A DNA stretch of 64,000 nucleotides from positions 310,001 to 374,000 of the forward strand of contig NZ_OCMZ01000002.1 in NCBI RefSeq assembly GCF_900215485.1, written 5' to 3'. The notes below the pieces were generated by a model. That model was not told the DNA's origin. It saw nothing but the letters and a program-made list of their open reading frames with translations, and did not search any database. Of the stretch, positions 1 through 64,000 are shown piece after piece (within the stretch, counting starts at the first letter, position 1; every line of letters starts with the position of its first letter). Source of the DNA: Nitrosovibrio sp. Nv4. GTDB lineage: Bacteria; Pseudomonadota; Gammaproteobacteria; Burkholderiales; Nitrosomonadaceae. The translations under genes and the position numbers were made by a program.

Positions 1-835
1 CTTCACCGTCGAGTTCGGCGATGCCGCGGCGTTCTTCCGGAACCAGTTCCACCCGGGCGATATCGCGCAACAGCACCGGGGTGCCCTTTTCCACCTTCAC
101 AACGAGATTTTCAAGATCACCGATACCGCGCAGATAGCCCTTGCCGCGCACCATGTATTCGGTTTCCGCCATCTCGATAACGCGTCCACCGACGTCCCGG
201 TTACTCACTGCGATAACCTCGCTCACTTTCTTGAGCGGTATGCCGTAGGCTTGTAGCTGCCGAGGGTCTACCGTAACCTGGTAGCTTCGTACAAATCCAC
301 CTACACTGGCGATTTCCGACACGCCCTCCGCCGCGGTCAACTGGTAACGCAAGAACCAGTCCTGCAGGGCGCGCAACTCATCCAGCGTCCGGTTCCTGGC
401 CGTGACAACATATTGGTAAACCCACCCCACCCCGGTTGCATCCGGGCCGAGCGAAGGCCTGACATTGTTGGGCAGACGGCTCGCGGCGAAACTCAGGTAT
501 TCCAAGACCCGCGAGCGAGCCCAATAGATATCGGTGCCGTCTTCGAAGATGACATAGACAAACGACGCACCGAAGTTGGATAGCCCGCGCACTACCTTCG
601 ATTTCGGCACGCTCAGCATCGCGGTGGTGAGCGGATAGGTAACCTGGTCCTCGACGACCTGCGGCGCCTGCCCCGGATATTCCGTATAAATGATGACCTG
701 CACGTCCGAGAGATCCGGAATCGCGTCGATCGGCGTCTTCCATACCGAATACACACCCCCAGTCGCCAGAATAAATGTTCCAATCAACACCAGGAAGATA
801 TGTCGCACGGACCATTCGATGATATTTCCTACCAC
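1..835 (-). CDS. cusA: Heavy-metal efflux RND pump, CusA/CzcA family (N-terminal part, cut by window start)
   Basis: Inner-membrane proton-driven pump of the HME-RND family, which exports Cu(I)/Ag(I) with a periplasmic adaptor and an outer-membrane channel. The minus-strand reading gives the family N-terminus: an IIEWSVRHIFLVLIGTF membrane helix, then the porter-domain signature IDAIPDLSDVQVIIYTEYPG and later FEDGTDIYWARSRVLEYL. About 278 residues are visible of a usual length near 1040. The chosen GTG start lies just behind the cusB stop with an AGGGA ribosome site 7-8 nt upstream; an in-frame ATG at 874, overlapping cusB, is the alternative. It is the third gene of the cus operon. Family assignment is firm; the metal is inferred from the neighbours (CusF domain on CusB). 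Confidence 0.93.
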   Translation of the reverse strand, partial: MVGNIIEWSVRHIFLVLIGTFILATGGVYSVWKTPIDAIPDLSDVQVIIYTEYPGQAPQVVEDQVTYPLTTAMLSVPKSKVVRGLSNFGASFVYVIFEDGTDIYWARSRVLEYLSFAASRLPNNVRPSLGPDATGVGWVYQYVVTARNRTLDELRALQDWFLRYQLTAAEGVSEIASVGGFVRSYQVTVDPRQLQAYGIPLKKVSEVIAVSNRDVGGRVIEMAETEYMVRGKGYLRGIGDLENLVVKVEKGTPVLLRDIARVELVPEERRGIAELDGE

Positions 836-836
836 C

Positions 837-2519
837 TCAGTGTTCCCTGTGATCGTTGCTGCCTGGACGGGCATCAGGGCTATCCTGGCTCGGCTGGATA
901 CGGGTGATCACGTATTCACCAGCTGATTTTTCGGTTATTTCGAAAGCAATGTTCTGGCCCGGTCTCAACGCCTGGAGCAATGCGGGTTCAGAGACCCGAA
1001 AGTCCATTGTCATTTCTGCCCACTTAAGGCTGGGGATAGGGCGATGCGCAATTCTTATTGTCGCATTAGCCCGGTCGATCGCTTCAATGATGCCTTCGCC
1101 GCGATGAATCGCTGACGGAGGGGGAGATACAGAGGCTGCGGGAGACGAGCCGGACGCGGCTTGCTGCTTCTCACCCGGCTCCTCCGGCTCTTCAGGCATT
1201 GAACCGTTGCCGCTGTGGCCGAAGCCGCTCAGTGCCGCCCTGAGGTTGCTTTCCGCATCAATCAGAAAATTAGCTTTCACCACAACCCTTTCCCCGGCCT
1301 CCAGTCCGCTCACTACTTCATCATAGCCATCGCCATGGGCGCCGAGTTTTACCTCCCTCGGCTCAAACCGGCCTCCGCCGAGATCAACCAGTACCAACTG
1401 CCGCGTACCGGTTGCCAGCACTGCCGACTCGGGCACGGCGAGTACCTTGTCTTTGCGGTGGGAGGAAGCTAATTTCACTCTTCCATACATGGCCGGTTTG
1501 AGCAGCCCTTGCATGTTGGGCAGTTCGATTCGTACCCTGGCGGTACGCGTGTCAGGATTTACTGTCGGGTAGATGAACGTCACCCTGCCGTTGAATATTT
1601 TGTCCGGATACGCGTCGATGCTGATGATGGCGGCGTCGCCCCGACTAATCATGGCAAGGTCCTGTTCGAACACATCCACCAGTATCCAGACGTGGGAGAG
1701 ATCAGCAATCTGATACAGCATCTCTCCGGGCATGAAGCGCTGCCCCTGAACGGCATTCTTTTCCAGCACAACACCGCTCGCCGGAGAGTGCAATGTAAAG
1801 CGTTGCCTGATCCGGCCTTCCTGCTGAAGTATGCGCAGATCGGCCTCCGGGATATCCCAGTTGCGCAGTCTCTGCAAGGCGCTCTCGGCCAATCGCTCCA
1901 TTCCCGCCTGAACCTCGAGGCCACCTCCTTCGACCAATTGGGTCCCTTTTCGGGCGACGAGATATTCGTGTTGCGCCGTAATCAGGTCGGGGCTGTATAC
2001 ATCCATCAGTGCATCGCCCTTTTTTACCCCTTGCCCGGTAGTGTTGACGTAGAGCCTCTCGATCCAGCCTTCGAATCGGGGCGCCACGGTGTGCAATCGT
2101 CCCTCATCTGCCTGCACTGTCGATACTGCTCGCACGGTACGGGCGAGTTCACGCAGCACGACGGCCTCGGTTCTCACACCCAGTTTTTGTATTTTTTCTA
2201 CACTGATTTTTACTTCCAGATTGCCAGGCGCGGGTTCTTCGCCTTCATAGACCGGGATATAGTCCATGCCCATCGGATCTTTCTTCGGCAAGGGTGACGT
2301 GTCCGGCAGCCCCATCGGGTTGCGGTAATAGAGGATCTTCCCTTCAGTTTTTCCCTTAGTTTTTCCCTTAGTTTTCCCCTTGATCTTCCCATCGTTCGAC
2401 TCCTCGCCGGACGAGTTAACCGCAGAGGTCGCGGATTGGCTCATACCCCACCAATATCCCGCCGCCAGGGTGACTCCCGTCAGGGCAATAAAAACGATCA
2501 GTTTGACGGCCAATTTCAT
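837..2519 (-). CDS. cusB: Copper/silver efflux periplasmic adaptor CusB with fused C-terminal CusF-like domain
   Basis: Membrane-fusion protein bridging the RND pump and the outer-membrane channel. Start chosen at MKLAVKLIVFIALTG, preceded by an AAGGAG site; an upstream in-frame extension lacks signal-like sequence. Order of parts in the 560-residue protein: a membrane anchor (residues 4-24); a lysine/threonine-rich linker of KGKT repeats near 48-60; a heavy-metal-binding motif (YRNPMGLPDTSPLPKKDPMG), then MDYIPVYEG; barrel-sandwich and alpha-hairpin domains; and a last ~70 residues resembling CusF, with the copper-contacting Trp and Met positions (SLKWAEMTMDF). CusF is usually a separate metallochaperone, so the fusion delivers Cu(I)/Ag(I) directly at the adaptor. 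It lies 10 nt downstream of the outer-membrane gene and next to cusA. Confidence 0.93.
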   Translation of the reverse strand: MKLAVKLIVFIALTGVTLAAGYWWGMSQSATSAVNSSGEESNDGKIKGKTKGKTKGKTEGKILYYRNPMGLPDTSPLPKKDPMGMDYIPVYEGEEPAPGNLEVKISVEKIQKLGVRTEAVVLRELARTVRAVSTVQADEGRLHTVAPRFEGWIERLYVNTTGQGVKKGDALMDVYSPDLITAQHEYLVARKGTQLVEGGGLEVQAGMERLAESALQRLRNWDIPEADLRILQQEGRIRQRFTLHSPASGVVLEKNAVQGQRFMPGEMLYQIADLSHVWILVDVFEQDLAMISRGDAAIISIDAYPDKIFNGRVTFIYPTVNPDTRTARVRIELPNMQGLLKPAMYGRVKLASSHRKDKVLAVPESAVLATGTRQLVLVDLGGGRFEPREVKLGAHGDGYDEVVSGLEAGERVVVKANFLIDAESNLRAALSGFGHSGNGSMPEEPEEPGEKQQAASGSSPAASVSPPPSAIHRGEGIIEAIDRANATIRIAHRPIPSLKWAEMTMDFRVSEPALLQALRPGQNIAFEITEKSAGEYVITRIQPSQDSPDARPGSNDHREH

Positions 2520-2529
2520 GTGCGCTCCT

Positions 2530-3909
2530 TCACATGCGTTCCTCGGGGATGGCAGGCAGGTGGATCGGCGATTTACCGGTAAGCAGATCGATTTCCGCCA
2601 GCGCCTTGTTGTAGCTGGCCACAGCCGTCGCCAGGCTGATTTCATAGTTAAATACTGTCATCCGGCCGTCGAGCAGTGTCATGAAATCCACTCGATTGAC
2701 CCGATAGGCCGCCAGCGCGGATTCAACTGTAAGCCGGGCCTGCGGCAGGATGGAGGTCTGGTATAGCTGCGCTGATTTCAGACTTTGCTGGGCCACTGCT
2801 ATCTGCTGGCGGAGTCTGGCGGTAACCTCATTGCGCTGTGCCTGATACAGACTCAAGGTCTGATTGCGCATTGCCAGCGACTCCGCTTCGCGTGGCGCGA
2901 GTTTGCTGCCGCGCCATACCGGTAGATTGATGGCCACCGTCAGGCTCACCATGTCGGGTCTTCGCGTGTTGTCCAGCATGTTGTCGCGTTGGCCGTACGA
3001 CATGCGCACGTCGAAGTCTGGGTAATAATTTTTGCGTGTCAGTTCCAGCGCTTTGTCGTTGCGCGCAACGAGACTTTGCAGTGCCAGCAATTGCGGACGC
3101 TGCGTCAGAGCGGTTTCACGCAAGGATTCCAGATTCAGGGTTTCTTCCTGCAATTGCGGGGGCGCAGGTATTGGTGCGGCAATATTTCCACTGCGGCCCA
3201 GCGCGCGAATAAGCTCTGCTTCGATCGTCGGCCGTTCCCGTTCGAGCCTGAGCAGCTCGTCCATCATTTTCGATACCTGCGTCTGAGCCTTTAGTACGTC
3301 GGCCTGGTTTCCTCGCCCCACCTCGTAGTGGTCCTCGGCGAGGTGCAGGAACTCCTCCAGGATCAGCTTGTTTTTCTCAACCAGATGAATTACTTCGAGC
3401 GTGAGGCCCAGATCTGTATAAGCAGTCCTGATGTCTCGCGCTACCCGGTTCACGGTTTCCTCGTAACCGTAATCGACCGCCTCGGCGTCCTTGGCTGCAA
3501 CGTCCTTCCGCAAACCTCGTTTTCCGGGAAAGGGCAGGCGCTGAGATAAGCCGATCATTTTCATGGTCATGTCTTCACGATTGAAAGTCGACGATGCCAA
3601 TGGCGCATTGATCACTCCCGCTTCGAGGACCGGATCATCGAGCGCTTCCGCAGGCGATATTCTATGGTGGGCCGCTTCGCGTTCCTGCAGAGCACCCTGA
3701 ATTTCCGGATTATTCTCCAAGGCTTCGGCAATCAGGGGAGCCAGGGGAGTAAAGCTTCCGGTATTTGATGCCGCGAAAGTTTCCATGGGTAGTTCGGTGA
3801 CAGCTCGCGCAGGCGCTACTGTGCCTGCTCTACTCGAGATTTCGCTTTGGGCATTTACCGGAAGCACGACAACGGCAAGCGCTGCCGCGATGATTCCGCT
3901 GAGAATCAT
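2530..3909 (-). CDS. cusC: Outer-membrane efflux channel, TolC/CusC family
   Basis: 459-residue outer-membrane channel of the tripartite copper/silver exporter. A signal peptide (MILSGIIAAALAVVVLPVNA) is followed by two OEP repeats rich in amphipathic helices (AEALENNPEIQGALQEREA near residue 62; LRETALTQRPQLLALQSL near 265). There is no lipobox cysteine, unlike E. coli CusC, so it is probably a non-lipidated TolC-type channel. The start has an AAGGGG ribosome site 5 nt upstream and overlaps the stop of a 34-codon micro-ORF. It is the first gene of the operon cusC-cusB-cusA on the minus strand. Confidence 0.92.
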   Translation of the reverse strand: MILSGIIAAALAVVVLPVNAQSEISSRAGTVAPARAVTELPMETFAASNTGSFTPLAPLIAEALENNPEIQGALQEREAAHHRISPAEALDDPVLEAGVINAPLASSTFNREDMTMKMIGLSQRLPFPGKRGLRKDVAAKDAEAVDYGYEETVNRVARDIRTAYTDLGLTLEVIHLVEKNKLILEEFLHLAEDHYEVGRGNQADVLKAQTQVSKMMDELLRLERERPTIEAELIRALGRSGNIAAPIPAPPQLQEETLNLESLRETALTQRPQLLALQSLVARNDKALELTRKNYYPDFDVRMSYGQRDNMLDNTRRPDMVSLTVAINLPVWRGSKLAPREAESLAMRNQTLSLYQAQRNEVTARLRQQIAVAQQSLKSAQLYQTSILPQARLTVESALAAYRVNRVDFMTLLDGRMTVFNYEISLATAVASYNKALAEIDLLTGKSPIHLPAIPEERM

Positions 3910-4010
3910 TCCAACCCCTTAGTGCGAAGGATTTGGTCTGCATGAGCCAAGGCAGGGATACGTACAGGTAAGCGCGCCAGTTGCAACGCAGCAGAGAATG
4001 GAATAATCAT
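3906..4010 (-). CDS. 34-codon micro-ORF translationally coupled to cusC (possible leader peptide)
   Basis: Short minus-strand reading frame whose ATG is preceded by a strong GGAGG site 5 nt away and whose TGA overlaps the cusC ATG (ATGA). Peptide begins MIIPFSAALQLARLPVR and ends RTKGLE. No recognisable domain. The strong ribosome site and stop/start overlap suggest a translated leader that couples ribosomes into cusC, but a simple chance frame is possible. Confidence 0.4.
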   Translation of the reverse strand: MIIPFSAALQLARLPVRIPALAHADQILRTKGLE

Positions 4011-4178
4011 TATGACCTCCTCGAAGTTTGCGCCAGGATTATTTATTTTGCATAGAGGCAGCTACTGCGGTTGCGATCCGGCAAACCTTTGTGCAGCAAG
4101 AGCATGCGGTTCCGATGCAAGGTAATACGAATAAAACGTTCAGTTGCCTATTTCAGGCAGGTTCCGGGTGTTGCGAGA

Positions 4179-4580
4179 TCAAACGAGAGGGGGACGTTGT
4201 GGTTGCTGAAGAATGAATGAGGAAAAGCGGGAATTGGAAGAGATGGCGTAAGAAAATCCGCCGGCGAAATTGAGGGATGAGGCCGCCGGAGGCAACCCGT
4301 TGCCGCTTATATGACAAACAACCCCATCACAGGACAGCGTAAAATCCTCCTCCCCGGCGCCATCATCGTTGCCAGCATGACTGTTGCTGTCATGCTGGCT
4401 ACAGGCAATCAGAGTTGGCATGGCGGAAGAGATTTGAGTTTCGAGCCCGGCTGGCATATTTTTGGCTTGTGCGCATAGCGGCATGATCGCGGCCAGTGCG
4501 GTTTGCAGTGGCAGCGCCAGCATGATTAGAATCGATATAAATGTACTTGCACGCAACTTCATGTTTTCCAGTATGCGCAT
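4179..4580 (-). CDS. Small secreted Cys-containing protein upstream of the cus operon
   Basis: 133-residue protein on the same strand as the cus operon, 170 nt upstream of the micro-ORF. It has a signal peptide (MKLRASTFISILIMLALPLQTALA, from the internal Met7; the upstream ATG used here has an AGGAG only 2 nt away, so the start may be 4562). The mature part has cysteines in MPLCAQ, LIACSQHDSNSH and SCDGVVCH, with several His residues, which could bind metal. Comparable small periplasmic proteins often precede copper/zinc efflux operons in betaproteobacteria; a direct function is not known. Periplasmic location is inferred. Confidence 0.7.
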   Translation of the reverse strand: MRILENMKLRASTFISILIMLALPLQTALAAIMPLCAQAKNMPAGLETQISSAMPTLIACSQHDSNSHAGNDDGAGEEDFTLSCDGVVCHISGNGLPPAASSLNFAGGFSYAISSNSRFSSFILQQPQRPPLV

Positions 4581-4943
4581 CTCTCCTGCTTAGAGCAACT
4601 ACTATTGCAACTACTATTGCTTAAGCCAGTCTTCATCCTGATTGCCGAATTCCGCGGTCCTTCCGGATGTTGATTTATCATAGTAGAAAGGCAGATAAAA
4701 GCAAGTCGAGCGAACCGGCCGCACCATAACGATCAATCCTGCATAAAACAGCTCATGTCAGGGTGGATGGGGTAAAGTGCAATCCATCAGAACTCATCTG
4801 ACGCATCAACCATGATCAAACTCTGGCGTAATTCTTTCAAGCGCAGTCATTTTTTTAGCCTTGGCGCGGACTGATGGGCCGGGCTTCGCTTCTCCGCCCT
4901 ATGATCATCTCATTGAACAAATCTACCCTGGAAAATACCTATC
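4581..4943. other. Divergent intergenic region between cus operon and ppk2
   Basis: 363 nt without a supported gene. It separates the minus-strand copper operon from plus-strand ppk2, so both promoters, and probably a copper-responsive operator, should lie here. No operator could be picked out with confidence. A 20-codon frame starting at 4812 has no support. Confidence 0.5.
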
Positions 4944-5750
4944 ATGAGTAAAAAAGCGGATAAAAAGGACAAAGATACGCCTCCTTCGGAAATATCCAAA
5001 GAAGCCTATGAGGACACGCTATACAAACTGCAAATTGAACTCGTAAAGCTGCAGCGGCACTTCATCAAACATGATGACAGGATTCTGGTTATCTTCGAGG
5101 GTCGGGATGCGGCTGGGAAGGACGGTACGATCAAGCGCATCACTCAGCATCTGAGTCCGCGGGAAACGCGTGTGGTTGCTCTCGGCAAACCAACGGACCG
5201 GGACCGCAACACATGGTATTTTCAGCGTTACGTTCAATATCTGCCCGCAGCGCAGGAACTCGTGATATTCAACCGGAGCTGGTACAACCGGGCAGGAGTG
5301 GAGCGGGTAATGCGCTTTTGCACAGACGCCGAGTACGATGAATTCATGAACTCGGTGGTTGAGTTCGAGCTTATGCTGATCCGCTCGGGCATCAAGCTCC
5401 TCAAGTATTACCTGGACATCAGTAAAGCCGAACAGGAAAAACGGCTGGACGAGCGCAAGAAGGATCCGCTTGCGCAATGGAAAATTAGCGGTCTGGACGA
5501 ATTTGCATTGAAAAAATGGGATGAATACAGTCTGGCGCGCGACAAAATGCTTGCTCATACTCACAATCTCATAACGCCGTGGATTATCGTGCATGCCGAT
5601 AACAAGCCGCTGACGCGATTGAATGTCATCAAGGATATGCTCAGCCGGCTGGATTACGGAGATAAGGACGAGCGACTCATTCTGCCAGACACGCAGATCG
5701 TAACGACGTTTGCCGCCTCGCTTATAGAAGAAGGTCTGCTCGCGTCGTAA
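4944..5750 (+). CDS. ppk2: Polyphosphate kinase 2 (PPK2 family)
   Basis: 268-residue cytoplasmic kinase that transfers phosphate between polyphosphate and nucleoside di/triphosphates. A Walker A-like loop GRDAAGKDG lies at residues 53-61, the Walker B region VIFNRSWYNRAGVERVM at about 107-123, and the lid LDERKKDPLAQWKIS follows in the C-terminal half. Length fits single-domain class I PPK2. The lysine-rich N-terminus (MSKKADKKDKDTPPSE) is a flexible extension typical of the family. It appears to be a single-gene unit. Whether it favours GDP/ADP phosphorylation or the reverse cannot be told from sequence. Confidence 0.95.
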   Translation: MSKKADKKDKDTPPSEISKEAYEDTLYKLQIELVKLQRHFIKHDDRILVIFEGRDAAGKDGTIKRITQHLSPRETRVVALGKPTDRDRNTWYFQRYVQYLPAAQELVIFNRSWYNRAGVERVMRFCTDAEYDEFMNSVVEFELMLIRSGIKLLKYYLDISKAEQEKRLDERKKDPLAQWKISGLDEFALKKWDEYSLARDKMLAHTHNLITPWIIVHADNKPLTRLNVIKDMLSRLDYGDKDERLILPDTQIVTTFAASLIEEGLLAS

Positions 5751-6480
5751 GAAAACAAAGACCGGGAGACAAGAGCAAAACAAGCGAAACCATAAATATA
5801 AAGGCGTCAAACCAAGGACTGAAAAGGCAGCGTAACAGTCGATAAACGCTTAGGTCTGATGCGCTCGCCCGCAGTCTGGCTACAAAACGCCGTTAACAAT
5901 AAAAAAATGGCAGCCGTGGCGTGAGGCGACTAGCGTAATTTTGGTTTATAGTATTTTTTGCTCAGCAAGAAGAATTGGCAGTACGGTTTCTATACCCTCG
6001 AGCTTGCCACACCGCTCCAAATAGGGAGCGGCAACATCTCTTATCCAAGATCCGTTAGAAGGTACAGCTGGGTGCGTCCTCCTCCCCGATGGATGCGTTG
6101 CCAGCCGCAATAATTCTTCGGCTTCTCAAGGTCTCAAGATGTCGCCGCATTCGTTTGCATGACGCATGGCCATTCTCATTCCCTTTAATTTCGGACCAGG
6201 TATCACACTCAATCGCTACAGATCTTCGAATAACCAGGTTGCATTTTACGCTGTGACTCGTTTGTCCTGATCATTCGGCGTCTGTCATAATTGTTCAGTT
6301 CTCCTGGTAGAAACACTGGAACCAAGAGAACCGTTAAAATTATCGCACATATCATGTCGTGAGACACTTTAAACATAAGAAAGTTGACAAAGTATAGAGC
6401 AAATTGGTAATCTATATTTGTGGGTCCGGACTTCCCTAATGCATTTGGCCCCGTCAACTCGGTTTGTCAGCAGGTGTCGT
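5751..6480. other. Long intergenic region with one hairpin
   Basis: 730 nt between ppk2 and a lipoprotein gene with no convincing coding frame on either strand. An imperfectly placed hairpin, CCGCTCC (6012-6018) with GGAGCGG (6025-6031), has no T-run, so it is not a clear terminator. Nothing else recognised. Confidence 0.4.
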
Positions 6481-6933
6481 ATGAAAACAAGAAGGTTTCT
6501 GGCGATAGTATCGATGGTGTCCATACTCGGTTTTTTGGCTTCATGTGCGCCGATGAGTCCTTATGAGGCAGTCAATAGTCCCACTCTTCGTAAAACCGTT
6601 CAGAACGCCAGAACACGCAGCGACCATGATGCTTTAACGCGGCATTTTGAAAACCTGGCTGAAGAAATGCGAATTAAAGCGGCGGAGCAAAAAAAATTGC
6701 TTCAGCATTATGAGGAAAAAAGTTATCTATACGGTAGACAAGCCCAGGATCGGCAATCCCATACATGGGCTTTAATGGTCAGGTATGAGCAAGCGGCCAA
6801 GACAAGCCTGAGTAAGGCTGCCTCACATCGTCAAATCGCAGCGCAACTCGAGCCGGACGTTTATACTTCTCCTGACCGTCAAACAGCCGAGGCGGTTGAC
6901 GATACCACCAACCTCCGCTTTGGAAATAACTGA
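6481..6933 (+). CDS. Helical lipoprotein of unknown function
   Basis: 150 residues. Start chosen at MKTRRFLAIVSMVSILGFLAS, giving a short lipoprotein signal with the lipobox FLASC; the mature protein would begin at that Cys (near residue 22). The rest is highly charged and predicted helical (NLAEEMRIKAAEQKKLLQHY; YEQAAKTSLSKAASHRQIA), resembling small envelope lipoproteins with coiled-coil stretches. Longer upstream starts lack a signal sequence. No family recognised and no operon partner. Confidence 0.8.
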   Translation: MKTRRFLAIVSMVSILGFLASCAPMSPYEAVNSPTLRKTVQNARTRSDHDALTRHFENLAEEMRIKAAEQKKLLQHYEEKSYLYGRQAQDRQSHTWALMVRYEQAAKTSLSKAASHRQIAAQLEPDVYTSPDRQTAEAVDDTTNLRFGNN

Positions 6934-7063
6934 AACAATGTAAAACAACTGAGGTAAGCGTAGCGAAAAACCGTTTTTACTCTTCTTAAATCCCCGTAAG
7001 GCAAACCTCCTATGGCGAGGGCAAATCAATCAGCCCGTCGCGAGGAAGCCGTTAATCAACGAT

Positions 7064-7441
7064 ATGAAATCAGTCCGGCTAATCTGTAGGGAAATACCAT
7101 TATTGGTAAAGAGATGGCTCCCGCTAATAATTCTTGTTATCTGTACGATATTGAGCATCGCTGCGCTGAACGGACTGGCCAGGAATATCGCGCAGAAAAG
7201 GGATGTTCTCAGCGACCCCTTATGTAATCGGCTTTGGAAAAAGACATATCACATCGGGCATACATCTCATGCAAAGGACGATAATAAAAAAATGAGGAAA
7301 GGATTAAAAACCAGTTTTCTGGAAAAGCGTTTCCTGGGAGAGCCCCTCGCAACACAGCTGACTTACCTGCGCGAGAGGTCGGGGTCGCGATATTTCGTTG
7401 TGTGTTGTGATGAAAATACATTGCCCATACCTGTCAACTAG
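7064..7441 (+). CDS. Hypothetical single-pass membrane protein
   Basis: 125 residues with one clear transmembrane helix (WLPLIILVICTILSIAAL, about residues 18-35) followed by a basic region and a C-terminal tail with adjacent cysteines (FVVCCDEN). No family recognised and only a weak, distant ribosome site, so coding status is uncertain. Confidence 0.4.
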   Translation: MKSVRLICREIPLLVKRWLPLIILVICTILSIAALNGLARNIAQKRDVLSDPLCNRLWKKTYHIGHTSHAKDDNKKMRKGLKTSFLEKRFLGEPLATQLTYLRERSGSRYFVVCCDENTLPIPVN

Positions 7442-7554
7442 GTTAGACACGCCCAGGAAGTAGTTCCACAAACTGGCAACAGCAATCGGAGCTGTTAGGC
7501 AGTGCCTTACTCAAGACACTGCGTTATCATGGCGGCAGTTATCCCAGCTTCCCC

Positions 7555-9519
7555 ATGCCTAATATCGATTCTTTTTTTTCCGCCGCTGGCTCCCTCGCCC
7601 GCACTGTGCCTGCCTTCAGCGTTCGCGCGCAGCAACTGGAAATGGCGCAGGCGATAGCGGAAACCATTGCCGCAAATTCGATTCTCGTTGCCGAGGCTGG
7701 CACCGGCACAGGCAAGACCTTTGCGTATCTGGTTCCAGCGTTGCTGGCAGGCGGAAAGGTGATCATTTCCACTGGCACGAAAACGCTGCAAGATCAGCTT
7801 TTCAATCGCGACATCCCTACCGTGCGGACCGCCCTCATGGCCCCGGTCACCGTGGCTTTATTGAAAGGACGAGCCAATTACGTCTGCCATTATCATCTGG
7901 AGCGCACGATACACGATGGACGCACCCTTCCCAGCCGCGAAGAGGTGAAGTATCTGAAGCTGATCGAGCGCTATGCCTCTGTCAGCAAGACCGGGGATAA
8001 AAGCGGACTGAGCGAAGTGCCGGAAAATGCCGCGGTCTGGCAGCAGGTGACCTCCACCCGCGACAGCTGCCTTGGTTCGGAATGTTCCCATTACAAGAAT
8101 TGCTTCGTTATGGAAGCGCGCAAACAGGCACTTTCAGCAGATGTCGTGGTAGTCAACCATCATTTGTTCTTTGCTGACGTCATGCTGCGTGATGAAGGAC
8201 TGGCTGAGTTGCTTCCCACTTGCAATACCGTGATATTTGACGAAGCTCATCAATTGCCTGAAACGGCCAGCCTGTTTTTTGGCGAATCGGTGAGTACCAG
8301 TCAATTGCTGGAGCTTGCTCGTGATGCGGTGGCCGAAGCGCTGCGGGGAGCCAAGGATTTTATCGCCTTGCCCCAGGCCATCACCGAGATGGAAAAAGCA
8401 GCGCGCGATTTCCGCCTGACCATCGAAGGCGAGAATACACGAATGCCGCTGGCTGCCATAATGAGAAATGCGAGATTTGGCGGCGCGCTGGATGAGCTGC
8501 TAAAAAAACTGGGTGCTCTGGTAGAGTTACTGGAGAGCCAGGCGGAGCGCTCGGACGGACTGGAAAATTGCTGGCAACGCGCTCGTGAAATCGCCGCCAG
8601 CATAAGACGCTGGCGCGATCAGGCAGAAACGGAAGGATTCGTGCGGTGGGTAGAAGTGTTCAGTCAGGCACTGCAACTCAATGCCACGCCGCTTTCCATT
8701 GCAGAAATATTCAATAAGCAGTTGAGCGGCGGGCCACCGCGGGCATGGATATTTACCTCTGCAACCCTGTCGGTGAAGGGCGACTTCACTCATTACAACA
8801 ATGAAATGGGATTGACCGAAGGATCAAATTCCATGCGGTCGGCCTGCTGGGAGAGTCCGTTTGACTTTGCCAATCAATCACTGCTATATGTGCCAACTGG
8901 CCTGCGCGAACCCAATAGCCCAGGATATACCGAAGAAGTGGTGAAGGCAGCTCTGCCCGTATTAAAGAGCAGCCGGGGGCGTGCATTTTTCTTATGCACG
9001 AGCCTGCGGGCAATGAAGCGGGTCCACGAATTGCTGTTGGAGGCATTCAGGCAGGAGCAACTCGACTATCCCATATTGCTGCAAGGTCAGGGCTCGCGCT
9101 CCCACATGCTGGAGCGTTTTCGCAAAATGGGCAATGCCGTGCTGATCGGCAGCCAGTCCTTTTGGGAAGGCGTGGATGTGCGCGGCGAGGCGTTGTCGGT
9201 CGTGATAATCGACAAACTTCCCTTCGCTCCGCCTGATGACCCGGTGCTCGCGGCGCGTATCGACAAAATCAATAAAGAAGGGCGCAATGCCTTCATGGAA
9301 TATCAACTGCCCCGCGCTGTTATCAACCTGAAGCAGGGAGCCGGGAGGCTAATTCGCGATGAAACCGACCGTGGCGTATTGATGATCTGTGATCCTCGTC
9401 TCATCACCAAACCTTACGGCAAGAAAATCTGGCAAAGCCTGCCATCAATGAAACGCACGCGCAACATCGCAGAAGTCGAAGATTTTTTTTCAGCAAAAGA
9501 CGCCGTGGCGGGGGTATAA
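7555..9519 (+). CDS. dinG: ATP-dependent DNA helicase, DinG/XPD-like (Fe-S)
   Basis: 654-residue SF2 helicase of the DinG/YoaA group. Walker A AEAGTGTGKT lies at about residues 46-55, and the DEAH box (TVIFDEAHQLPE) at 229-232. Four cysteines between them, C111, C172, C177 and C183 (ANYVCHY; DSCLGSECSHYKNC), match the 4Fe-4S cluster of XPD-type helicases. C-terminal motifs include GSQSFWEGVDVRGE and the QGAGRLIRDETDRG motif VI. It unwinds 5'-3' and handles forks, R-loops or repair intermediates in the cytoplasm. Length is typical. It seems to be monocistronic. Confidence 0.95.
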   Translation: MPNIDSFFSAAGSLARTVPAFSVRAQQLEMAQAIAETIAANSILVAEAGTGTGKTFAYLVPALLAGGKVIISTGTKTLQDQLFNRDIPTVRTALMAPVTVALLKGRANYVCHYHLERTIHDGRTLPSREEVKYLKLIERYASVSKTGDKSGLSEVPENAAVWQQVTSTRDSCLGSECSHYKNCFVMEARKQALSADVVVVNHHLFFADVMLRDEGLAELLPTCNTVIFDEAHQLPETASLFFGESVSTSQLLELARDAVAEALRGAKDFIALPQAITEMEKAARDFRLTIEGENTRMPLAAIMRNARFGGALDELLKKLGALVELLESQAERSDGLENCWQRAREIAASIRRWRDQAETEGFVRWVEVFSQALQLNATPLSIAEIFNKQLSGGPPRAWIFTSATLSVKGDFTHYNNEMGLTEGSNSMRSACWESPFDFANQSLLYVPTGLREPNSPGYTEEVVKAALPVLKSSRGRAFFLCTSLRAMKRVHELLLEAFRQEQLDYPILLQGQGSRSHMLERFRKMGNAVLIGSQSFWEGVDVRGEALSVVIIDKLPFAPPDDPVLAARIDKINKEGRNAFMEYQLPRAVINLKQGAGRLIRDETDRGVLMICDPRLITKPYGKKIWQSLPSMKRTRNIAEVEDFFSAKDAVAGV

Positions 9520-9671
9520 GACCGACACAGGCCAGGGCCAGCGATCGCACCTGAATCTTGCGATTTATCTCACTCTTTCCTTTAAAAGATAAAAAAGTAC
9601 CAGCGCGGATAAGGCGTCAACCAAGGTCTGTCGTCGTCATGCTCTTCACTCAACTTCACAACAGGGCTGAT

Positions 9672-10415
9672 ATGCTCGGCTTTATTCGCTACGCGAGGAT
9701 CATGTGGGCCCTTCTTGCCTGGCTGAGCCTCACGCATGAGGCACAGAGCCAAGAGAGCGACGCATCCGGCAACTCCCATAGCAGCAGACCTGAGCCGATG
9801 GTGTTTGACCTGGTGGATCCGCTGGGCGCGCCTAAAGGCGAATTCGAGATTAATACTTTGCTGGACTATTCAACGCGCACAGGCCAGCTTGAATGGTCGC
9901 CGGAAATAGAGTATTCCTTCGCTGACGGGTACGCGATCGAACTGGAACTGCCGCTCGAAAACACGTTATTGAAAGAGTATAAGGTTTCCTTGCAGGGAAC
10001 CTTTGGCAAGCTTGACAGCGGCAGGATGATTCATGGCTGGCAAGCTATCGGTCGTCGAAAGAACGAGGAAAAAGCCTATGCGGCGGAGATTTTGTATTTG
10101 AACGATTATAAATTTTCGACGGGGTGGAGCATGATGAATATGCTTGGCGTCAGGCATACCACCCTTGGTAAATCCGGTGATTTCGTGGGCTTGCTCAATA
10201 ACAGTTTGTTTTACAGTTATTCAAAACATCTCTCGATTGGAGTCGAATTGAATGGTGAAATCAGAGAACAGGAGTGGCGTTACCGGTTGACGCCGCAACT
10301 TCAATATGTCTTCAACAAGCAGGCAATACTCCAGCTCGGGGGAGGCCCATCTCGGCTGAATGAGGAAAAAAAAACGGATTGGCTGCTCACTTCACGCCTG
10401 ATCTATAGCTTCTAG
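9672..10415 (+). CDS. Probable secreted or outer-membrane beta-rich protein
   Basis: 247 residues from the chosen start at MLGFIRYARIMWALLAWLSL, which gives a signal peptide ending near EAQSQ and has an AGGG site upstream; a longer frame begins at 9558 without a signal. The mature part alternates short amphipathic beta-strands and turns and ends in TSRLIYSF, an aromatic C-terminus seen in outer-membrane barrels. Segments such as LEWSPEIEYSFADGYAIELELP and MNMLGVRHTTLGKSGDFVG look like barrel strands. No named family recognised. Confidence 0.7.
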   Translation: MLGFIRYARIMWALLAWLSLTHEAQSQESDASGNSHSSRPEPMVFDLVDPLGAPKGEFEINTLLDYSTRTGQLEWSPEIEYSFADGYAIELELPLENTLLKEYKVSLQGTFGKLDSGRMIHGWQAIGRRKNEEKAYAAEILYLNDYKFSTGWSMMNMLGVRHTTLGKSGDFVGLLNNSLFYSYSKHLSIGVELNGEIREQEWRYRLTPQLQYVFNKQAILQLGGGPSRLNEEKKTDWLLTSRLIYSF

Positions 10416-10544
10416 AGAAAACGCTTTCCGGGAACCTATCGAGGTATCCTACTGTATCCCACCGTACAGATTCAGCTGCCTGAACATCCGAAACTACAGA
10501 ACGCGCTTAATTGCATGTAGCTTTTTTCCGATTATTAAAAGCGC

Positions 10545-11264
10545 ATGCTGCTCGCATCGGATTTGCCGGGGCGTATGGCTCCGCTCGATGCCGTTCTCCT
10601 AGTTTTCAATGAACCGGGTCGCCGCGCCTTGCCAACAACTCCCCCATCATTTAGCCAAAACCGCTTCCTGCAAGTTGTGCTGGCGGTTTATGCGCTGGTC
10701 TGGATTGCCACAGCGATCAATCCGCTCGATTGGCTGGTGTGGGTCTTGGAGAATATTCTCGTCGTTGTCCTCGTTGCTATCCTCGTGGCGACTTACCGGC
10801 GATTTTCTTTCTCGAATCTGTCCTACCTTCTGATCGTGCTTTATCTCAGCCTCCATGCCATCGGCACGAATACCGGCTATGCGCAGACACCCATTGGTTT
10901 TTGGCTAAAAGAGATGTTCGACTTGAACCGGAATCCGTACGATCGAATCATACATTTTACATTCGGGCTGTTGCTCGCATACCCATTTTACGAGCTAATA
11001 GTCCGTACGAGCAGCCTGCGTGGCTGGGTCGCGCACTGGTCACCAGTCAGCATAATCCTGGCAGCGAGCGCCGGTTTCGAAGTGATGGAATCGTTCATCG
11101 CAGAGATTGTTAGCCCCGGAACCGGCCCGGCCTGGCTTGGCGCGCAGGGGGACGAATGGGATATGCAATTCGACCTGGCTGCCGCACTGCTGGGTGCGCT
11201 TGCGGTAATGCCCTTTACGTATTGGGAAGAGCGGGTCGCCGCCAGACTCGGTGGGCCCCCATGA
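10545..11264 (+). CDS. DUF2238 (YjdF-like) integral membrane protein, copy 1
   Basis: 239 residues with about six transmembrane helices. DUF2238 features include the conserved loop GFWLKEMFDLNRNPYDRIIHFTFG with acidic and His residues, and a late GDEWDMQFDLAAALLGAL segment. The start is uncertain: compared with the next gene, the conserved part begins near SQNRFLQVVLAVYALVW, so an internal start is possible. It shares about a third to half of its residues with its neighbour and the two overlap by 4 nt, so they are a tandem duplication translated together. Function of the family is unknown. Confidence 0.85.
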   Translation: MLLASDLPGRMAPLDAVLLVFNEPGRRALPTTPPSFSQNRFLQVVLAVYALVWIATAINPLDWLVWVLENILVVVLVAILVATYRRFSFSNLSYLLIVLYLSLHAIGTNTGYAQTPIGFWLKEMFDLNRNPYDRIIHFTFGLLLAYPFYELIVRTSSLRGWVAHWSPVSIILAASAGFEVMESFIAEIVSPGTGPAWLGAQGDEWDMQFDLAAALLGALAVMPFTYWEERVAARLGGPP

Positions 11265-11881
11265 ATGGAAGACCTTTCCGGGAACGCAGGCTGCTCCATG
11301 TACTTTGCGCCTGCTATGCAATTGTATGGATCATCGCAGCGATTGATCCGGTGAAACGCAGCGATTGGCTGCTCGAAAATCTTCTGGTTTTCGCCTGCGT
11401 GCCGATGCTGATTTTCACCTATTGCCGGCTGCCGCTTTCGGATACTTCCTACATCCTCATTTTTTTCTTCCTCGTCATGCATACTGCGGGCGCACATTAT
11501 ACTTACGCAGAAGTACCGCTGGGTTACTGGCTAAAGGAAACGTTCGACATGCAGCGAAACCATTTTGACCGGATCGTCCATTTCATGTTTGGAGTTATGG
11601 CGTATCCGGTTCAGGAAGTATTCGTGCGCATCACAAAAGCACGCGGTATTTGGGTAATGCTTCTGCCGGCTGCAATAACAGTATCGTTCAGCGGATTTTT
11701 TGAAATCATCGAGGCGGTGATCGCAACACTAGTCAGTCCGGAGCTTGGCGCCGCGTACCTCGGGCTGCAAGGAGATGTTTGGGATGCGCAGAAGGACATG
11801 GGGCTTGCCGTGCTTGGGGCATTGCTGGCAGTGAGCCTTAAGCGCGGCCTGTTCAAGCCTGAAAACCTGGACGTGCGGTGA
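11261..11881 (+). CDS. DUF2238 (YjdF-like) integral membrane protein, copy 2
   Basis: 206 residues, start ATGA overlapping the stop of copy 1. It repeats the same topology and signatures: GYWLKETFDMQRNHFDRIVHF and the C-terminal LQGDVWDAQKDMGLAVLGALL. The His/Asp/Glu set in the two conserved loops is kept in both copies, which suggests a buried polar or metal site and selection on both. Possible heteromeric partner of copy 1. Function unknown. Confidence 0.87.
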   Translation: MNGRPFRERRLLHVLCACYAIVWIIAAIDPVKRSDWLLENLLVFACVPMLIFTYCRLPLSDTSYILIFFFLVMHTAGAHYTYAEVPLGYWLKETFDMQRNHFDRIVHFMFGVMAYPVQEVFVRITKARGIWVMLLPAAITVSFSGFFEIIEAVIATLVSPELGAAYLGLQGDVWDAQKDMGLAVLGALLAVSLKRGLFKPENLDVR

Positions 11882-11930
11882 TGCCGGTTAGCAAGCCGAT
11901 AGGATGACAGCGCTAGAAGTACCTCTTACG

Positions 11931-12164
11931 TCACGAGCGGTCGCGAAGGTCTTTCACGCCCTTTTCCCCTGCACAATGATTACAGCAGAACATCACGCCG
12001 TTTTTCTCCAGACCATGCCCTATAATCCGCGCTCGGCAGTGCGCGCAGGTAGGTGCAAGCTTATTAATCGCACATTCGAAACTATCGAAGGTATAGGTTT
12101 TGCTTGCAGCGATCACCTGGAACGATTTGTCGTAGTCATTCCCGCACCCGTCACATTTTGGCAT
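11931..12164 (-). CDS. Small zinc-ribbon-like protein
   Basis: 77 residues with ordered metal-binding pairs: CDGCG (residues 4-8), an isolated Cys in FECAINK, CAHCRARIIGHG, and CCNHCAGEKG. The pattern CxxC...C...CxxC...CCxHC suggests two zinc sites, and YTFDSFECAINKLAP resembles TRASH/LIM-like treble-clef proteins. Cytoplasmic. It faces the DUF2238 pair convergently. No specific function known. Confidence 0.78.
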   Translation of the reverse strand: MPKCDGCGNDYDKSFQVIAASKTYTFDSFECAINKLAPTCAHCRARIIGHGLEKNGVMFCCNHCAGEKGVKDLRDRS

Positions 12165-12577
12165 AAATCCCTCCGCTTCTGATATTAGTGAGAGCAGGCT
12201 GCCACCAAGGTGAGCAAATCCGGCTTTCCATGATTAAAATAAAAAACTTCCTCTTTTTCTTCCTGTTCCTTTTTTTGCTTTCTGAAACTTCCCTTAAATT
12301 TCCCTTGAAAGCCCGTTGAAACCCCTTGGAAACTTACGGTACCGCTATATGGACCGGATTCAGGCTATCGATGTAAAGCAAGGTATCCGGGGGGTCGGCA
12401 CGTCATGAGTAATTCCAGAATAATCATCGTTCAAGCCATAGTCGGAGGAGCCTTCTTTTGAAGCTCTTTGACAGCGTTACCGGTCATATGCCATCTGCTA
12501 TTCCAGGCCTGCGCAGCAGGGCTTGCACGACGACGACGGGCACCTGCGGAAAAATCAAAGATTGTCATTCCCTTGCT
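12165..12577. other. Intergenic region upstream of the small zinc protein and downstream of the peptide operon
   Basis: 413 nt. It contains two very short plus-strand frames: an 18-codon frame from 12405 (MSNSRIIIVQAIVGGAFF) ending at 12461 and the 52-codon frame at 12458. Pyrimidine-rich DNA near 12243-12290 looks non-coding. No terminator for the minus-strand peptide operon was found. Confidence 0.4.
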
Positions 12578-12616
12578 TCATCGAAACGCCAGGGCATTGA
12601 CGGGTTCGCTGCATAA
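12458..12616 (+). CDS. Possible 52-residue Cys peptide, TTG start (speculative)
   Basis: Plus-strand frame opposite the end of the peptide operon. A strong GGAGGAG site lies 7 nt upstream of a TTG start, which overlaps the stop of an 18-codon frame (TTGA). The peptide contains a Thr/Cys segment, ACTTTTGTCGKIKDCH, reminiscent of peptide-natural-product cores. No homologue is recognised. It overlaps the 3' end of the opposite-strand peptide gene, so it may be chance. Confidence 0.25.
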   Translation: MKLFDSVTGHMPSAIPGLRSRACTTTTGTCGKIKDCHSLASSKRQGIDGFAA

Positions 12617-12874
12617 GATTACCGGGTAGCCAAAAAAATCCCTTTCGCATCTGCAGTTTTCCAGGGGATGCGTCTGGCGCGAGGTACAGAAAAACCTTCC
12701 TCGTGACGGCACATATCCGCAGCATGTCATTACCGGAAAAATATCGAACCGGAATTGCGCAATCTGACTCGGCGAAACCTGGGGCGAACTCGATCCGCCA
12801 TGACCGGTCTTCCCTCGGTAAACCCGCATGGACGGACCAAGCGAAGCTTCTGCGTTGAATTGTGGCATGTTCAT
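12578..12874 (-). CDS. Candidate RiPP-like precursor peptide B
   Basis: 98 residues. Start chosen at MNMPQFNAEASLGPSMRVY, 7 nt behind a GGAG in an AGGAGACAGGAA context. The N-terminus matches the neighbouring peptide (MPxFxAExxL motif), as expected of a shared leader, while the C-terminal half differs and holds six cysteines (MTCCGY, FFCTS, ENCRCE, ILCSE). It is the last gene of the minus-strand operon with a subtilisin and a PatG-domain protein. Precursor status is inferred from shared leader, size and neighbours; no modification enzyme such as YcaO is present here. It could instead be a small secreted or signalling protein. Confidence 0.6.
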   Translation of the reverse strand: MNMPQFNAEASLGPSMRVYRGKTGHGGSSSPQVSPSQIAQFRFDIFPVMTCCGYVPSRGRFFCTSRQTHPLENCRCERDFFGYPVILCSEPVNALAFR

Positions 12875-12953
12875 TTCCTGTCTCCTCATCCTCTCTTCAA
12901 AGTATACATACGCTAAAAAACCCGTTTCAATCCACAACGAAAGGTCGCTCGGG

Positions 12954-13250
12954 TTAGGCAGAACAGGGCCTCTGACTTCCGTCGGAGCATTGCCTGACAC
13001 CCACACAAGGACCACAAGTCGGACGTGGATTGCATTGACTGCGGCAGGCGGGACCACACTGAAACGGTGGAATACCTTCCTGAATGCACTCGCGGAAGCA
13101 TTCCACAAAGCAAGAGGGATTATCGGGGTCGAGTTGCGCGGGATGTACTTTTCTGCCAGTTTGGCGGGTCGTAGCTGTCATGTGATAGGGATTGATTGTC
13201 TTATAAAGTGCAACCTCAGCTGTAAATCCAGGCATGTTCGCGGTATTCAT
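12954..13250 (-). CDS. Candidate RiPP-like precursor peptide A (Cys-rich)
   Basis: 98 residues, with a near-perfect AGGAGG site 7 nt before the ATG. The N-terminus MNTANMPGFTAEVALYKTINP shares the MPxFxAExxL motif with peptide B. The second half is a proline/glycine-rich cysteine segment with ten Cys in about 52 residues (SCFVECFRECIQ, FQCGPACRSQC, PTCGPCVG, RQCSDGS, PCSA). The pattern suggests disulfides, thioethers or metal binding in the mature product. It starts 26 nt after the PatG-domain gene. Role as a substrate of the adjacent protease is inferred. Confidence 0.72.
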   Translation of the reverse strand: MNTANMPGFTAEVALYKTINPYHMTATTRQTGRKVHPAQLDPDNPSCFVECFRECIQEGIPPFQCGPACRSQCNPRPTCGPCVGVRQCSDGSQRPCSA

Positions 13251-13276
13251 TTTTGTACCTCCTCAGTTAATGAGAA

Positions 13277-14218
13277 TTAACGATCATAGTAAGGCGACAT
13301 CTTGGTAACCAGGAACGGAAATTCCTCGGTTACATCCACGCGGACAAAGAATTTCTCGATGAAATCGGTGTTGCGATTGGTGTAAGAGAGGATAACCTTG
13401 TAAATTTTGCGTGTGCTGCTCAATGATGAAGGGATAACCTCCACTCCCGTGAGCGAACAGTCGTCGCCATATTTTTCCGCCGTCTTTGCATAAATGGACG
13501 GATAACGCATGACCAGGTAGTTCAACGCACGGTGCTCGTCGGTCATCCCGGCGTTATCCGTCATTTGCATGATCCTGTCGAACAATTCCTCCGCAGCTGG
13601 ACCGAATTGCTCATCAGCGATCTTCTCCGGCTTGGGGATGGCTTTGATGAGCGCATCGCGGCCGAAAGAATAAATCTGGTCGAAGACGACAACAGGTACC
13701 ATCAAGCCGTTACACATTTCCGGCGGGGCAATAGGACCACGCAAACCGATGACGACATCAATGTCGTTGGGAGCCGGTGCGGGGCGGATGGCGTCCACCA
13801 GCATATCAATATCCCCTGGATCGCGCGGCTGAAGCAGGTAGGTTTCCAGGCCCTGTATGGTCATCACCCAGCATAGCTGGCGCACCAGGTAGCGGTTCTG
13901 ACGTTCGGATAAAACGGCATGGAAAGCCTGTTGATCAGTCTTCCCCGCAGTATCCGTCCGGCCTGTTGCTTGAACAAATTCCTTTTCCGCAGCCAGATTC
14001 GGGAAACGCGCTTCAACCCGGCCGATAGCATAGACATATGAGATCATCCCGATATCATTGGGACTCATGCCTGCCGCACCGCTGCAACCACAGGTTCCGT
14101 CGCCCGTTTGCGGTGAGATCGTAGCGTTTGAACGAACCTCAGGCGCAGCAAAGCGCTCATTACTCTCATTAACCGGTTGATCCATCTGCTGTTCCATTGT
14201 TTCAGCTTGTTCATTCAT
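13277..14218 (-). CDS. Stand-alone PatG C-terminal-domain protein (cyanobactin-maturation related)
   Basis: 313 residues. From about residue 57 it matches the C-terminal domain of PatG-type cyanobactin maturation proteases: YVYAIGRVEARFPNLAAEKE, VLSERQNRYLVRQLCWVMTI, VVIGLRGPIAPPEMCNGLMV, EELFDRIMQMTDNAG and a final FFVRVDVTEEFPFLVTKMSP. In cyanobacteria this domain is fused behind a subtilisin; here it is separate and the subtilisin is two genes upstream, so the enzyme appears split. The N-terminal ~55 residues are low-complexity with a TCGCSGAAG stretch that itself looks peptide-like. Function of the domain is unknown; in this operon it probably helps recognise or process the peptides. Confidence 0.87.
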   Translation of the reverse strand: MNEQAETMEQQMDQPVNESNERFAAPEVRSNATISPQTGDGTCGCSGAAGMSPNDIGMISYVYAIGRVEARFPNLAAEKEFVQATGRTDTAGKTDQQAFHAVLSERQNRYLVRQLCWVMTIQGLETYLLQPRDPGDIDMLVDAIRPAPAPNDIDVVIGLRGPIAPPEMCNGLMVPVVVFDQIYSFGRDALIKAIPKPEKIADEQFGPAAEELFDRIMQMTDNAGMTDEHRALNYLVMRYPSIYAKTAEKYGDDCSLTGVEVIPSSLSSTRKIYKVILSYTNRNTDFIEKFFVRVDVTEEFPFLVTKMSPYYDR

Positions 14219-14286
14219 ATTTTTCTCCTCCTTGGGTAGACGTTAACATAACCATAAACTCGACAATCCGGATTCACGAGCTGCGC

Positions 14287-14505
14287 TTATTTTGATCGTC
14301 GATTAATGAAAACCAGCCAGCGGTCAAGCGCAGCTGCTCGGCGTGCACAGCCTCGGCAGGGCTGTATCCCAAAAAAGGAGGTCGCTCGTTTAACCGCATC
14401 GCCAAGCCCGATCTCCTCATCGGCAATAAAGCCAGGTAGACGGACACGATGGTGCAAATGCTCTGCTTTGTCAGGAGAACCATTTTTTTCGTTTGTTTTT
14501 GTCAT
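14287..14505 (-). CDS. Small CxxC protein of the PatG-like operon
   Basis: 72 residues from MTKTNEKNGSPD, with GGAG 9 nt upstream. Conserved-looking core: LPGFIADEEIGLGDAVKRAT followed by FFGIQPCRGCARRAAALDRW, with one CxxC pair. Proteins with this GLGD...PCxGC...RAxxLxRW pattern occur as small open frames in various bacteria, with no assigned function. Placed between protease and PatG-domain genes, it may be a carrier, redox or leader-binding partner; this is inference. Confidence 0.72.
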   Translation of the reverse strand: MTKTNEKNGSPDKAEHLHHRVRLPGFIADEEIGLGDAVKRATSFFGIQPCRGCARRAAALDRWLVFINRRSK

Positions 14506-14518
14506 GCTATTTATCTCC

Positions 14519-15385
14519 TCACATGCCTGCAATCAGGATTTGGTAGGCCGCCGCCGCATCCAGCAGAGGCGGAACTATCGAGGCTCTCCGCCGCATAGAC
14601 GCTTTTGTAACAGCGAGTTTGATTTGCGCAGCCGTTGCAGCGGGGAATTCTGACCACAGCAGTGCAATGGCACCCGTCACAAACGGTACGGCAACGCTCG
14701 TGCCGCCGAGCGTGAGCGTTTGGCCGGCGGGGCCCAAGCTGGTGATATTGTCGCCGGGTGCGCTCAAACCTCGCATACCAATCGAACCACCCAGATTCGA
14801 TTCGTTTATTGGTCGGGCGCGCAGATCGCAGGCGACCACCGGGATGACCCAGGGATGACGGGTAATGGCTGAACTTCCCAGAGTGCCCTGATTGCCTGCT
14901 GCCGCGACTATCATCACTCCGCGTCTGAGGGCTTGGTTGAACGCATCCTCCAGTGCGTGTTCTCCTTTGGTGGAAGGTTGAGAAAGGGCAAGGCTCAGGT
15001 TGATTACTCGCGCGCCTGCGTTGATACATTCAAGGACGGCCGCGGCCAGTTCCTGTGGCGTTGCATTTGGCATACGCTCGCGCCCAAAAGTTTTCTCGCT
15101 AAAAATGGGACGCACAAGGAGGGTACAGTCGGGGCAAATGGCAGGCGCCCTCGAATTCCGCTTCCCGGATAGGATGCCCGCTATAAAGGTTCCGTGCAGG
15201 CATGCCGAACTGTCAGTTTGCGTGCAGGTGGCTGCGTTTTGTCCGGGAATCTCCTGGAGGCCCTCCCCTGCCAGACCGGCATGTTGAGTGAGAACGGGTC
15301 CGTCGATGAGTCCGATCCTCACATCAGGATTGCCTCTGCTGCGTTCCATCAACGCTGTGAGCTTGACTAATTCGGTAGGGAGCAT
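14519..15385 (-). CDS. PatA/PatG-like subtilisin-family serine protease
   Basis: 288 residues, close to a bare S8 catalytic domain. Triad: Asp28 in IGLIDGPVL (the DGPV form is typical of PatA/PatG proteases), His64 in CLHGTFIAGIL, Ser230 in GGTSVAVPFVTG, with the oxyanion Asn in AAAGNQG. No signal peptide, so cytoplasmic action is expected. Cys54/Cys62 and ICPDC near 86-90 could form extra bonds or bind metal. In cyanobactin pathways PatA cleaves the leader and PatG cyclises; here there is a single protease plus a separate PatG C-terminal domain. First gene of the operon ending with the two Cys peptides. A hairpin sits just before the start codon. Confidence 0.9.
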   Translation of the reverse strand: MLPTELVKLTALMERSRGNPDVRIGLIDGPVLTQHAGLAGEGLQEIPGQNAATCTQTDSSACLHGTFIAGILSGKRNSRAPAICPDCTLLVRPIFSEKTFGRERMPNATPQELAAAVLECINAGARVINLSLALSQPSTKGEHALEDAFNQALRRGVMIVAAAGNQGTLGSSAITRHPWVIPVVACDLRARPINESNLGGSIGMRGLSAPGDNITSLGPAGQTLTLGGTSVAVPFVTGAIALLWSEFPAATAAQIKLAVTKASMRRRASIVPPLLDAAAAYQILIAGM

Positions 15386-15387
15386 AG

Positions 15388-15403
15388 GGGTATGTAAATA
15401 CCC
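15388..15403 (-). promoter_or_regulatory. Hairpin over the translation start of the PatA-like protease
   Basis: Perfect inverted repeat GGGTAT/ATACCC with a 4-nt loop, 2 nt upstream of the protease ATG. On the minus strand it contains the only purine-rich GAGGG, so folding would hide the ribosome site. This suggests translational control of the whole operon, but no effector is known. Confidence 0.4.
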
Positions 15404-15615
15404 TCAATTCCTGACCCGTTCAGTACGCTATCGAACAGAGTGGTCTCGGACCGCCCCGGACCAGGACAGCAGTAACTCCGTGTGCCAGCGCACAGAAACC
15501 GAACAAGGTGGAGATTACACTGTCCAGTAAGTGCCAAAGCCGGATCCGGCGCTGTTTTCGTTACCTTAATACACAGTTAAGCCCGCAACTCTTAACACGA
15601 TGGAGGCTACTTATT

Positions 15616-15912
15616 ATGACCTACCTAAAACCTGTTCTCACTGCGGCAATACTCGCCTTTGCGCTTGCCGGCTGCGAGTCCAAGCAAGAAAACCAACGGG
15701 AAGAGGCGTTGGAAAAGAAAGCCGATACAATGGAACAAAAAGCGGATGTGGTACGTGAGCGAGGAGAAGCAGCAGCAGACCTGGCTGAAAAGAAAGACCC
15801 GGGGATGGATACTAGTGCAACCGACCGCGCCGCTGAGGCTGCCCGCGAAACGTCTGAAAGGAGCGCGGATCAGTTGGAGGAGTACGCGGATCGGACGCGT
15901 GAGAAAAAATAA
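15616..15912 (+). CDS. Small charged lipoprotein, tandem copy 1
   Basis: 98 residues. Start has a GGAGG site. Signal MTYLKPVLTAAILAFA with lipobox LAGC (Cys about residue 19), then a Glu/Lys/Ala-rich, probably helical, periplasmic part with heptad-like repeats of KADxxxQKADVxRExGEA. It is almost repeated by the next gene in the same order and length. Osmotic or envelope stress roles are common for such lipoproteins; none is established here. Confidence 0.82.
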   Translation: MTYLKPVLTAAILAFALAGCESKQENQREEALEKKADTMEQKADVVRERGEAAADLAEKKDPGMDTSATDRAAEAARETSERSADQLEEYADRTREKK

Positions 15913-16095
15913 CGACTAACCTGATCGAGTTAGCGGTGCGCCGACCCGGAGCACAATTTGCGGGTGTCAAAGACCTGCCGGATTTCTTAAGCCGCAAACA
16001 GCCTCATCCATTTTTCCTTCGCGTATGCCGGCGTATGCAACAAAGCTGCAGTCGTGATTACATTGTTCACTTTGGAACTGACCGGAGATGACATC

Positions 16096-16392
16096 ATGAA
16101 CAATCTGAAACCTGTTCTCATCGCGGCAATACTCACCTTTGCGCTTGTCGGCTGCGAGTCCAAGCAAGAAAACCAGCGGGAGCAAGCGGTCGAGAAGAAA
16201 GCCGATAAACTGGAACAAAAAGCGGATGTGACACGCGAGCAGGGAGAAGCAACAGCGGACCGGATTGAAAAGCAAGACCCCGGTATGGATACTCACACTA
16301 CCGACCGTACCGCTGATGCAGCTCGCGAAGCAGCGGAGAAGCGTGCAGATCAGATGGAAGAGCAGGCGGCTCGCCTGCGTGAACAAAAATAA
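16096..16392 (+). CDS. Small charged lipoprotein, tandem copy 2
   Basis: 98 residues, same length and design as the upstream copy: signal MNNLKPVLIAAILTFALVG with lipobox LVGC, then ESKQENQREQAVEKKADKLE and a charged helical tail rich in Ala/Glu/Lys (AAREAAEKRADQMEEQAARL). The copies match over most of their length, including silent-looking nucleotide identity around CTGTTCTCA...GCGGCAATACTC, indicating a fairly recent duplication. They are separated by 183 nt, which may carry a second promoter. Confidence 0.83.
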   Translation: MNNLKPVLIAAILTFALVGCESKQENQREQAVEKKADKLEQKADVTREQGEATADRIEKQDPGMDTHTTDRTADAAREAAEKRADQMEEQAARLREQK

Positions 16393-16607
16393 CGGCTGAT
16401 CAAATCCTTGTCAACTCCGTGCAATCCGGTGGGTGGCGAAAGCGCGTGATCGTCGTATGGGCACACTTTCGCTTCTATTTCTATTACTGCTTCTATTGCT
16501 TTTATCGAACCTTACCGAAAGGATTTGCCAAGTTTGCTACTAAGCAACCGCGCGTTGCTCATGGTAGCAGGATAGGTTAAAACACGCGTTCGGGCGCGGC
16601 TTTAGGA

Positions 16608-18473
16608 TCATTCAGGTTTTCTATACAATTCGTCGATCTTGTCGGCGAAACGTTTCTCCATTTCAGAACGCTTCAGCTTTAATGTCGGTGTCAGGAGGCC
16701 GTTTTCCACGGTCCACGGCTCCAATGTCAAATACACGGCGCGAACCCGGGCGTATTTTGGAAAACTGTGCAAGGCGGCCTTGATTTTGTTCAGTGCGGCG
16801 CCTCGCACAGCTGAATTCGCGAGGGATTGGGCATCGTCCTTCAGGCCGAGGCTCTTCGCCAGATTCGCCCACTCGCGCTGGTTCAGCACCAGCAGCGCAG
16901 CCAGGTGGGGTTTCCCTTCGCCTACGACCATCGCCTGGTCGAAGAGTGAATCCTGGACGATTGCCATCTCCAGATCGCCTGGCGGGACTTTTTCCCCGCT
17001 CGATGTGACTAGGATTTCCTTGAGCCGGCCGCAAATGAATACATGGTTTTCCGAAATGCGTGCCTGATCGCCGGTATGAAGCCAGCCTTCCGAATCGATT
17101 GCGGCGCGTGTTTCTTCCGGCCTGTTCCAATAACCGAGCATGATTCCGGGGCTGCGCACCAGCAGTTCGCCTTCATCACCAATGCGAATTTCAACCCCCG
17201 GCAATGCCATACCCGCCGATTCCGGAATGTTGTCGTCCAGACGATTGGCTGCCAGCACAGGCGAGGCCTCGGTCAGGCCGTAACCTTGTACCAGCGGCAG
17301 CCCTAGTCCGATGAAATATCGTGAAACATCGCCATAGAGTGGTCCCCCGCCGCTTACCGCAAGCCGTAACTGACCGCCGAGATGCGCCAGAACCTTTTCC
17401 GCTACCAGCGGGCGCAACACTGACCAGGCGAACCGGTACGACCTGCGGGGCTGTTTCTGTCCCTGCCGGTGCTGCCCGGCGGTAAATCGGTCCCATCCGA
17501 TCGTCATGGTCCAGTCGAGCAGCCGCGTGGCGAATGGTCCTTTCTCCTGCACTTGCCGACGCATTTTGGCGCGGATGCCTGCGAAAATCTGTGGCACCCC
17601 GATAAGTATACGAGGACGCACGGAATTCAGGTCCTCAGCGAGATCCTTGAGTGAACGGGCATGAGCGACGCTGCTGCCGGCCATTATCGGCACATAGTAG
17701 CCGACAGTGCGTTCGAACATATGCGAAAGAGGCAATAACGAAAGATAAACATCTTCGCGATAGCCGGGTATGGCTTTGAGCACTGCCTCCGCGTTCCAGA
17801 GGATATTGTGGTGTGAGAGCATTACTCCTTTGGGTTTGCCGGTTGTGCCGGAAGTATAAACAAGCGTGGCAAGCGACTGAGGATCGGCTGAGCGGAATTC
17901 ATCAATATCAGCCTGAACGGCGTCCTGGCCCTTGACCTCCCCTGTGGCAGACTGATTGGCTTCCGCAAGCCAGTCGTCCACCCCCTTCAGCACTCTCTCG
18001 TTATCAGCATTGCCGGCGGGGCGCTGCACGCATAACACTTTCCCCAGCCCAGTCAGATCGGCGCACAGCGGAGCAAGCGTTTCCCACCGACTTTGCGTCC
18101 CTGTCAGAAGCAGACGAGCCCCTGAGTCCGCCAGGATATAAGCAATATTGCTTTGTGCGTCCGATGGGAAAAGCGGCACCACAACAAGTCCCAAAGCCAT
18201 GGCAGCCTGATCGAAACATACCCATTCCACCGAGTTGCGCAGCAGGACCGCAACCCGATCGCCGGGAGCGAAATTCTCCTGCCGGAGGGCTCGCCTCCAG
18301 CGTTCTACCAGCACGCCCATTTCCCGCCAGGTATGGGCCCGCCATTCCCCGGTGTCGGCATCAAACTGCCTGTAAGCGGGGGAGTCGGGGGTCCGTTTGA
18401 TGCGCAAAGCAAACAGCCCAGGCAGCGTCCCCGCCTCCGTGCATGAAATGATGTCTGTCGTTTGCGATGCCAC
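16608..18473 (-). CDS. Long-chain acyl-CoA synthetase (AMP-forming, FadD15/ACSL-like)
   Basis: 621-residue ANL-superfamily ligase that activates fatty acids with ATP and CoA. Motifs: P-loop YTSGTTGKPKGVM at residues 206-218, QGYGLTEASPVLAANR in the middle, WLHTGDQARI and the linker GRLKEILVTSSGEKVPP near the C-terminus. Length and motif spacing match the ACSL/FadD15 type rather than short-chain enzymes. Likely associates with the inner membrane. Transcribed alone on the minus strand. Natural chain length is not deducible. Confidence 0.93.
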   Translation of the reverse strand: MASQTTDIISCTEAGTLPGLFALRIKRTPDSPAYRQFDADTGEWRAHTWREMGVLVERWRRALRQENFAPGDRVAVLLRNSVEWVCFDQAAMALGLVVVPLFPSDAQSNIAYILADSGARLLLTGTQSRWETLAPLCADLTGLGKVLCVQRPAGNADNERVLKGVDDWLAEANQSATGEVKGQDAVQADIDEFRSADPQSLATLVYTSGTTGKPKGVMLSHHNILWNAEAVLKAIPGYREDVYLSLLPLSHMFERTVGYYVPIMAGSSVAHARSLKDLAEDLNSVRPRILIGVPQIFAGIRAKMRRQVQEKGPFATRLLDWTMTIGWDRFTAGQHRQGQKQPRRSYRFAWSVLRPLVAEKVLAHLGGQLRLAVSGGGPLYGDVSRYFIGLGLPLVQGYGLTEASPVLAANRLDDNIPESAGMALPGVEIRIGDEGELLVRSPGIMLGYWNRPEETRAAIDSEGWLHTGDQARISENHVFICGRLKEILVTSSGEKVPPGDLEMAIVQDSLFDQAMVVGEGKPHLAALLVLNQREWANLAKSLGLKDDAQSLANSAVRGAALNKIKAALHSFPKYARVRAVYLTLEPWTVENGLLTPTLKLKRSEMEKRFADKIDELYRKPE

Positions 18474-18800
18474 GGGTCAGGCCTCCTGACAGTACTGAAG
18501 AGTTACGGGGTTTTTGTGCAATTCGCCGGGAAGTGCCCTTCTCCTCCTTCGTTCTTGGGCCTTCGCATTTATTCATGATAGATTAAATTGCGGGAACCGC
18601 CATTTTTCCGGGAAATGCGGCAAAGACATACTTGCTGAAAGGGGCTACTAAGATGGGGCCAGTGCCTTTTTCAAGCTGAACAGCATCATGGGGCCCATGG
18701 TCAAAGCGGATTTTTCTTCATTCAACTTTCTTCGACAACTTCCGATGAGCTATAAGGGAATGATAAATTAGCCGTGTCTAGAACACGTGGTCAAACGGTC
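18474..18800. other. Intergenic region upstream of the acyl-CoA synthetase
   Basis: About 330 nt with no supported gene. It should hold the promoter of the minus-strand acyl-CoA synthetase gene, but no clear -35/-10 pair was identified. Confidence 0.4.
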
Positions 18801-18836
18801 AAAAGGGTGCGTGAAACTTGATTCACCACGCATCCC
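18801..18836 (-). terminator. Probable intrinsic terminator of the tyrosinase operon
   Basis: GGGTGCGTG (18805-18813) pairs with CACG-CATCCC (18827-18836) with a one-base bulge; on the minus strand the hairpin is followed by TTTT. It lies 18 nt downstream of the tyrosinase stop. Confidence 0.6.
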
Positions 18837-18854
18837 ACTTCGCCAGGCATTCGA

Positions 18855-19757
18855 TCAAGTTTGCAGTTCTGTCAGATCGGAAACCGTGTCGTACTCGTAG
18901 TATCGTCGGTAGTCGACCATATCGCCAGGCGTGACAGTGTCCTCGTAAATGCTGTAAAGCGCGTCGTCTACCCGATGAAACTGGAGTGTATCCGGCGCGC
19001 TCATATCGGGTAAGTACGGTGAGTCAGGGTGCCTCTCCTGCCAGGCCGCCCAGATCCGATCCACATTGCAATGATGCAGGAAGAATACCGGATCGTTCGG
19101 CGATGATGATAACGACATGTCTCCCCCTACCCATACATGTACGCTATTGTGAATGCGCTCATTTCCGATCCAGCCTTCGAGAAGGTTGCGCACGCCCCCT
19201 GGCGAAGATGAGCTAAACGGTGAGGTGTCATAAGCCGCCTGGTCGCGGATGACCATTCGTACTCCGGTTCGGGTAGGAAGCCTGCCCGCATCGCCAAGGG
19301 CACGTTGCAGCGTTCGATCCGTTCGTCTCAAGTCACCTGTCCTCAGGCTCATTTCCAGACGAACCCGCCAATCCGAGCCGGCAAATTGTCCGAGATTGGC
19401 ATTGCTCCATATCGGTGACGTGACAGGTTCGGGAAGTTCCGCGTCGGCGTTCCAATCCCAGTATGGAATCCTGAACTCAATGTCGTCTACTGCCTGCCGC
19501 AGTAATCCTTCGAGAGTGATAAGGAAATATCGGTGCCAGGGCAAAAACGACGGGCCGGAGTGTGCGGCGTTGCGGTCGCTTTGAGTGGGCGGGGTCATCA
19601 GCATCATCGACTGGTGGTGCCAGAAAACGAACGAGTCGTAGATCGACAATCCGTCCTGGCCCGGCCACGGAAACTGCGCGGGGTCTTTAAGCCTTCTTAC
19701 CCCATCGATGTACTTCTGAGCAGCGTCGGCGTCAGTGAGGAAGTTGCGGCGAATCAT
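18855..19757 (-). CDS. Tyrosinase-type copper oxidase (type-3 dicopper)
   Basis: 300-residue polyphenol-oxidase family protein that uses two coupled coppers to oxidise phenols with O2. CuA ligands: His47/48 in FWHHQSM, His66 in AAHSG and His75 in FLPWHRYF. CuB ligands: His203 and His207 in RIHNSVHVW and His228/229 in DPVFFLHHCNVDRIW. The residues around HHC (NVDRIW) are a strong family signature. No signal peptide is visible on this protein; the partner gene just upstream, overlapping by 4 nt, resembles the copper-donating caddie. Natural substrate unknown. Confidence 0.93.
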   Translation of the reverse strand: MIRRNFLTDADAAQKYIDGVRRLKDPAQFPWPGQDGLSIYDSFVFWHHQSMMLMTPPTQSDRNAAHSGPSFLPWHRYFLITLEGLLRQAVDDIEFRIPYWDWNADAELPEPVTSPIWSNANLGQFAGSDWRVRLEMSLRTGDLRRTDRTLQRALGDAGRLPTRTGVRMVIRDQAAYDTSPFSSSSPGGVRNLLEGWIGNERIHNSVHVWVGGDMSLSSSPNDPVFFLHHCNVDRIWAAWQERHPDSPYLPDMSAPDTLQFHRVDDALYSIYEDTVTPGDMVDYRRYYEYDTVSDLTELQT

Positions 19758-20230
19758 TGGTTACCTCCCCCGTGACTATGATCACGGTCGTGGCCCTGAT
19801 CGGGATGTGAATCAGATTCGGAAAACGCATCCGGGTAAGCGTCCATAACCTGTTTCATCAAATCCACGGCGGAAGCATAAGTTACGAATGGCGTTGCATG
19901 CGTGAAAACCTGCCCATCCTCATCAACGGACAGGTGCATATCCGCCGGTTTGCCATCGACCTCGACGCGATAGGTGGTGATAATCTTGATAGTATGTCCA
20001 TTATGCGTGAGCTCGCGCACGCTCGTGGCCTCGTGCTTGCCGTGGGGTGCAAGATAGGTTGGGAATTTTTTCTTCACCCAGTCCGGGTGGGACTGTGCGC
20101 CTTCCGTTGGCGAGTAGTTTTCTAAAACAGAAGTGTCCGGATTACCGGTCGAGTCACTTGGCTTTCGGACCGGCTTCGGCTCCTTGCCCTTTCCCGTGTG
20201 TCCCTTGGGGGGAGCCTTCTTTTTTTCCAT
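19754..20230 (-). CDS. Tyrosinase helper (caddie, MelC1-like) protein
   Basis: 158 residues. The central part THNGHTIKIITTYRVEVDG followed by KPADMHLSVDEDGQVFTHAT resembles MelC1/caddie domains that hold tyrosinase in an assembly state and donate copper. The C-terminus is His/Asp-rich (DSHPDQGHDRDHSHGGGNQ), fitting copper binding; the N-terminus is a Lys/Pro-rich linker. Its stop overlaps the tyrosinase start (ATGA), so the two are made in a coupled way. Assignment rests on pattern and context, not on strong similarity. Confidence 0.78.
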   Translation of the reverse strand: MEKKKAPPKGHTGKGKEPKPVRKPSDSTGNPDTSVLENYSPTEGAQSHPDWVKKKFPTYLAPHGKHEATSVRELTHNGHTIKIITTYRVEVDGKPADMHLSVDEDGQVFTHATPFVTYASAVDLMKQVMDAYPDAFSESDSHPDQGHDRDHSHGGGNQ

Positions 20231-20324
20231 GTCAGTTCCTCCATAAAGATAGAGAGAGGGGCAGAACCGTTACTATCCTTGTATCCCCACTCTCAGCGAG
20301 CACCCTTTTTCGATAACCCCATAC

Positions 20325-21068
20325 TCAAAGAATAGGAATATATTCAGCAATACCGGCGAGATCCAATATCTCGTAACTGCGTTGCGCGCCGGGAGGAAAC
20401 CCCCCAAAGCCCGAGGGCGCGTGCGAGAGGATACCCACGGTTTTGAATTCGTGCCGTGCCTCCTCTCCCATCCTGATTGGAGGCAAAACCAGCGCAAAAT
20501 CCAAAAAACCCTCGTCGGCCATATTGGTCCTAAGTTTTACGGAAACAAGCGATCCCAGTACCGTTTTCTGCTGGGTAATCTCTTCTCCACGGAATATCAC
20601 GTGGCCTTCGGGACCCGTATATTCAAGCTGCGGTTCTGCTGGTGATTCACTCTTTCCCCGCGGACCTTCCCCTCTGGGAAAAAAAACGACGCGTTTAACG
20701 TTTTCACGATCGCTGAAGGTAAAACGGGTGGGTTGTCGATCGGGATGACCGGATTCATCGAGCAATGCTGTTTTTGAATTTTGCGTAGCATGTATTCGAA
20801 CTCCCTTGGCGCTCTCGGGTAAATTTTCCCAGAGATGCGCGACTTTGATGGGAGTAATAACCTGCGTCGCAGATCCTTCAGGGGGATCGGCAACGAAATC
20901 GAAATCGTAAATTCCATTGGGTGGCGGCTGAATGAAAATAAAGGGCTCCAACCTGGGATTGGTCCATCCGCCGGTGGGCACGGTGCCAGATGCGAGGATC
21001 CGCAATTTGGGCGGGAAGCTTTCCAGAACCGCAAGGTCGACTTCTACCACTTCCAAAACTTTTTCCAT
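20325..21068 (-). CDS. Unknown protein, first gene of the tyrosinase operon
   Basis: 247 residues, no signal peptide. Compact beta-rich look: LAVLESFPPKLRILASGTVP, then PRLEPFIFIQPPPNGIYDFD, a VIFRGEEITQQ segment and a hydrophobic C-terminus (AGIAEYIPIL). No domain recognised. It lies 94 nt upstream of the caddie-like gene on the same strand, suggesting it supplies substrate binding or structural support to the tyrosinase. The join to the operon is inferred. Confidence 0.72.
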   Translation of the reverse strand: MEKVLEVVEVDLAVLESFPPKLRILASGTVPTGGWTNPRLEPFIFIQPPPNGIYDFDFVADPPEGSATQVITPIKVAHLWENLPESAKGVRIHATQNSKTALLDESGHPDRQPTRFTFSDRENVKRVVFFPRGEGPRGKSESPAEPQLEYTGPEGHVIFRGEEITQQKTVLGSLVSVKLRTNMADEGFLDFALVLPPIRMGEEARHEFKTVGILSHAPSGFGGFPPGAQRSYEILDLAGIAEYIPIL

Positions 21069-21515
21069 AATTGGTTTCCTCGAGACGGTTACGATGGGGT
21101 TATTTCATGGCGCGTTTCTACTTTTTAATCTTTCTTTATAGGTTAGAAAATAGAAAAAACAACTATATTTATGTTTTTTCTGCTCATGGGTTGCAAAAAT
21201 AAATTGATCCACCGCCTCGGATTAGGGAGCAAACAATACCAAATTCATGCGGGCGGAAGTGATATCCAAGGATTTCCGAAGCAGCATGTGGCCGATTTGA
21301 TCACACGGACGCCGGGCAGCGTTATATCAAACTGCCGATTAATTCACGTACGGCCACCACTATTGAAACCACGGCGCCAACGGAAACGTAGCGCCACCGG
21401 GCTCTTACATGCTCTTTGTAGTCAGTAATCAAGGGTTGCCATTGGAAGGGAACTTTTTGGCAATTTCGTAGAAGGAATCCTCCCGTAACGTATACCTGCC
21501 AACCACTTCAGGTAA
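21069..21515. other. Intergenic region between tyrosinase operon and lipoprotein pair
   Basis: 447 nt. An 85-codon plus-strand frame at 21171 has no ribosome site or recognisable content and is not called. AT-rich DNA at 21120-21190 is a plausible promoter zone for the minus-strand tyrosinase operon. No repeat found. Confidence 0.4.
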
Positions 21516-21935
21516 TTACTCACTCGGTTCCCCCGGGGTAGCAATAGCCTCGGCAGCGTCTTCCAGCGCGACTATTGCCCCGGGAATAGCAGCCGCATTG
21601 CCTGAGTAAACAGTGCCGGCCAACAGGACCAGTGCAGATGCGAGGTCAAGTGCCTGCTTGAGCGTTGCGATATGCTTGATTGCCAATTTGGCGCTTTCAA
21701 CGCTGGACTGCAAGCGCGTGAGTGCAGCCTGACTATCCTGGAGGACCATACCTACCGCAGCGGTGTATATGCTGGAGGCGATATTCAGAAGCATGACTTC
21801 CCGTTCATCGAGTTCGTCCCATTGCGCTTTACTCAGGCAGGACAGATTGCTGATGCGCCAGTCTCCCAGCGCGATCGCCGTATCGCGAAACTGGTTGCCC
21901 AACTCAAAAGCATCATCTGATGTCAGTTTATCCAC
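21516..21935 (-). CDS. Hypothetical helical protein with C-terminal membrane-like stretch
   Basis: 139 residues. Predicted helical throughout; a hydrophobic region (LDLASALVLLAGTVYSGNAA, about residues 96-115) could be a membrane helix. One Cys (LSCLSK). Located 14 nt downstream of a lipoprotein gene on the same strand, so co-transcribed. No family recognised. Confidence 0.7.
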   Translation of the reverse strand: MDKLTSDDAFELGNQFRDTAIALGDWRISNLSCLSKAQWDELDEREVMLLNIASSIYTAAVGMVLQDSQAALTRLQSSVESAKLAIKHIATLKQALDLASALVLLAGTVYSGNAAAIPGAIVALEDAAEAIATPGEPSE

Positions 21936-21949
21936 GCCCTACCTCTTTT

Positions 21950-22810
21950 TCATGGCGAACCGCCAAGCAAATTCCGGTAAGCGCCTCGAAGCCCGTCTAC
22001 ATACGGCTTTAGCTGCCGGTCGAACTCCTTATTGCCGACCATGTCCCGATTGTCATATAGATACTGATGGCCCTGGGCGATCTTTTCCAATACTACGTCA
22101 TAGCTTCGAGCACTCTGGATCCGGCTATTAACACGGCCAAGTGCTTCTGTCCTGGCTTCCTTTGCGAGTGCCATTGCGACGGGTTCCACAGGATTATCCG
22201 GCGCAAGCATGAAATTATCATAGTACCGTCCTACCAGTGCGGATTCGATCTGTAAATCCGCAATCATGCCCTTCATCACGATCTTTCGCGTGGCGCTGAT
22301 CACATCCTGGAGCGGTTGATTGCCATCATGGATCAGTTTCCTGATTTCATGCAGCCTGTACACAGTCGTCACTGCACGTGCGAGAATGATCGATAGCGCA
22401 CCAACCGCCTCTTTCTCATCATGGGTCAGCAGCGTTGCCTTGTTGAGGTCGCTGCTCAGGTCCTTGAGTGATCTGTCGTACGGTCTGACGTCGCCCGTAG
22501 CAAGACTATTAAGGCCCTGCATGTAATCTGTTACGGATTGCTGGAGCAAATCCAGGCTTGCTCGCTGCGCTTCCCGGCGCACTTTCTGCGCGTCCAGTCC
22601 GGCATGGAATTTCTCCGGCTGATACTGCTTGCGTCGGTCGAGTGCGCCGATATAGTCCTTTGTAAGCGCACCATGGCTGGCAGCGTTCGAAGAAAGCGAC
22701 GCAAACGATTTTACTTCCTTGAAACTGGCACATCCGGAAACCGCTGACACCAGGAAAATTGTAGCCAGTGCCTGCAGGTACCTTCCGCTTGTATGAGAGA
22801 AACAAATCAT
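21950..22810 (-). CDS. Helical lipoprotein of unknown function
   Basis: 286 residues with signal RYLQALATIFLVSAVSG and lipobox SGCAS (Cys near residue 27). The mature protein is long, mostly helical and charged (KVRREAQRASLDLLQQSVTD; LAKEARTEALGRVNSRIQSA), with no domain recognised. It precedes the 139-residue gene on the same transcript; the pair may form an envelope-associated unit. The start is divergent from the next plus-strand gene. Confidence 0.78.
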   Translation of the reverse strand: MICFSHTSGRYLQALATIFLVSAVSGCASFKEVKSFASLSSNAASHGALTKDYIGALDRRKQYQPEKFHAGLDAQKVRREAQRASLDLLQQSVTDYMQGLNSLATGDVRPYDRSLKDLSSDLNKATLLTHDEKEAVGALSIILARAVTTVYRLHEIRKLIHDGNQPLQDVISATRKIVMKGMIADLQIESALVGRYYDNFMLAPDNPVEPVAMALAKEARTEALGRVNSRIQSARSYDVVLEKIAQGHQYLYDNRDMVGNKEFDRQLKPYVDGLRGAYRNLLGGSP

Positions 22811-22889
22811 ATGTTATTACCTGTGACGCTCACGCCTGAGGGGACCATTGTGGCAATGTTTCTATAATTTTAATAACAGTGAAAATCCC

Positions 22890-24077
22890 ATGCTCATGAG
22901 AATAATTCCTCTGGCGGCTACAGCGTTGGCAATAAGCTTCAGTGCCGCTGCCCCCCTCCATGCTTCCGGGGATTCCATCAACTTCGGCCTGAGCTATATC
23001 GGCCACCAAATCGTGCCCAACAAGACACGCTTCAATGGAACCACTGTCGGGGGTTTATCCTCGCTGGACTATAACCCTGCGACCGGCCGTTACCTGACCA
23101 TCAGCGACGATCGAAGCAAAACCGGTCCAGCGCGCTTCTATGAATTGTCTCTGGACTTGTCTCAATTCCAGTCTTCTGCCGTACCAGGCATGGCGGGCGT
23201 AATCTTCCATACCGTAACCACGATTCAACAGGTCGATGGGGGTGCTTTCGAGAAACATTCCGTGGACCCCGAAGGCATGCGTTTTGATTCGGCTCGCAAT
23301 AAAATTTACTGGTGCGACGAGGGTCAGCGCAGCGTATCCGGTTTCCGGAGTCCGGCGGTACGCGAGATGAATTCCGATGGCAGCCACAGCCGTGAGTTCA
23401 GCGTACCTTCATACTACGCTCCGCGCGGCTCCAATATTGGAATACTTCCCGGCGACAATGGCATATACAACAATCTGGCGTTCGAGAGCCTTGCAATCTC
23501 CGTCGACGGCGCGACTCTATACACCGCTACTGAAAACGGCCTGGTTCAGGACTCTCCGCCTGCCACCATTCTCACCGGTTCCCGTTCGCGCATCCTGTCG
23601 TTCGACATTGCAAGCGGAAAATCGGGCGCGGAATATATTTATTATATCGAACCGGTTGCTTTCGTCACCGCGACGCTTGGAGGTTTCGCCACCAATGGGT
23701 TGTCAGATTTCATCGTCATCGGAGACCGCCAGTTCATTACTGTCGAGCGTTCCTTCGCTTTGGATGCGGTCATACCCGGCGGCGCCTCAACCGGTTTTAC
23801 CATCCGGCTGTATTATGCCGACGCGCGGGATGCTACCGATGTTTCCGGCATGGAGTCTCTTGCGCGTCAAAGCATTCGGCCCGTAAGAAAAACGCTCCTG
23901 GTTGATTTATCGCAAGTCAAAAATAAGGATGGCTCCGCGCTGGCGCTAGGCAATATCGAAGGCATCACCCTGGGTCCGAGGTTTAATGGCAAAAACACGA
24001 TTGTCCTGGTCGCCGACGATAACTTCAACAAACACCAGTTGACCCAGTTTATCGCGCTGGAAATCAATTCTGATTGA
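22890..24077 (+). CDS. Esterase-like phytase-family secreted protein
   Basis: 396 residues from MLMRIIPLAATALAISFSAA, a signal peptide ending near LHASG. The mature protein resembles the phytase-like/esterase-like beta-propeller domain: SSLDYNPATGRYLTISDDRS, SVDPEGMRFDSARNKIYWCD, LAFESLAISVDGATLYTATE and NIEGITLGPRFNGKNTIVLV. Such proteins are exported and may cleave phosphate or other esters. Start choice avoids an unlikely N-terminal extension. Appears monocistronic. Confidence 0.85.
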   Translation: MLMRIIPLAATALAISFSAAAPLHASGDSINFGLSYIGHQIVPNKTRFNGTTVGGLSSLDYNPATGRYLTISDDRSKTGPARFYELSLDLSQFQSSAVPGMAGVIFHTVTTIQQVDGGAFEKHSVDPEGMRFDSARNKIYWCDEGQRSVSGFRSPAVREMNSDGSHSREFSVPSYYAPRGSNIGILPGDNGIYNNLAFESLAISVDGATLYTATENGLVQDSPPATILTGSRSRILSFDIASGKSGAEYIYYIEPVAFVTATLGGFATNGLSDFIVIGDRQFITVERSFALDAVIPGGASTGFTIRLYYADARDATDVSGMESLARQSIRPVRKTLLVDLSQVKNKDGSALALGNIEGITLGPRFNGKNTIVLVADDNFNKHQLTQFIALEINSD

Positions 24078-24157
24078 TGCAAATTCAGAAAACGGTGCAT
24101 GTGCTTCGCCTATTGTTGCTTCTACACCCCTGGTCTACCGAGGATGCCGCTCCCCGG

Positions 24158-25081
24158 TCACAAGCCTATCTCACCTGACTCCATCCAGGGCGGCGCGGGC
24201 ACAATCAGAACATCGCAAAAACATTGCTCCATGACATGTCGCGAGGCGCTCCCCAGCAACAATTCCTCGAAGCGGGACTTTCCATGTTTTCCCAGCACGA
24301 TCAGATCCGGCTTCATTGACTTGGCATGGTCGCAAATAACATGTCCAGGATGGCCGAATTTGACGACACGGAAAAATGAGCGAGAGCCGGGCTCAAGATC
24401 CGCTACAAACTGATTTAATTCGTGCCGGGCGTCTTCACCGGCTTTAACATGATATTCATGGATGATGTCATGAGCGACGTTTACATACTGCATTTGCTCT
24501 TCCAGCACCACATCAAACACATGCAGAAAAGTTATATGTGCATCAGGCGCAAAGTTTAGAGCCGTGTGGGCGGCACGCCGCGAATTTTCAGAAAAATCGA
24601 CCGGAACCAATACCTGACGATAGGCCTTCATGCTCTGGTTTTTCACCAGTAACATTGGGGTTTTACTCATGCGCGCCAATTTATCGGCAGTGTTGCCGAG
24701 AAAAAGGTCGGTAAAGAAGTTGCCCCCGTGCGCACCGATAACCGTTAATTCAGCAGATAACTCGTCTGCCCTCGCAACAATTTCCTCCACGGGCCGCCCA
24801 AACTTGACGTTATTGGTACAGTGGATACCATAATTATCGTGCAACTGCCCCGAAATCAGCCGCAGTTGTCGCATGGCGCGGTCGACCAGAACAGTTTCAG
24901 CTACGGTTGGTGCGCTCTTGAGAACAACCCCCAGCGCATCCGGCAAGCCAGCTTCCTTCACAGTCAATAACTCGACCGTACCGCACTTCAGTTCGGAACA
25001 TAACATTGCGGCACGTATTCCGGCGCGGTGGGAAAATTCGGAAAAATCCGTTGCCACAAGAATGGTTTTAATAGCTGGCAC
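24158..25081 (-). CDS. Universal stress protein with two UspA domains
   Basis: 307 residues. Two tandem Usp domains: the first begins KTILVATDFSEFSHRAGIRA and ends with VIGAHGGNFFTDLFLGNTAD; the second begins QVLVPVDFSENSRRAAHTAL and ends with VLGKHGKSRFEELLLGSASR, each carrying the GxHG-x9-G ATP-binding loop. Start is GTG with a GGAGG site just upstream. Cytoplasmic; supports survival under stress. Single-gene unit. Confidence 0.93.
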   Translation of the reverse strand: MPAIKTILVATDFSEFSHRAGIRAAMLCSELKCGTVELLTVKEAGLPDALGVVLKSAPTVAETVLVDRAMRQLRLISGQLHDNYGIHCTNNVKFGRPVEEIVARADELSAELTVIGAHGGNFFTDLFLGNTADKLARMSKTPMLLVKNQSMKAYRQVLVPVDFSENSRRAAHTALNFAPDAHITFLHVFDVVLEEQMQYVNVAHDIIHEYHVKAGEDARHELNQFVADLEPGSRSFFRVVKFGHPGHVICDHAKSMKPDLIVLGKHGKSRFEELLLGSASRHVMEQCFCDVLIVPAPPWMESGEIGL

Positions 25082-25464
25082 GCGCCTCCTCCATGATTCT
25101 TTGTAAAACCCAATGGTGCTCTACCGCGCAATTCGTCAGGAAGCAAAAATATCTTCTGGCTGCGAATACTGGGGAATAAAGTCCGGTCTTTGGGTCAGGG
25201 GCTATTGTCATTGCGGTCGCAATCCCTCGACCGTTGAGTGTCACCCTGTGGAATTGAAGCTGGAGAGATGAGCATATCAAATTGCCTACCTGGACCGCAA
25301 GGCTCCTGGACCGGCCGACTTGCGGTTCGTAAGCCGAAGAAGCATTATCAGCGATTCTCCGCCTCGCCAGTTCGCGGGACGGCCCCTACAGGTGATTCTC
25401 AGGTTGGATCGCAGGATAAAACAGGGGAACGGAATAGAAGGGGATCACTACCAGTTTGAGCTAT
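25082..25464. other. Intergenic region
   Basis: 383 nt without a supported gene. Two frames here (plus strand 25238, minus strand 25068) lack ribosome sites and recognisable sequence. The minus-strand Usp promoter should be in its left half. Confidence 0.4.
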
Positions 25465-26274
25465 TTACTCATCTTTACCTGTATTTCTTTGATCGATAAC
25501 ACCGGGGATATCCTGCATGTGCCGGGCAAAGTTGCCTTTAAGGTCATCAACACCCGATTGCGGCCTGGCGTATTGTTTCAGGTCTGCGCGCTGCCTGCGC
25601 TTTTCAGCACTGTTTATTCCCATATTTTTATCCCGTTTTTCGATCAACCCCGGTACCGCTTCACCCTCGCGGTTGAACGACCATCCGAGCATCGGCTCGC
25701 CCAAAGGCAATTTATCTCCCGGTTTTCCTTCATAACCCGTATTCCAGACATGCCATGTCTTGCCATAACTGTTCATCTTCCCCTTCATCAGCGCTTTTTC
25801 CGCAGCGTCCGGAATATCCGGTGCGACGAGTTGTCCGGAAAGAATTTCGCCATTATGAGGGTGCCAATATTTTTTCTCCTCTTCCGGCAAGGCGGTAAAA
25901 AGCTTTTCGGAGATTATGTATTCGATGCCGTTCAGATTCGCATCCTTCGTATTGCTATCGAATAACGCGCACTGCGCAAAATCTTCATTGACCTGATGGC
26001 AGTAATGATGAGCCTCCATCTGGTCTTCCGGCGAGCCTTTCATGGGATGGAAGCCGACAAGGTAAATATCAAACCGTTCCAGCGGCGGACTGCTCTGCAA
26101 GAGTTTCGCCCCCGCTTCCAGCAGTCTCGTTTTCGGCGTTTTTGCCTCGCCGGGCGGTGCAGTGACAGGTTGCGTCAACTCCCGGGCAAAGGTGGCCGAT
26201 ACAAAAGTACCAGCGAGCGCTGCTAACACGCTTGCATATAAAATAACCAGAAGGTTTTTGCTCTCTTCGCTCAT
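25465..26274 (-). CDS. DUF1264 (OBAP-like) protein with N-terminal membrane anchor
   Basis: 269 residues from MSEESKNLLVILYASVLAAL, with GGGGGAGATC upstream. N-terminal helix (residues 7-25) looks like an anchor or signal. The rest matches DUF1264: FDIYLVGFHPMKGSPEDQME, AHHYCHQVNEDFAQCALFDS, and the hallmark YWHPHNGEILSGQLVAPDIP. Plant members sit on oil bodies; bacterial roles are unknown. His/Cys-rich centre (HHYCH...QCALF) could bind metal. Confidence 0.85.
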   Translation of the reverse strand: MSEESKNLLVILYASVLAALAGTFVSATFARELTQPVTAPPGEAKTPKTRLLEAGAKLLQSSPPLERFDIYLVGFHPMKGSPEDQMEAHHYCHQVNEDFAQCALFDSNTKDANLNGIEYIISEKLFTALPEEEKKYWHPHNGEILSGQLVAPDIPDAAEKALMKGKMNSYGKTWHVWNTGYEGKPGDKLPLGEPMLGWSFNREGEAVPGLIEKRDKNMGINSAEKRRQRADLKQYARPQSGVDDLKGNFARHMQDIPGVIDQRNTGKDE

Positions 26275-26461
26275 GATCTCCCCCCATGGTTCATCGCCTT
26301 TGTATTTTGCGAGATGCCATGGCGCTGGTAAGTACGTTAGCGCACGGAAGGTAGCACAGTGTTCTCGCAATTATCGCCAGGAAAGCCAAGGCCGTGCCCA
26401 GCGCGCAAATCAGCAGGTTCTTCTGTTGCGCCCAAGGAAGAGTTTGGGGATACTTGAGGGT

Positions 26462-26797
26462 ATGAAGAAACTCTGCTCCGCCACTAATCTCATGGAAGCC
26501 CAGATCATGCTTGATCTGCTTGGGCATGCGAATATCGCTGCGCGACTGTTTAACGAACACGCGCAGGGCGGCCTTGGGGACATCCCTTTTACGCACGCTT
26601 ATCCTGAGGTGTGGGTAGTCCGCGACAGCGACTTTGAACGGGGTCTGGCGATCATAAGGGATTTTGAGAAAACGCCGACCGAAAACCGCGTCGTATTCTG
26701 CCGTGCATGCGGTGAGGAAAATCCACGCAATTTTCAACTATGCTGGCAATGCGGCGCGGGACTTGAAATCGCGATATCGAATGCAGGATATCGCTGA
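26462..26797 (+). CDS. DUF2007 signal-transducing-like protein with zinc ribbon
   Basis: 111 residues. N-terminal DUF2007-like region (residues 1-66: NLMEAQIMLDLLGHANIAAR, YPEVWVVRDSDFERGLAIIR) followed by a C-terminal zinc ribbon FCRACGEENPRNFQLCWQCG with two CxxC pairs. Cytoplasmic, function unknown. Start ATG has GAGGG close upstream. Confidence 0.82.
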   Translation: MKKLCSATNLMEAQIMLDLLGHANIAARLFNEHAQGGLGDIPFTHAYPEVWVVRDSDFERGLAIIRDFEKTPTENRVVFCRACGEENPRNFQLCWQCGAGLEIAISNAGYR

Positions 26798-26859
26798 TAC
26801 ATCGCATAGGTGGAAGTAGCGGTTCGGTTCTTCAGCAGCAACACAGAAAGGAACTCATC

Positions 26860-27834
26860 ATGAATGAACGTTCCCTCGGCCTCATCCGCAAACGTCCGCT
26901 TGGCCGTACTGGCTTGGAAATCGCACCGCTGGTATTTGGCGGCAACGTATTCGGCTGGACTGTCGATCAACAAACTGCCTTTATGCTGCTGGATCGTTTC
27001 GTGGAAGGGGGCCTTAATGCCATAGACACCGCAGACGCCTACTCCACCTGGGTGCCGGGTAATCAGGGCGGCGAATCGGAAACAATCATTGGCAACTGGT
27101 TCAAGGCTTCACCCGCGCGCCGCGAGAAAATGGTCCTCATTACCAAGGTCGGCGCCCAGCTCGTCGAGGACAAGAAGGGCTTGTCGGCCAAACGTATCGC
27201 AGAGGCAGCCGAAAATTCATGGCGCCGCCTGCAGACTGATTATATCGACCTTTATCTGAGCCATCGTCCGGACCCGGAAACGCCGGTCGATGAAACACTG
27301 CGCGCCTATGAGAACCTCATCCGGCAAGGCAAGGTAAAGGCGATTGGCGCATCCAACTACAACGCCGTCCAGTTGCGTGAGGCATTGACAATTGCATCGA
27401 AACAATGCCTGCCGCGCTACGAAGTTTTGGAGCCCGAATACAATCTGTACGACCGCAGCGGCTACGAAGGGGAATTACGCGATTTGTGTATCGAGGAAGG
27501 TCTCGGGGTCATCACTTATTACAGCCTCGCATCAGGCTTCCTGTCCGGTAAATACCGCTCTCAGGACGATCTCGGGAAGAGCGTCCGAGGTCGGGGCGCC
27601 AGTAAATATCTCAATGACCGCGGCTTTCGAATTCTGCACGCATTGGACACCGTGGCGGGGGTGCACGGTGCAGCGCCGGCGGAGGTGGCGCTGGCATGGT
27701 TGATCGCTCGGGAAGGCGTTACCGCGCCCATTGCCAGCGCAACGAATGTTCAACAGGTTGACAGCCTGATCCGTGCGGCGCATCTCAGACTCTCTATCTC
27801 CGATACCGAACTGTTGAGTGCAGCCAGCGGATAG
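26860..27834 (+). CDS. Aldo/keto reductase
   Basis: 324-residue NADPH-dependent oxidoreductase with a TIM barrel. Signature parts: RPLGRTGLEIAPLVFGGNVF near the start, NAIDTADAYSTW with the catalytic Asp/Tyr, KMVLITKVG with the catalytic Lys region, DYIDLYLSHRPDPETPVDET, and AIGASNYNAVQL. It resembles the YajO/Gfo group acting on small aldehydes or sugars. Monocistronic. Confidence 0.92.
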   Translation: MNERSLGLIRKRPLGRTGLEIAPLVFGGNVFGWTVDQQTAFMLLDRFVEGGLNAIDTADAYSTWVPGNQGGESETIIGNWFKASPARREKMVLITKVGAQLVEDKKGLSAKRIAEAAENSWRRLQTDYIDLYLSHRPDPETPVDETLRAYENLIRQGKVKAIGASNYNAVQLREALTIASKQCLPRYEVLEPEYNLYDRSGYEGELRDLCIEEGLGVITYYSLASGFLSGKYRSQDDLGKSVRGRGASKYLNDRGFRILHALDTVAGVHGAAPAEVALAWLIAREGVTAPIASATNVQQVDSLIRAAHLRLSISDTELLSAASG

Positions 27835-28289
27835 GAACTTGCAGAGGCCGTGCTTCACCGCCGAAATCACGGTCATCGAAAGATGTGCCGCTTACGTCGG
27901 ATATTAGCAACAGTTCCGACTCTTTCAACGTGTAGTTATTGAAGGGATCGCACGGCATCATTCTCCCCGCTTTATCCTTGGCAAGCGGCACACTCGCTGG
28001 CAACAATTCCCCATTGATTCTCGGGTTCTCTTCTGTCTAAACGACCTGGTCATTTTCCTGGCCAGTACGCGCTTCATCACGAAACCGTAATCGCCGGGGA
28101 AAAACCCGGGCCGATGTGTCGACATACCTTACACTTTCCTCGTCAAGTCTAATAAATCCCTTCAAATCCAATGAGTAAAGATACGGAACAAGTCTTGCTT
28201 AAAATTGAGAGCAGGAGGGAAAAACAGATGTTGACGTAACCCAGGCTTGTCACTGGTTTTTTCGTAACTGTATTCTTTAGGAGGCTAGC
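27835..28289. other. Intergenic region
   Basis: 455 nt between the reductase and the PEP-CTERM protein. A 70-codon minus-strand frame (27794-28006) overlaps the reductase end and has no support. AT-rich DNA at 28139-28260 is a possible promoter zone for the PEP-CTERM gene, which has a good AGGAGG site. Confidence 0.4.
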
Positions 28290-28883
28290 ATGAAAACTTT
28301 TGGAGCAATAATTGCTATCAGCTTGACCGCAGGAAGCGCAAACGGAGCGGATTTTTCATTTGCCGGTGGGTTTAACAATGACAATGAAGTGCAGGAATTC
28401 AATTTCACCGTGGCAGAAGCAGTCGCGGACGTCACCTTGCGCACCTGGTCTTATGCGGGAGGAACAAATGCCCAGGGGACAGTAATTGAGCGAGGCGGGT
28501 TTGATCCCGTCGTTTCACTCTTCAATGGGTCTACCGGGGCCCTGATAGGTCACAACGACGACGGACATTTGATTCTAGATCCTGTTAACGGGTTCGGTTT
28601 TGATTCATTTCTGATGAGCAATCTTTCGGCTGGCAGCTACACTGCCACGGTGACGCAATACAGCAACTTCTCAGTTGGTGCATTGGCTGACGGTTTCGAC
28701 GGCAGTGGTCGGACTAATTTTGGCAACCGGGATTCACATTGGGCACTGGACGTGCTGAATGTCGAGAGCGCTTCCCTTGGCGCTTCCTACATCTCCTCGC
28801 CAATTCCAGAACCGGAAACGTACGCCCTGCTGCTTGCGGGCCTTGGTCTTATCGGCTTCATGACCCGCTTCAGACGGGAATAA
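28290..28883 (+). CDS. PEP-CTERM-anchored exported protein
   Basis: 197 residues. Signal peptide MKTFGAIIAISLTAGSANG and a C-terminal sorting signal: PIPEPETYALLLAGLGLIGF, then a basic end TRFRRE. This is the PEP-CTERM tag cut by exosortase/EpsH, linked to exopolysaccharide or biofilm. The middle is a beta-rich DVUA0089-type domain (NFTVAEAVADVTLRTWSYAG; DPVVSLFNGSTGALIGHNDD). Exosortase itself is not in the window. Start has AGGAGG. Confidence 0.9.
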   Translation: MKTFGAIIAISLTAGSANGADFSFAGGFNNDNEVQEFNFTVAEAVADVTLRTWSYAGGTNAQGTVIERGGFDPVVSLFNGSTGALIGHNDDGHLILDPVNGFGFDSFLMSNLSAGSYTATVTQYSNFSVGALADGFDGSGRTNFGNRDSHWALDVLNVESASLGASYISSPIPEPETYALLLAGLGLIGFMTRFRRE

Positions 28884-29056
28884 CATTTGGCAACCAATGG
28901 GATCTGAAAAAAATAGCGGAACGCTTTCGCAAGAAAATCCGTCCCGCTGTTTTGCTAAGGTACGCTAGCGGCTTCTGCCCCTGTCATGCCGTTCAACATG
29001 AAACCGTTTTTTCTATCGTAAGGTTCTGAGTCTAAACATCATATGCCGCACGCTCC

Positions 29057-31318
29057 TCAAAAAGTATAACTTGCATTCAAACCCACCATCACATGCCGTC
29101 CCGGTGCGGGTTCATAAAAGCGCCCGTTGCCTTCATTTACAATCACCGAACCGACATATCCGGTACCGCTGACATTATCCACGCGCACAAATTCGCTGAG
29201 CTTCCAACGGCCGATCCGGTGCGAGTAGACGAGCCGAACGTTTGCCATGGCGTACTGTTTCGCAGCTTCGGTATTAGTATCGTTGACGAAAATTTTATCG
29301 CGATAGATTGCTTCCAGTACCGCTGAAAAACCCGGCAAGCCACGCCTCCAGGCCAGTTCTGCGTAAGCCGTGTTGCGGGGCACGCCGGGAAGAAAATTGC
29401 CTTCGGCTACTGTTACGAGGGGCGATGTAGCCCTTGGGCGGTAAGCGAAGGAATCCTGGAACTTGGCGTCAAGATAGGTATAAGACAAATAGGCGGAAAC
29501 GTCGGTGCCGAAACGGTAGTCGGCTGAAAGCTCTATTCCGCGCCGTCTTGTGTCGGCCGAATTCTGGAAAGTGGTTCTGCCCCCGGAATTGGTAGCAGGC
29601 AGAATCTCATTGCTGACATGGGTCTCGAAAAGCGCCAGATTGACACGAGTATTATCCGTGGCCAGCCATTTGACCCCTGCTTCGACATTGCGGCTCTTGC
29701 TCGGCCGAAGCGCGAAATTGAGGCCACTCGCGCCGTCTGGCCTATAGGCGAGCTCCGTGAAAGTCGGTGTCTCGAAACCCGTGCCCCCGCTGACATACAG
29801 ATTGAGGGTGGGTGCTGCTTTGTACAATAGTCCCAGTACGGGATTCACATTGCGAAAAGTCAGGCTACCGCTGTCATTGCCATTGCCCGTGCGGATAAAA
29901 AGATCCTCGGATTTGAATTTCACTTCCGTATGGCGCAGTCCAGCGGAGAATGCCCAGGCGCGCGCAAATTGCCACTCGGCCTGCGCATACTGGCTGAAAC
30001 TGGTGACTGTGTCATTCTCGTTGCGGCGCAGGTTGCCCCGTACCCCCAATACCGTGCCGGAGAAATTCTCGAATCCCTTGCGCCGTTCCCTGGATGTCTC
30101 ATAGTCGATGCCCGTGCTCAGCGTCAGCGGGCGCGGCCCGCTGCTGCGATACGTCCATCGCAGACCCAATCCCCCGAATTCGCGATCCAGATCGATTACG
30201 CCCCCGGAACTGGTAACCGGAATCTGCGCGCCGAGCGGCACGGCAAGAAACTGCTCGATCTGTCGGGTTCCTGCATACCCGATCAGCTTGACAGTGTTCG
30301 CGGCGGAAAATCTATGTTCATATACCAATCCGCCCTGCGTATTGCCGATACTCTTGCGAGTGTTGAAGTTGATGACGCTTGCATCAGCCTGGCGTGGATT
30401 CGCCAGCACCTGAGCACGCGTCAGTCCGAGAGGGTCCTGGGTATTGTCCTGGTGCAGTTCGTTAACCATCAACGTAAGCTTGGCATCGTGATTGAACCGG
30501 TAAGTCAGCTTGGCGTTCGCCTGGTAGCGGGTGGCAGCGCTATGTTCGCGGTAGCCATCCGTCTGAAAACGCGAAACATCGACCACGTAATTGAACGGCC
30601 CCGCAGTTCCGCCTGTTCCATTTACGCCGCCTGTTCCATCCGTTCCGCCGAGCGTGCCGCCCAGCTTGACCTCCCCGCGAATCGTGCCATAGCTGCCGCC
30701 AAGCACCGTGCCGGATAGCGTGGTTGCCGCCGGGCCATCCTCCGTGAATGCCTGTATCACCCCGCCTGAGGCATTGCCATAGATAGCCGAGAACGGGCCG
30801 CGCAATACTTCGATTCGTTTGGTCGAACCGAGATTGATATTGGCCGCCTGACCCTGACCGTCGGGCATGCTTGCGGGAATGTCATCGACGACCATCCGTA
30901 TGCCGCGAATGCCGAAAGTGGAACGCGCCCCAAAGCCGCGGATTGATACCTGCAGATCCTGCGCGTAATTTTGCCGGTTTTGAATAACCAGGCCGGGAAC
31001 GCGAGATAGTGCTTCAGAAAGATTGATCCGCGGTTGCGCTTCCTGGATAACCGGCGCTTCAACCACGTCGATGGACATGGGCAGCAAGAAACTCGACTGT
31101 TCCATGCGGGTGCCGCTAATGACGACAGGATTGAGGATCGGCAGGGTGCCAGCCGGTGCTGCGTCTTGCTGGACGACTGGTGGAGTGACCGACTGGACGC
31201 CTGTCTGCGCTATGGAGGGGCCTGACACCGATACCAGAATAGGCAGGAGAACGACAACGACTACCGGAATTAGGCACGGCGTTTTCAATGACTTTCGCTT
31301 TTTACGCCGATATATCAC
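29057..31318 (-). CDS. TonB-dependent outer-membrane receptor
   Basis: 753 residues. Signal-like N-terminus (TPCLIPVVVVVLLPILVSVS), plug domain beginning PILNPVVISGTRMEQSSFLL with NLSEALSRVPGLVIQNRQ and SIRGFGARSTFGIRGIRMVV, IEVLRGPFSAIYGNASGGVI, then a beta barrel ending in the typical aromatic terminus VMVGLNASYTF. It imports a siderophore, metal or other ligand using energy from TonB; the ligand cannot be named. A long Gly/Thr repeat (GGTLGGTDGTGGVNGTGGTA) sits in an early barrel loop. Single gene. Confidence 0.93.
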   Translation of the reverse strand: MIYRRKKRKSLKTPCLIPVVVVVLLPILVSVSGPSIAQTGVQSVTPPVVQQDAAPAGTLPILNPVVISGTRMEQSSFLLPMSIDVVEAPVIQEAQPRINLSEALSRVPGLVIQNRQNYAQDLQVSIRGFGARSTFGIRGIRMVVDDIPASMPDGQGQAANINLGSTKRIEVLRGPFSAIYGNASGGVIQAFTEDGPAATTLSGTVLGGSYGTIRGEVKLGGTLGGTDGTGGVNGTGGTAGPFNYVVDVSRFQTDGYREHSAATRYQANAKLTYRFNHDAKLTLMVNELHQDNTQDPLGLTRAQVLANPRQADASVINFNTRKSIGNTQGGLVYEHRFSAANTVKLIGYAGTRQIEQFLAVPLGAQIPVTSSGGVIDLDREFGGLGLRWTYRSSGPRPLTLSTGIDYETSRERRKGFENFSGTVLGVRGNLRRNENDTVTSFSQYAQAEWQFARAWAFSAGLRHTEVKFKSEDLFIRTGNGNDSGSLTFRNVNPVLGLLYKAAPTLNLYVSGGTGFETPTFTELAYRPDGASGLNFALRPSKSRNVEAGVKWLATDNTRVNLALFETHVSNEILPATNSGGRTTFQNSADTRRRGIELSADYRFGTDVSAYLSYTYLDAKFQDSFAYRPRATSPLVTVAEGNFLPGVPRNTAYAELAWRRGLPGFSAVLEAIYRDKIFVNDTNTEAAKQYAMANVRLVYSHRIGRWKLSEFVRVDNVSGTGYVGSVIVNEGNGRFYEPAPGRHVMVGLNASYTF

Positions 31319-31520
31319 AACATGATAGCTGTACTTTTATACATCCATCAACATTCGCTATGGAGGCAGTTTGCTCAGGCTTATGAACTACCGCCACTAT
31401 CGCAGCTAATGGCTATTATCTGGTAACGTGGGTCAATGGAAAGGCCCGGAAAACGCGGACGCTTTACAGCCAATCGCAGTTAATATAGGATTAAGTCTCA
31501 TTCGCATATGGAGACAAACC

Positions 31521-31775
31521 ATGACAATTCCGGCATTCACTGATACTCAAATTCCTGACGCCTATACAGACGCATTGAAAGCGATTGTCACCGCGCTGGG
31601 CTGGCAAATCGACCCTGTACGTCTCCATGCGGATCTTCAGGCAATCGCAAACGTTACAAGAAGAGGCGGCCACGGGGCATCGGCAGGGCTTATAGATGAG
31701 CTCGCACATACCGTCGAGGCCAGGCTCCTCACCACGAAGGCAAGCATTGAGCGCACGGCGATTCCTTTTCGTTGA
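31521..31775 (+). CDS. Small hypothetical protein
   Basis: 84 residues from MTIPAFTDTQIPDAYTDALK, with GGAG 7 nt upstream. Mixed helical composition, no Cys, includes a TRRGGHGASAG loop. No family recognised; soluble, probably cytoplasmic. Confidence 0.65.
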   Translation: MTIPAFTDTQIPDAYTDALKAIVTALGWQIDPVRLHADLQAIANVTRRGGHGASAGLIDELAHTVEARLLTTKASIERTAIPFR

Positions 31776-32002
31776 CCGTCCTGACTGGCTGGAGAGTAGC
31801 CAGAGTAGCGCAACCTAGCCGGCGAGGGGCCAGCCAAAGCCGAACAGAATTGCGAGCATTGATTCCTTTTCATCATCGCAGCAGACGCCAACTGTTATTC
31901 GCATCCGTGAAACGGAGATGGTGTATTTAGAACACGTGAAGCACGAATAACCCAACGGGATTGAATTGCCGGGTTACGCCATGCTAATGATCCGACGAAT
32001 CG

Positions 32003-32419
32003 TTAATACATCTGACCAGGGGCTGGTGTGAGTGGCGGCGCGATAGGAGTAGAGGAAGAGGAAGAGGACGAAGAACTTTGCTCTGCCCTCTGCTTTCCAG
32101 CAGCGGCTTCTTTATTCATCTTCTCCACCGCATTATTTATTCTCGCCTGCTCCGCGGTTGCCGCCTGATTAATAGCTGAGCTGTCGGCATTCGCTTCTTT
32201 GACCATACAGTCGTGGTAAGCCTGTATTTTTTCCTGCCAGGCATTTAGCGTACCAATGCTCCGATTGAAAGCATCGGCGCTGCTTGAGTCGATAACAGGC
32301 GCTTCAGGCATGGCGCCGCAGCCGCTTGGCGACCATTTGCCGCCTTCCAGAACACCAGCATTTACCGCAAATGTGGTAATGAGCGCGGTAGAAGCGACAA
32401 GAAGAATGAATGGTTTCAT
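32003..32419 (-). CDS. Secreted protein with C-terminal Ser-rich tail
   Basis: 138 residues. Signal peptide MKPFILLVASTALITTFAVN, then a region with two Cys (PSGCGAMPEAP, YHDCMVKEA) around a predicted helix, and a Ser run of nine residues before PIAPPLTPAPGQMY. It resembles small periplasmic proteins of unknown role. The Ser/Pro tail is likely disordered. Confidence 0.75.
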   Translation of the reverse strand: MKPFILLVASTALITTFAVNAGVLEGGKWSPSGCGAMPEAPVIDSSSADAFNRSIGTLNAWQEKIQAYHDCMVKEANADSSAINQAATAEQARINNAVEKMNKEAAAGKQRAEQSSSSSSSSSTPIAPPLTPAPGQMY

Positions 32420-33003
32420 AAGCTATTGCCTCCGTATAGTTTATGGGAATATCGCTTGATGGCTTAATCTACTGATCCGATCCGAATATTCTTAGCTTTG
32501 GCAGCGACACAAAATGAGTTTGCTCAAAACTGGATACATTCTTCTGATCCTTAAGCAATAATATAACACTGCACCGGACAATCGATATCGGCTTGGATGT
32601 CGCAATCGTGCTCGGACGTACAATAGATTATTTGGCAATCCAGCGGTTTGGGTCGCCACTCCAAATACCCTGGAATAAAGCATGCTCTGAACTTGTACTC
32701 ATCGCAAGAAAATATTTCCCGCCTTTGCACTTAATGCCTCGGTCCACACGACCAGGGCGGGATGCATCTTGGTAAATCGCTTTCTGTATAGGGAAATGGT
32801 ACTAGCACAATGTCCTGTCCGCTTCAGAACTCTATTCTACAAGCGTGTAAAACGATTGTTCGTAGGTCCTTCTTTCCCTGACGATATAAGCGGTTCACGT
32901 AATTTCGCAGCAAGATAAACTCGCACCGCTTCACGGAAATATACGAGAGTAGCGACAGATACGCTAATATAGCCGACCCATAACAACTTCATTTCGTAAA
33001 ACC
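32420..33003. other. Intergenic region before the polysaccharide island
   Basis: 584 nt without a supported gene; candidate frames are short and lack ribosome sites. It probably contains the promoter of the O-antigen ligase gene, which has a GTG start and a weak ribosome site. No tRNA or repeat seen. Confidence 0.4.
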
Positions 33004-34251
33004 GTGTCAACATCCGTTACCTCGCCCAACCTCTTGCAAAGCGCTTCTACATGGCGCGATATGCTGGCAAAGATTGCGCTACTCTTTTTCGGTATCGCCT
33101 TGTGGCACAAAGGACTGAGTTTTTATGGCTACTATCTCCTCCCCGTAGCCTGGGTCCTGGATGGAGGTTTGCGCCGATTCAGGCAGACGCTTAACGAGCC
33201 ATTTGTTATAGGTATGCTTGTTCTGTGTTTTGTCCTCGCTCTGGGAATCCTCTGGAGTGATGATCCTAAACTTGGCTTCAAGGTTTGGCGAAGGTACTTC
33301 GCATTCCTGGTTTTTATCCCCTATTTATCCCTGTTGAATAAAGAGCGGTTGCCGTGGGCGATCGGTGGCCTGCTCGCAGGTTATCTCGGTGTTCTGCTTA
33401 CCGGCATACATCAGTGGATAATCATGAACACGCAAGGTATTCCGACCCTTAGGCTAACTTACCTAGACTTTTCTGCAATGCTCGGGATCGGGATCATACT
33501 GACTCTTTATCTTGCTGATATAAGTAAAAACAAAAAGACCAAATCACTCTTGTGGTTTCTGGCTATCCTTTTACTATTCATTCAATTTAATCAGAATGCA
33601 CGCGGAATTCTTATAGCCACGCTCATTTCATCCGGGCTATTACTTTTACTGCTGCACAAAAAAGAAATCAGAACCCTTCTTACGGTCATGGCATCGCTAA
33701 TTATCGTGATCGCCGTGTTTGCATACACCAGCACCAGCTTCCACGAACGGATGGCGCAAGCCGAGCATGACATAGAATTGTCCAAACTAGGACAGTACGA
33801 TACCAGTCTGGGATATCGTTTGGCTCTATGGGACGTGGGGTTGCACGGTATTGCGGAGCGCCCGCTTTTAGGTCGTGGTACGGGTATGGCGGGTAGCTAC
33901 TTCGATAAAACTATTGAGACCTACAAGAGTGGCCTCTACAAGGAACTGCTGAAATTTTCGCCAATTTACCATTACCACAACGACTGGATCGAGGTAGGAA
34001 TGCATTTGGGAGCGCTTGGCCTCGCAGCTTATGCTTTTTTTTTGCAAAGCTGGTTTCGGACCCTAAGAATACATCGACTTACACCCTTAGGTGCAGCTTT
34101 TATGTGCTTTATCGTTCTGCTCGGCCTAACGGATGTTTTTGTAATATTCAGACAAAATCTTTATCTGATCCTTATCATTACCGCCATTGGTGTCACTTGG
34201 CAGAAAGCTTATGGGCTCACTTCTGTCCAGACAGAAAACTACCCTGTGTAA
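33004..34251 (+). CDS. O-antigen ligase/polymerase family membrane protein (WaaL/Wzy-like)
   Basis: 415 residues with about ten transmembrane helices and the Wzy_C pattern: a large periplasmic loop with YRLALWDVGLHGIAERPLLG and FSPIYHYHNDWIEVGMHLG. Joins O-antigen to lipid A core, or polymerises repeat units, in the periplasmic face of the inner membrane. GTG start at 33004; an ATG at 33061 is a possible alternative. First gene of the polysaccharide island, normal base composition compared with the AT-rich genes that follow. Confidence 0.85.
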   Translation: MSTSVTSPNLLQSASTWRDMLAKIALLFFGIALWHKGLSFYGYYLLPVAWVLDGGLRRFRQTLNEPFVIGMLVLCFVLALGILWSDDPKLGFKVWRRYFAFLVFIPYLSLLNKERLPWAIGGLLAGYLGVLLTGIHQWIIMNTQGIPTLRLTYLDFSAMLGIGIILTLYLADISKNKKTKSLLWFLAILLLFIQFNQNARGILIATLISSGLLLLLLHKKEIRTLLTVMASLIIVIAVFAYTSTSFHERMAQAEHDIELSKLGQYDTSLGYRLALWDVGLHGIAERPLLGRGTGMAGSYFDKTIETYKSGLYKELLKFSPIYHYHNDWIEVGMHLGALGLAAYAFFLQSWFRTLRIHRLTPLGAAFMCFIVLLGLTDVFVIFRQNLYLILIITAIGVTWQKAYGLTSVQTENYPV

Positions 34252-34395
34252 TGTGATTGGATGCTTGCAAGCGCTTGCGCATCGCGAAAAGGGTGCTCCA
34301 CTATCTGCATCCACTTCATGCTGGCAGTCGAAGGACTTAAATTCGTTAAACAGGCGCTACTTTTGAAAGAACGCAAATAATAATCAACGAAAATT

Positions 34396-35406
34396 ATGTC
34401 AATAATATTCTTGTCACCTCATCATGACACCCCCCATGGGGGGATTAAGGTTATGTATAGGCAATCCGAGATGCTATATGCTAATAACGTTGAAAGCTAT
34501 ATTTTTCACCCCCGGAAACCCAATTTTTCTTGCACATGGTTTTCTCACAACGCCAAACCTTTTATCCCCAGAAAATCCCGCTTCTCTTCTACATGGTTTT
34601 CTCGTGTCAGCAAATTTCTCGAGCCAGGGATTTTTGATGCAAAGAATGATTTCCTTGTGATACCTGAAATTTGGGCGGCCCGATATGGAAATCAATGCAT
34701 TGATGCTGGTTTGAGATATGCTATTTATGTGCAAGGTGGATATTTAATTCACACTGGTATAGGGTCTTTATCGGAGAGAGATCTGAGACGTGCTTATGAT
34801 CATGCTGATATTTTAATGTCGATATCAGAAGATACCTCCACCATGATCTCTCTGGCTTTTCCATCCATATCACATCAAAAAATTATTAGACTTTTTCCAA
34901 ATGTTGGGGAAACTTTTGGTGCGGGGGTAAAGCAAAAAATCATTAGCTTTATACCGAGAAAGTTGCCTAAACATGCTGAGCAGGTATGTTTTTATCTGAA
35001 GCAATACTTACCTGAAGGTTGGGAATTGGTGCCAATCATAAATCGCACTGAAAAAGACGTAGGCTCGATTCTGGCAAAGAGTTCCATATTTATGTCATTT
35101 TCTGATTTAGAAGGATTTTCACTGCCGCCTCTTGAGGCGGCAATTTCCGGAAATATCGTTGTTGGGTATACAGGGCAGGGTGCAAAAGAATATTTTTATA
35201 AACCAGTTTTTCGAGATATTCCGAATGGTGATTTGAAGGGGTTTGTTGAAAGTGTTCGCACAGCGATTCGGGATGTGGAGGCTGGAATACCACAAACCAT
35301 TGAATTTAAAAAACAATTAGAGGATGTCAAGCGGACTTATTCTGCCGAAAATGAGTTGTTTCACTTATTGAAATTTTCATCTCTGGTTAATCAAACTTTG
35401 GGTTAG
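34396..35406 (+). CDS. Glycosyltransferase, GT-B type (GT4-like), AT-rich
   Basis: 336 residues. N-terminal HDTPHGGIKVMYRQSEML fits a donor/acceptor-binding start, and the C-terminal FSDLEGFSLPPLEAAISGNI is the GT4-type nucleotide-sugar site. Transfers a sugar during surface polysaccharide assembly. Markedly more AT-rich than the flanking genome, suggesting horizontal acquisition. It contains a tandem duplication of 19 residues (see the repeat entry). Sugar specificity unknown. Confidence 0.82.
   Translation: MSIIFLSPHHDTPHGGIKVMYRQSEMLYANNVESYIFHPRKPNFSCTWFSHNAKPFIPRKSRFSSTWFSRVSKFLEPGIFDAKNDFLVIPEIWAARYGNQCIDAGLRYAIYVQGGYLIHTGIGSLSERDLRRAYDHADILMSISEDTSTMISLAFPSISHQKIIRLFPNVGETFGAGVKQKIISFIPRKLPKHAEQVCFYLKQYLPEGWELVPIINRTEKDVGSILAKSSIFMSFSDLEGFSLPPLEAAISGNIVVGYTGQGAKEYFYKPVFRDIPNGDLKGFVESVRTAIRDVEAGIPQTIEFKKQLEDVKRTYSAENELFHLLKFSSLVNQTLG
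34510..34623 (+). repeat. Two tandem 57-nt (19-codon) units in a glycosyltransferase gene
   Basis: Units encode PRKPNFSCTWFSHNAKPFI and PRKSRFSSTWFSRVSKFLE, identical in length with about half of residues matching. In frame, so the gene stays open. A likely in-frame duplication in a linker near the acceptor side. Confidence 0.65.
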
Positions 35407-35547
35407 AGATAGTAGGACAGCGATTAACCAGGAGCGATATGCTAAGGAAGTGCGTAATCTGTCGAGCGAAGTATGTACGAAGAAAGAAACCTATTCTATT
35501 GATTTCATTCCGGTAGCTCGGATTTATATGCCCCAGAATACCAGTAC

Positions 35548-36450
35548 ATGAAAAATTTTATTAAATGGCCCCTTAAGGCGATAGCTAAGGATTTAAGATA
35601 TTTTCGCGATTTGTCATTCTATTTGCTCACGAGGGAGAACATAACCGAAAAACCTTTGGTTAGGTTGCATAAAGAAGGGGTATCGTCTAATTACGATAGG
35701 CCCATATGTCTCTTTTGTAGTTACGACAAAGAAAATATTGTTAAAGAGAATGTGTATTATTATCTTAATGAGCTCATGCTGGCCGGGTTTGATATCGTAT
35801 TCATCAGCTCGAGCGATACCATTGTAGATGCAGACCTGAAGAAGCTATCCAAATGCTGTATAAAAATAATAAATCGAGAGAACAGAGGATACGATTTTTA
35901 TGGATGGAAAACAGGACTGGAAAAATATCCTCAATATAAATTTCACGTCGGCCTTTTGTTAGCAAACGACAGTGTTCTCGGGCCGCTTTTTAATATAACA
36001 GATATAATCGCAAGGCTCGAAAATTGCGAGGCAGATATTATTGGAATGACAAATTGTTTTCACTTTTATCCGCATCTGCAATCCTATTTTCTTTATTGCA
36101 AAAAAACTGTGGTTTTATCTGAAGAATTTCTCCGTTTTTTCCAAGAAGTTAAGGTTCTCGAGCTTAAAGTTGCTGTTATTCGAAAATATGAAGTTGGTTT
36201 TTCTCGGATTCTTAGTCATCGGTTTCGCATCGCAGCCCTTTATGATTTAGAACGTGTCCTAACTCAAATCAGCTATCGTGAAAAGCCCATGAAGTGGATT
36301 GAGCCAACATTCCACTTATGGAAACCCCTTGTTACTGAATTTAAATTCCCGTTCCTTAAAAAAAGCCTCCTAACACGGAGGGGTGTGAGCACCGAGGAAG
36401 TTTCAAAGGTGCTTACAGAAAATAACTCTACTTACAATCTCACGTCTTAG
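35548..36450 (+). CDS. Rhamnan-synthesis F-like glycosyltransferase-associated protein
   Basis: 300 residues resembling RgpF-type proteins of rhamnose-glucose polysaccharide synthesis: YDRPICLFCSYDKENIVKEN, then CIKIINRENRGYDFYGWKTG and FHVGLLLANDSVLGPLFNIT. Probably adds or modifies sugars on a surface polymer. Strongly AT-rich (AAAATATTTTATTAA-like runs), again unlike the genome, pointing to import with its neighbour. Confidence 0.85.
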   Translation: MKNFIKWPLKAIAKDLRYFRDLSFYLLTRENITEKPLVRLHKEGVSSNYDRPICLFCSYDKENIVKENVYYYLNELMLAGFDIVFISSSDTIVDADLKKLSKCCIKIINRENRGYDFYGWKTGLEKYPQYKFHVGLLLANDSVLGPLFNITDIIARLENCEADIIGMTNCFHFYPHLQSYFLYCKKTVVLSEEFLRFFQEVKVLELKVAVIRKYEVGFSRILSHRFRIAALYDLERVLTQISYREKPMKWIEPTFHLWKPLVTEFKFPFLKKSLLTRRGVSTEEVSKVLTENNSTYNLTS

Positions 36451-36597
36451 CTGGATTGACTGTTTCCGATTGCCAAAGATGGTAATGATGGTAATCTCCG
36501 CTTCTAGCGAGTGTTGGCAACTAATTCCAGAGTTAAACTGTAGCATAAAGCATCCTGGATAAGCGTTGCCCGCTCGGCGCTGATATTCAAAAAGTAG

Positions 36598-37956
36598 GTG
36601 CAAAGTAGCTCTCCTTCCTTTCGTGTCGATCCGGTAGTAGCCTACAATCCAGCCTCTCCAAAGGGGGAATCAAAGGTTAATAATTCATTCGTGAAAAGAT
36701 ATATCAAATCCATTGTCCGCAGAGCTGCAAAATATGCAGGTAACGGTTGTGCCCTCCAACAAACCACTTGGGGAGGTTACACACGTGATGCCTTGCGGTT
36801 AGCAAACAAGATTGACTGTTTACCTGAACAATTGCTAAAGCCACAGCAACATCCCGAGCGTGTTGCAGTCCACGTTAAAGATCGTATCTGTAATTGGTAT
36901 CTTCCGCGGTTTGCTAATCCGTTCTATGGCGGAATAATGACGATACTTCGCCTAGCAGATTACTTGCAACGTTGTCACGGGATCAAACAGCGCATCCTGA
37001 TTTGTGGAAACTCAGAATCTGATGAGGTCAGTGCAAACATCATCCGCGCTTTTCCAGCATTGTCAAAAGCAGAGGTAATAATTCTCAATACCGGCAAATC
37101 ACTTATTGAGATACCACCTGCTGATTACTCCGTTGCAACGCTCTGGTCCACTGCGTACGTGCTCCTAGGTGTGGAAAACACTGGGTACAAGTTTTATATG
37201 ATCCAAGATTTTGAACCCGCATTCTATCCAGCAGGTAGCACCTATGCACAAGCGGAACTCAGCTACTATTTTGGTTTTTACGGTATAGCCAATACCCAAT
37301 CTCTTAAAGAAATTTACGAGCGAGACTACGGGGGTTGCGCCGTCTTGCTTCGGCCGAGTATCGACAAGACGGTGTTTTATCCAAGTAGTGAGGAAAAAGC
37401 GGCGGTACCCAAGAGGCTGTTCTATTACGGGCGACCCGGAACTCCTCGAAATGGCTTCGAATTAGCGGCTGTAGCCTTACGGCGGCTCAAGCAACAATAC
37501 GGTAATTCGATTGACATCATATGCGCTGGAGCTCGCTGGAATCCCGCAGACTATAATCTGAACGGTGTTGTCAGAAGCTTAGGGATGCTGCCCTACCCTG
37601 CAACTGGTGATCTTTATCGAAGTTGTCATTTGGGGCTTGTCATGATGATGACCAAACACCCTTCTTATCTGCCGTTTGAATTGATGGCCAGCGGTGCGAT
37701 CGTGGTGACCAATTTCAATCAGGCAAATACCTGGTTGCTGAAGGATGGCGAAAATTGCCTGATCTCAGCCCCGAGTGCTTCCTGTCTAGCAGTGAGGCTG
37801 TCTTATGGACTTGACCACTACGACGAATTGGCCTCCCTTCGTCAGCGTGCAGCTAATCAAATTTTAGCTGACGCAGGCGACTGGGATACCAGCCTCGGCG
37901 AGGTTGCAAAGTTCATATTAGAGCCGCCGCCTTTTATTAGCAGTAATCCTTTTTAA
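36598..37956 (+). CDS. WsaF-like glycosyltransferase
   Basis: 452 residues resembling WsaF-type rhamnosyltransferases: a middle region with ANPFYGGIMTILRLADYLQR, YKFYMIQDFEPAFYPAGSTY, and a C-terminal sugar-nucleotide site with LFYYGRPGTPRNGFELAAVA, LGLVMMMTKHPSYLPFELMA and TNFNQANTWLLKDGENCLIS. GTG start at 36598 with poor ribosome site; an internal GTG near 36690 is possible. Higher GC than the two preceding genes, so the island is mosaic. Confidence 0.85.
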   Translation: MQSSSPSFRVDPVVAYNPASPKGESKVNNSFVKRYIKSIVRRAAKYAGNGCALQQTTWGGYTRDALRLANKIDCLPEQLLKPQQHPERVAVHVKDRICNWYLPRFANPFYGGIMTILRLADYLQRCHGIKQRILICGNSESDEVSANIIRAFPALSKAEVIILNTGKSLIEIPPADYSVATLWSTAYVLLGVENTGYKFYMIQDFEPAFYPAGSTYAQAELSYYFGFYGIANTQSLKEIYERDYGGCAVLLRPSIDKTVFYPSSEEKAAVPKRLFYYGRPGTPRNGFELAAVALRRLKQQYGNSIDIICAGARWNPADYNLNGVVRSLGMLPYPATGDLYRSCHLGLVMMMTKHPSYLPFELMASGAIVVTNFNQANTWLLKDGENCLISAPSASCLAVRLSYGLDHYDELASLRQRAANQILADAGDWDTSLGEVAKFILEPPPFISSNPF

Positions 37957-38162
37957 TTTTCCCCCACCGGTGCTTTAGCCAGTCAGCTTTAGCTGCAACG
38001 ATATGCTGCACGGGGTGGAGGTGCGACATGGATCACAGATATGGCAATCATAAATCCCGCTAGGTGGATGATCGTATCTCGGACAGGTATCTTTGTGCCA
38101 GTTTCTGACCTTCGCTGATCACGCGTAAATGCGTAGTGTCGCGTCGCAAGCGGCAACTTTCC

Positions 38163-39719
38163 TCATTGGACGGTCCTCTTGATCGTGTATATTTGATAGG
38201 CTGGGTCGGGCGAATCCGGCAACAACTCGAAGTTATCCGAAATGTACTGATGGATTAGAGCGCGTGTATTGCGGAAACGCAGTTCCTCCCGCCCATCAAG
38301 GGGAAAATCGAATATCAGGATAAAACCGGGGTTAGCGGCCTTTATGCGTTCGATTTCCAGCTGTTGAAAACTTTCACTTCGAGGGAACAGGGCATATATT
38401 TCCCGCATAGGGGACTTTCTCTCCAGTAGCGGATAAGCACCAGGCCAGAAAGGCGCGGCGATAAAACTTTGGCCATTCGGCGCATATTGAGCAGCCAGCT
38501 TCCGCAGTAGAGCGATCTCACTCGCTGTGCCAGCATCGATGCTCAGCTCGCTACCGGAGATTTCGATATTCATGCATTGCTTGCTAGCACGACATTGCCA
38601 GCCGGGATGAAAATGCATCATCACCCACAAGCTGGCTCCACATAGCATGAGCGCCAAGGGCCACTTAATCCTCGCCGGTTGTGTGGCCAGCAGCACTAGG
38701 CAACCAACTAATAACGGAAAAATACTTTTAGCAAGGTGACTTACATCGGCACGGGAATAAGCATAGTGCGCATAGGGCAGCGCCAGGAATGCAGCTGCAA
38801 CTAGCGTAGGTGGGACGGCCCTCTTGTGGAATTTCTGCCGGGTAGCCCATGAGATAGCAAGTACGCCGAAAACGACCATAGCAATGAAAAACAGGCCGAC
38901 CAGCACTCCACGAATCGCCTTGCCAACGGATACTGAGTCGAACGCCACACGCCAAGGCCAAGGAACTGGCAGAGTAAGATTAGTTGTCTTGATTTCAAGG
39001 AAAAAGAGCAGGCTTTTCCAGAAGGCGGTGGCAAAATCCGGCACCAGCAAAATCATAAGAAGCATGGGCGCAAAACCAGCCGTTACGCCTATTGCCCACA
39101 GTGTAACTCCCTTGATAAATCCAGGCTCATCCACTCGTTTGATAGTCAGCCAGACCATAACCCCGAGGCTGCCTAAAACACCGTACACACCATGGTTACG
39201 GCCAAAAACGGCCACCAGACCTACACATAGACCAGTGAGAAAGTAACGCCTGCTTGTGGGATGCTGCACGAGGAAAGCCAATACTCCGATCAGCAGAATA
39301 GACAAGGAGATATCGAACAGTTTGTGGCGCGGATACATCCACGCCACCAATGTGATGGCTGAAAGAAATAAATAAGGAAAATTTGCGGTTCTTACACTTC
39401 GAGCGATTAACAGTAGAGCGACGAATAACCCCATCACCTGAAAAACCGCTACAGCACCCCTCAGGGCCACGATGCCATTGTCCCCCCACAAGCTCATGAG
39501 AGCTGCAGACCAGTAGTACCGGCCGGGGTCGTAGGACATGAAATCGCGGATGGGCACCTCACCCAGCATCACACGTTGAGCACCGTACCAAAGAAAACCC
39601 TCATCCCACAGCGAAAACCCTTTATGCCCCTGCCAAAGAAAAAGTGCGAATACGACAAAGCTGGCAAAAGCCAGTATTTGAAAAGCCAGTAGCTTATTTT
39701 CTTGAGGCTTGTTATACAT
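38163..39719 (-). CDS. Multispanning GT-C-like membrane glycosyltransferase
   Basis: 518 residues from MYNKPQENKLLAFQILAFAS (an upstream extension to 39782 is possible). About eleven transmembrane helices with a large N-terminal periplasmic loop containing GFSLWDEGFLWYGAQRVMLG, then IRDFMSYDPGRYYW; the DE pair and Asp are typical catalytic features of GT-C enzymes using a lipid-linked donor. The C-terminal soluble part (LLRKLAAQYAPNGQSFIAAP) is a typical extra domain. It converges with the sugar island and likely adds sugars in the periplasm. Confidence 0.8.
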   Translation of the reverse strand: MYNKPQENKLLAFQILAFASFVVFALFLWQGHKGFSLWDEGFLWYGAQRVMLGEVPIRDFMSYDPGRYYWSAALMSLWGDNGIVALRGAVAVFQVMGLFVALLLIARSVRTANFPYLFLSAITLVAWMYPRHKLFDISLSILLIGVLAFLVQHPTSRRYFLTGLCVGLVAVFGRNHGVYGVLGSLGVMVWLTIKRVDEPGFIKGVTLWAIGVTAGFAPMLLMILLVPDFATAFWKSLLFFLEIKTTNLTLPVPWPWRVAFDSVSVGKAIRGVLVGLFFIAMVVFGVLAISWATRQKFHKRAVPPTLVAAAFLALPYAHYAYSRADVSHLAKSIFPLLVGCLVLLATQPARIKWPLALMLCGASLWVMMHFHPGWQCRASKQCMNIEISGSELSIDAGTASEIALLRKLAAQYAPNGQSFIAAPFWPGAYPLLERKSPMREIYALFPRSESFQQLEIERIKAANPGFILIFDFPLDGREELRFRNTRALIHQYISDNFELLPDSPDPAYQIYTIKRTVQ

Positions 39720-39782
39720 CTTGATTATTGTAGTAATGGTACCTGCCGCACTCCACAGCAAACTGCTTGTTTCTTCATGCAA

Positions 39783-40283
39783 AACTCCTTTCTCTAAAGG
39801 TAAGTTTTGCCAAAAACTGACATTGTCGCTAGCTACAATTTTGTGGAGCCGGTCAGCATCTTGGCGGGAGAGATGATCAAAAAGTATTTAGAGCACCGTT
39901 TTGAGCCGAATAGAAAGAACGATATTTCAAAATGGAACCAGATTAAGATGTGTGTTCAGGCAATACACTATCGGACTTAGTCCGCAAAGCTGACCCACCG
40001 GCTTTTAACCGGTGGCTCTTGAGTCAATGCCGTTCCAAAGTCGCTGATACTTCACTTCCAAGAGATGCGATAAAGCTCCTGACTGGCGGAGAGTGAGATA
40101 CGGGATATAGATACACAAGCACCGCGATTGTATTTGGCTCTTTGCTATTCTGTCCTAGCCATTATGGATGACAAAGAGCAATATATTCATCTAAAACATT
40201 CAATCTACGCTTGTCGCCTACAGGGCTGACCATTACAGAACGACCTTTGTGTGCTTTATCTGGAAGAATTTAATTACATACCT
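39783..40283. other. Intergenic region at the left edge of the prophage
   Basis: About 500 nt with no gene called. It holds the hairpin at 39995-40015 and a second short palindrome CGGACT-T-AGTCCG at 39972-39984. Prophage attachment site would be expected near here, but no direct repeat with the right side was found. Confidence 0.4.
39995..40015. repeat. Perfect hairpin, possible relic of a transposon end
   Basis: CCACCGG (39995-40001) with CCGGTGG (40009-40015) and a 7-nt loop; followed by GCTCTTGAGTCAA. No T-run, so not a clear terminator. The shape resembles the subterminal hairpins of IS200/IS605-type elements, but no transposase is present, so origin is unproved. Confidence 0.35.
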
Positions 40284-41033
40284 TTATTTGAGAAAATTCT
40301 CTGGGAAAAACCTAGCTCCGAATTCCTTGAGGTCGATATCTTTTTCCCTTCCATCCTCAAACCTAAATTTCCATATATTCTGCTGCTGATCATTAGGCTT
40401 CATTTGCACCGGATCATCGACCAGGTTCATGCCTCCTTTCCTCAGAATTTCTCTCGCTCCTTTCGCATTCCCCGTTAACAGGAAATGCAGGGCATCAGGG
40501 AGTCGTTTTTTCCTTGCCGCGTAGACCTGGTTCATCCATGGCGCCATCTCCTCAAGGAGGCCATATTTCTTGTAGATACTGGCCATACGCGTAAGCTCAT
40601 CGGGTTTTTCAAGGAGATTGCCAGTTAACATACGTTTGCCGATCATCTCATCGGATGATGTGGCCGGGTGCGCTACCGGCTGGTTCAGGCTGGAAAGACC
40701 AGCAGCTCTTGTGTCCACAACTGCCGGGGCGTGCACGGAGATGTCATTTAGCCCAGGCGTCGGCTGAGCAGACTGTACTTGCCGGTCACGCTGCCCGGTA
40801 TGAACCCAACTTGCAACTATTTCATCATTGGCGGCCCGTAATCGATCACGCTTCTCCTTGTTGAAATCAATCTCCTCCATTTTCGCCTGGTGAGATTCCG
40901 CGTCGCGTTCGTCGGCTTTTGCCTTCCGGTCAACATATTGCTGCCGTAAACTCATTTCCTGACCCGCACGCAGCCCTTGCGCGAGCCCTCCCGCAAATGC
41001 GCCAAGTCCAACAAGTCCGTTAGCCATGCTCAA
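40284..41033 (-). CDS. Phage internal/ejection-type protein, last late gene
   Basis: 249 residues, N-terminus GLVGLGAFAGGLAQGLRAGQ followed by a charged helix (YVDRKAKADERDAESHQAKM), a shape seen in podovirus internal virion (ejection) proteins. Central Ala/Pro linker and a helical C-terminus. Overlaps the preceding gene by 14 nt. In related phages a much larger internal protein usually follows; here the phage stops, which suggests loss of the distal end. Confidence 0.65.
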   Translation of the reverse strand: MSMANGLVGLGAFAGGLAQGLRAGQEMSLRQQYVDRKAKADERDAESHQAKMEEIDFNKEKRDRLRAANDEIVASWVHTGQRDRQVQSAQPTPGLNDISVHAPAVVDTRAAGLSSLNQPVAHPATSSDEMIGKRMLTGNLLEKPDELTRMASIYKKYGLLEEMAPWMNQVYAARKKRLPDALHFLLTGNAKGAREILRKGGMNLVDDPVQMKPNDQQQNIWKFRFEDGREKDIDLKEFGARFFPENFLK

Positions 41034-42168
41034 TCTCCTTGTTTTCCGTATCTTTGAACTGCGACATGGCCAGACTGCCGCTGTTGATTCGATGGATAAA
41101 GTCTTCTCCCACCAGCGCCACAGCCTCCTGGTTCAGCACCGCTTCGCCATTGGATAAGCGGATTGGCTCGACCCCTTCAATGGTTGCGGAGATCGAGTCG
41201 CTTGTGCCGGTGCCAGGACCTTCTATCATGCCACCTTCCGTATAGCCCTTGCGCTTCAGGGTAGACAAGCCGCCGTTATAGCCGCCGGATTTGAATCCAT
41301 AAACACTGTAGTTTTTGATAACCCCGCCTTTCCTGAGTCCTGGCCCTTTCATATATGCCCCACCCAGTGTTCCAACGAGACTTCCCAGTCCGCTTAGTGC
41401 TTCTGCCCTGTTTTGCTGCTGTTGCTGCCAGGCGCCAAGCTGGCCCTGGTATTGATTCAGCATCATGTTGCCCGCAGCGGTATTTGCTCCGATTGCTCCA
41501 TCAAACCAGCTCTGCGCCGCATTCATCCCGGCATTGTGCAATCCCGCTTTGGTGGCGAGATTATCCGTGGCTGCGTTACCCGCGCTTAGCGCCGCCGCAT
41601 CTGTCGCTATCCCCGTGGAGGGCATGTTGCGGCCAAATTGCGCGGCGCTTTGCCGCATCGCCATGCCCTGCAGCTCAGTATCGCGCCGGGCCTTGTTCAT
41701 GGCCCCTGCTGTATCTTTGGCAAGACCCAGATTAATCTCATGGTTCAATGCCTGAAATCTGCCCGAATTAGGGTTGACGCCCATGCGCGCCATCGCGCGT
41801 TGGTTCGAGGCCAACGCGCCTTGATATCCGCGGGCAACATCGCCTACCGCTTCCGCCGCCATCCTTTCTTTGCGCTCCGTCGAGTCAAAGTCGTTTGCAT
41901 CCTTTACTAAGCGCTCTTCAATCGGCGCGAACAGGTTGCGGTAAACCTGCCACTGCGATTCCGCCCTGGCGGCATTTGCGTCGCCGGATGCGATCTGCTG
42001 ATCGACGACTCTTTGAATCAGCGGGTCCTGTACGCCGGCTCGATCCTTCTCCCATTCGAGCTGCTGTTTTGCCACATCAAGCTGCTGCTGCCCGATATCA
42101 GCTTGCTGCTTCGCTGCCTGACCGATCAGCGGATCGGGTCTGGGCGGTTTCGAGCTACACATTTTCAA
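41020..42168 (-). CDS. Phage virion/internal protein with Gly-rich C-terminus
   Basis: 382 residues. N-terminal coiled coil (QAAKQQADIGQQQLDVAKQQ), Ala-rich helical core (GVNPNSGRFQALNHEINLGL), and Gly-rich tail (LGSLVGTLGGAYMKGPGLRK). Matches the composition of ejection/DNA-transfer proteins in BPP-1-like and P22-like podoviruses. Start may be the second Met (MCSSKPP). Overlaps the acetyltransferase gene by 14 nt. Confidence 0.7.
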   Translation of the reverse strand: MKMCSSKPPRPDPLIGQAAKQQADIGQQQLDVAKQQLEWEKDRAGVQDPLIQRVVDQQIASGDANAARAESQWQVYRNLFAPIEERLVKDANDFDSTERKERMAAEAVGDVARGYQGALASNQRAMARMGVNPNSGRFQALNHEINLGLAKDTAGAMNKARRDTELQGMAMRQSAAQFGRNMPSTGIATDAAALSAGNAATDNLATKAGLHNAGMNAAQSWFDGAIGANTAAGNMMLNQYQGQLGAWQQQQQNRAEALSGLGSLVGTLGGAYMKGPGLRKGGVIKNYSVYGFKSGGYNGGLSTLKRKGYTEGGMIEGPGTGTSDSISATIEGVEPIRLSNGEAVLNQEAVALVGEDFIHRINSGSLAMSQFKDTENKEIEHG

Positions 42169-42766
42169 TCTCCAATATTTTGGTTAAGCCGTTTTCAACG
42201 TGGTGGTACCCAAGCATGCGGAAGAATCGTCCGGCCTTGTTGACCGTCTTCACGGTGATATTGATTTCCCTTGCCCCGAGCTGCCGTAGGGCATATTCGA
42301 CATAGGCCACAAAGCTGGCTGCCACCCTTCCCTTCCGCGCTTGCGGCAACAGATAAAGCGTATCCTCTGTGGCAATGATGGTTTGCGTATGTGCACTTTT
42401 ATCCAGATACATAGCGCAGTTTCCTAATAAATTACCTTCACTCCTTAGGGTCAGGAGAACGTACCTGCCCGCCCGCTCATAGCGGATGAATGTATCGTAA
42501 TCGGGGTGGAACGGCAGCTCATGCCGGTGCGATTCAGTCTCATCCCAATGTGCCCGGTGCAGCGGTTTTATTTCGTCGGCAATATCCTCGATACGTTCAT
42601 GAGAAAACATGAAGTCTTCATAGTGTTCCGGCCTGATCTGCTCAATGGCGCTTGTCTGTACCAGCGGCTCGATCCGACCCGCCGCGATGCACACATCCGC
42701 CGCCAGTTCGGGCGATAAGGGCAAGCCCATGTGTCTCTTGAGTAACGTAATCAGCTCGATATTCAT
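42155..42766 (-). CDS. Phage-encoded GNAT-like acetyltransferase
   Basis: 203 residues. The C-terminal half has a GNAT-like fold: YVLLTLRSEGNLLGNCAMYL, RKGRVAASFVAYVEYALRQL and an acetyl-CoA-loop-like region, ending FFRMLGYHHVENGLTKILE. The N-terminal half is helical. Found inside the structural operon between tail and ejection genes. Substrate unknown; it may modify a virion or host protein. Confidence 0.78.
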   Translation of the reverse strand: MNIELITLLKRHMGLPLSPELAADVCIAAGRIEPLVQTSAIEQIRPEHYEDFMFSHERIEDIADEIKPLHRAHWDETESHRHELPFHPDYDTFIRYERAGRYVLLTLRSEGNLLGNCAMYLDKSAHTQTIIATEDTLYLLPQARKGRVAASFVAYVEYALRQLGAREINITVKTVNKAGRFFRMLGYHHVENGLTKILEIENV

Positions 42767-44289
42767 CAGCTATCCAGCCTCGTAATGATGGTTTCAACCG
42801 CGCTGCGAACTTCATTTGTATATGCGTAAAGTGCTTCGCACTCCACTCTGGTTGGATTGGGAGAGAAGGTCAGTGTCTGGAACCTGGGTACTGCTATTCT
42901 GTTTCCGCGTCGCCCAGTCAGTATCTCAACCATCGTTTTGAGCCATTCAGGTGTTCCGGCGGGTATGCCCGGCTTCTTGATGCGGGGTGCTGCCGCCCTG
43001 CCTGTTACTAGAAGGGTCTCAACCACAATGCCGTCGCTAATAGAGCCGGTGCCGGCTCTATTCCATTGTTTGGAGGAAGCAACGACAAGGATCTGCGTCT
43101 GTCTGATGGCGCCTGCGCCGGCGGTATTCCCCTGTGTCTGCAATCGCGGCATCAGGCCGTCGCTGCCAGTGGATATTGCGCCAGTGCCGCTCGTATTGTC
43201 CTGCGCAACACTCGTTGCCACCAAAACGAGCGTTTTCGCGATTCCTGCTGCCGAAGGCATGTTCGCCTGAGCCGCGGCAGCAACGAGCAGTATATGAGTT
43301 TGCGCTATTGCCGAGGCACTGGAGGTATTGGCTTGTCTGCCAGGGGTGCCGGCAAGAGAATGGCCAATCGCCATGGCTGCAGCACTGGATGCGTTGACCT
43401 GAGCGCAGGACGCGGTCACAAGAAGCTGTTTCTGCGCTATCTTTCCGGCGCTGCCTGTGCCAGCCTGGGCCAGGTTCGACCCCGCCAGAGCGTGGTCCTG
43501 AGTGATTCCAGACGCACTGCCGTTATTCGCCTGGGTTGAAGCCGCACTGGTCAAATCATGCTTTGGCCCAATGCGGGTCCACCATTTTTTAGCCTGGGCT
43601 TTGAACAACTGCCAGGGATTTTCACGGAATGCTCTTGCCTCAGCCTCGCCCCAGATGGCGTCGGTGTATCCAGCTACCAGTATCGACCCATTAAAATCAC
43701 GGAACGCTCCGCCAACATACCGCCCGAGGTTCAAATTCTTGTTCCCCGGTCCCCATGCCGCGGGCGCGGTGGCCCAGGTTAATCCAGTCTCTTTTCCATC
43801 AAGAAAAACCCTGCAAGTCTGCGCAGTACCACCGGATACGAAAACGATGCTGCGGTTCTTAGTGTGGAACCACGAAGAAAGACTGCCGGAACTTGGGCTA
43901 TTGGAACCAATTGAAACCCTTAGATCAGGATAAATCTCATATGCGGAAACATTTGGAGAAGATGCGCCGAAGAGGACATGGCCATTGATATCAGCAGCGC
44001 CTACCGTCGGACACCACGCAAAGAAGGTGCCGATATTACTGGTCAGCTCCGGGTAGCCATTACAGGCATAAAAGTCGTCTTCCCCATCGAATGAGAATAC
44101 CTTGCCATTCTGCCCCGTTGCAATTGCAGCGTTTCCACCTGGCGCCCAACTACGGCCGGTTACCAGATCGACGGGCCCAACACCAGGGTTGAACAGTACG
44201 CGTACACTTTTGGCGAGTCCGGCATAATCTATCTGTACCGCATGTTGAGGTTGCGTTACAGGCGGGCCTGGACGTATGACTAGGGACAT
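42766..44289 (-). CDS. LamG-like tail/decoration protein with 22-residue repeats
   Basis: 507 residues. N-terminal concanavalin/LamG-type beta-sandwich (IGTFFAWCPTVGAADINGHV; FNGSILVAGYTDAIWGEAEA), then eight tandem repeats of about 22 residues (residues 246-420) with consensus QxNxxSAxxIxxxxxLxxxxx, and a C-terminal helical region. Probably a virion-surface carbohydrate-binding protein; the repeats form a spacer. The start overlaps by one base with the acetyltransferase gene. Confidence 0.75.
   Translation of the reverse strand: MSLVIRPGPPVTQPQHAVQIDYAGLAKSVRVLFNPGVGPVDLVTGRSWAPGGNAAIATGQNGKVFSFDGEDDFYACNGYPELTSNIGTFFAWCPTVGAADINGHVLFGASSPNVSAYEIYPDLRVSIGSNSPSSGSLSSWFHTKNRSIVFVSGGTAQTCRVFLDGKETGLTWATAPAAWGPGNKNLNLGRYVGGAFRDFNGSILVAGYTDAIWGEAEARAFRENPWQLFKAQAKKWWTRIGPKHDLTSAASTQANNGSASGITQDHALAGSNLAQAGTGSAGKIAQKQLLVTASCAQVNASSAAAMAIGHSLAGTPGRQANTSSASAIAQTHILLVAAAAQANMPSAAGIAKTLVLVATSVAQDNTSGTGAISTGSDGLMPRLQTQGNTAGAGAIRQTQILVVASSKQWNRAGTGSISDGIVVETLLVTGRAAAPRIKKPGIPAGTPEWLKTMVEILTGRRGNRIAVPRFQTLTFSPNPTRVECEALYAYTNEVRSAVETIITRLDS
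43000..43554 (-). repeat. Coding tandem repeats (about 66-nt units, eight copies)
   Basis: Encodes repeats anchored by Gln at residues 253, 275, 297, 319, 341, 363, 386 and 408 of the LamG-like protein; spacing is exactly 22 except one 23. Units diverge at the nucleotide level, so they are old or under diversifying change. Confidence 0.75.
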
Positions 44290-44295
44290 TTGATG

Positions 44296-44733
44296 CTACG
44301 CGGAAAGGCCGCTGATGCCTGCCATATAGACGTTTCCGCTGGCAAGCGGCACACCCGCGTCATTCTTGACAACCAGCTTGAGATAACGGGCTACGGCCAA
44401 GCCTTGCAAACTGAAGAATTTTCTGTGAATGCTCGTATCATTGCACGGCAATGTGCCGATCCAATGTAGATCAGCCTCGTTGACGGTATCTGTGCCACTT
44501 TCAGGGCCACTGCTGAAATTGACATTATCAAGTGACAGCTTTGCGAAGAGGACAACCTGTTTGTTGCCGACGGGAGCGCCGTTGGGATCGCATTCCACTT
44601 CGATGGTCACGTCCAGGGGGATAGCGGAGCCCAGGTCAATTACGGATGAGGCGGCGTAGGCAGCGCTTGCCAGAGTACCCATATTGAGTACAGATTGGCT
44701 ACGCGCATTCTGCGTTTGTGTAAAGGTTGCCAT
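44296..44733 (-). CDS. Phage virion-associated hypothetical protein
   Basis: 145 residues, beta-rich (IDLGSAIPLDVTIEVECDPN; KQVVLFAKLSLDNVNFSSGP), no membrane or signal features. Lies between a small phage gene and the LamG-like gene with a 6-nt gap. Likely a structural or tail-associated protein. Confidence 0.7.
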   Translation of the reverse strand: MATFTQTQNARSQSVLNMGTLASAAYAASSVIDLGSAIPLDVTIEVECDPNGAPVGNKQVVLFAKLSLDNVNFSSGPESGTDTVNEADLHWIGTLPCNDTSIHRKFFSLQGLAVARYLKLVVKNDAGVPLASGNVYMAGISGLSA

Positions 44734-44769
44734 GATTCTTTCCTCTGAGTTTCGTTAGTAAAACCCAGC

Positions 44770-45153
44770 TCAAGCTGGCTGCGAGCTCGTGTAAGTCAGG
44801 GCCGGGAAGCTGACCGTGTTGCCGCTTGTCACCACCTGATCGCTGGTCTCATCCGTAACCAGAAGAACTTTGGAGATGTTATCCGTGAAGGCAATGTGCA
44901 GATCTGGCGTGACGCCGGAGTTTGCTGAAGCTGTGCCGCTTTTGGCGGCAACGGACAACACCCGGGCAGCGCCATCCGCGCCGGATAGCGTGTAATCGTC
45001 GGGGGCGACGGCGACGGTACAGATTGCATTGCTGACGACTGTCGTGTAGCTGTCCGCCGCTGTATAAGCCTTGAGCAGCAACATGCGGATTCCATTGTTC
45101 CTGATCACGTTCAGGCCGCCATCCAGAACATCCGCGTGAGCATATTTCGCCAA
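44770..45153 (-). CDS. Phage small structural-type protein
   Basis: 127 residues, beta-rich, begins MAKYAHADVLDGGLNVIRNN and continues AVAPDDYTLSGADGAARVLS. Resembles small decoration or tail-associated proteins found next to stabilisation genes in podoviruses. Follows a terminator, so it may be transcribed at a lower level or from its own promoter. Confidence 0.7.
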   Translation of the reverse strand: MAKYAHADVLDGGLNVIRNNGIRMLLLKAYTAADSYTTVVSNAICTVAVAPDDYTLSGADGAARVLSVAAKSGTASANSGVTPDLHIAFTDNISKVLLVTDETSDQVVTSGNTVSFPALTYTSSQPA

Positions 45154-45178
45154 TTCAACTCTCCTTTTCTATAGTCGT

Positions 45179-45203
45179 AAAAAAAGCCGCGTAACAGCGG
45201 CTT
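45179..45203 (-). terminator. Intrinsic terminator after the stabilisation gene
   Basis: Stem AAGCCGC/GCGGCTT with a 6-nt loop, followed on the minus strand by a T-run of about seven bases. It lies 20 nt downstream of the 678-residue protein gene. Confidence 0.8.
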
Positions 45204-45222
45204 GTTTGCAAATCAATGCTCG

Positions 45223-47259
45223 TTATGCCTGCTTCAATCCGTCCATTGTTTTAGCCAGTACAACCCCGGTTACTTTCACATTGCCGGACAGCACAACTTC
45301 CACGTTATCGGATTTGTAACCGCCTGGAAGCCGGAAAGCCCGGCTATTCTCAACCTGTTTGGTAAACTTCAGCACGCCATCGGCCCATAGCTGAAATTGC
45401 AGCGAGTCGATAGCGAGCGGCGGAATTGCTCGCATGTCGTCACCGCCGATCTCATACTCTCCCAGCGCTGGATCAGCCAGTCCATCATTCATTGCACCTG
45501 AATCGACAAGCGCCTGATTGGCCGCGAGGGCTGCGGTATGGGAAGCCTGTGCCGAAGCCATCTCGGCTTCGGACATATCGAAATCGGCATCGATCTTTGC
45601 CGCGCCATAATTGACCGGTGGTCCAGTCACGAACTTCTTGCTCTTCCATTCGTAGGTGAGCTTGGTTCCCGCATTCCCTTCCCACTCGTATATCTTCTTT
45701 TCCAGCGCTACGTAGAGCTTGCCGGTAGCCGGATCTGCCCACGTGCAGGTAATGTTCTGGTTCACCTTGATAAAGGACGCGCTCTCGGCCTTGTCGATGA
45801 CGAACATCAGGGAACTGCCCTCAACGGTATAGCCGCAGTAATAGCGGTTATCGGCAGAGGCCGCAATGAATGTGGCAGGGTTCAACTCTGCCCATTCCTT
45901 TTGCGTGAACAGATCTTTCGTTACGATGTCGCTGTTAGCGCCAATGATTACCATGCCCTGTGGCGCGGGATAACCGACGCCGAACGCAAAACTCGCCACG
46001 CCGCGCTTTGACATGCAGGGCCACGCCACACCCAGCTTCTCCATACCCCCGCCCATGGTTACCGGCTCAACGCCCGTTATGGTAAAAGGATTGCCTTTCG
46101 TCATCCCGACCAGTGTCGTGCCGCTAACGCCAATTGCTACAATTTCCTGGTCGTAGGTTTGCCGGTAAGCAGTTGGCCAGGCGTAGGGCTTGAACGGTTC
46201 CGAGAACAATACTTCGTTGCCAATGAAACCAGCCCCAATTCCATTCGCCAGGATCTTGATGCCTTTCATGTCCGCTGGCGGCATATCCCAGGTGGCGGAT
46301 GGCAGCACTTCTCCAAGCGCAACCGCAGAGTCGGTCGCGGTATCGTCATAGCTGGAGGTCACCGCCGGGATGGTGACCACGTAGCGGTACTCGGTTCCGG
46401 ATGGAGTGGTCAACGTGCGGTAAATCCGCTTGGTCATGCCAGTCGTGTTATGGGGCGCCACGCGCTTCCATGTTCCGCCCCCGGCATAGATCTGTGTCGT
46501 TGCGAGCGATACAATGACTTTTTTTGTTGCTGAATCTACGTTCACCAAGGTGAACTGGCCGTTGAGATCATCCATGCCTGTAATTGAGGCGAACGTGATC
46601 TTTTCCAAAACTCGCAGACCGAAAACTGTGTCAAGCGTGACTTCCACCTGTCCTGAAGTCGGTGTTTCCCTGACCGCGCCTGATACTGTTCCCGAGTTCG
46701 GCGGCGCGGAATCCAGATTTGACAGTGCCCAGGTATCATCCATCTTTCCGGTAGTGACCTTCGAGGCAGGAGACGGCCTGGACTCTTCCCCCCATTGCGT
46801 GACGAAGGTATAAACATAAGCGCGAGTGGCGGATGATCCGGTTCCGCCAGACGATGCAACTGCCGGCTGGGCAACGGGTGGAGTAACACCCAGAACATAA
46901 CAACCCGAAGGATAGGGCCCGGCGCCCGCAGTCGCGAGATCAAAATCCGATGTACGCGGCTCCCCATCGCCCGTGTAATAGAAGCGCCGCGATGTATTGC
47001 CAGCGACAGGGGATTGTGCCACATCCACATCCACGTCCCATGCCAGCCACTTTTCGTTGCCGTCCTTCGGCAGGCGAAACATTGATCGGATGTCTCTATC
47101 TATAACCGGGGAGAAGACCGCCCTCGGCCCGTTTCTCGGGCGTAAATCGCCGGAAGTAAGATTGCAATTGGTCGCAACCTGAGCCTGATTGGAGCTTAGC
47201 AGCTGCTTTGCCAGTCTTGGCACAAGGCCGGAAAACCCGGCAATTCTAAAAGCATTCAC
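45223..47259 (-). CDS. Large phage stabilisation/tail protein
   Basis: 678 residues. Starts MNAFRIAGFSGLVPRLAKQL and has the NxxxxxGDLRPRNGP motif seen in podovirus DNA-stabilisation/tail proteins, then repeated beta domains (ATRAYVYTFVTQWGEESRPS, ILANGIGAGFIGNEVLFSEP) and C-terminal VALEKKIYEWEGNAGTKLTY. Probably seals or extends the tail. 12 nt downstream of the lysozyme gene. Confidence 0.8.
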   Translation of the reverse strand: MNAFRIAGFSGLVPRLAKQLLSSNQAQVATNCNLTSGDLRPRNGPRAVFSPVIDRDIRSMFRLPKDGNEKWLAWDVDVDVAQSPVAGNTSRRFYYTGDGEPRTSDFDLATAGAGPYPSGCYVLGVTPPVAQPAVASSGGTGSSATRAYVYTFVTQWGEESRPSPASKVTTGKMDDTWALSNLDSAPPNSGTVSGAVRETPTSGQVEVTLDTVFGLRVLEKITFASITGMDDLNGQFTLVNVDSATKKVIVSLATTQIYAGGGTWKRVAPHNTTGMTKRIYRTLTTPSGTEYRYVVTIPAVTSSYDDTATDSAVALGEVLPSATWDMPPADMKGIKILANGIGAGFIGNEVLFSEPFKPYAWPTAYRQTYDQEIVAIGVSGTTLVGMTKGNPFTITGVEPVTMGGGMEKLGVAWPCMSKRGVASFAFGVGYPAPQGMVIIGANSDIVTKDLFTQKEWAELNPATFIAASADNRYYCGYTVEGSSLMFVIDKAESASFIKVNQNITCTWADPATGKLYVALEKKIYEWEGNAGTKLTYEWKSKKFVTGPPVNYGAAKIDADFDMSEAEMASAQASHTAALAANQALVDSGAMNDGLADPALGEYEIGGDDMRAIPPLAIDSLQFQLWADGVLKFTKQVENSRAFRLPGGYKSDNVEVVLSGNVKVTGVVLAKTMDGLKQA

Positions 47260-47271
47260 TTTGGCAAAACC

Positions 47272-47811
47272 TCAGTCTTGGGATTGTGTGGTACGTGACA
47301 GGCCCAGCTTCTTCCCCTCGCAAATGGCGCGCTCCTCTGCCCTTCTCTTTACCAGCCCTGGCAATACTTTTCTGCCGGGACCGTACTTGAACGCTTCTAT
47401 GCGAGCGCACGCTTCAGCATATTTTTTGGAATTGATCAAATCGATCAGGTTGGGCGGTTTCCCCGGCTGGGCCTTCCGGCAAAATGTCGGGACACCCACG
47501 TTATAAGCCAGTCTCACAAATGCCTCGTATTCATGCTGATACAATGGCACGGTGACACAGCGTTTCACCCCTGCCGCATAGATTCCCTCCACCTCGTCAA
47601 GCAGCCGCACCAATGAGCGTTCCGGGGTGGTCTTGTCGCCCATCCTGACCCCGCCTGTCGTGCCGAATCCGATAGTCGGCACGTCGCCGGGGACAGGGAT
47701 ATAGGCTTCATCCTTGTAGCCTTCATGCACGGCAAGCCCGACAAGGGTTGAAGCCGCCAGTACCAGTACAGCCACTGCGGAACGGACTTGCGTCGGGGAT
47801 GATTTGATCAT
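47272..47811 (-). CDS. Endolysin, GH24 lysozyme with signal-anchor
   Basis: 179 residues. N-terminal hydrophobic segment (residues 12-28, VAVLVLAASTLVGLAV) is a signal-anchor-release type; Glu30 in VHEGYKDEAY is the catalytic acid, and GDVPTIGFGTT is the substrate loop. The usual catalytic Asp position is replaced (YIPVPGDV), as in some Burkholderia-phage lysozymes, so Asp43 may serve. Cleaves peptidoglycan during lysis. Follows two small envelope proteins. Confidence 0.88.
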   Translation of the reverse strand: MIKSSPTQVRSAVAVLVLAASTLVGLAVHEGYKDEAYIPVPGDVPTIGFGTTGGVRMGDKTTPERSLVRLLDEVEGIYAAGVKRCVTVPLYQHEYEAFVRLAYNVGVPTFCRKAQPGKPPNLIDLINSKKYAEACARIEAFKYGPGRKVLPGLVKRRAEERAICEGKKLGLSRTTQSQD

Positions 47812-47863
47812 TTCTCGATTCCTTCAGATTTTTCATCGCACTCCTGCGAATTTTCCCTCAATG

Positions 47864-48124
47864 TCATTTGGCGTTTTCCTCAATGCAATCAAGCTTCGCC
47901 TTTATTGTCTCTTTCAAATTCCCCGCATCCACATTTGCGCAGGACGATATTCTGGTTGTTGGCGCGGGCAATGGCTTCGGTTTCAGCTTGGGCGTTTCCC
48001 CCCCGCTTTCGGGCGGCTCGGAATCCATTACGGAAGCCGGTTGATCGGTTGGCCCATCCTCCGTGGGCGAAGGTACAAGCATGGTGCATGACGCAAGAAA
48101 CAGCGCTCCCACCAGGTATCTCAT
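47864..48124 (-). CDS. Pro-rich small lipoprotein, possible o-spanin
   Basis: 86 residues: MRYLVGALFLASC lipobox, Pro-rich middle (PKLKPKPLPAPTTR), two Cys in the C-terminal half (ISSCANVDAG, LDCIEENAK). Size, lipobox and proline richness resemble Rz1-type outer-membrane spanins. Overlaps the upstream gene by 4 nt. The upstream membrane/coiled-coil protein could be the matching inner spanin; both are inferred. Confidence 0.6.
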   Translation of the reverse strand: MRYLVGALFLASCTMLVPSPTEDGPTDQPASVMDSEPPESGGETPKLKPKPLPAPTTRISSCANVDAGNLKETIKAKLDCIEENAK

Positions 48125-48420
48125 CGCTTCCTCCCGTGTGCCCACTGATCAATAATCCGGTCGAGTTTCTCATTGAATTCCCGCATTGTTTCCCGCTGCT
48201 CGCCTCTTGCGGATTTAAGCTCTTCGCTCAGACGCTCATTGGTTCTTTCCTGGTACAGCTCGCCGCGTTTAAGGCTGGCGATATCGTTCTGCACATCGTT
48301 GTAAGTGGCTACGCCGGATGCGAGAAGACCGGCTACGGCAATAATTCCGCTAAAGGATAATGTGTAGGTGGATGGTCCACGCCGCCGGTCTTTCTTTTGA
48401 TCGCTATCATCGTCCGTCAT
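48121..48420 (-). CDS. Membrane protein with coiled coil, possible i-spanin
   Basis: 99 residues from MTDDDSDQKKDRRRG; one transmembrane helix (FSGIIAVAGLLASGVA, about residues 22-37) and a long charged coiled coil (RTNERLSEELKSARGEQRET) placed outside the membrane. This is the layout of inner-membrane spanins, although it also fits other small phage proteins. Starts 2 nt after the 59-residue gene. Confidence 0.6.
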   Translation of the reverse strand: MTDDDSDQKKDRRRGPSTYTLSFSGIIAVAGLLASGVATYNDVQNDIASLKRGELYQERTNERLSEELKSARGEQRETMREFNEKLDRIIDQWAHGRKR

Positions 48421-48422
48421 GG

Positions 48423-48602
48423 TCACACGAGAATCCACAGAAATACGACCGCAAGCACGACAGCGCCTAGCAATATCGTAGCCGTCCATTTCGACGCCTT
48501 CAGTTTATCGAGCAATCTGTCAGCGCCAGAGTCGGCTACTGCATGTTGTCTTTCCATATCTTCCTTCAAGGCCCTAATACGTTTGCGCTGGAACATAGTC
48601 AT
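48423..48602 (-). CDS. 59-residue single-TM protein, holin-like
   Basis: Short gene with GGAG 8 nt upstream. Sequence begins MTMFQRKRIRALKEDMERQH and ends with the helix TILLGAVVLAVVFLWILV. One C-terminal transmembrane segment; small size and place next to the lysis genes suggest a holin or pinholin-like role. Not proved. Confidence 0.6.
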   Translation of the reverse strand: MTMFQRKRIRALKEDMERQHAVADSGADRLLDKLKASKWTATILLGAVVLAVVFLWILV

Positions 48603-48723
48603 GCTTAATTCTCCGAAAAAATAACGTGTTTAATAGGGATGGGTGGAGTTAAACCAACCCATCACTTGCTTATCGCCATATCTCGCCAACTGCAATTAGT
48701 CGATATCCGGTTGGGCACATAAT

Positions 48724-48745
48724 AAAAAACGCGGCAAAACCGCGT
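48724..48745 (-). terminator. Intrinsic terminator after the fibre-assembly gene
   Basis: Stem ACGCGG (48729-48734)/CCGCGT (48740-48745) with a 5-nt loop; followed on the minus strand by a T-run. It lies between the fibre-assembly gene and the lysis block, so lysis genes probably need read-through or a new promoter. Confidence 0.8.
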
Positions 48746-48791
48746 CTTAGCTTGGATACCTGATAAGTTGCATAAAGTATTTATCGGGGAT

Positions 48792-49388
48792 TTACCATTG
48801 AATCGCATCCAGCTGCTGCTGAGCTGGGGTATTGCCGAGGGCGGCAATCTCATCGCACAATTTCTGCCGCTTGCCCGTGAGCTGCCCATGCATTGGTGCA
48901 AACAGGGCGGCATTGGCGATAATTCTGTCAACCAGCTCAGCCTTGATCATGCCGCGTTCTGCGGCTGCACCATCAATCCATGGGGTAGGGGCATTCGAAT
49001 CCTGTAACCAGGCACGGGCTTCCGTTTCCTGTTTCGGCCAGCTGTTGATTTCATCCTCGGGATAACCTGAAGTCATGGCCTTCACCGCGGCCCGATAGGA
49101 AGCATTGATGCGCGCTATCGCGGCTGCTTTCATCTGCCCGGCTGCTGATTGGCCGACTGGGATAGGGACAATCGCCTGCGGCTCGGCGGCAGTCCAGAGG
49201 TGAATGAATGACTGAAAGTCCGCTATGCTATCCAACCGCGTGTTCGCCACTTCGTCATGCTCGATATGCCCGCTGACGCCATTCCATTGCACGGCGCGTA
49301 TGCCTGGGGGCAGCGCCGACAGGTCAACCGGCCTGAATATTCCATCAATGCCGACGACGCCATCGTCTCTAATGATCGTCACCCGCAT
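48792..49388 (-). CDS. Tail-fibre-assembly-type protein (DUF4376-like)
   Basis: 198 residues. MRVTIIRDDGVVGIDGIFRP followed by SALPPGIRAVQWNGVSGHIE and a C-terminal helical segment (KAELVDRIIANAALFAPMHG). Matches phage proteins often next to fibres, with a DUF4376-like C-terminus. Overlaps the previous gene by 10 nt. Likely chaperones the collar fibre. Confidence 0.75.
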   Translation of the reverse strand: MRVTIIRDDGVVGIDGIFRPVDLSALPPGIRAVQWNGVSGHIEHDEVANTRLDSIADFQSFIHLWTAAEPQAIVPIPVGQSAAGQMKAAAIARINASYRAAVKAMTSGYPEDEINSWPKQETEARAWLQDSNAPTPWIDGAAAERGMIKAELVDRIIANAALFAPMHGQLTGKRQKLCDEIAALGNTPAQQQLDAIQW

Positions 49389-49708
49389 GCCCGATCCCCC
49401 TGTTGCGACAGCATCCGTTGTGCAGCGACGATCAGCGCTTGTTGCGTCTGCGCTCCCTGCTTCACCATCTCGTTGCGGAACGACTCGGTAGCTGCAGCGC
49501 CCTTCCGCGACTCATTGGCGGTATTGATCACGAGGGTTGGCATCCAGGCGATGGCGCAGCCCCAGGTGCCGGTTTCCTGCCCGGTATTTGCATCAACGCC
49601 ACGGACCTGCACGTACCACGGGCAGCGGTAAAGGGTGGGTTGCCCCTCCTCCACCTTGAGTTCTTCGCATTTTGCGCCAAGAGGACAGTCTGCTATGCGT
49701 GTTTTCAT
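49379..49708 (-). CDS. Small Cys-containing phage protein
   Basis: 109 residues with Cys in ADCPLGAKCEE, YRCPWY and TWGCAIAW, a helical C-terminal part and a CxxxxC spacing suggesting a structural or metal site. Overlaps the fibre gene by one base. No function known; conserved small proteins like this occur beside fibres in BPP-1-like phages. Confidence 0.65.
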   Translation of the reverse strand: MKTRIADCPLGAKCEELKVEEGQPTLYRCPWYVQVRGVDANTGQETGTWGCAIAWMPTLVINTANESRKGAAATESFRNEMVKQGAQTQQALIVAAQRMLSQQGDRACG

Positions 49709-50607
49709 CAGTCTTTGCTCGCTATGATCATGTCTATGTACTGCACGGCCAGGTTAATAGCAGTGCCAGTGAATATGTGGTTATGCGAACCGCCGCCACC
49801 GATATTGTTATTTGTAGAAATGGTGCCTTGCGAAACATTAGTGGTAGATACGAGAGGTCCGGCGTCAGGTCCGGCAAAACCATAAGTGATGCTATGGCTA
49901 TGTGCCGGTATTTGGGCAGACGTTAAAGTGATCGCACTATTCGATCCCGTAACAGCTTGCGATGCAAACGCGGTTGTAAATGCAACCGAGCCACCGGAAC
50001 CTCCGCCCGCGCCCCCGACAACGCGAATCGCCTTGTTGTTATGGTTGGTTACCTGGGTCCAGCCAACCGGCGCGGCAGCCTGGAAAAATGACATGACGGT
50101 CCCCGGCGGAATGAGAGCTGCAATTGCAGCAGGAATACCCAGCGTTGCTCTAGCTGCCGCTGCATCCGCATCGTCCAGCAATGTTCGGCTAAACGAACTC
50201 AGGTCCAGCAGTGCCGCTGAGCCCGCGCCGGTGAAGTACGGCAACTTATCGGCAGATGCCGAGAGACCGCCCAGTGCTATGAGGTTCGCATTCGAAAGCG
50301 ACTCCTGCAAGGCAACGTTGGTCACTCCAGCTACGAAATGATCTCCAGCCGCCCACGTGCGCGGTGTTGTCCCGTCCAGTCCGCGTCCCCCTGCCGCAAT
50401 GGCGAGACTATCGGCGCTACGCGCCTCGACCTTTACAATTTCACGGTTGCCCGAAGCGTCCTTGAAGATTCCATAGAAATAATCGCCAGCGCCGAGCACC
50501 GGGAAGAGAATCCCTTTCCCTGCCTCAACCGTGAAGCTCAATCCGCTTGTCCCGCTTGGGGCGGAACTGACGATGGCTTTGCCGAAATTCGAGAACTTGA
50601 GTCCCAT
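49708..50607 (-). CDS. Phage tail-fibre/collar protein
   Basis: 299 residues. C-terminal collar-type domain with the AHSHSITYGF and GSHNHIFTG His motifs that trimerise fibres and bind iron or the receptor, and PPGTVMSFFQAAAPVGWTQ typical of collar domains. N-terminal half binds the virion (KGILFPVLGAGDYFYGIFKD). Receptor unknown. Confidence 0.85.
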   Translation of the reverse strand: MGLKFSNFGKAIVSSAPSGTSGLSFTVEAGKGILFPVLGAGDYFYGIFKDASGNREIVKVEARSADSLAIAAGGRGLDGTTPRTWAAGDHFVAGVTNVALQESLSNANLIALGGLSASADKLPYFTGAGSAALLDLSSFSRTLLDDADAAAARATLGIPAAIAALIPPGTVMSFFQAAAPVGWTQVTNHNNKAIRVVGGAGGGSGGSVAFTTAFASQAVTGSNSAITLTSAQIPAHSHSITYGFAGPDAGPLVSTTNVSQGTISTNNNIGGGGSHNHIFTGTAINLAVQYIDMIIASKD

Positions 50608-50621
50608 GTTTTACCTCTTGT

Positions 50622-51245
50622 CTACCTTCGGCTCATGATGGATGTTCTTAACGGTGCTCTGGTATGGCTTCTCGCTGCCCGCAAGCCAGCCGCCGCTGTT
50701 TTGATCGAGAATTGCTGCTGGTGATAGGCAGCAAGCTGCGCATTGGTATAAGGCTTTTTGGGTGACAGCATCAGCCGTGCCAGGGCGCCGTGAACAATCG
50801 CCTCGCGGTATTCGTTGAATAATGCATCATCTATGCCGGTGCTGACAGGCGAAGGTTTGAGCGCCACCGTCATGATTAATATTGCAGCAGCGCCGGGTCG
50901 CGGTACCAGTGTGATGGAAGCTGCGTCATCGACAATATATTGCGGGGCGCTGATCCAGCCACGCCAGTTTTGAGCGGAGACGCCGGCCCCACCCAGATAT
51001 GGCGCTATTTCTTCGCCATCCAGTGCCGCAAAAGTGACCGCATGCACGACCGTGCCCTCTGGCGGCGCAAAGGCGTACCCGGCGATACCAGCCACAACCG
51101 GAACATCAGGGTGCGCTACCTGCCACGCCAGTGACTGTTCACAAAATGTGATTGCAGATTGGCGCAGCGCGCTATCGGCAGCGCTGAATGTGCAACCAGG
51201 CAAGTCGGGTATAACCAAATCATAGAAATCGCTCCAGATCGTCAT
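50622..51245 (-). CDS. Phage adaptor/tail-tubular protein
   Basis: 207 residues beginning MTIWSDFYDLVIPDLPGCTF and containing the helical/beta pattern of gp4/tail-tube-A-like adaptors (HGALARLMLSPKKPYTNAQL). Probably joins portal to tail. Overlaps the next upstream gene by 4 nt (ATGA). Confidence 0.75.
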   Translation of the reverse strand: MTIWSDFYDLVIPDLPGCTFSAADSALRQSAITFCEQSLAWQVAHPDVPVVAGIAGYAFAPPEGTVVHAVTFAALDGEEIAPYLGGAGVSAQNWRGWISAPQYIVDDAASITLVPRPGAAAILIMTVALKPSPVSTGIDDALFNEYREAIVHGALARLMLSPKKPYTNAQLAAYHQQQFSIKTAAAGLRAARSHTRAPLRTSIMSRR

Positions 51246-51574
51246 GGTTGCGCCTCCGAGCTGAACAACTGTATGAATGTCGCCGCGCGTCCGGAATTGA
51301 CATGTTCATCATCGGTCATTTCGGCCCTGGCCGTGACGTAATCCGCAACGGTCTGCACATGACAGGCGGGTAACGGGAAAGTATCGGCGAGTAACTTTTC
51401 CCCGTCCGGCAAATTGCCAAACTGCCCGATAAACAAATCAGGGCGATGCTCGAGAAGGCGCAATACACCTTGGTTGGCAAACGACAGCAATATTTCGTTG
51501 GAATACCGTGCCTTGTCTTCATCGTTGAGCGGGATGCGCGCCAGATCGATGATCGACTGATAAGTGAAAGGCAT
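51242..51574 (-). CDS. Phage DUF6682-like head-tail connector protein
   Basis: 110 residues beginning MPFTYQSIIDLARIPLNDED, with FANQGVLRLLEHRPDLF. Resembles DUF6682-type small proteins placed between capsid and adaptor. Cytoplasmic assembly role expected. Overlaps its neighbour by one base upstream and 4 nt downstream. Confidence 0.75.
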   Translation of the reverse strand: MPFTYQSIIDLARIPLNDEDKARYSNEILLSFANQGVLRLLEHRPDLFIGQFGNLPDGEKLLADTFPLPACHVQTVADYVTARAEMTDDEHVNSGRAATFIQLFSSEAQP

Positions 51575-51969
51575 TAGTCGGCCATCTCGTGTCTGGAAAA
51601 CAGGTCGATCACTTTGTGCCGCAATGTTTCTTCGTTCTGGCGCTTGTCCAGCCGTTCGTTATAGTGGCGCTCGGCATACTTGACCAGCATATCTTTGTCC
51701 ATAGCATGGAAGTCGATTACCGGCAGGGGTTCGTCAACCGGCTTTTCTGCTTCTGCCAGACCAATGGGTTCTGCATTAACTGGTTCCTTGCCCTGCCCCT
51801 CCTGCCCCTCCTGCCACTCCTGTCCGTTTGTCCAGGTATCGGAATAGACCAGCAGCCGTTCAGCGACTTCGGCACTGACGTTTCGGACCTGCCCGGGCTC
51901 CCAGCGAAGTCCTACCCCGTTTATGCTGTCAGTCTTGATACTGGCGGCAATGTATTTAACTTGTGGCAT
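51574..51969 (-). CDS. Phage hypothetical protein with Glu-rich linker
   Basis: 131 residues from MPQVKYIAAS; a TTG start 4 codons upstream is possible. N-terminal beta part (GVGLRWEPGQVRNVSAEVAE), a Glu/Gln/Gly-rich linker (TNGQEWQEGQEGQGKEPVN), and a helical C-terminus. Follows a terminator, yet its gene is in the same order as other head genes. No family recognised. Confidence 0.65.
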   Translation of the reverse strand: MPQVKYIAASIKTDSINGVGLRWEPGQVRNVSAEVAERLLVYSDTWTNGQEWQEGQEGQGKEPVNAEPIGLAEAEKPVDEPLPVIDFHAMDKDMLVKYAERHYNERLDKRQNEETLRHKVIDLFSRHEMAD

Positions 51970-51978
51970 ATCAAATCC

Positions 51979-52009
51979 CAAAAAAAAGGGCGACTCCGGA
52001 GAATCGCCC
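51979..52009 (-). terminator. Intrinsic terminator after the head-decoration-like gene
   Basis: Stem GGGCGA (51988-51993)/TCGCCC (52004-52009) with inner CTCC/GGAG pairing, followed on the minus strand by a T-run of about nine. It overlaps the start region of the next gene, so partial read-through must occur if that gene is expressed with the head genes. Confidence 0.78.
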
Positions 52010-52029
52010 AGTGACCTCTTGTTTAATCC

Positions 52030-52467
52030 TTATTTGACGCCTGTTGCTTCCCCGGTAACGATGGCGGTGATCTTGCCAGCGGCAAATACTGTGGCCGCTA
52101 CGGTTACCGTCAGATCCACATACACATCTTTCTCGAACTTGATGGGATCGAATCGATAATCGTTGAGCCCGGCGACGGATAGATGGGTGACAGGGGGCGA
52201 AAAATAATCGTCATCCGCCGGACCGTCCTCCGGATTGACTGGCGTGTAACCGATCTTGACGGCAAAGGACGTCCCAGCGGTATCCAGGTCTGCGTTGTGA
52301 ACCCGGAGACCCGTAACAGTCATACCGGCTGGTATTCTGACAGGGCGATAAACGCTTGCCAGGGCGCCGGAAGACGGCGTCACCGTTCCGTAAACCATGG
52401 CGGCATTGCCATAGCCACCCATCGGCATGGCTTTGCTATTCAAATCTGCTGCGTTAAAAGTAGCCAT
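52030..52467 (-). CDS. Phage head decoration-like protein
   Basis: 145 residues, beta-rich (RPVRIPAGMTVTGLRVHNAD; FEKDVYVDLTVTVAATVF). Located directly after the capsid gene, the usual place of head-decoration or head-completion proteins. Contains no Cys. Assignment from location and composition. Confidence 0.68.
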   Translation of the reverse strand: MATFNAADLNSKAMPMGGYGNAAMVYGTVTPSSGALASVYRPVRIPAGMTVTGLRVHNADLDTAGTSFAVKIGYTPVNPEDGPADDDYFSPPVTHLSVAGLNDYRFDPIKFEKDVYVDLTVTVAATVFAAGKITAIVTGEATGVK

Positions 52468-52498
52468 TGATAAACTCCCTAAAAATTAACGGACTGAA

Positions 52499-52518
52499 GC
52501 GGGACTCGAAAGTCCCGC
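52499..52518 (-). promoter_or_regulatory. Stem-loop between capsid and decoration genes
   Basis: GCGGGACT (52499-52506)/AGTCCCGC (52511-52518) with a 4-nt loop and no T-run. Strong hairpin in the 74-nt gap; may protect or lower the downstream part of the message. Confidence 0.5.
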
Positions 52519-52541
52519 TCTGCTGGATTGATTAAAGCGGA

Positions 52542-53813
52542 TTAAAGTGGTACGGCCGAATCCACCGCGATAACACCAAAGTCCGTGGGCACCTTGGAGC
52601 CGGTTCCGTCATCGATCGAGAAACGGGTTTTCGCCTTGCCGCAAACCTTTTCACCCATCACTTCCAGGTTGCTCTCGAAGTTGTACCAATGTTCCTTCCA
52701 GCCAAACTGCATGCCGCTGACATTGGTTTTGCCGTAGGCAACGCCCAGAGCCTGCGCGCCAAGCAACAGGCCGCGCTCGACGGCATAACCGGCGGTCAAA
52801 GCCGAATTCACGGCTTGATCTGTCTCGGCAGCCGTTGCGGCATTCGCTGCGGTAACAATCTTCGTGCTTTCGCTGGGCGTGAATCGAATGGCGCGCTCGT
52901 TCTTGATCACCAGAATGCCGTTCCACATTCCGACTTCACCGGCAAACAGCGGGTGACGGCTATCGAAATACGCTGCCCGATTGATGGCATTCTGCTGGAA
53001 TGCGCGGAGCGAACCCTCCGTCAACAGTATCGAGTACTGATTGGGGGTTGCGAGGAACACCCACATCTTCGATGTCTGCGCCGCCCTGTCTCCCGCAAGC
53101 TTCACGGATTGCAGGGGCTGATCCATATCGTCCAGCCTTTTCCGCAGGAGATCCAGGTGCGACAGACGCAGGGCGTCTGTGGAGACAATGGACCCCAACT
53201 GCTGGCCTCCGGGCGTAAGACTTGCGCCATTCACCACAAAATGGCGGTTATAGGTCGGCGCCTTGACCGGATTGACCATGATCGAAGCGAAGCTGGAAGC
53301 AGCCTGCGTTGGTATCGTCCAGTCCGATCCCATCTGGGAGCCCCGCGCACCGGCAAGGTGTACCAGCGTTTCCTGCGCATCCAGGCGAGGAAAATAGCCC
53401 GACAATTGCGCCAGGGCGATTTCCCGCAATTGATGCTTGGTGCGCTGCTGAGACATGCTCCCGCCCGCGTCAATGACCTTGCTGGACAGATCGATCTTGA
53501 TTTCCATCGAAGAAAACGAGAGAGCGCTGCCACGGCCTTCACGGTTTACGTCACCCATCAGCGGTTCGCCGCCGACAGTATCGACCAGGTCGAGCGACAC
53601 AACATCACCGGCGCTCTTCATCAGGTTGTCGATGCGCACGACCGGCATGCCGGGATTTGTCTGCCCTGCCATTTTCTGCATCGCGGCGGAAGGTTCAACC
53701 GGTCCGACAAGACTGTCGATGGCAGTTGATCCTTTGAGCGTATTGGCAAAAAGCGCTGCGCTATAATGCTTGACGGCCAGTGAACTGCCGGTTGCTACAT
53801 TTGTTTCAGCCAT
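52542..53813 (-). CDS. Major capsid protein, N4-gp56 family
   Basis: 423 residues matching N4-gp56-type capsids: KHYSAALFANTLKGSTAIDS, KSAGDVVSLDLVDTVGGEPL, a QQRTKHQLREIALAQLSGYF helix and MQFGWKEHWYNFESNLEVMG late in the protein. Forms the shell around packaged DNA. The open antisense frame on the other strand is a shadow. Follows the scaffold gene by 11 nt. Confidence 0.92.
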   Translation of the reverse strand: MAETNVATGSSLAVKHYSAALFANTLKGSTAIDSLVGPVEPSAAMQKMAGQTNPGMPVVRIDNLMKSAGDVVSLDLVDTVGGEPLMGDVNREGRGSALSFSSMEIKIDLSSKVIDAGGSMSQQRTKHQLREIALAQLSGYFPRLDAQETLVHLAGARGSQMGSDWTIPTQAASSFASIMVNPVKAPTYNRHFVVNGASLTPGGQQLGSIVSTDALRLSHLDLLRKRLDDMDQPLQSVKLAGDRAAQTSKMWVFLATPNQYSILLTEGSLRAFQQNAINRAAYFDSRHPLFAGEVGMWNGILVIKNERAIRFTPSESTKIVTAANAATAAETDQAVNSALTAGYAVERGLLLGAQALGVAYGKTNVSGMQFGWKEHWYNFESNLEVMGEKVCGKAKTRFSIDDGTGSKVPTDFGVIAVDSAVPL

Positions 53814-53824
53814 TTAAAAAATCC

Positions 53825-54787
53825 TTAATCAAGTTCGGCTCTCAAGGCTGCCGCCTGGTGCGTGGGCATCTTCATCAACTTCTGAGCCAGTTCAAAGGGG
53901 CTCAAGTTCTCAAGTTGCTCACGTTCAGAGGCTGGGTTTGCTCCACCTTGAATATCCGATAGGGTTACGGGCTTCCTCACCGGGGCAGTGTCGAGCTTAG
54001 CTTTCGCATCGGCTTTTATCTTTTCCGGATCGGCGGTCTTTTTTGGAGTAGAGGCTTCCGGCATAATCGCCCTGACGCGACGGACAACTTCTTCAAACCT
54101 GTCCGGATAAGGCTTTCCAGACCATTTAGTACTGGTTCTCAGAATCTCGTCCTGCTTCAGTGCTTCGTCCCAGGCTTCCGGGTCGTTGCTTTCCCACTGC
54201 ACCAGATCGGAGTTATTGTCTTTTGCCTCGGCGATTTGCTCGGCAACGCTCAGTTGACTCGCGCGATCTGATTCCTCTTTTTCGCGTTTCAGTTCCTGCA
54301 GCGTTTGTTCCAGCTTCTCGCCCTGCTTCCGGCTTCCCTCAAGAACGGCACTGATTACCTGATGAAGATCAGGCATATCTTCCTTCAGAACCTCCAGGTG
54401 CGCCTTGATAGCATCGTCGGCCACGGCAATATCCGCGCCCTTCGCATCCTCCTTCTGTTTCAGAAGTTCTTCGAGTTTGCTTTGCGCGGACTGTAGTTGC
54501 TCGCGCAGTGCCGAGTTCTCCACCCGCAGTTCCTTGTGTTTCTTGTAAGGAATAGTACCCTTGCCGCTCTTGTTCAGAACGACCGGCTCATCTTCTCCCG
54601 CCCCGCTACTCGCTTTATCGAGCGCGCTGTCTTCCACTTCCTGTACGGGTTTTTCATGAGCCCCTTGCTCCGGTGCTTCCTGTGGGCCTAGAATTTCAGC
54701 AAGCTTGCCCGGATCGCTTTCCAGTATCTCGATTTGTTCCGGTGTAAGATTTGCAATTTGTTCATCCGTAAGCTGATCTACTTCCAT
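53825..54787 (-). CDS. Phage scaffold protein
   Basis: 320 residues from MEVDQLTDEQIANLTPEQIE (GGAG 9 nt upstream; other starts at 54796 and 54802). Acidic, coiled-coil-rich (LREQLQSAQSKLEELLKQKE; LEQTLQELKREKEESDRASQ), typical of internal scaffolds that direct capsid assembly and leave or are cut. Immediately upstream of the capsid gene. Confidence 0.85.
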   Translation of the reverse strand: MEVDQLTDEQIANLTPEQIEILESDPGKLAEILGPQEAPEQGAHEKPVQEVEDSALDKASSGAGEDEPVVLNKSGKGTIPYKKHKELRVENSALREQLQSAQSKLEELLKQKEDAKGADIAVADDAIKAHLEVLKEDMPDLHQVISAVLEGSRKQGEKLEQTLQELKREKEESDRASQLSVAEQIAEAKDNNSDLVQWESNDPEAWDEALKQDEILRTSTKWSGKPYPDRFEEVVRRVRAIMPEASTPKKTADPEKIKADAKAKLDTAPVRKPVTLSDIQGGANPASEREQLENLSPFELAQKLMKMPTHQAAALRAELD

Positions 54788-54884
54788 TGACTTCATCTCC
54801 ACTTCTTAACGCAGTGAGCGCGCCGCTTTCGCGGGTTAATGAAAACTGCGGTATCGCCGTTAGCGCGTGTTACGTGAGATCATT

Positions 54885-54914
54885 AAAAAAGCCGCCAATG
54901 TTCCAGGGGCGGCT
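54885..54914 (-). terminator. Intrinsic terminator after the glycosidase-like gene
   Basis: Stem AGCCGCC (54890-54896)/GGCGGCT (54908-54914), T-run on the minus strand. Together with the hairpin near 56760 it brackets the two-gene cassette. Confidence 0.78.
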
Positions 54915-54938
54915 TAGTGCGTTTATCTTTAAATGCTC

Positions 54939-55907
54939 TTATCCGATAATAGCCATTGCATTTTTGGCTGCTGCCCAATAACTGCTGGTTGCTCCGCCCC
55001 GCGCATACCATACTGTTATATCTGCGCCGCGCAGCGCGGTCGTACGCGCATTCTCCAGATACCGCTCCGTCAAACCTGAATCATCAGCGCCGGTGCTCAT
55101 GAAGTCCACACACATCACGGTTTTGGCGGGCACAGGGAAGGCGGAAGCTACCGGCTGAATACCTCCGATCATACCGGGGAGTCGGTGCGTATCCGTAATT
55201 CCGGCGCACATGCCTTGAGATATTGACCATTTCAATTCCGCTATTACATCTGCGTCTGGGCTTCCGTCACAATAACTGTAAAAGGGATAAATTTCCTTGT
55301 CCGGAAAGCAGATCTGAATATGCAAGCATATTTCTCTGTGCGCGTTCCGAACTTGCGCCGCTGTCAAACCTGCTGTTGCCGGTGTTCCCCACAGCGCACC
55401 AAAACCCCATGCGGACTCATCCGGCGCAATTCCTTGCAATGCAGGATGGTCACCAAATTCATCGGCCATTGCTGTGATTAGCGCCTTGAAACGCGCCATT
55501 ACTGCAGGGTTATTGAATCTAGGTGAATAACCCCCGAACGAGTTAACCCACAGCCCGCCGGTGGTCGCCGAGCCGCCATACGTCACATGGTCATCCAGGA
55601 TGTAACTCGGCAGCGGCTTTGCGTGCGCGGCCGAGAAGCTCTTATAGAAAGTCCTAACGATGAGTTTTTTGCCTCTTCCTGCCACATAATCCAGGGCATT
55701 CGTGATCGTGCTAAAGTCATAAACTCCCTGTGCGGTTTCGAGCGTTTTCCAGAACGTCATATACAAAACCCCGTCGGTATCATCCAGACACCGAGCGTAA
55801 TATGGTATGTGTAAAAGTGCGTCATGCCCATCCGGCATCATCCAGTTTTCATGAGTAGCGGAAAACGGTGCTATGGGAGTAAGATTGAGGCCAAGTAAAA
55901 AGCTCAT
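54939..55907 (-). CDS. Phage glycoside-hydrolase-like TIM-barrel protein
   Basis: 322 residues resembling a glycosidase barrel: VLYMTFWKTLETAQGVYDFS, LDYVAGRGKKLIVRTFYKSF, and IAPDESAWGFGALWG with a possible acid/base Glu. Overlaps its upstream partner by 4 nt. Unusual place between portal and scaffold, and bracketed by terminators. May be a depolymerase or surface-binding module; enzyme activity unproved. Confidence 0.72.
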   Translation of the reverse strand: MSFLLGLNLTPIAPFSATHENWMMPDGHDALLHIPYYARCLDDTDGVLYMTFWKTLETAQGVYDFSTITNALDYVAGRGKKLIVRTFYKSFSAAHAKPLPSYILDDHVTYGGSATTGGLWVNSFGGYSPRFNNPAVMARFKALITAMADEFGDHPALQGIAPDESAWGFGALWGTPATAGLTAAQVRNAHREICLHIQICFPDKEIYPFYSYCDGSPDADVIAELKWSISQGMCAGITDTHRLPGMIGGIQPVASAFPVPAKTVMCVDFMSTGADDSGLTERYLENARTTALRGADITVWYARGGATSSYWAAAKNAMAIIG

Positions 55908-56731
55908 AGCGATTCCAGTACGACTGAATAACCAATTAAATCAAACGAGTCCAACGTATTCGCCGAGATGATGCTGAACGATATTGTCATGGCCGCCTCG
56001 GTGTTGATATTTGTGGATACTGCCCGAATAACGCCAGGGGAACCGTTGTTGCCTGGTGTCAGCCAATCAGTAGAGGTCATTGAACTGGAAGTGATGGCGG
56101 CAAGCTCTATATCAGGCCGAGTTTGCAGCGTATCTGTAGCAGCAAGTGACATAGAAAATATCATCCCATCGGATGATGTCCCGGCCGTGCCAAGATAGAT
56201 TCTCACGATAGCCGTCGCGTTAGCGCCTCGCCGGTGAATCAGGGGTCTTACCCGCAGAATGCTACGCCCGGGTATCAGCATTGTAGCCGGAACAACCAGC
56301 GATCCAGCACCGCCGTTTATTACGAATAACCCTCCCGTTGAACCCATAATGCTCGCAACAGGAGAGGCGACAGAACCCCATTTGGAGGCAAGTTTAACTG
56401 TGCCATTAAGCGGTACCCATCCCGCCGCAGTCGCCTTCCAAAACGATCCTGCTTCTCCACCTACGTCCCGTATATTAATTATTGTCCCGGCAGCGGTGGT
56501 ATACGCATTCGGACGAGTATTCCATGTGTACGAAAGCGCAAGCGGAATAGTGCCTTCATCTGCTTCCAGCCCGACGATATTGCCTTTTGAGTCTCTTGAA
56601 AATACTCCTGTTCCCCGATCGGCGTTGCCTTTTGCCAACAAATCAAGCTCGAGTGCCCGATCGAGATTTATGACGCTGCCCTTGCCATGGCGGATACCAC
56701 CAATAGTGGTATCATATAAAAGACGAATCAT
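55904..56731 (-). CDS. Phage surface/fibre-like protein
   Basis: 275 residues from MIRLLYDTTIGGIRHGKGSV with AAGGGG 7 nt upstream (longer frame rejected). N-terminal binding part (NLDRALELDLLAKGNADRG), then a beta-rich C-terminus (TDWLTPGNNGSPGVIRAVST). Coupled to the glycosidase-like gene by a 4-nt overlap; the two look like a head- or tail-associated binding pair. No family recognised. Confidence 0.7.
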   Translation of the reverse strand: MIRLLYDTTIGGIRHGKGSVINLDRALELDLLAKGNADRGTGVFSRDSKGNIVGLEADEGTIPLALSYTWNTRPNAYTTAAGTIINIRDVGGEAGSFWKATAAGWVPLNGTVKLASKWGSVASPVASIMGSTGGLFVINGGAGSLVVPATMLIPGRSILRVRPLIHRRGANATAIVRIYLGTAGTSSDGMIFSMSLAATDTLQTRPDIELAAITSSSMTSTDWLTPGNNGSPGVIRAVSTNINTEAAMTISFSIISANTLDSFDLIGYSVVLESL

Positions 56732-56753
56732 TTTAATACCCCTTAGTAAATGT

Positions 56754-56771
56754 AAAACCGCTCGCGAGCGG
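56754..56771 (-). terminator. Intrinsic terminator-like hairpin upstream of the glycosidase cassette
   Basis: Perfect palindrome CCGCTCG-CGAGCGG (56758-56771), followed on the minus strand by TTTTAC. It would reduce transcription from portal into the cassette. Confidence 0.65.
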
Positions 56772-56795
56772 CTCATTTTGACTATATATAAGGGC

Positions 56796-56927
56796 TCAAT
56801 AAGCAAAGCCTATTGCACCCGGCGTGAGAGTGACCGGATTCTGGTTTGAACCCCCTACTTGCATTCCCGGTAACCCTGTTGCGCTTTCGCCAGCTCTAAT
56901 TTCACCGCGACTATTGCTTGAGCCCAT
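56796..56927 (-). CDS. 43-residue Gly/Ser-rich phage peptide
   Basis: Short frame downstream of the portal gene, MGSSNSRGEIRAGESATGLP at the start and NPVTLTPGAIGFAY at the end. Ribosome site is weak and far (AGGG 12 nt upstream). Small Gly-rich proteins occur near podovirus portals, but coding is uncertain. Confidence 0.45.
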   Translation of the reverse strand: MGSSNSRGEIRAGESATGLPGMQVGGSNQNPVTLTPGAIGFAY

Positions 56928-56972
56928 GGCTATATCGCACCCTGGAATTGTTGCCGCATTTGCTGAACCCTG

Positions 56973-58751
56973 CTAATCCGACTCTCCTCCGCCGCCCAGC
57001 TTACGCAACTGCTCCGCCAGCTCATGCCGGTTCGGTACGTCGGATAATTCCAGCATGGCCGGATATAGAACTGCCTGATAAGCCGGTGGCGCCGCCTGTA
57101 CGATCTGCGTGAACGCATGCAGCTGCTGTGCCCGGAAGCTGGGTGTGGCAGGAATGTCCTCCAGTACAACCTTGACCTGCGCGGTTGCCAGGTCGTTCTC
57201 CACCGCCGGTCCGGCATCCGTCATTACGGAGCGGTTGAAGTACACGATCTTCTGTCCGGCGCCTTGCTTGACGGCCACGGCTGTCGTCGCGCCCAGCATA
57301 TCTTGCTTGATCAATGCCAGAAGCTGCTGCCCGACCATTCGCCTCGCATAACGGAAATTATCGTTAGGCTCCGCCAGAACGGTAGAACCCTGCTCTACCA
57401 GGCTATTGATGGCTATGCCGCTGGTTGCCGTGGTATCGGCCCCGAGCATGGCTCTGTATATGCCGCCCACTTCTTCGATTCTCCGCTTTCGCTCCTGCAC
57501 CAGCTGGAACACTTGCGCGGCGAGCTGATACTCGCGCGTCACTTTGAATCCGCCGGCATTTCTGCGCTGGGCATTGAGGACAGTCATCGATCGAAGGCTG
57601 CTGATATTCTGCGCGACCTCCTGATACGAGTTTTGGCTAAGATCGAGCGCATCATTATCCACCTCGACTTTTACCGAGTTCAGGACTTCGTACAACAGAA
57701 TATCCAGGTCGATAATCTGGTCCTGGGGTCCCCTCATGTCGCGAACCAATCCATAAGGCGCTCTACTCCGGTCCTTGCGAAAACACCAGAATGGAACATA
57801 AGGAAAATCCGTATGCGGCAGCGGACTTGGCACATCCATCAATTTATGCGGCCCCAGCCAGATTGAAACGCGCATTCGCGTGAGCAGCGATTTCTGTACC
57901 TGCACGAGCCCTTGCGCTACCGCCGCCTGATGGTATGGATTGTCCTCGCGGTATTCGATCGCTTTGCCATTCGGCAGCTCCAGCACATACCCATCCTCGA
58001 GATGCCGGTACCATAATTCCGAAAGCCGGACCATGCCTGAATTCCGGTTCAAATAATCCTCGTGGCTGCGGCCCCACGCCTGCTCAATTTCGTAGGCTCT
58101 GGCCATGCCGGTGTCGGTTCCATCGTATACGTCCAGATTGCTCCAGCCTGACCAGCTGTTCTGGATGAGCTCGGCCTTGTCCGGCAACATAAGCGACGCC
58201 TGCACGCGATCCACCCACTTATCGCGCCTCAGATAGCGCGCATCCGACAAATCCGGCTCTCTTGCTGTCCAGTCCCAGAAAATCTCGTTACGGTGTACCT
58301 GTCGCACGCGATACGGATATTTCAGCGTATCGAATTCGCGCGAGACCTCAACCCATCCAATGCCCGCGCGAATCATGCTGGAGTAGGCATCCGACATCGC
58401 CCGGTCCGCCCTGGATTCGGTCTCGGCCTCTTTAATGCGTGCCGACAGGCCTTCGGCTATCTCGGTCTGGCTTTCGTCGTCCGAGGTAATTTTATAATCT
58501 GTTCGGGTGCGCGCCTCCAGCCCCAGCACAGCGTTGATCGTCGATTTGATCAGGTTCGATTCCTGCGGGGGAATACCCGCATTCTTCAGCCGCTGGATTA
58601 CTTCGGTGCTCGTCTGGGCGCCATCGTAGTAATCGCAATCGGTATCCGAATCCAGACGCCACTTGGGTTGATCGCGTATATCGCGGCAGATCTTGTCGTA
58701 GGCTTCAACCGATATATCCGCGGTGATCGCGGCCCCGATCATGCCCGCCAA
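56973..58751 (-). CDS. Portal protein, P22 type
   Basis: 592 residues. Contains P22-portal features: the N-terminal RDQPKWRLDSDTDCDYYDGA, EARTRTDYKITSDDESQTEI, ADRAMSDAYSSMIRAGIGWV, and the barrel-like C-terminus with AQQLHAFTQIVQAAPPAYQA. Forms the DNA gate at one capsid vertex. Overlaps the terminase gene by 13 nt; the internal Met at residue 4 is another start option. Confidence 0.92.
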   Translation of the reverse strand: MAGMIGAAITADISVEAYDKICRDIRDQPKWRLDSDTDCDYYDGAQTSTEVIQRLKNAGIPPQESNLIKSTINAVLGLEARTRTDYKITSDDESQTEIAEGLSARIKEAETESRADRAMSDAYSSMIRAGIGWVEVSREFDTLKYPYRVRQVHRNEIFWDWTAREPDLSDARYLRRDKWVDRVQASLMLPDKAELIQNSWSGWSNLDVYDGTDTGMARAYEIEQAWGRSHEDYLNRNSGMVRLSELWYRHLEDGYVLELPNGKAIEYREDNPYHQAAVAQGLVQVQKSLLTRMRVSIWLGPHKLMDVPSPLPHTDFPYVPFWCFRKDRSRAPYGLVRDMRGPQDQIIDLDILLYEVLNSVKVEVDNDALDLSQNSYQEVAQNISSLRSMTVLNAQRRNAGGFKVTREYQLAAQVFQLVQERKRRIEEVGGIYRAMLGADTTATSGIAINSLVEQGSTVLAEPNDNFRYARRMVGQQLLALIKQDMLGATTAVAVKQGAGQKIVYFNRSVMTDAGPAVENDLATAQVKVVLEDIPATPSFRAQQLHAFTQIVQAAPPAYQAVLYPAMLELSDVPNRHELAEQLRKLGGGGESD

Positions 58752-59992
58752 CCCTTTATACTGATACCGCGCACGCTGGCGGCCGGTTTGTCATCCTCCA
58801 CAGACACGGCAAAATACCTGAAGGCATCCGCGGCGTGACTATGGTAGTCGTGCAATGGCCTGCCACTGAATTGCCTGGATTCAGGGTCAACATCGAATCG
58901 GTAATGCCTCAGGCTCTGCAGCCCCTCGGCACACTTCTGTTTATCGAAATAACAGCGATTGAAAACCGTTCGCGCGGCATTGATTCCGTCAGCAATGGAA
59001 AGATTCGGCACGACCCTCACCTTCCGTCCGGCCGCGAGCATGATTTCTTCAACACTGCGGCCGGTTGCCAGCGTTTTCGCTTTTGCGTCATGAGGTAACC
59101 AGTCTGTACCATATATGTATCCCTTGTTTTGGAGCACGGTGATGTAATGTTGGATGGGCATCTGGTTATTGCTGTAATAATCGATCAATCTGAGTTCGTT
59201 TCCCACCGTTTGGGCAAACCATATGCTGGTGTTATCAGCCCAACCCAGATCAAAAAAGGTATGCACCTGCTTTGTCGCATCATATGGCGCACTTGCAATT
59301 CGCCCTTCTTCCTGGGCGAGCCTGAGTTCTTTGGCATAGACCGCTCCATCCAGCGTTACCCTGCAGTTTCCTTCCCAGATGTTCTGATATGCATCCGGAT
59401 CACGGATTTTCAGTTCATCCTTTTCCCGTTGCAACGTATAGGGAAACCACGGGTTGTCATTCCAGTTGATCTTTACCACTACGGCGCCGGCCGGAGGGTT
59501 GACAACAAATCGCTGATGCGTCTCGTCGGTTTCCAGCTCGGGGTTGTAGGTAACCCATATTTCCGATCCCTCTTTTCGGATAGTCGGAATAAGCGTATCC
59601 CAACTGGATTTGCTCACGGTCTGGGCTTCTTCCACCCAGACCCGATCCACGCCTTCAAACGACTTGATCTTCGTAACGTTGTTACGCAGCCCGGCAAATA
59701 TGAATTCGGAGCCATTGGCTCCGCGGATCATGCTGCTCTGTACTTCATAAAAAGAGCTCAGGCCGATCGCGTCGATCTGTGCCTGCAACAGGTGATGCAC
59801 GGATTCAACGATAGAATTCTGAAACTCTCTCGCGCACAGGATGCGCAATGGCGTTGCGGCCGCCTGGATCAATAACGCCCTTGCCACACCCCACGATTTT
59901 GCTCCCCCTCTCCCGCCGTACAAGACCTTGTATCGTGCGGGTTTGAACAGGAACCGGAGTTTTGCGGGAAATTCCGCCCTATGCGCAGCCAT
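58739..59992 (-). CDS. terL: Terminase large subunit
   Basis: 417 residues. ATPase: Walker A-like GGRGGAKSWG at residues 26-35, Walker B VDRVWVEEAQT near 130; nuclease region with Asp in VHTFFDLGWADNTSIWFAQT. Packages DNA into the capsid through the portal. Start has GGAG close upstream. Follows the small subunit by 24 nt. Confidence 0.93.
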   Translation of the reverse strand: MAAHRAEFPAKLRFLFKPARYKVLYGGRGGAKSWGVARALLIQAAATPLRILCAREFQNSIVESVHHLLQAQIDAIGLSSFYEVQSSMIRGANGSEFIFAGLRNNVTKIKSFEGVDRVWVEEAQTVSKSSWDTLIPTIRKEGSEIWVTYNPELETDETHQRFVVNPPAGAVVVKINWNDNPWFPYTLQREKDELKIRDPDAYQNIWEGNCRVTLDGAVYAKELRLAQEEGRIASAPYDATKQVHTFFDLGWADNTSIWFAQTVGNELRLIDYYSNNQMPIQHYITVLQNKGYIYGTDWLPHDAKAKTLATGRSVEEIMLAAGRKVRVVPNLSIADGINAARTVFNRCYFDKQKCAEGLQSLRHYRFDVDPESRQFSGRPLHDYHSHAADAFRYFAVSVEDDKPAASVRGISIKGWRA

Positions 59993-60016
59993 GGCACTCC
60001 ACAGATTTTACGAGAA

Positions 60017-60580
60017 TCATGACGGCCCCTCCCCCGCAATAGCTGCATCGACCGCATGAGCCGCATCGGCTGAAGAGACAAAAGCCACCTCGACACTGTG
60101 GACAACCGGCTTCCTGGTATCCACCGCTTCATGCGTGACGGGCAATTTATCTCCGTACTTTCGTGGAGCAAGCCTTGCCGCATACCATTTACGCGCATCG
60201 ATCCGCAATTGCGCGCGCGCAATAACCTCCCGATCGACCACCTGCCGCCCCTTCTCATCGATATAGGTATCTTTTGATCCGTCGTCGGAAATTTCGATGA
60301 TTTCTTCAGCATAAGCATCAACGCAAAGCTCCTTGGCGCGCAGATACTGCCGCATGAGATCCTCATCACCCGTCAACCAGTACCATAAAATCCTTTGGCT
60401 GATGCCGACCTCGACGCACATTGCCCGAGCCGATCTGCCGAGCGATATGCCGGCCAGGATCGTGTCCAGCAATTCTGGCGTTTTAATCGTCGGAGCCCCT
60501 CTTTTTCTGCCTGATGATGCTGCGCCTTCCTCATTCTTCTCCGTTTTATTCGGGAGCATCTCACGTTCAAGTTCACTCAT
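60017..60580 (-). CDS. terS: Terminase small subunit
   Basis: 187 residues. Helix-turn-helix DNA-binding region (LLDTILAGISLGRSARAMCV, EVGISQRILWYWLTGDEDLM), charged middle and a C-terminal segment that probably binds the large subunit. Resembles Sf6/BPP-1 small terminases. Overlaps the spanin gene by 4 nt. Confidence 0.87.
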   Translation of the reverse strand: MSELEREMLPNKTEKNEEGAASSGRKRGAPTIKTPELLDTILAGISLGRSARAMCVEVGISQRILWYWLTGDEDLMRQYLRAKELCVDAYAEEIIEISDDGSKDTYIDEKGRQVVDREVIARAQLRIDARKWYAARLAPRKYGDKLPVTHEAVDTRKPVVHSVEVAFVSSADAAHAVDAAIAGEGPS

Positions 60581-60900
60581 GATCCGGCTTTTTCAGTATC
60601 TGTCGTGCTCCCTTTATGCAACCCCTTGTTGCATCCCTTTAATGCCGCACGCAGTTTGATCTCACATGCCCATCGTTCCTCTATCTCGGCGCGCAGCGCC
60701 CTGTTGATGGTCAAGGTATCGTCCTTTACTGATACGCGGTCTACCGCATAGGCGGACTTGCACTCGGGTGGAGTCTCCACCAGGCAAGGGACAGCAATTG
60801 TTTTTTCGATTACCTGCGTCTGAATCACCGGTTTGCCAGCGCAACCGGTCAATAGAATTGCGAACACCAGAGCCAGAACCGGGTTAATAAAATGCATCAT
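60577..60900 (-). CDS. Rz1-like outer-membrane spanin lipoprotein
   Basis: 107 residues from MMHFINPVLALVFAILLTGC with the lipobox LLTGC; a TTG start 6 codons upstream is also possible. The mature part (KPVIQTQVIEKTIAVPCLVE) has several Cys. Size and place next to the inner spanin suggest an outer spanin needed for outer-membrane disruption at lysis. Confidence 0.7.
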   Translation of the reverse strand: MMHFINPVLALVFAILLTGCAGKPVIQTQVIEKTIAVPCLVETPPECKSAYAVDRVSVKDDTLTINRALRAEIEERWACEIKLRAALKGCNKGLHKGSTTDTEKAGS

Positions 60901-61024
60901 GGATTTATTGGATAACAAGCTGGAATGAATAAGTGGTTTAAAAGATAGCTCAATTGGTCAATCAAGAAGTGGGGAGGCGTACCGTTATCCTGTACAGCAG
61001 GCGCAAGTACAACGTGTCGACGAT

Positions 61025-61411
61025 CTAGTCATATTGAGAGCGGCCTTCTACGTACTCGATCTGTTCTCGAGTTACTGCCTCACATTGATGCGCAGGCGCC
61101 ACTGACGGTAGAGCGCGCATTTTCTTTGCGCGCTTTGTGTGCTTTGCTGCAACTGCCGTTGCACTCCGCATTGCCATTGCTGCGTTTTTTTCTCTTCTGG
61201 CTGAGGCTGCTGTCAGCGCGTCCATTGCCTTGCGCACGGACTGAATATCCACTGCGCACTTGTCGTTTGCCGACGACAGCACTGCATTACTGGATTTCAA
61301 TCGCTCAATCTTCGCTGCTGAGCGCCAGTCACTGACCGCGAAGCCACCACTGAAGGCGAGAGCAGCAAAAATGGCAATTATTGCCGCTGTAATCGCTGGA
61401 CTGCTGAACAT
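61025..61411 (-). CDS. Rz-like inner-membrane spanin
   Basis: 128 residues: N-terminal membrane helix (AITAAIIAIFAALAFSGGFA), then a charged coiled-coil region (IERLKSSNAVLSSANDKCAV, RSATAVAAKHTKRAKKMRAL), the layout of inner spanins. First gene of the late operon after three terminators, 125 nt upstream of the outer spanin. Confidence 0.7.
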   Translation of the reverse strand: MFSSPAITAAIIAIFAALAFSGGFAVSDWRSAAKIERLKSSNAVLSSANDKCAVDIQSVRKAMDALTAASARREKNAAMAMRSATAVAAKHTKRAKKMRALPSVAPAHQCEAVTREQIEYVEGRSQYD

Positions 61412-61447
61412 CCGGGTTCACCTGTAAAAATCGCTGAGAGTGGGCAC

Positions 61448-61472
61448 AAAAAAACCCGCACGAGGCGGGTTT
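61448..61472 (-). terminator. Minus-strand terminator 3 of 3 (nearest the late genes)
   Basis: AAACCCGC (61452-61459)/GCGGGTTT (61465-61472), loop of 5 nt, then a T-run of seven on the minus strand. Strongest of the set. Confidence 0.85.
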
Positions 61473-61502
61473 GGATAAAGAACTGCAAAAACAGCGGGCA
61501 AT

Positions 61503-61524
61503 AAAAAACCCGCCAGAAGCGGGT
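61503..61524 (-). terminator. Minus-strand terminator 2 of 3
   Basis: ACCCGC (61508-61513)/GCGGGT (61519-61524), then a T-run of six on the minus strand. Same stem core as its neighbours. Confidence 0.82.
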
Positions 61525-61527
61525 AAG

Positions 61528-61549
61528 AAAAAACCCGCGCGGGGCGGGT
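61528..61549 (-). terminator. Minus-strand terminator 1 of 3 (first reached from the promoter)
   Basis: ACCCGC (61533-61538)/GCGGGT (61544-61549), then a T-run on the minus strand. Third copy of the ACCCGC/GCGGGT stem. Confidence 0.8.
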
Positions 61550-61555
61550 GGATGT

Positions 61556-61576
61556 AACCCGCTACAGCGGGGTTTT
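61556..61576 (+). terminator. Plus-strand-oriented hairpin beside the terminator array
   Basis: AACCCGC/GCGGGGTT with a 4-nt loop followed by TTTT on the plus strand. It would stop any plus-strand transcript coming out of the prophage. Confidence 0.6.
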
Positions 61577-61618
61577 AGTTTTTGTGTCCGTGCACGAAAA
61601 TCCACAATATGGATGCGA

Positions 61619-61646
61619 ATTATACAGCGTTACCGGCTGTTGTCAA
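61619..61646 (-). promoter_or_regulatory. Consensus sigma70 promoter for the prophage late region
   Basis: Perfect -35 TTGACA (61646-61641) and perfect -10 TATAAT (61624-61619) with a 16-bp spacer on the minus strand; start expected near 61612. Two direct repeats AACAAATAGCT (minus strand) lie just upstream, one abutting the -35. It faces three terminators before the first late gene. Confidence 0.8.
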
Positions 61647-61682
61647 GCTATTTGTTCCTGCAGCTCGCTACAGCTATTTGTT
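61646..61682 (-). repeat. Direct repeat pair at the late promoter
   Basis: AGCTATTTGTT at 61646-61656 and 61672-61682 (plus-strand sense), 26 bp apart. The inner copy touches the -35. Fits a binding site for an activator or repressor; protein unknown. Confidence 0.5.
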
Positions 61683-61959
61683 ACTATCCACTTTCGATAT
61701 TGCTTTGCTAATAATGTAGCAACCAAATAAAGCTGTCCGAATTTATCGCGTCCCGGATTTTTCCGTTAAATCTCGATTGAAAATGCAACGTGAATGTGGC
61801 GACAATGAGCGAAGCGCGTTACGTCTTATGAGGATACCTCCGGTATTATCATTCCCATTTAAATTGATTTTTTACCTGACGATGCTATAAATAAGGCTGC
61901 TGAATAGCCGTAGATAAACTCATACCCCAGTGGACTTCAATATCTCCCAAATCCTTTAT
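61683..61959. other. Intergenic region, right edge of the prophage
   Basis: Region between the late promoter and the secreted-protein gene. AT-rich, with no frame supported and no att repeat found. It may hold the missing attachment site. Confidence 0.4.
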
Positions 61960-62526
61960 ATGCAACATTTCGTGATCAAAAGTTCCGCATTGCTCATCGC
62001 GTTTAATTTGGCATATTCAAGCCAAGCGCCAGCGCAGGAGTTGATCGCCCCAGATATGAACATTCCGTCCGGCGCCGCAGCCGGGATGGCTCAGGACAGT
62101 CCATTCGTCTATCCCTCGGCAATGCATGATCAGTTTGCGCGACATGGAGCGGCCTATAACCAGCATAACGGGCATCAAAATAAGGGTGCATCTGGCAGGC
62201 CGCTCATCGTCCTGCCTGTGCCGCTGCAGGGTAACGGTATGTCCGGATTCAACAGCATGTATGGGTTCCAGTACCCCGGCAGTTACATGCCACGAGACAC
62301 ACCTCTCCACAGATTCAATGGTTATGTGGTTTGTGACCCGCCCGAACTCCCCACCGAAGCAACAACTGAACCAGGCGCAGTGGCGCGGCGTTCGATCAAG
62401 ATTACGTCAACGCGATCCCTGGCGGCCCCGGCTCATTCACAGCCATGCCCTGTGTACACCATAAATGGCGAGATTCCAAAACAAAAAAGCTACACGACGA
62501 AGCCTTCAAGGCGCAATGCACCGTAA
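61960..62526 (+). CDS. Secreted hypothetical protein
   Basis: 188 residues from MQHFVIKSSALLIAFNLAYS, giving a signal peptide ending near APAQE (a GTG start 10 codons upstream is possible). The mature part is Pro/Gly/Tyr-rich, with FQYPGSYMPRDTPLHRFNGY, two Cys (VVCDPPE, QPCPVY) and a basic end. No family recognised. Confidence 0.68.
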   Translation: MQHFVIKSSALLIAFNLAYSSQAPAQELIAPDMNIPSGAAAGMAQDSPFVYPSAMHDQFARHGAAYNQHNGHQNKGASGRPLIVLPVPLQGNGMSGFNSMYGFQYPGSYMPRDTPLHRFNGYVVCDPPELPTEATTEPGAVARRSIKITSTRSLAAPAHSQPCPVYTINGEIPKQKSYTTKPSRRNAP

Positions 62527-62551
62527 ATGACACGATGAGGAGAGGGCGGCA

Positions 62552-62962
62552 ATGATAACCGCAGGTATGACTGCTTCCGATGTAGTGAAGAAAAATGCTC
62601 GTGTCTGGTGTATTGCTGCTTGCATGACCATCATTCTTGTACTGCCAGGTTGTGCCAGTTTTCAGGTCACCGTGCCGGATTCCGATCCTATCCAGCCCGA
62701 AGGACAAGCTGCTGAATATCAGAAAAAGACCATGCATGCATTCTTTTGGGGACTGGTGCTTGATCCCCAGGTTTTTGCTGCTGAATGCCACGGCCAGGGC
62801 ATCAATGACGTCGTTGTCTATCGTACCCTTGCACATGATCTTGCCGGCGTCGTCACTCTGGGTCTATGGATGCCGACAGAGGTACGTTTTCGCTGCAAGG
62901 CGCCTCCCACACGACCGGGGGTGCTTCCTGTGCCGCGTAAACGGTCGCGCGCCGTGTCTTGA
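62552..62962 (+). CDS. Bor-like lipoprotein
   Basis: 136 residues with GGAGAGGG close upstream. A signal helix (ACMTIILVLP) leads to the lipobox LPGC. The mature part resembles Bor/Iss serum-resistance lipoproteins: KKTMHAFFWGLVLDPQVFAA, VVVYRTLAHDLAGVVTLGLW and a final PTEVRFRCKAPP. Phage-borne Bor proteins alter the lysogen surface; this gene sits about 0.9 kb from the prophage promoter on the opposite strand, so it may be a phage-derived lysogenic-conversion gene. Two Cys in the mature half (AAECHG, RFRCK) probably pair. Confidence 0.75.
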   Translation: MITAGMTASDVVKKNARVWCIAACMTIILVLPGCASFQVTVPDSDPIQPEGQAAEYQKKTMHAFFWGLVLDPQVFAAECHGQGINDVVVYRTLAHDLAGVVTLGLWMPTEVRFRCKAPPTRPGVLPVPRKRSRAVS

Positions 62963-63000
62963 AACAAGGTCAGTCAAAACAAATCAAGAGAGCCTCCATT

Positions 63001-64000
63001 ATGCCAAACGGGACTGAAAGCAACTCAAACGGACGAAGCTTCTTCAGGCTTCAAGCCGTGGAAACGGGACGACATGAGTCTTTCAAGCAGACCCTTGAGG
63101 GCGAATACGCCTTTCGCATCGACCGCGGCGCCAATCCACCCTTGGACACCTACAATGCAGCGACCAGGGAATTGCAGGGTATCATCCAGGCTTGCCTTGA
63201 CGATGACAAGTCGCTGAGGGCGCACGGCAGTTTGTGGTCATTGAGTACGGTAGCTGTCACGGATGGCCGTCTCATCGACAACACAGCACTGCGACTGGCA
63301 TTCGAAGTGCCACAGGCACTGGCTGACCCCGCTTATTCCGGCGATTCCGCAAAGCTGCGCTTCGTCGAATGCGGCAACTCGGTTGCGGCGCTCAATGACT
63401 ATCTCTTTGCCGCCGGCCTGTCGATCAAGGGTTGCGGTTCCAACAACGGTCAGACCATCGCCGGTGCGCTTTCGACCGGAACCCATGGGGGCGCCTACCT
63501 GTTCGGCGCCATGCAGGAAATGGTTGTCGGATTGCACCTCATCACCGGACCGGACAAACATGTCTACCTGGAACGGAAGTCCGCTCCTGTCATGCAATCC
63601 GCCTTTGCAGAGAGCATAGACACCGAATTCATCCGGGACGACACATTGTTCAACGCGGCACTGGTAAATTTCGGCTCCTTCGGGATCATACACGGCATCA
63701 TGATCGAGACGCGGGCCCTGTTCGCCCTTAACGCAGCCCGGTTCAGATTCCCTTATGGTGACACACTCAAGGCGGCGATCACTGCATGCGATCCCATGCT
63801 GATTCCTCTGCCGCCGGAGGCCAGCGGCATATCCCGCGACAATCCCTACCACTTCGAAGTTTTCTTCAACCCCAACGAAGGCACGCCGCCTGCCGAAGCT
63901 ATTGTTCTTCTCATGTACGAGACTCATTATGATCCCGACACTTATGTCGCTCCGGAATGGAATGCCGGCGAGCCGGGCCTCGGCGCATCTGGGCTGGATA
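63001..64000 (+). CDS. FAD-linked oxidase, sugar-lactone-oxidase-like (cut by window end)
   Basis: 333 residues visible, open at the window end. PCMH-type FAD-binding domain: SLRAHGSLWSLSTVAVTDGR, SIKGCGSNNGQTIAGALSTG, THGG and later LVNFGSFGIIHGIMIETRAL. In this group (aldonolactone/alditol oxidases) FAD may be covalently attached to a His of the first motif (AHGSLWS). No signal peptide seen. It probably oxidises a sugar lactone or polyol; substrate unknown. Confidence 0.85.
   Translation, partial: MPNGTESNSNGRSFFRLQAVETGRHESFKQTLEGEYAFRIDRGANPPLDTYNAATRELQGIIQACLDDDKSLRAHGSLWSLSTVAVTDGRLIDNTALRLAFEVPQALADPAYSGDSAKLRFVECGNSVAALNDYLFAAGLSIKGCGSNNGQTIAGALSTGTHGGAYLFGAMQEMVVGLHLITGPDKHVYLERKSAPVMQSAFAESIDTEFIRDDTLFNAALVNFGSFGIIHGIMIETRALFALNAARFRFPYGDTLKAAITACDPMLIPLPPEASGISRDNPYHFEVFFNPNEGTPPAEAIVLLMYETHYDPDTYVAPEWNAGEPGLGASGLD

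What the first reader, a model, noticed from the sequence alone, without database searches (positions are those of the whole stretch)
12578..15385. Split PatA/PatG-like operon with two Cys peptides: a possible undescribed RiPP system
Seen: on one strand, a 288-residue subtilisin with the PatA/PatG DGPV motif, a 72-residue CxxC protein, a stand-alone PatG C-terminal-domain protein, then two 98-residue Cys peptides sharing an MPxFxAExxL N-terminus, each with a strong ribosome site. Known: in cyanobactins PatG carries a subtilisin fused to this C-terminal domain, and PatA/PatG process small peptides together with YcaO and prenyl or oxidase enzymes. Inference: here the PatG parts are split and no YcaO is adjacent, so the system may make a different, Cys-based product or a peptide signal.
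Basis: partly seen in the sequence, partly recalled or inferred. Interest (0 to 1): 0.92.

Follow-up and report, generated by a model that had tools for sequence, protein, structure and literature searches.

The report
Split PatA/PatG cassette maturing Cys-rich peptides
An ammonia-oxidising bacterium carries a small gene cassette, shared by distant bacteria and some archaea, that appears to cut a common leader off many different cysteine-rich peptides, and it offers a way to test what a long-puzzling protein domain of cyanobactin biosynthesis does.

Summary
On the minus strand lie a PatA-like subtilase, a 72-aa CxxC protein, a free-standing PatG "domain of unknown function" (PatG_D+PatG_C) and two Cys-rich peptides. 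Relatives were fetched from 42 other loci (Nitrosospira, Nitrotoga, methanotrophs, Nitrospira, Acidobacteria, Brocadia, Bacteroidota, archaea); the protease lies within 1.1 kb in 42 of 43. Around the domain are 126 peptide frames with one leader (PGFTAExSLY...Y), usually a V-x-P-Q/A/S motif at a set distance, then a variable core; in the 89 with the motif, Cys is 0.45% before it and 12.8% after. In three genome surveys all 19 genomes with the free-standing domain have leader peptides and the 2 with a fused PatA do not; among 24 named carriers the profile rings in 19. Of 65 precursors in one family 30 are unlinked to the cassette. No YcaO gene was found in the genome. Best reading: a leader-removal system acting in trans on a new precursor family, with the PatG domain and CxxC protein as helpers. 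Cleavage, the domain's role and the product are inferred. Ten searches of an open-access library found no description. New variant of a known kind; it makes the orphan PatG domain testable.

The parts
14519..15385 (-). PatA-like S8 subtilase, 288 aa; triad D28/H64/S230; presumed leader peptidase; no signal peptide seen by eye (no predictor run)
   Evidence: on the same strand and within 1.1 kb of the PatG-domain gene in 42 of 43 loci (L037 is cut by its contig end)
14287..14505 (-). 72-aa helper with LPGF....GLGD and CxxC (CRGC here, CGGC in 12 of 15 aligned)
   Evidence: found in 32 of 43 loci; no Pfam hit for 15 of 15 members; weak model
13277..14218 (-). free-standing PatG_D+PatG_C (PatG DUF) protein, 313 aa; low-confidence tail 1-57 with ISPQ...CGC, then the DUF fold
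12954..13250 (-). precursor peptide 1, 98 aa: leader MPGFTAEVALYK...Y, boundary motif VHPA, Cys-rich core
12578..12874 (-). precursor peptide 2, 98 aa: leader MPQFNAEASLG...Y, boundary motif VSPS, Cys-rich core
14105..14119 (-). ISPQT, boundary-like motif in the PatG-domain protein's tail (residues 34-38), ahead of CGC (residues 43-45)
   Evidence: place checked

Best explanation
The five genes are a leader-guided peptide-maturation cassette plus two of its substrates. The precursors share a nearly Cys-free leader (PGFTAExSLY...Y) that brings them to the machinery; a PatA-like subtilase, probably cytoplasmic, cuts at the V-x-P-Q/A/S motif about 30 residues on; a hypervariable Cys-rich peptide is freed, probably to fold with disulphides or bind metal. 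The free-standing PatG domain is most likely the substrate-recognition or activating partner of the protease; its tail bears a similar V/I-x-P-Q motif followed by C-x-C or C-x-x-C, so it may be cut itself or act as a pseudosubstrate. The CxxC protein is a third, less constant helper. The cassette acts in trans on unlinked precursors (two more in this genome). Shown by sequence: conserved gene set, leader/core architecture, co-occurrence, unlinked precursors, the PatG-DUF fold. Inferred: cleavage and its site, recognition by the domain, action in trans, the redox or metal role of the cysteines, and what the product does.
Against: No biochemistry. PatG-DUF did not bind the patellamide precursor by NMR (Mann 2014), so leader binding by the domain is not a given. 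The second motif is absent by my pattern from 34 of 123 peptides. The CxxC protein is not found in 11 of 43 loci. Of 24 named genomes with a free-standing domain, 5 do not ring with the leader profile A1: three archaea and Ferruginibacter, whose peptides are diverged or by-eye finds, and L033's genome, where no leader peptide is known. One genome, G095, has a leader peptide and no PatG domain. One Streptomyces plasmid locus (L134) has the PatG domain and CxxC protein but neither a protease match nor a leader peptide in the 12.8 kb held. No exporter was recognised by eye among gene clusters shared by three or more loci. A1 contains rows from several genomes later scanned, so matches there are partly by construction; the absences and G606 are the informative part. 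'Unlinked' means over 5 kb or another contig, and many assemblies are drafts.
Confidence: 0.6

Rival explanations
1. A true cyanobactin-like system: the subtilase also macrocyclises or is joined by a heterocyclase elsewhere, giving small azol(in)e macrocycles.
For: PatA-like protease and PatG DUF are cyanobactin hallmarks; annotated fused PatA/PatG proteins exist on cyanobacterial plasmids.
Against: No YcaO match in the genome (the same search rings in 5 of 14 controls). No C-terminal follower: the commonest 3-mer in the last 12 residues occurs in 7 of 123 peptides, while PGF in the leader occurs in 92 of 123 (peptides were chosen by their leader). D-H spacing of the protease is 36 in 38 of 39 relatives and 34 in one, without room for the extra PatG macrocyclase segment (recalled; my control pattern did not match the PatG-type protein in L137). 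Leader peptides do not ring in the two genomes with fused PatA.
Confidence: 0.08
2. A cytoplasmic metal or redox buffer: the mature Cys-rich peptides are metallothionein-like, and the cassette simply activates them.
For: Cores hold many Cys (median 6 per peptide); no secretion signal seen by eye and no shared exporter recognised; Cys motifs in the helper protein and in the domain's tail; many carriers use copper enzymes (ammonia and methane oxidisers; recalled).
Against: Cores look too diverse for one metal site; many carriers are Acidobacteria, rhizobia or Streptomyces. Not tested directly.
Confidence: 0.15
3. A modified RiPP: an enzyme encoded elsewhere, or the PatG-domain protein itself, installs bonds on the Cys-rich core before leader removal.
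For: In two Nitrosocosmicus-type loci a radical SAM gene lies in the same run of plus-strand genes as the cassette and a second leader peptide. The domain has 38 polar residues kept in at least 97% of 38 aligned sequences, perhaps more than a scaffold needs.
Against: No modifying enzyme was seen among gene clusters shared by three or more bacterial loci (flanks up to 6 kb); the Brocadia radical SAM looks like a haem-biosynthesis enzyme.
Confidence: 0.3
4. The conserved N-terminus is not removed; it docks the peptides to the protease-PatG complex, which the peptides regulate or inhibit (inhibitor family rather than substrate family).
For: Cys-rich folds often inhibit proteases (general knowledge); a similar motif also sits in the domain's own tail.
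Against: Paralogues with unlike cores share one leader, and many are unlinked, which fits substrates better than inhibitors of one protease.
Confidence: 0.07

Closest known systems
Cyanobactin proteases PatA/PatG and their C-terminal DUF (Pfam PF18047/PF18065; PDB 4uvq, 4h6w, and 3zxx/4h6v, whose PatA identity is recalled)
   Same: Same protease family and same DUF fold; linkers with V/I-x-P and/or Cys motifs precede the DUF in several fused proteins.
   Different: Protease and DUF are separate genes, mostly with a CxxC protein between them; other leader, Cys-rich cores, no YcaO found, no follower.
Prochlorosins / ProcM (recalled; only the start of the abstract of PMC10783134 seen)
   Same: One maturation locus, many precursors with a common leader and hypervariable Cys-containing cores, many unlinked.
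   Different: There a lanthipeptide synthetase is central; here a protease is, and the leader differs.
QhpE and mycosin subtilases (NCBIfam NF049966, TIGR03921)
   Same: S8 fold; QhpE is the subtilisin-like protease linked with a Cys-rich crosslinked subunit (recalled); profile hits 6.5e-17 and 5.9e-37.
   Different: Both hits are below cut-off; to my knowledge (recalled) neither travels with a PatG DUF or this leader family.

Membership tests
Cyanobactin biosynthesis | PatA-type S8 protease | tested here: met
   closest solved relatives are PatA-type proteases, 5.9e-32, and 4h6w 'N-terminal cyanobactin protease' 1.6e-29, against 1e-12 for PatG-type; NCBIfam PatA/PatG 8.2e-32 but below its curated cut-off of 421 bits
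Cyanobactin biosynthesis | PatG/PatA C-terminal DUF | tested here: met
Cyanobactin biosynthesis | YcaO heterocyclase (PatD) | tested here: not met
   0 of 1 own genome (98.8% complete), controls ring in 5 of 14
Cyanobactin biosynthesis | precursor with conserved C-terminal follower for macrocyclisation | tested here: not met
   commonest C-terminal 3-mer in 7 of 123 peptides
Cyanobactin biosynthesis | protease and DUF fused in one protein | tested here: not met
   separate genes in the window and separate reading frames in the 42 of 43 loci with both genes in hand
RiPP (broad sense) | ribosomal precursor with conserved leader and variable core, several per cluster | tested here: met
RiPP (broad sense) | enzyme-made post-translational modification beyond proteolysis | not testable with these tools
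   no modifying enzyme seen in clusters shared by bacterial loci; radical SAM in two archaeal loci
RiPP (broad sense) | leader removal at a defined site | not testable with these tools
   a motif at a set distance suggests the site; cleavage needs an experiment
T7SS mycosin | curated equivalog score | tested here: not met
   127.6 bits against a cut-off of 278.75; ESX context was not searched for

The most novel reading that the evidence does not exclude
A previously undescribed, horizontally spread class of ribosomal Cys-rich peptides in bacteria and archaea, matured in trans by a three-protein machine in which the orphan PatG domain is the leader receptor and protease activator. Fused cyanobactin PatA/PatG would then carry the same machine with the receptor as a domain, and the V-x-P-Q...C-x-C tail would be a built-in pseudosubstrate.
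Probability: 0.35. Interest if true: 0.88.

Novelty: new variant of a known kind. Interest (0 to 1): 0.78.

Why it matters
The PatG/PatA DUF is kept in all cyanobactin pathways characterised up to Mann et al. 2014 (PMC4259220, parts 1-3 of 4 of the text read), yet its role was unknown there: its structure gave no clue and it did not bind the precursor by NMR. Here it is a separate gene next to one protease and a family of simple precursors, so it can be left in or out of an assay. The leader gives a handle for finding many small genes (66 matches in 17 of 125 genomes), 30 of 65 of them far from the cassette and so hard to find by cluster-based mining. It would also be a peptide-maturation system spanning nitrifiers, methanotrophs, Acidobacteria and ammonia-oxidising archaea.

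Tried and rejected

Literature: 10 searches. Five returned nothing; in the others only listings and abstract starts were seen and none described this system (one search held 669 papers, 25 listed). Read: PMC4259220 parts 1-3 of 4; passages of PMC10885120 and PMC4603692. No bioRxiv preprints and few subscription papers are held, so a published description elsewhere is possible.

Dropped rows: 3 of 126 peptide frames were not anchored by my motif pattern; 4 of 43 PatG-domain tails were skipped by the anchor pattern; 3 of 42 proteases (L001, L029, L039) lacked a motif in the aligned piece. Of six fused plasmid proteins tried, a linker was extracted for five. Some of the 126 frames may be spurious or decayed.

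Full report
What is there. On the minus strand, reading 15385 to 12578, lie a 288-aa subtilase, a 72-aa CxxC protein, a 313-aa free-standing PatG_D+PatG_C protein and two 98-aa Cys-rich peptides. Gaps are 13, 68, 26 and 79 bp, and four of the five starts (all but the protease's) have strong Shine-Dalgarno sequences. The own genome (3.27 Mb, 98.8% complete) has a single PatG_C match and no YcaO match. The nearest PatG-domain proteins are those of Nitrosovibrio and Nitrosospira, so the window comes from a Nitrosospira-like ammonia oxidiser (inference).

The cassette is widespread. A scan of genome contigs gave 42 loci (L002-L043): Nitrosospira, Nitrosomonas, Nitrotoga, Methylobacter, Acidobacteria, Nitrospira, Brocadia, Methanoperedens, Ferruginibacter, Nitrosocosmicus and others. 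Plasmid records add Mesorhizobium, Sinorhizobium, two Streptomyces and a distant Photobacterium hit. With the own copy, the protease is on the same strand within 1.1 kb in 42 of 43 (L037 is cut by its contig end), though the L029 protease frame looks interrupted, and the CxxC protein is found in 32 of 43. Identity to the window's PatG-domain protein is 72-73% in two Acidobacteria and 49-54% in the Nitrosocosmicus-type archaea. In the tree these two acidobacterial rows fall in a starred set of 18 rows that are mostly proteobacterial, and Pseudomonadota need at least 2 changes forced by starred branches, which suggests but does not prove transfer. In a Streptomyces plasmid the cassette sits beside a Tn3 transposase and a recombinase; another Streptomyces plasmid locus, L134, has the PatG domain and CxxC protein but no protease match and no leader peptide in the stretch held.

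The peptides are one precursor family. An iterated leader profile finds 126 frames in 40 of 43 loci; the three without are L033 and L034, whose contigs end 169 and 31 bases after the matched domain, and L042. L034's genome has three leader peptides on another contig; L033's genome has none by the A1 profile. Of 126, 123 could be anchored: P 96%, G 78%, F 96%, A 93%, E 80%, S 78%, L 73%, Y(+15) 78%. A second motif, V/I-x-P-Q/A/S, is seen in 89 of 123, at 28-30 residues in 65 of the 89; Cys makes up 15 of 3367 residues before it and 667 of 5205 after it. A related pattern at 26-32 occurs in 86 of 123 against a mean of 3.95 (maximum 10) in 200 shuffles. Within loci, leaders are 49% and cores 25% identical on average, the leader being higher in 154 of 166 pairs. 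Codon comparison shows constraint on the protein (27 of 33 defined listed pairs with dN/dS below 0.35). There is no shared C-terminus.

Precursors follow the split cassette. In 125 genomes of the same family, 16 have PatG_C (open frames of 316-444 aa, so judged free-standing) and 17 have leader peptides; all 16 overlap, and among the 23 listed genomes of the genus the pattern is patchy (13 both, 1 peptide only, 9 neither). The exception, G095, has no PatG-domain match even at E 10; its peptide lies near integrase-like and metalloprotease-like frames (judged by eye). In 150 genomes of the Edaphobacter family, three have the free-standing domain and exactly these three have leader peptides; a fourth has a fused PatA-type protein and none. 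In 398 genomes across the phylum, the own genome has both and one other has a fused PatA-type protein without leaders. Among 24 named genomes carrying the domain, A1 rings in 19; the five misses are three archaea, Ferruginibacter and L033's genome. Some rows of A1 come from genomes scanned here, so the positive half is partly by construction; G606 and the many absences are not. Of 65 precursors in the 16 genomes, 30 are more than 5 kb away or on another contig; in the own genome two of four are unlinked. One unlinked type occupies the same setting, between frames that look like dapE and prmB (recalled names), in three genomes. This is a trans-acting arrangement like that of the prochlorosins (recalled).

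How it probably works. The leader is recognised by the PatG-domain protein and/or the protease; the subtilase, which lacks an evident export signal by eye, cuts at the boundary motif; the Cys-rich core is released. The protease has a D-H spacing of 36 in 38 of 39 relatives and there is no follower, so simple hydrolysis is likelier than macrocyclisation. The CxxC protein, which itself has an LPGF motif resembling the leader's PGF, could compete for or help at the same site (inference). Whether the cores are modified is open: two Nitrosocosmicus-type loci hold a radical SAM enzyme and a 128-130-aa protein in the same run of genes between two leader peptides (the first of these peptides was picked out by eye and pattern), but no such enzyme was seen in clusters shared by the bacterial loci.

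Standing against the known. Two hallmarks of cyanobactins are met (PatA-type protease, PatG DUF) and three are not (YcaO, follower, fusion), so this is not filed as a cyanobactin pathway, though it probably works like the PatA step of one. Neither the window's peptides nor the 33 leaders match Pfam or NCBIfam as far as each was scanned, one of ten longer precursors has STIG1-like repeats, and ten literature searches found no description. The PatG DUF had no assigned role when its structure was published, and I saw no later assignment in those searches; a system in which it is a separate, deletable gene with its own substrate family makes that question directly testable.

Noticed in passing
18855-19757 and 19754-20230, minus strand: Tyrosinase (Pfam 1.5e-42) with a 158-aa Pfam-unmatched protein just upstream; a tyrosinase-like gene also lies near the archaeal cassette L041.
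   Followed up: partly
15616-15912 and 16096-16392, plus strand: Two tandem, very similar small lipoprotein-like genes immediately upstream of the cassette (judged by eye).
   Followed up: no
10545-11264 and 11261-11881, plus strand: Two tandem similar membrane proteins, probably a duplication (judged by eye).
   Followed up: no
11931-12164, minus strand: 77-aa Cys-rich protein downstream of the cassette, below cut-off for zf-FCS and metallothionein.
   Followed up: no
L040:2112-6746 and L041:1-4488: Archaeal version: PatG-domain, protease, leader peptide (PGFVGE...LLPQ), 128-130-aa protein, radical SAM, second leader peptide, all on one strand.
   Followed up: partly
L138:2761-7304 and L139:2764-6780: Streptomyces plasmids: fused protease-DUF gene followed by runs of small frames, several with GVEA/GLEA motifs; a possible actinobacterial cyanobactin-like family.
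   Followed up: partly
L137:2087-7233: Gloeothece PatA- and PatG-type proteins carry VTPS in the linker before the DUF, and a small frame upstream has GVTPS before its Cys-rich end.
   Followed up: partly
L031:8095-9024, minus strand: A 310-aa leader protein with STIG1-like Cys repeats (Pfam 2.8e-6); other long precursors look granulin-like by eye.
   Followed up: no
L062:196-995, minus strand: Next to an unlinked precursor of the own genome, a secreted metallopeptidase-like gene (HEFSH) that lies in two overlapping frames.
   Followed up: no
L059 (G106:C1:739351-739539): A second, partial PatG_C match (positions 3-65 of 115) in one relative.
   Followed up: no
L134:5346-6768: Streptomyces xanthophaeus plasmid with the PatG domain and CxxC protein but no protease match or leader peptide in the stretch held.
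   Followed up: partly
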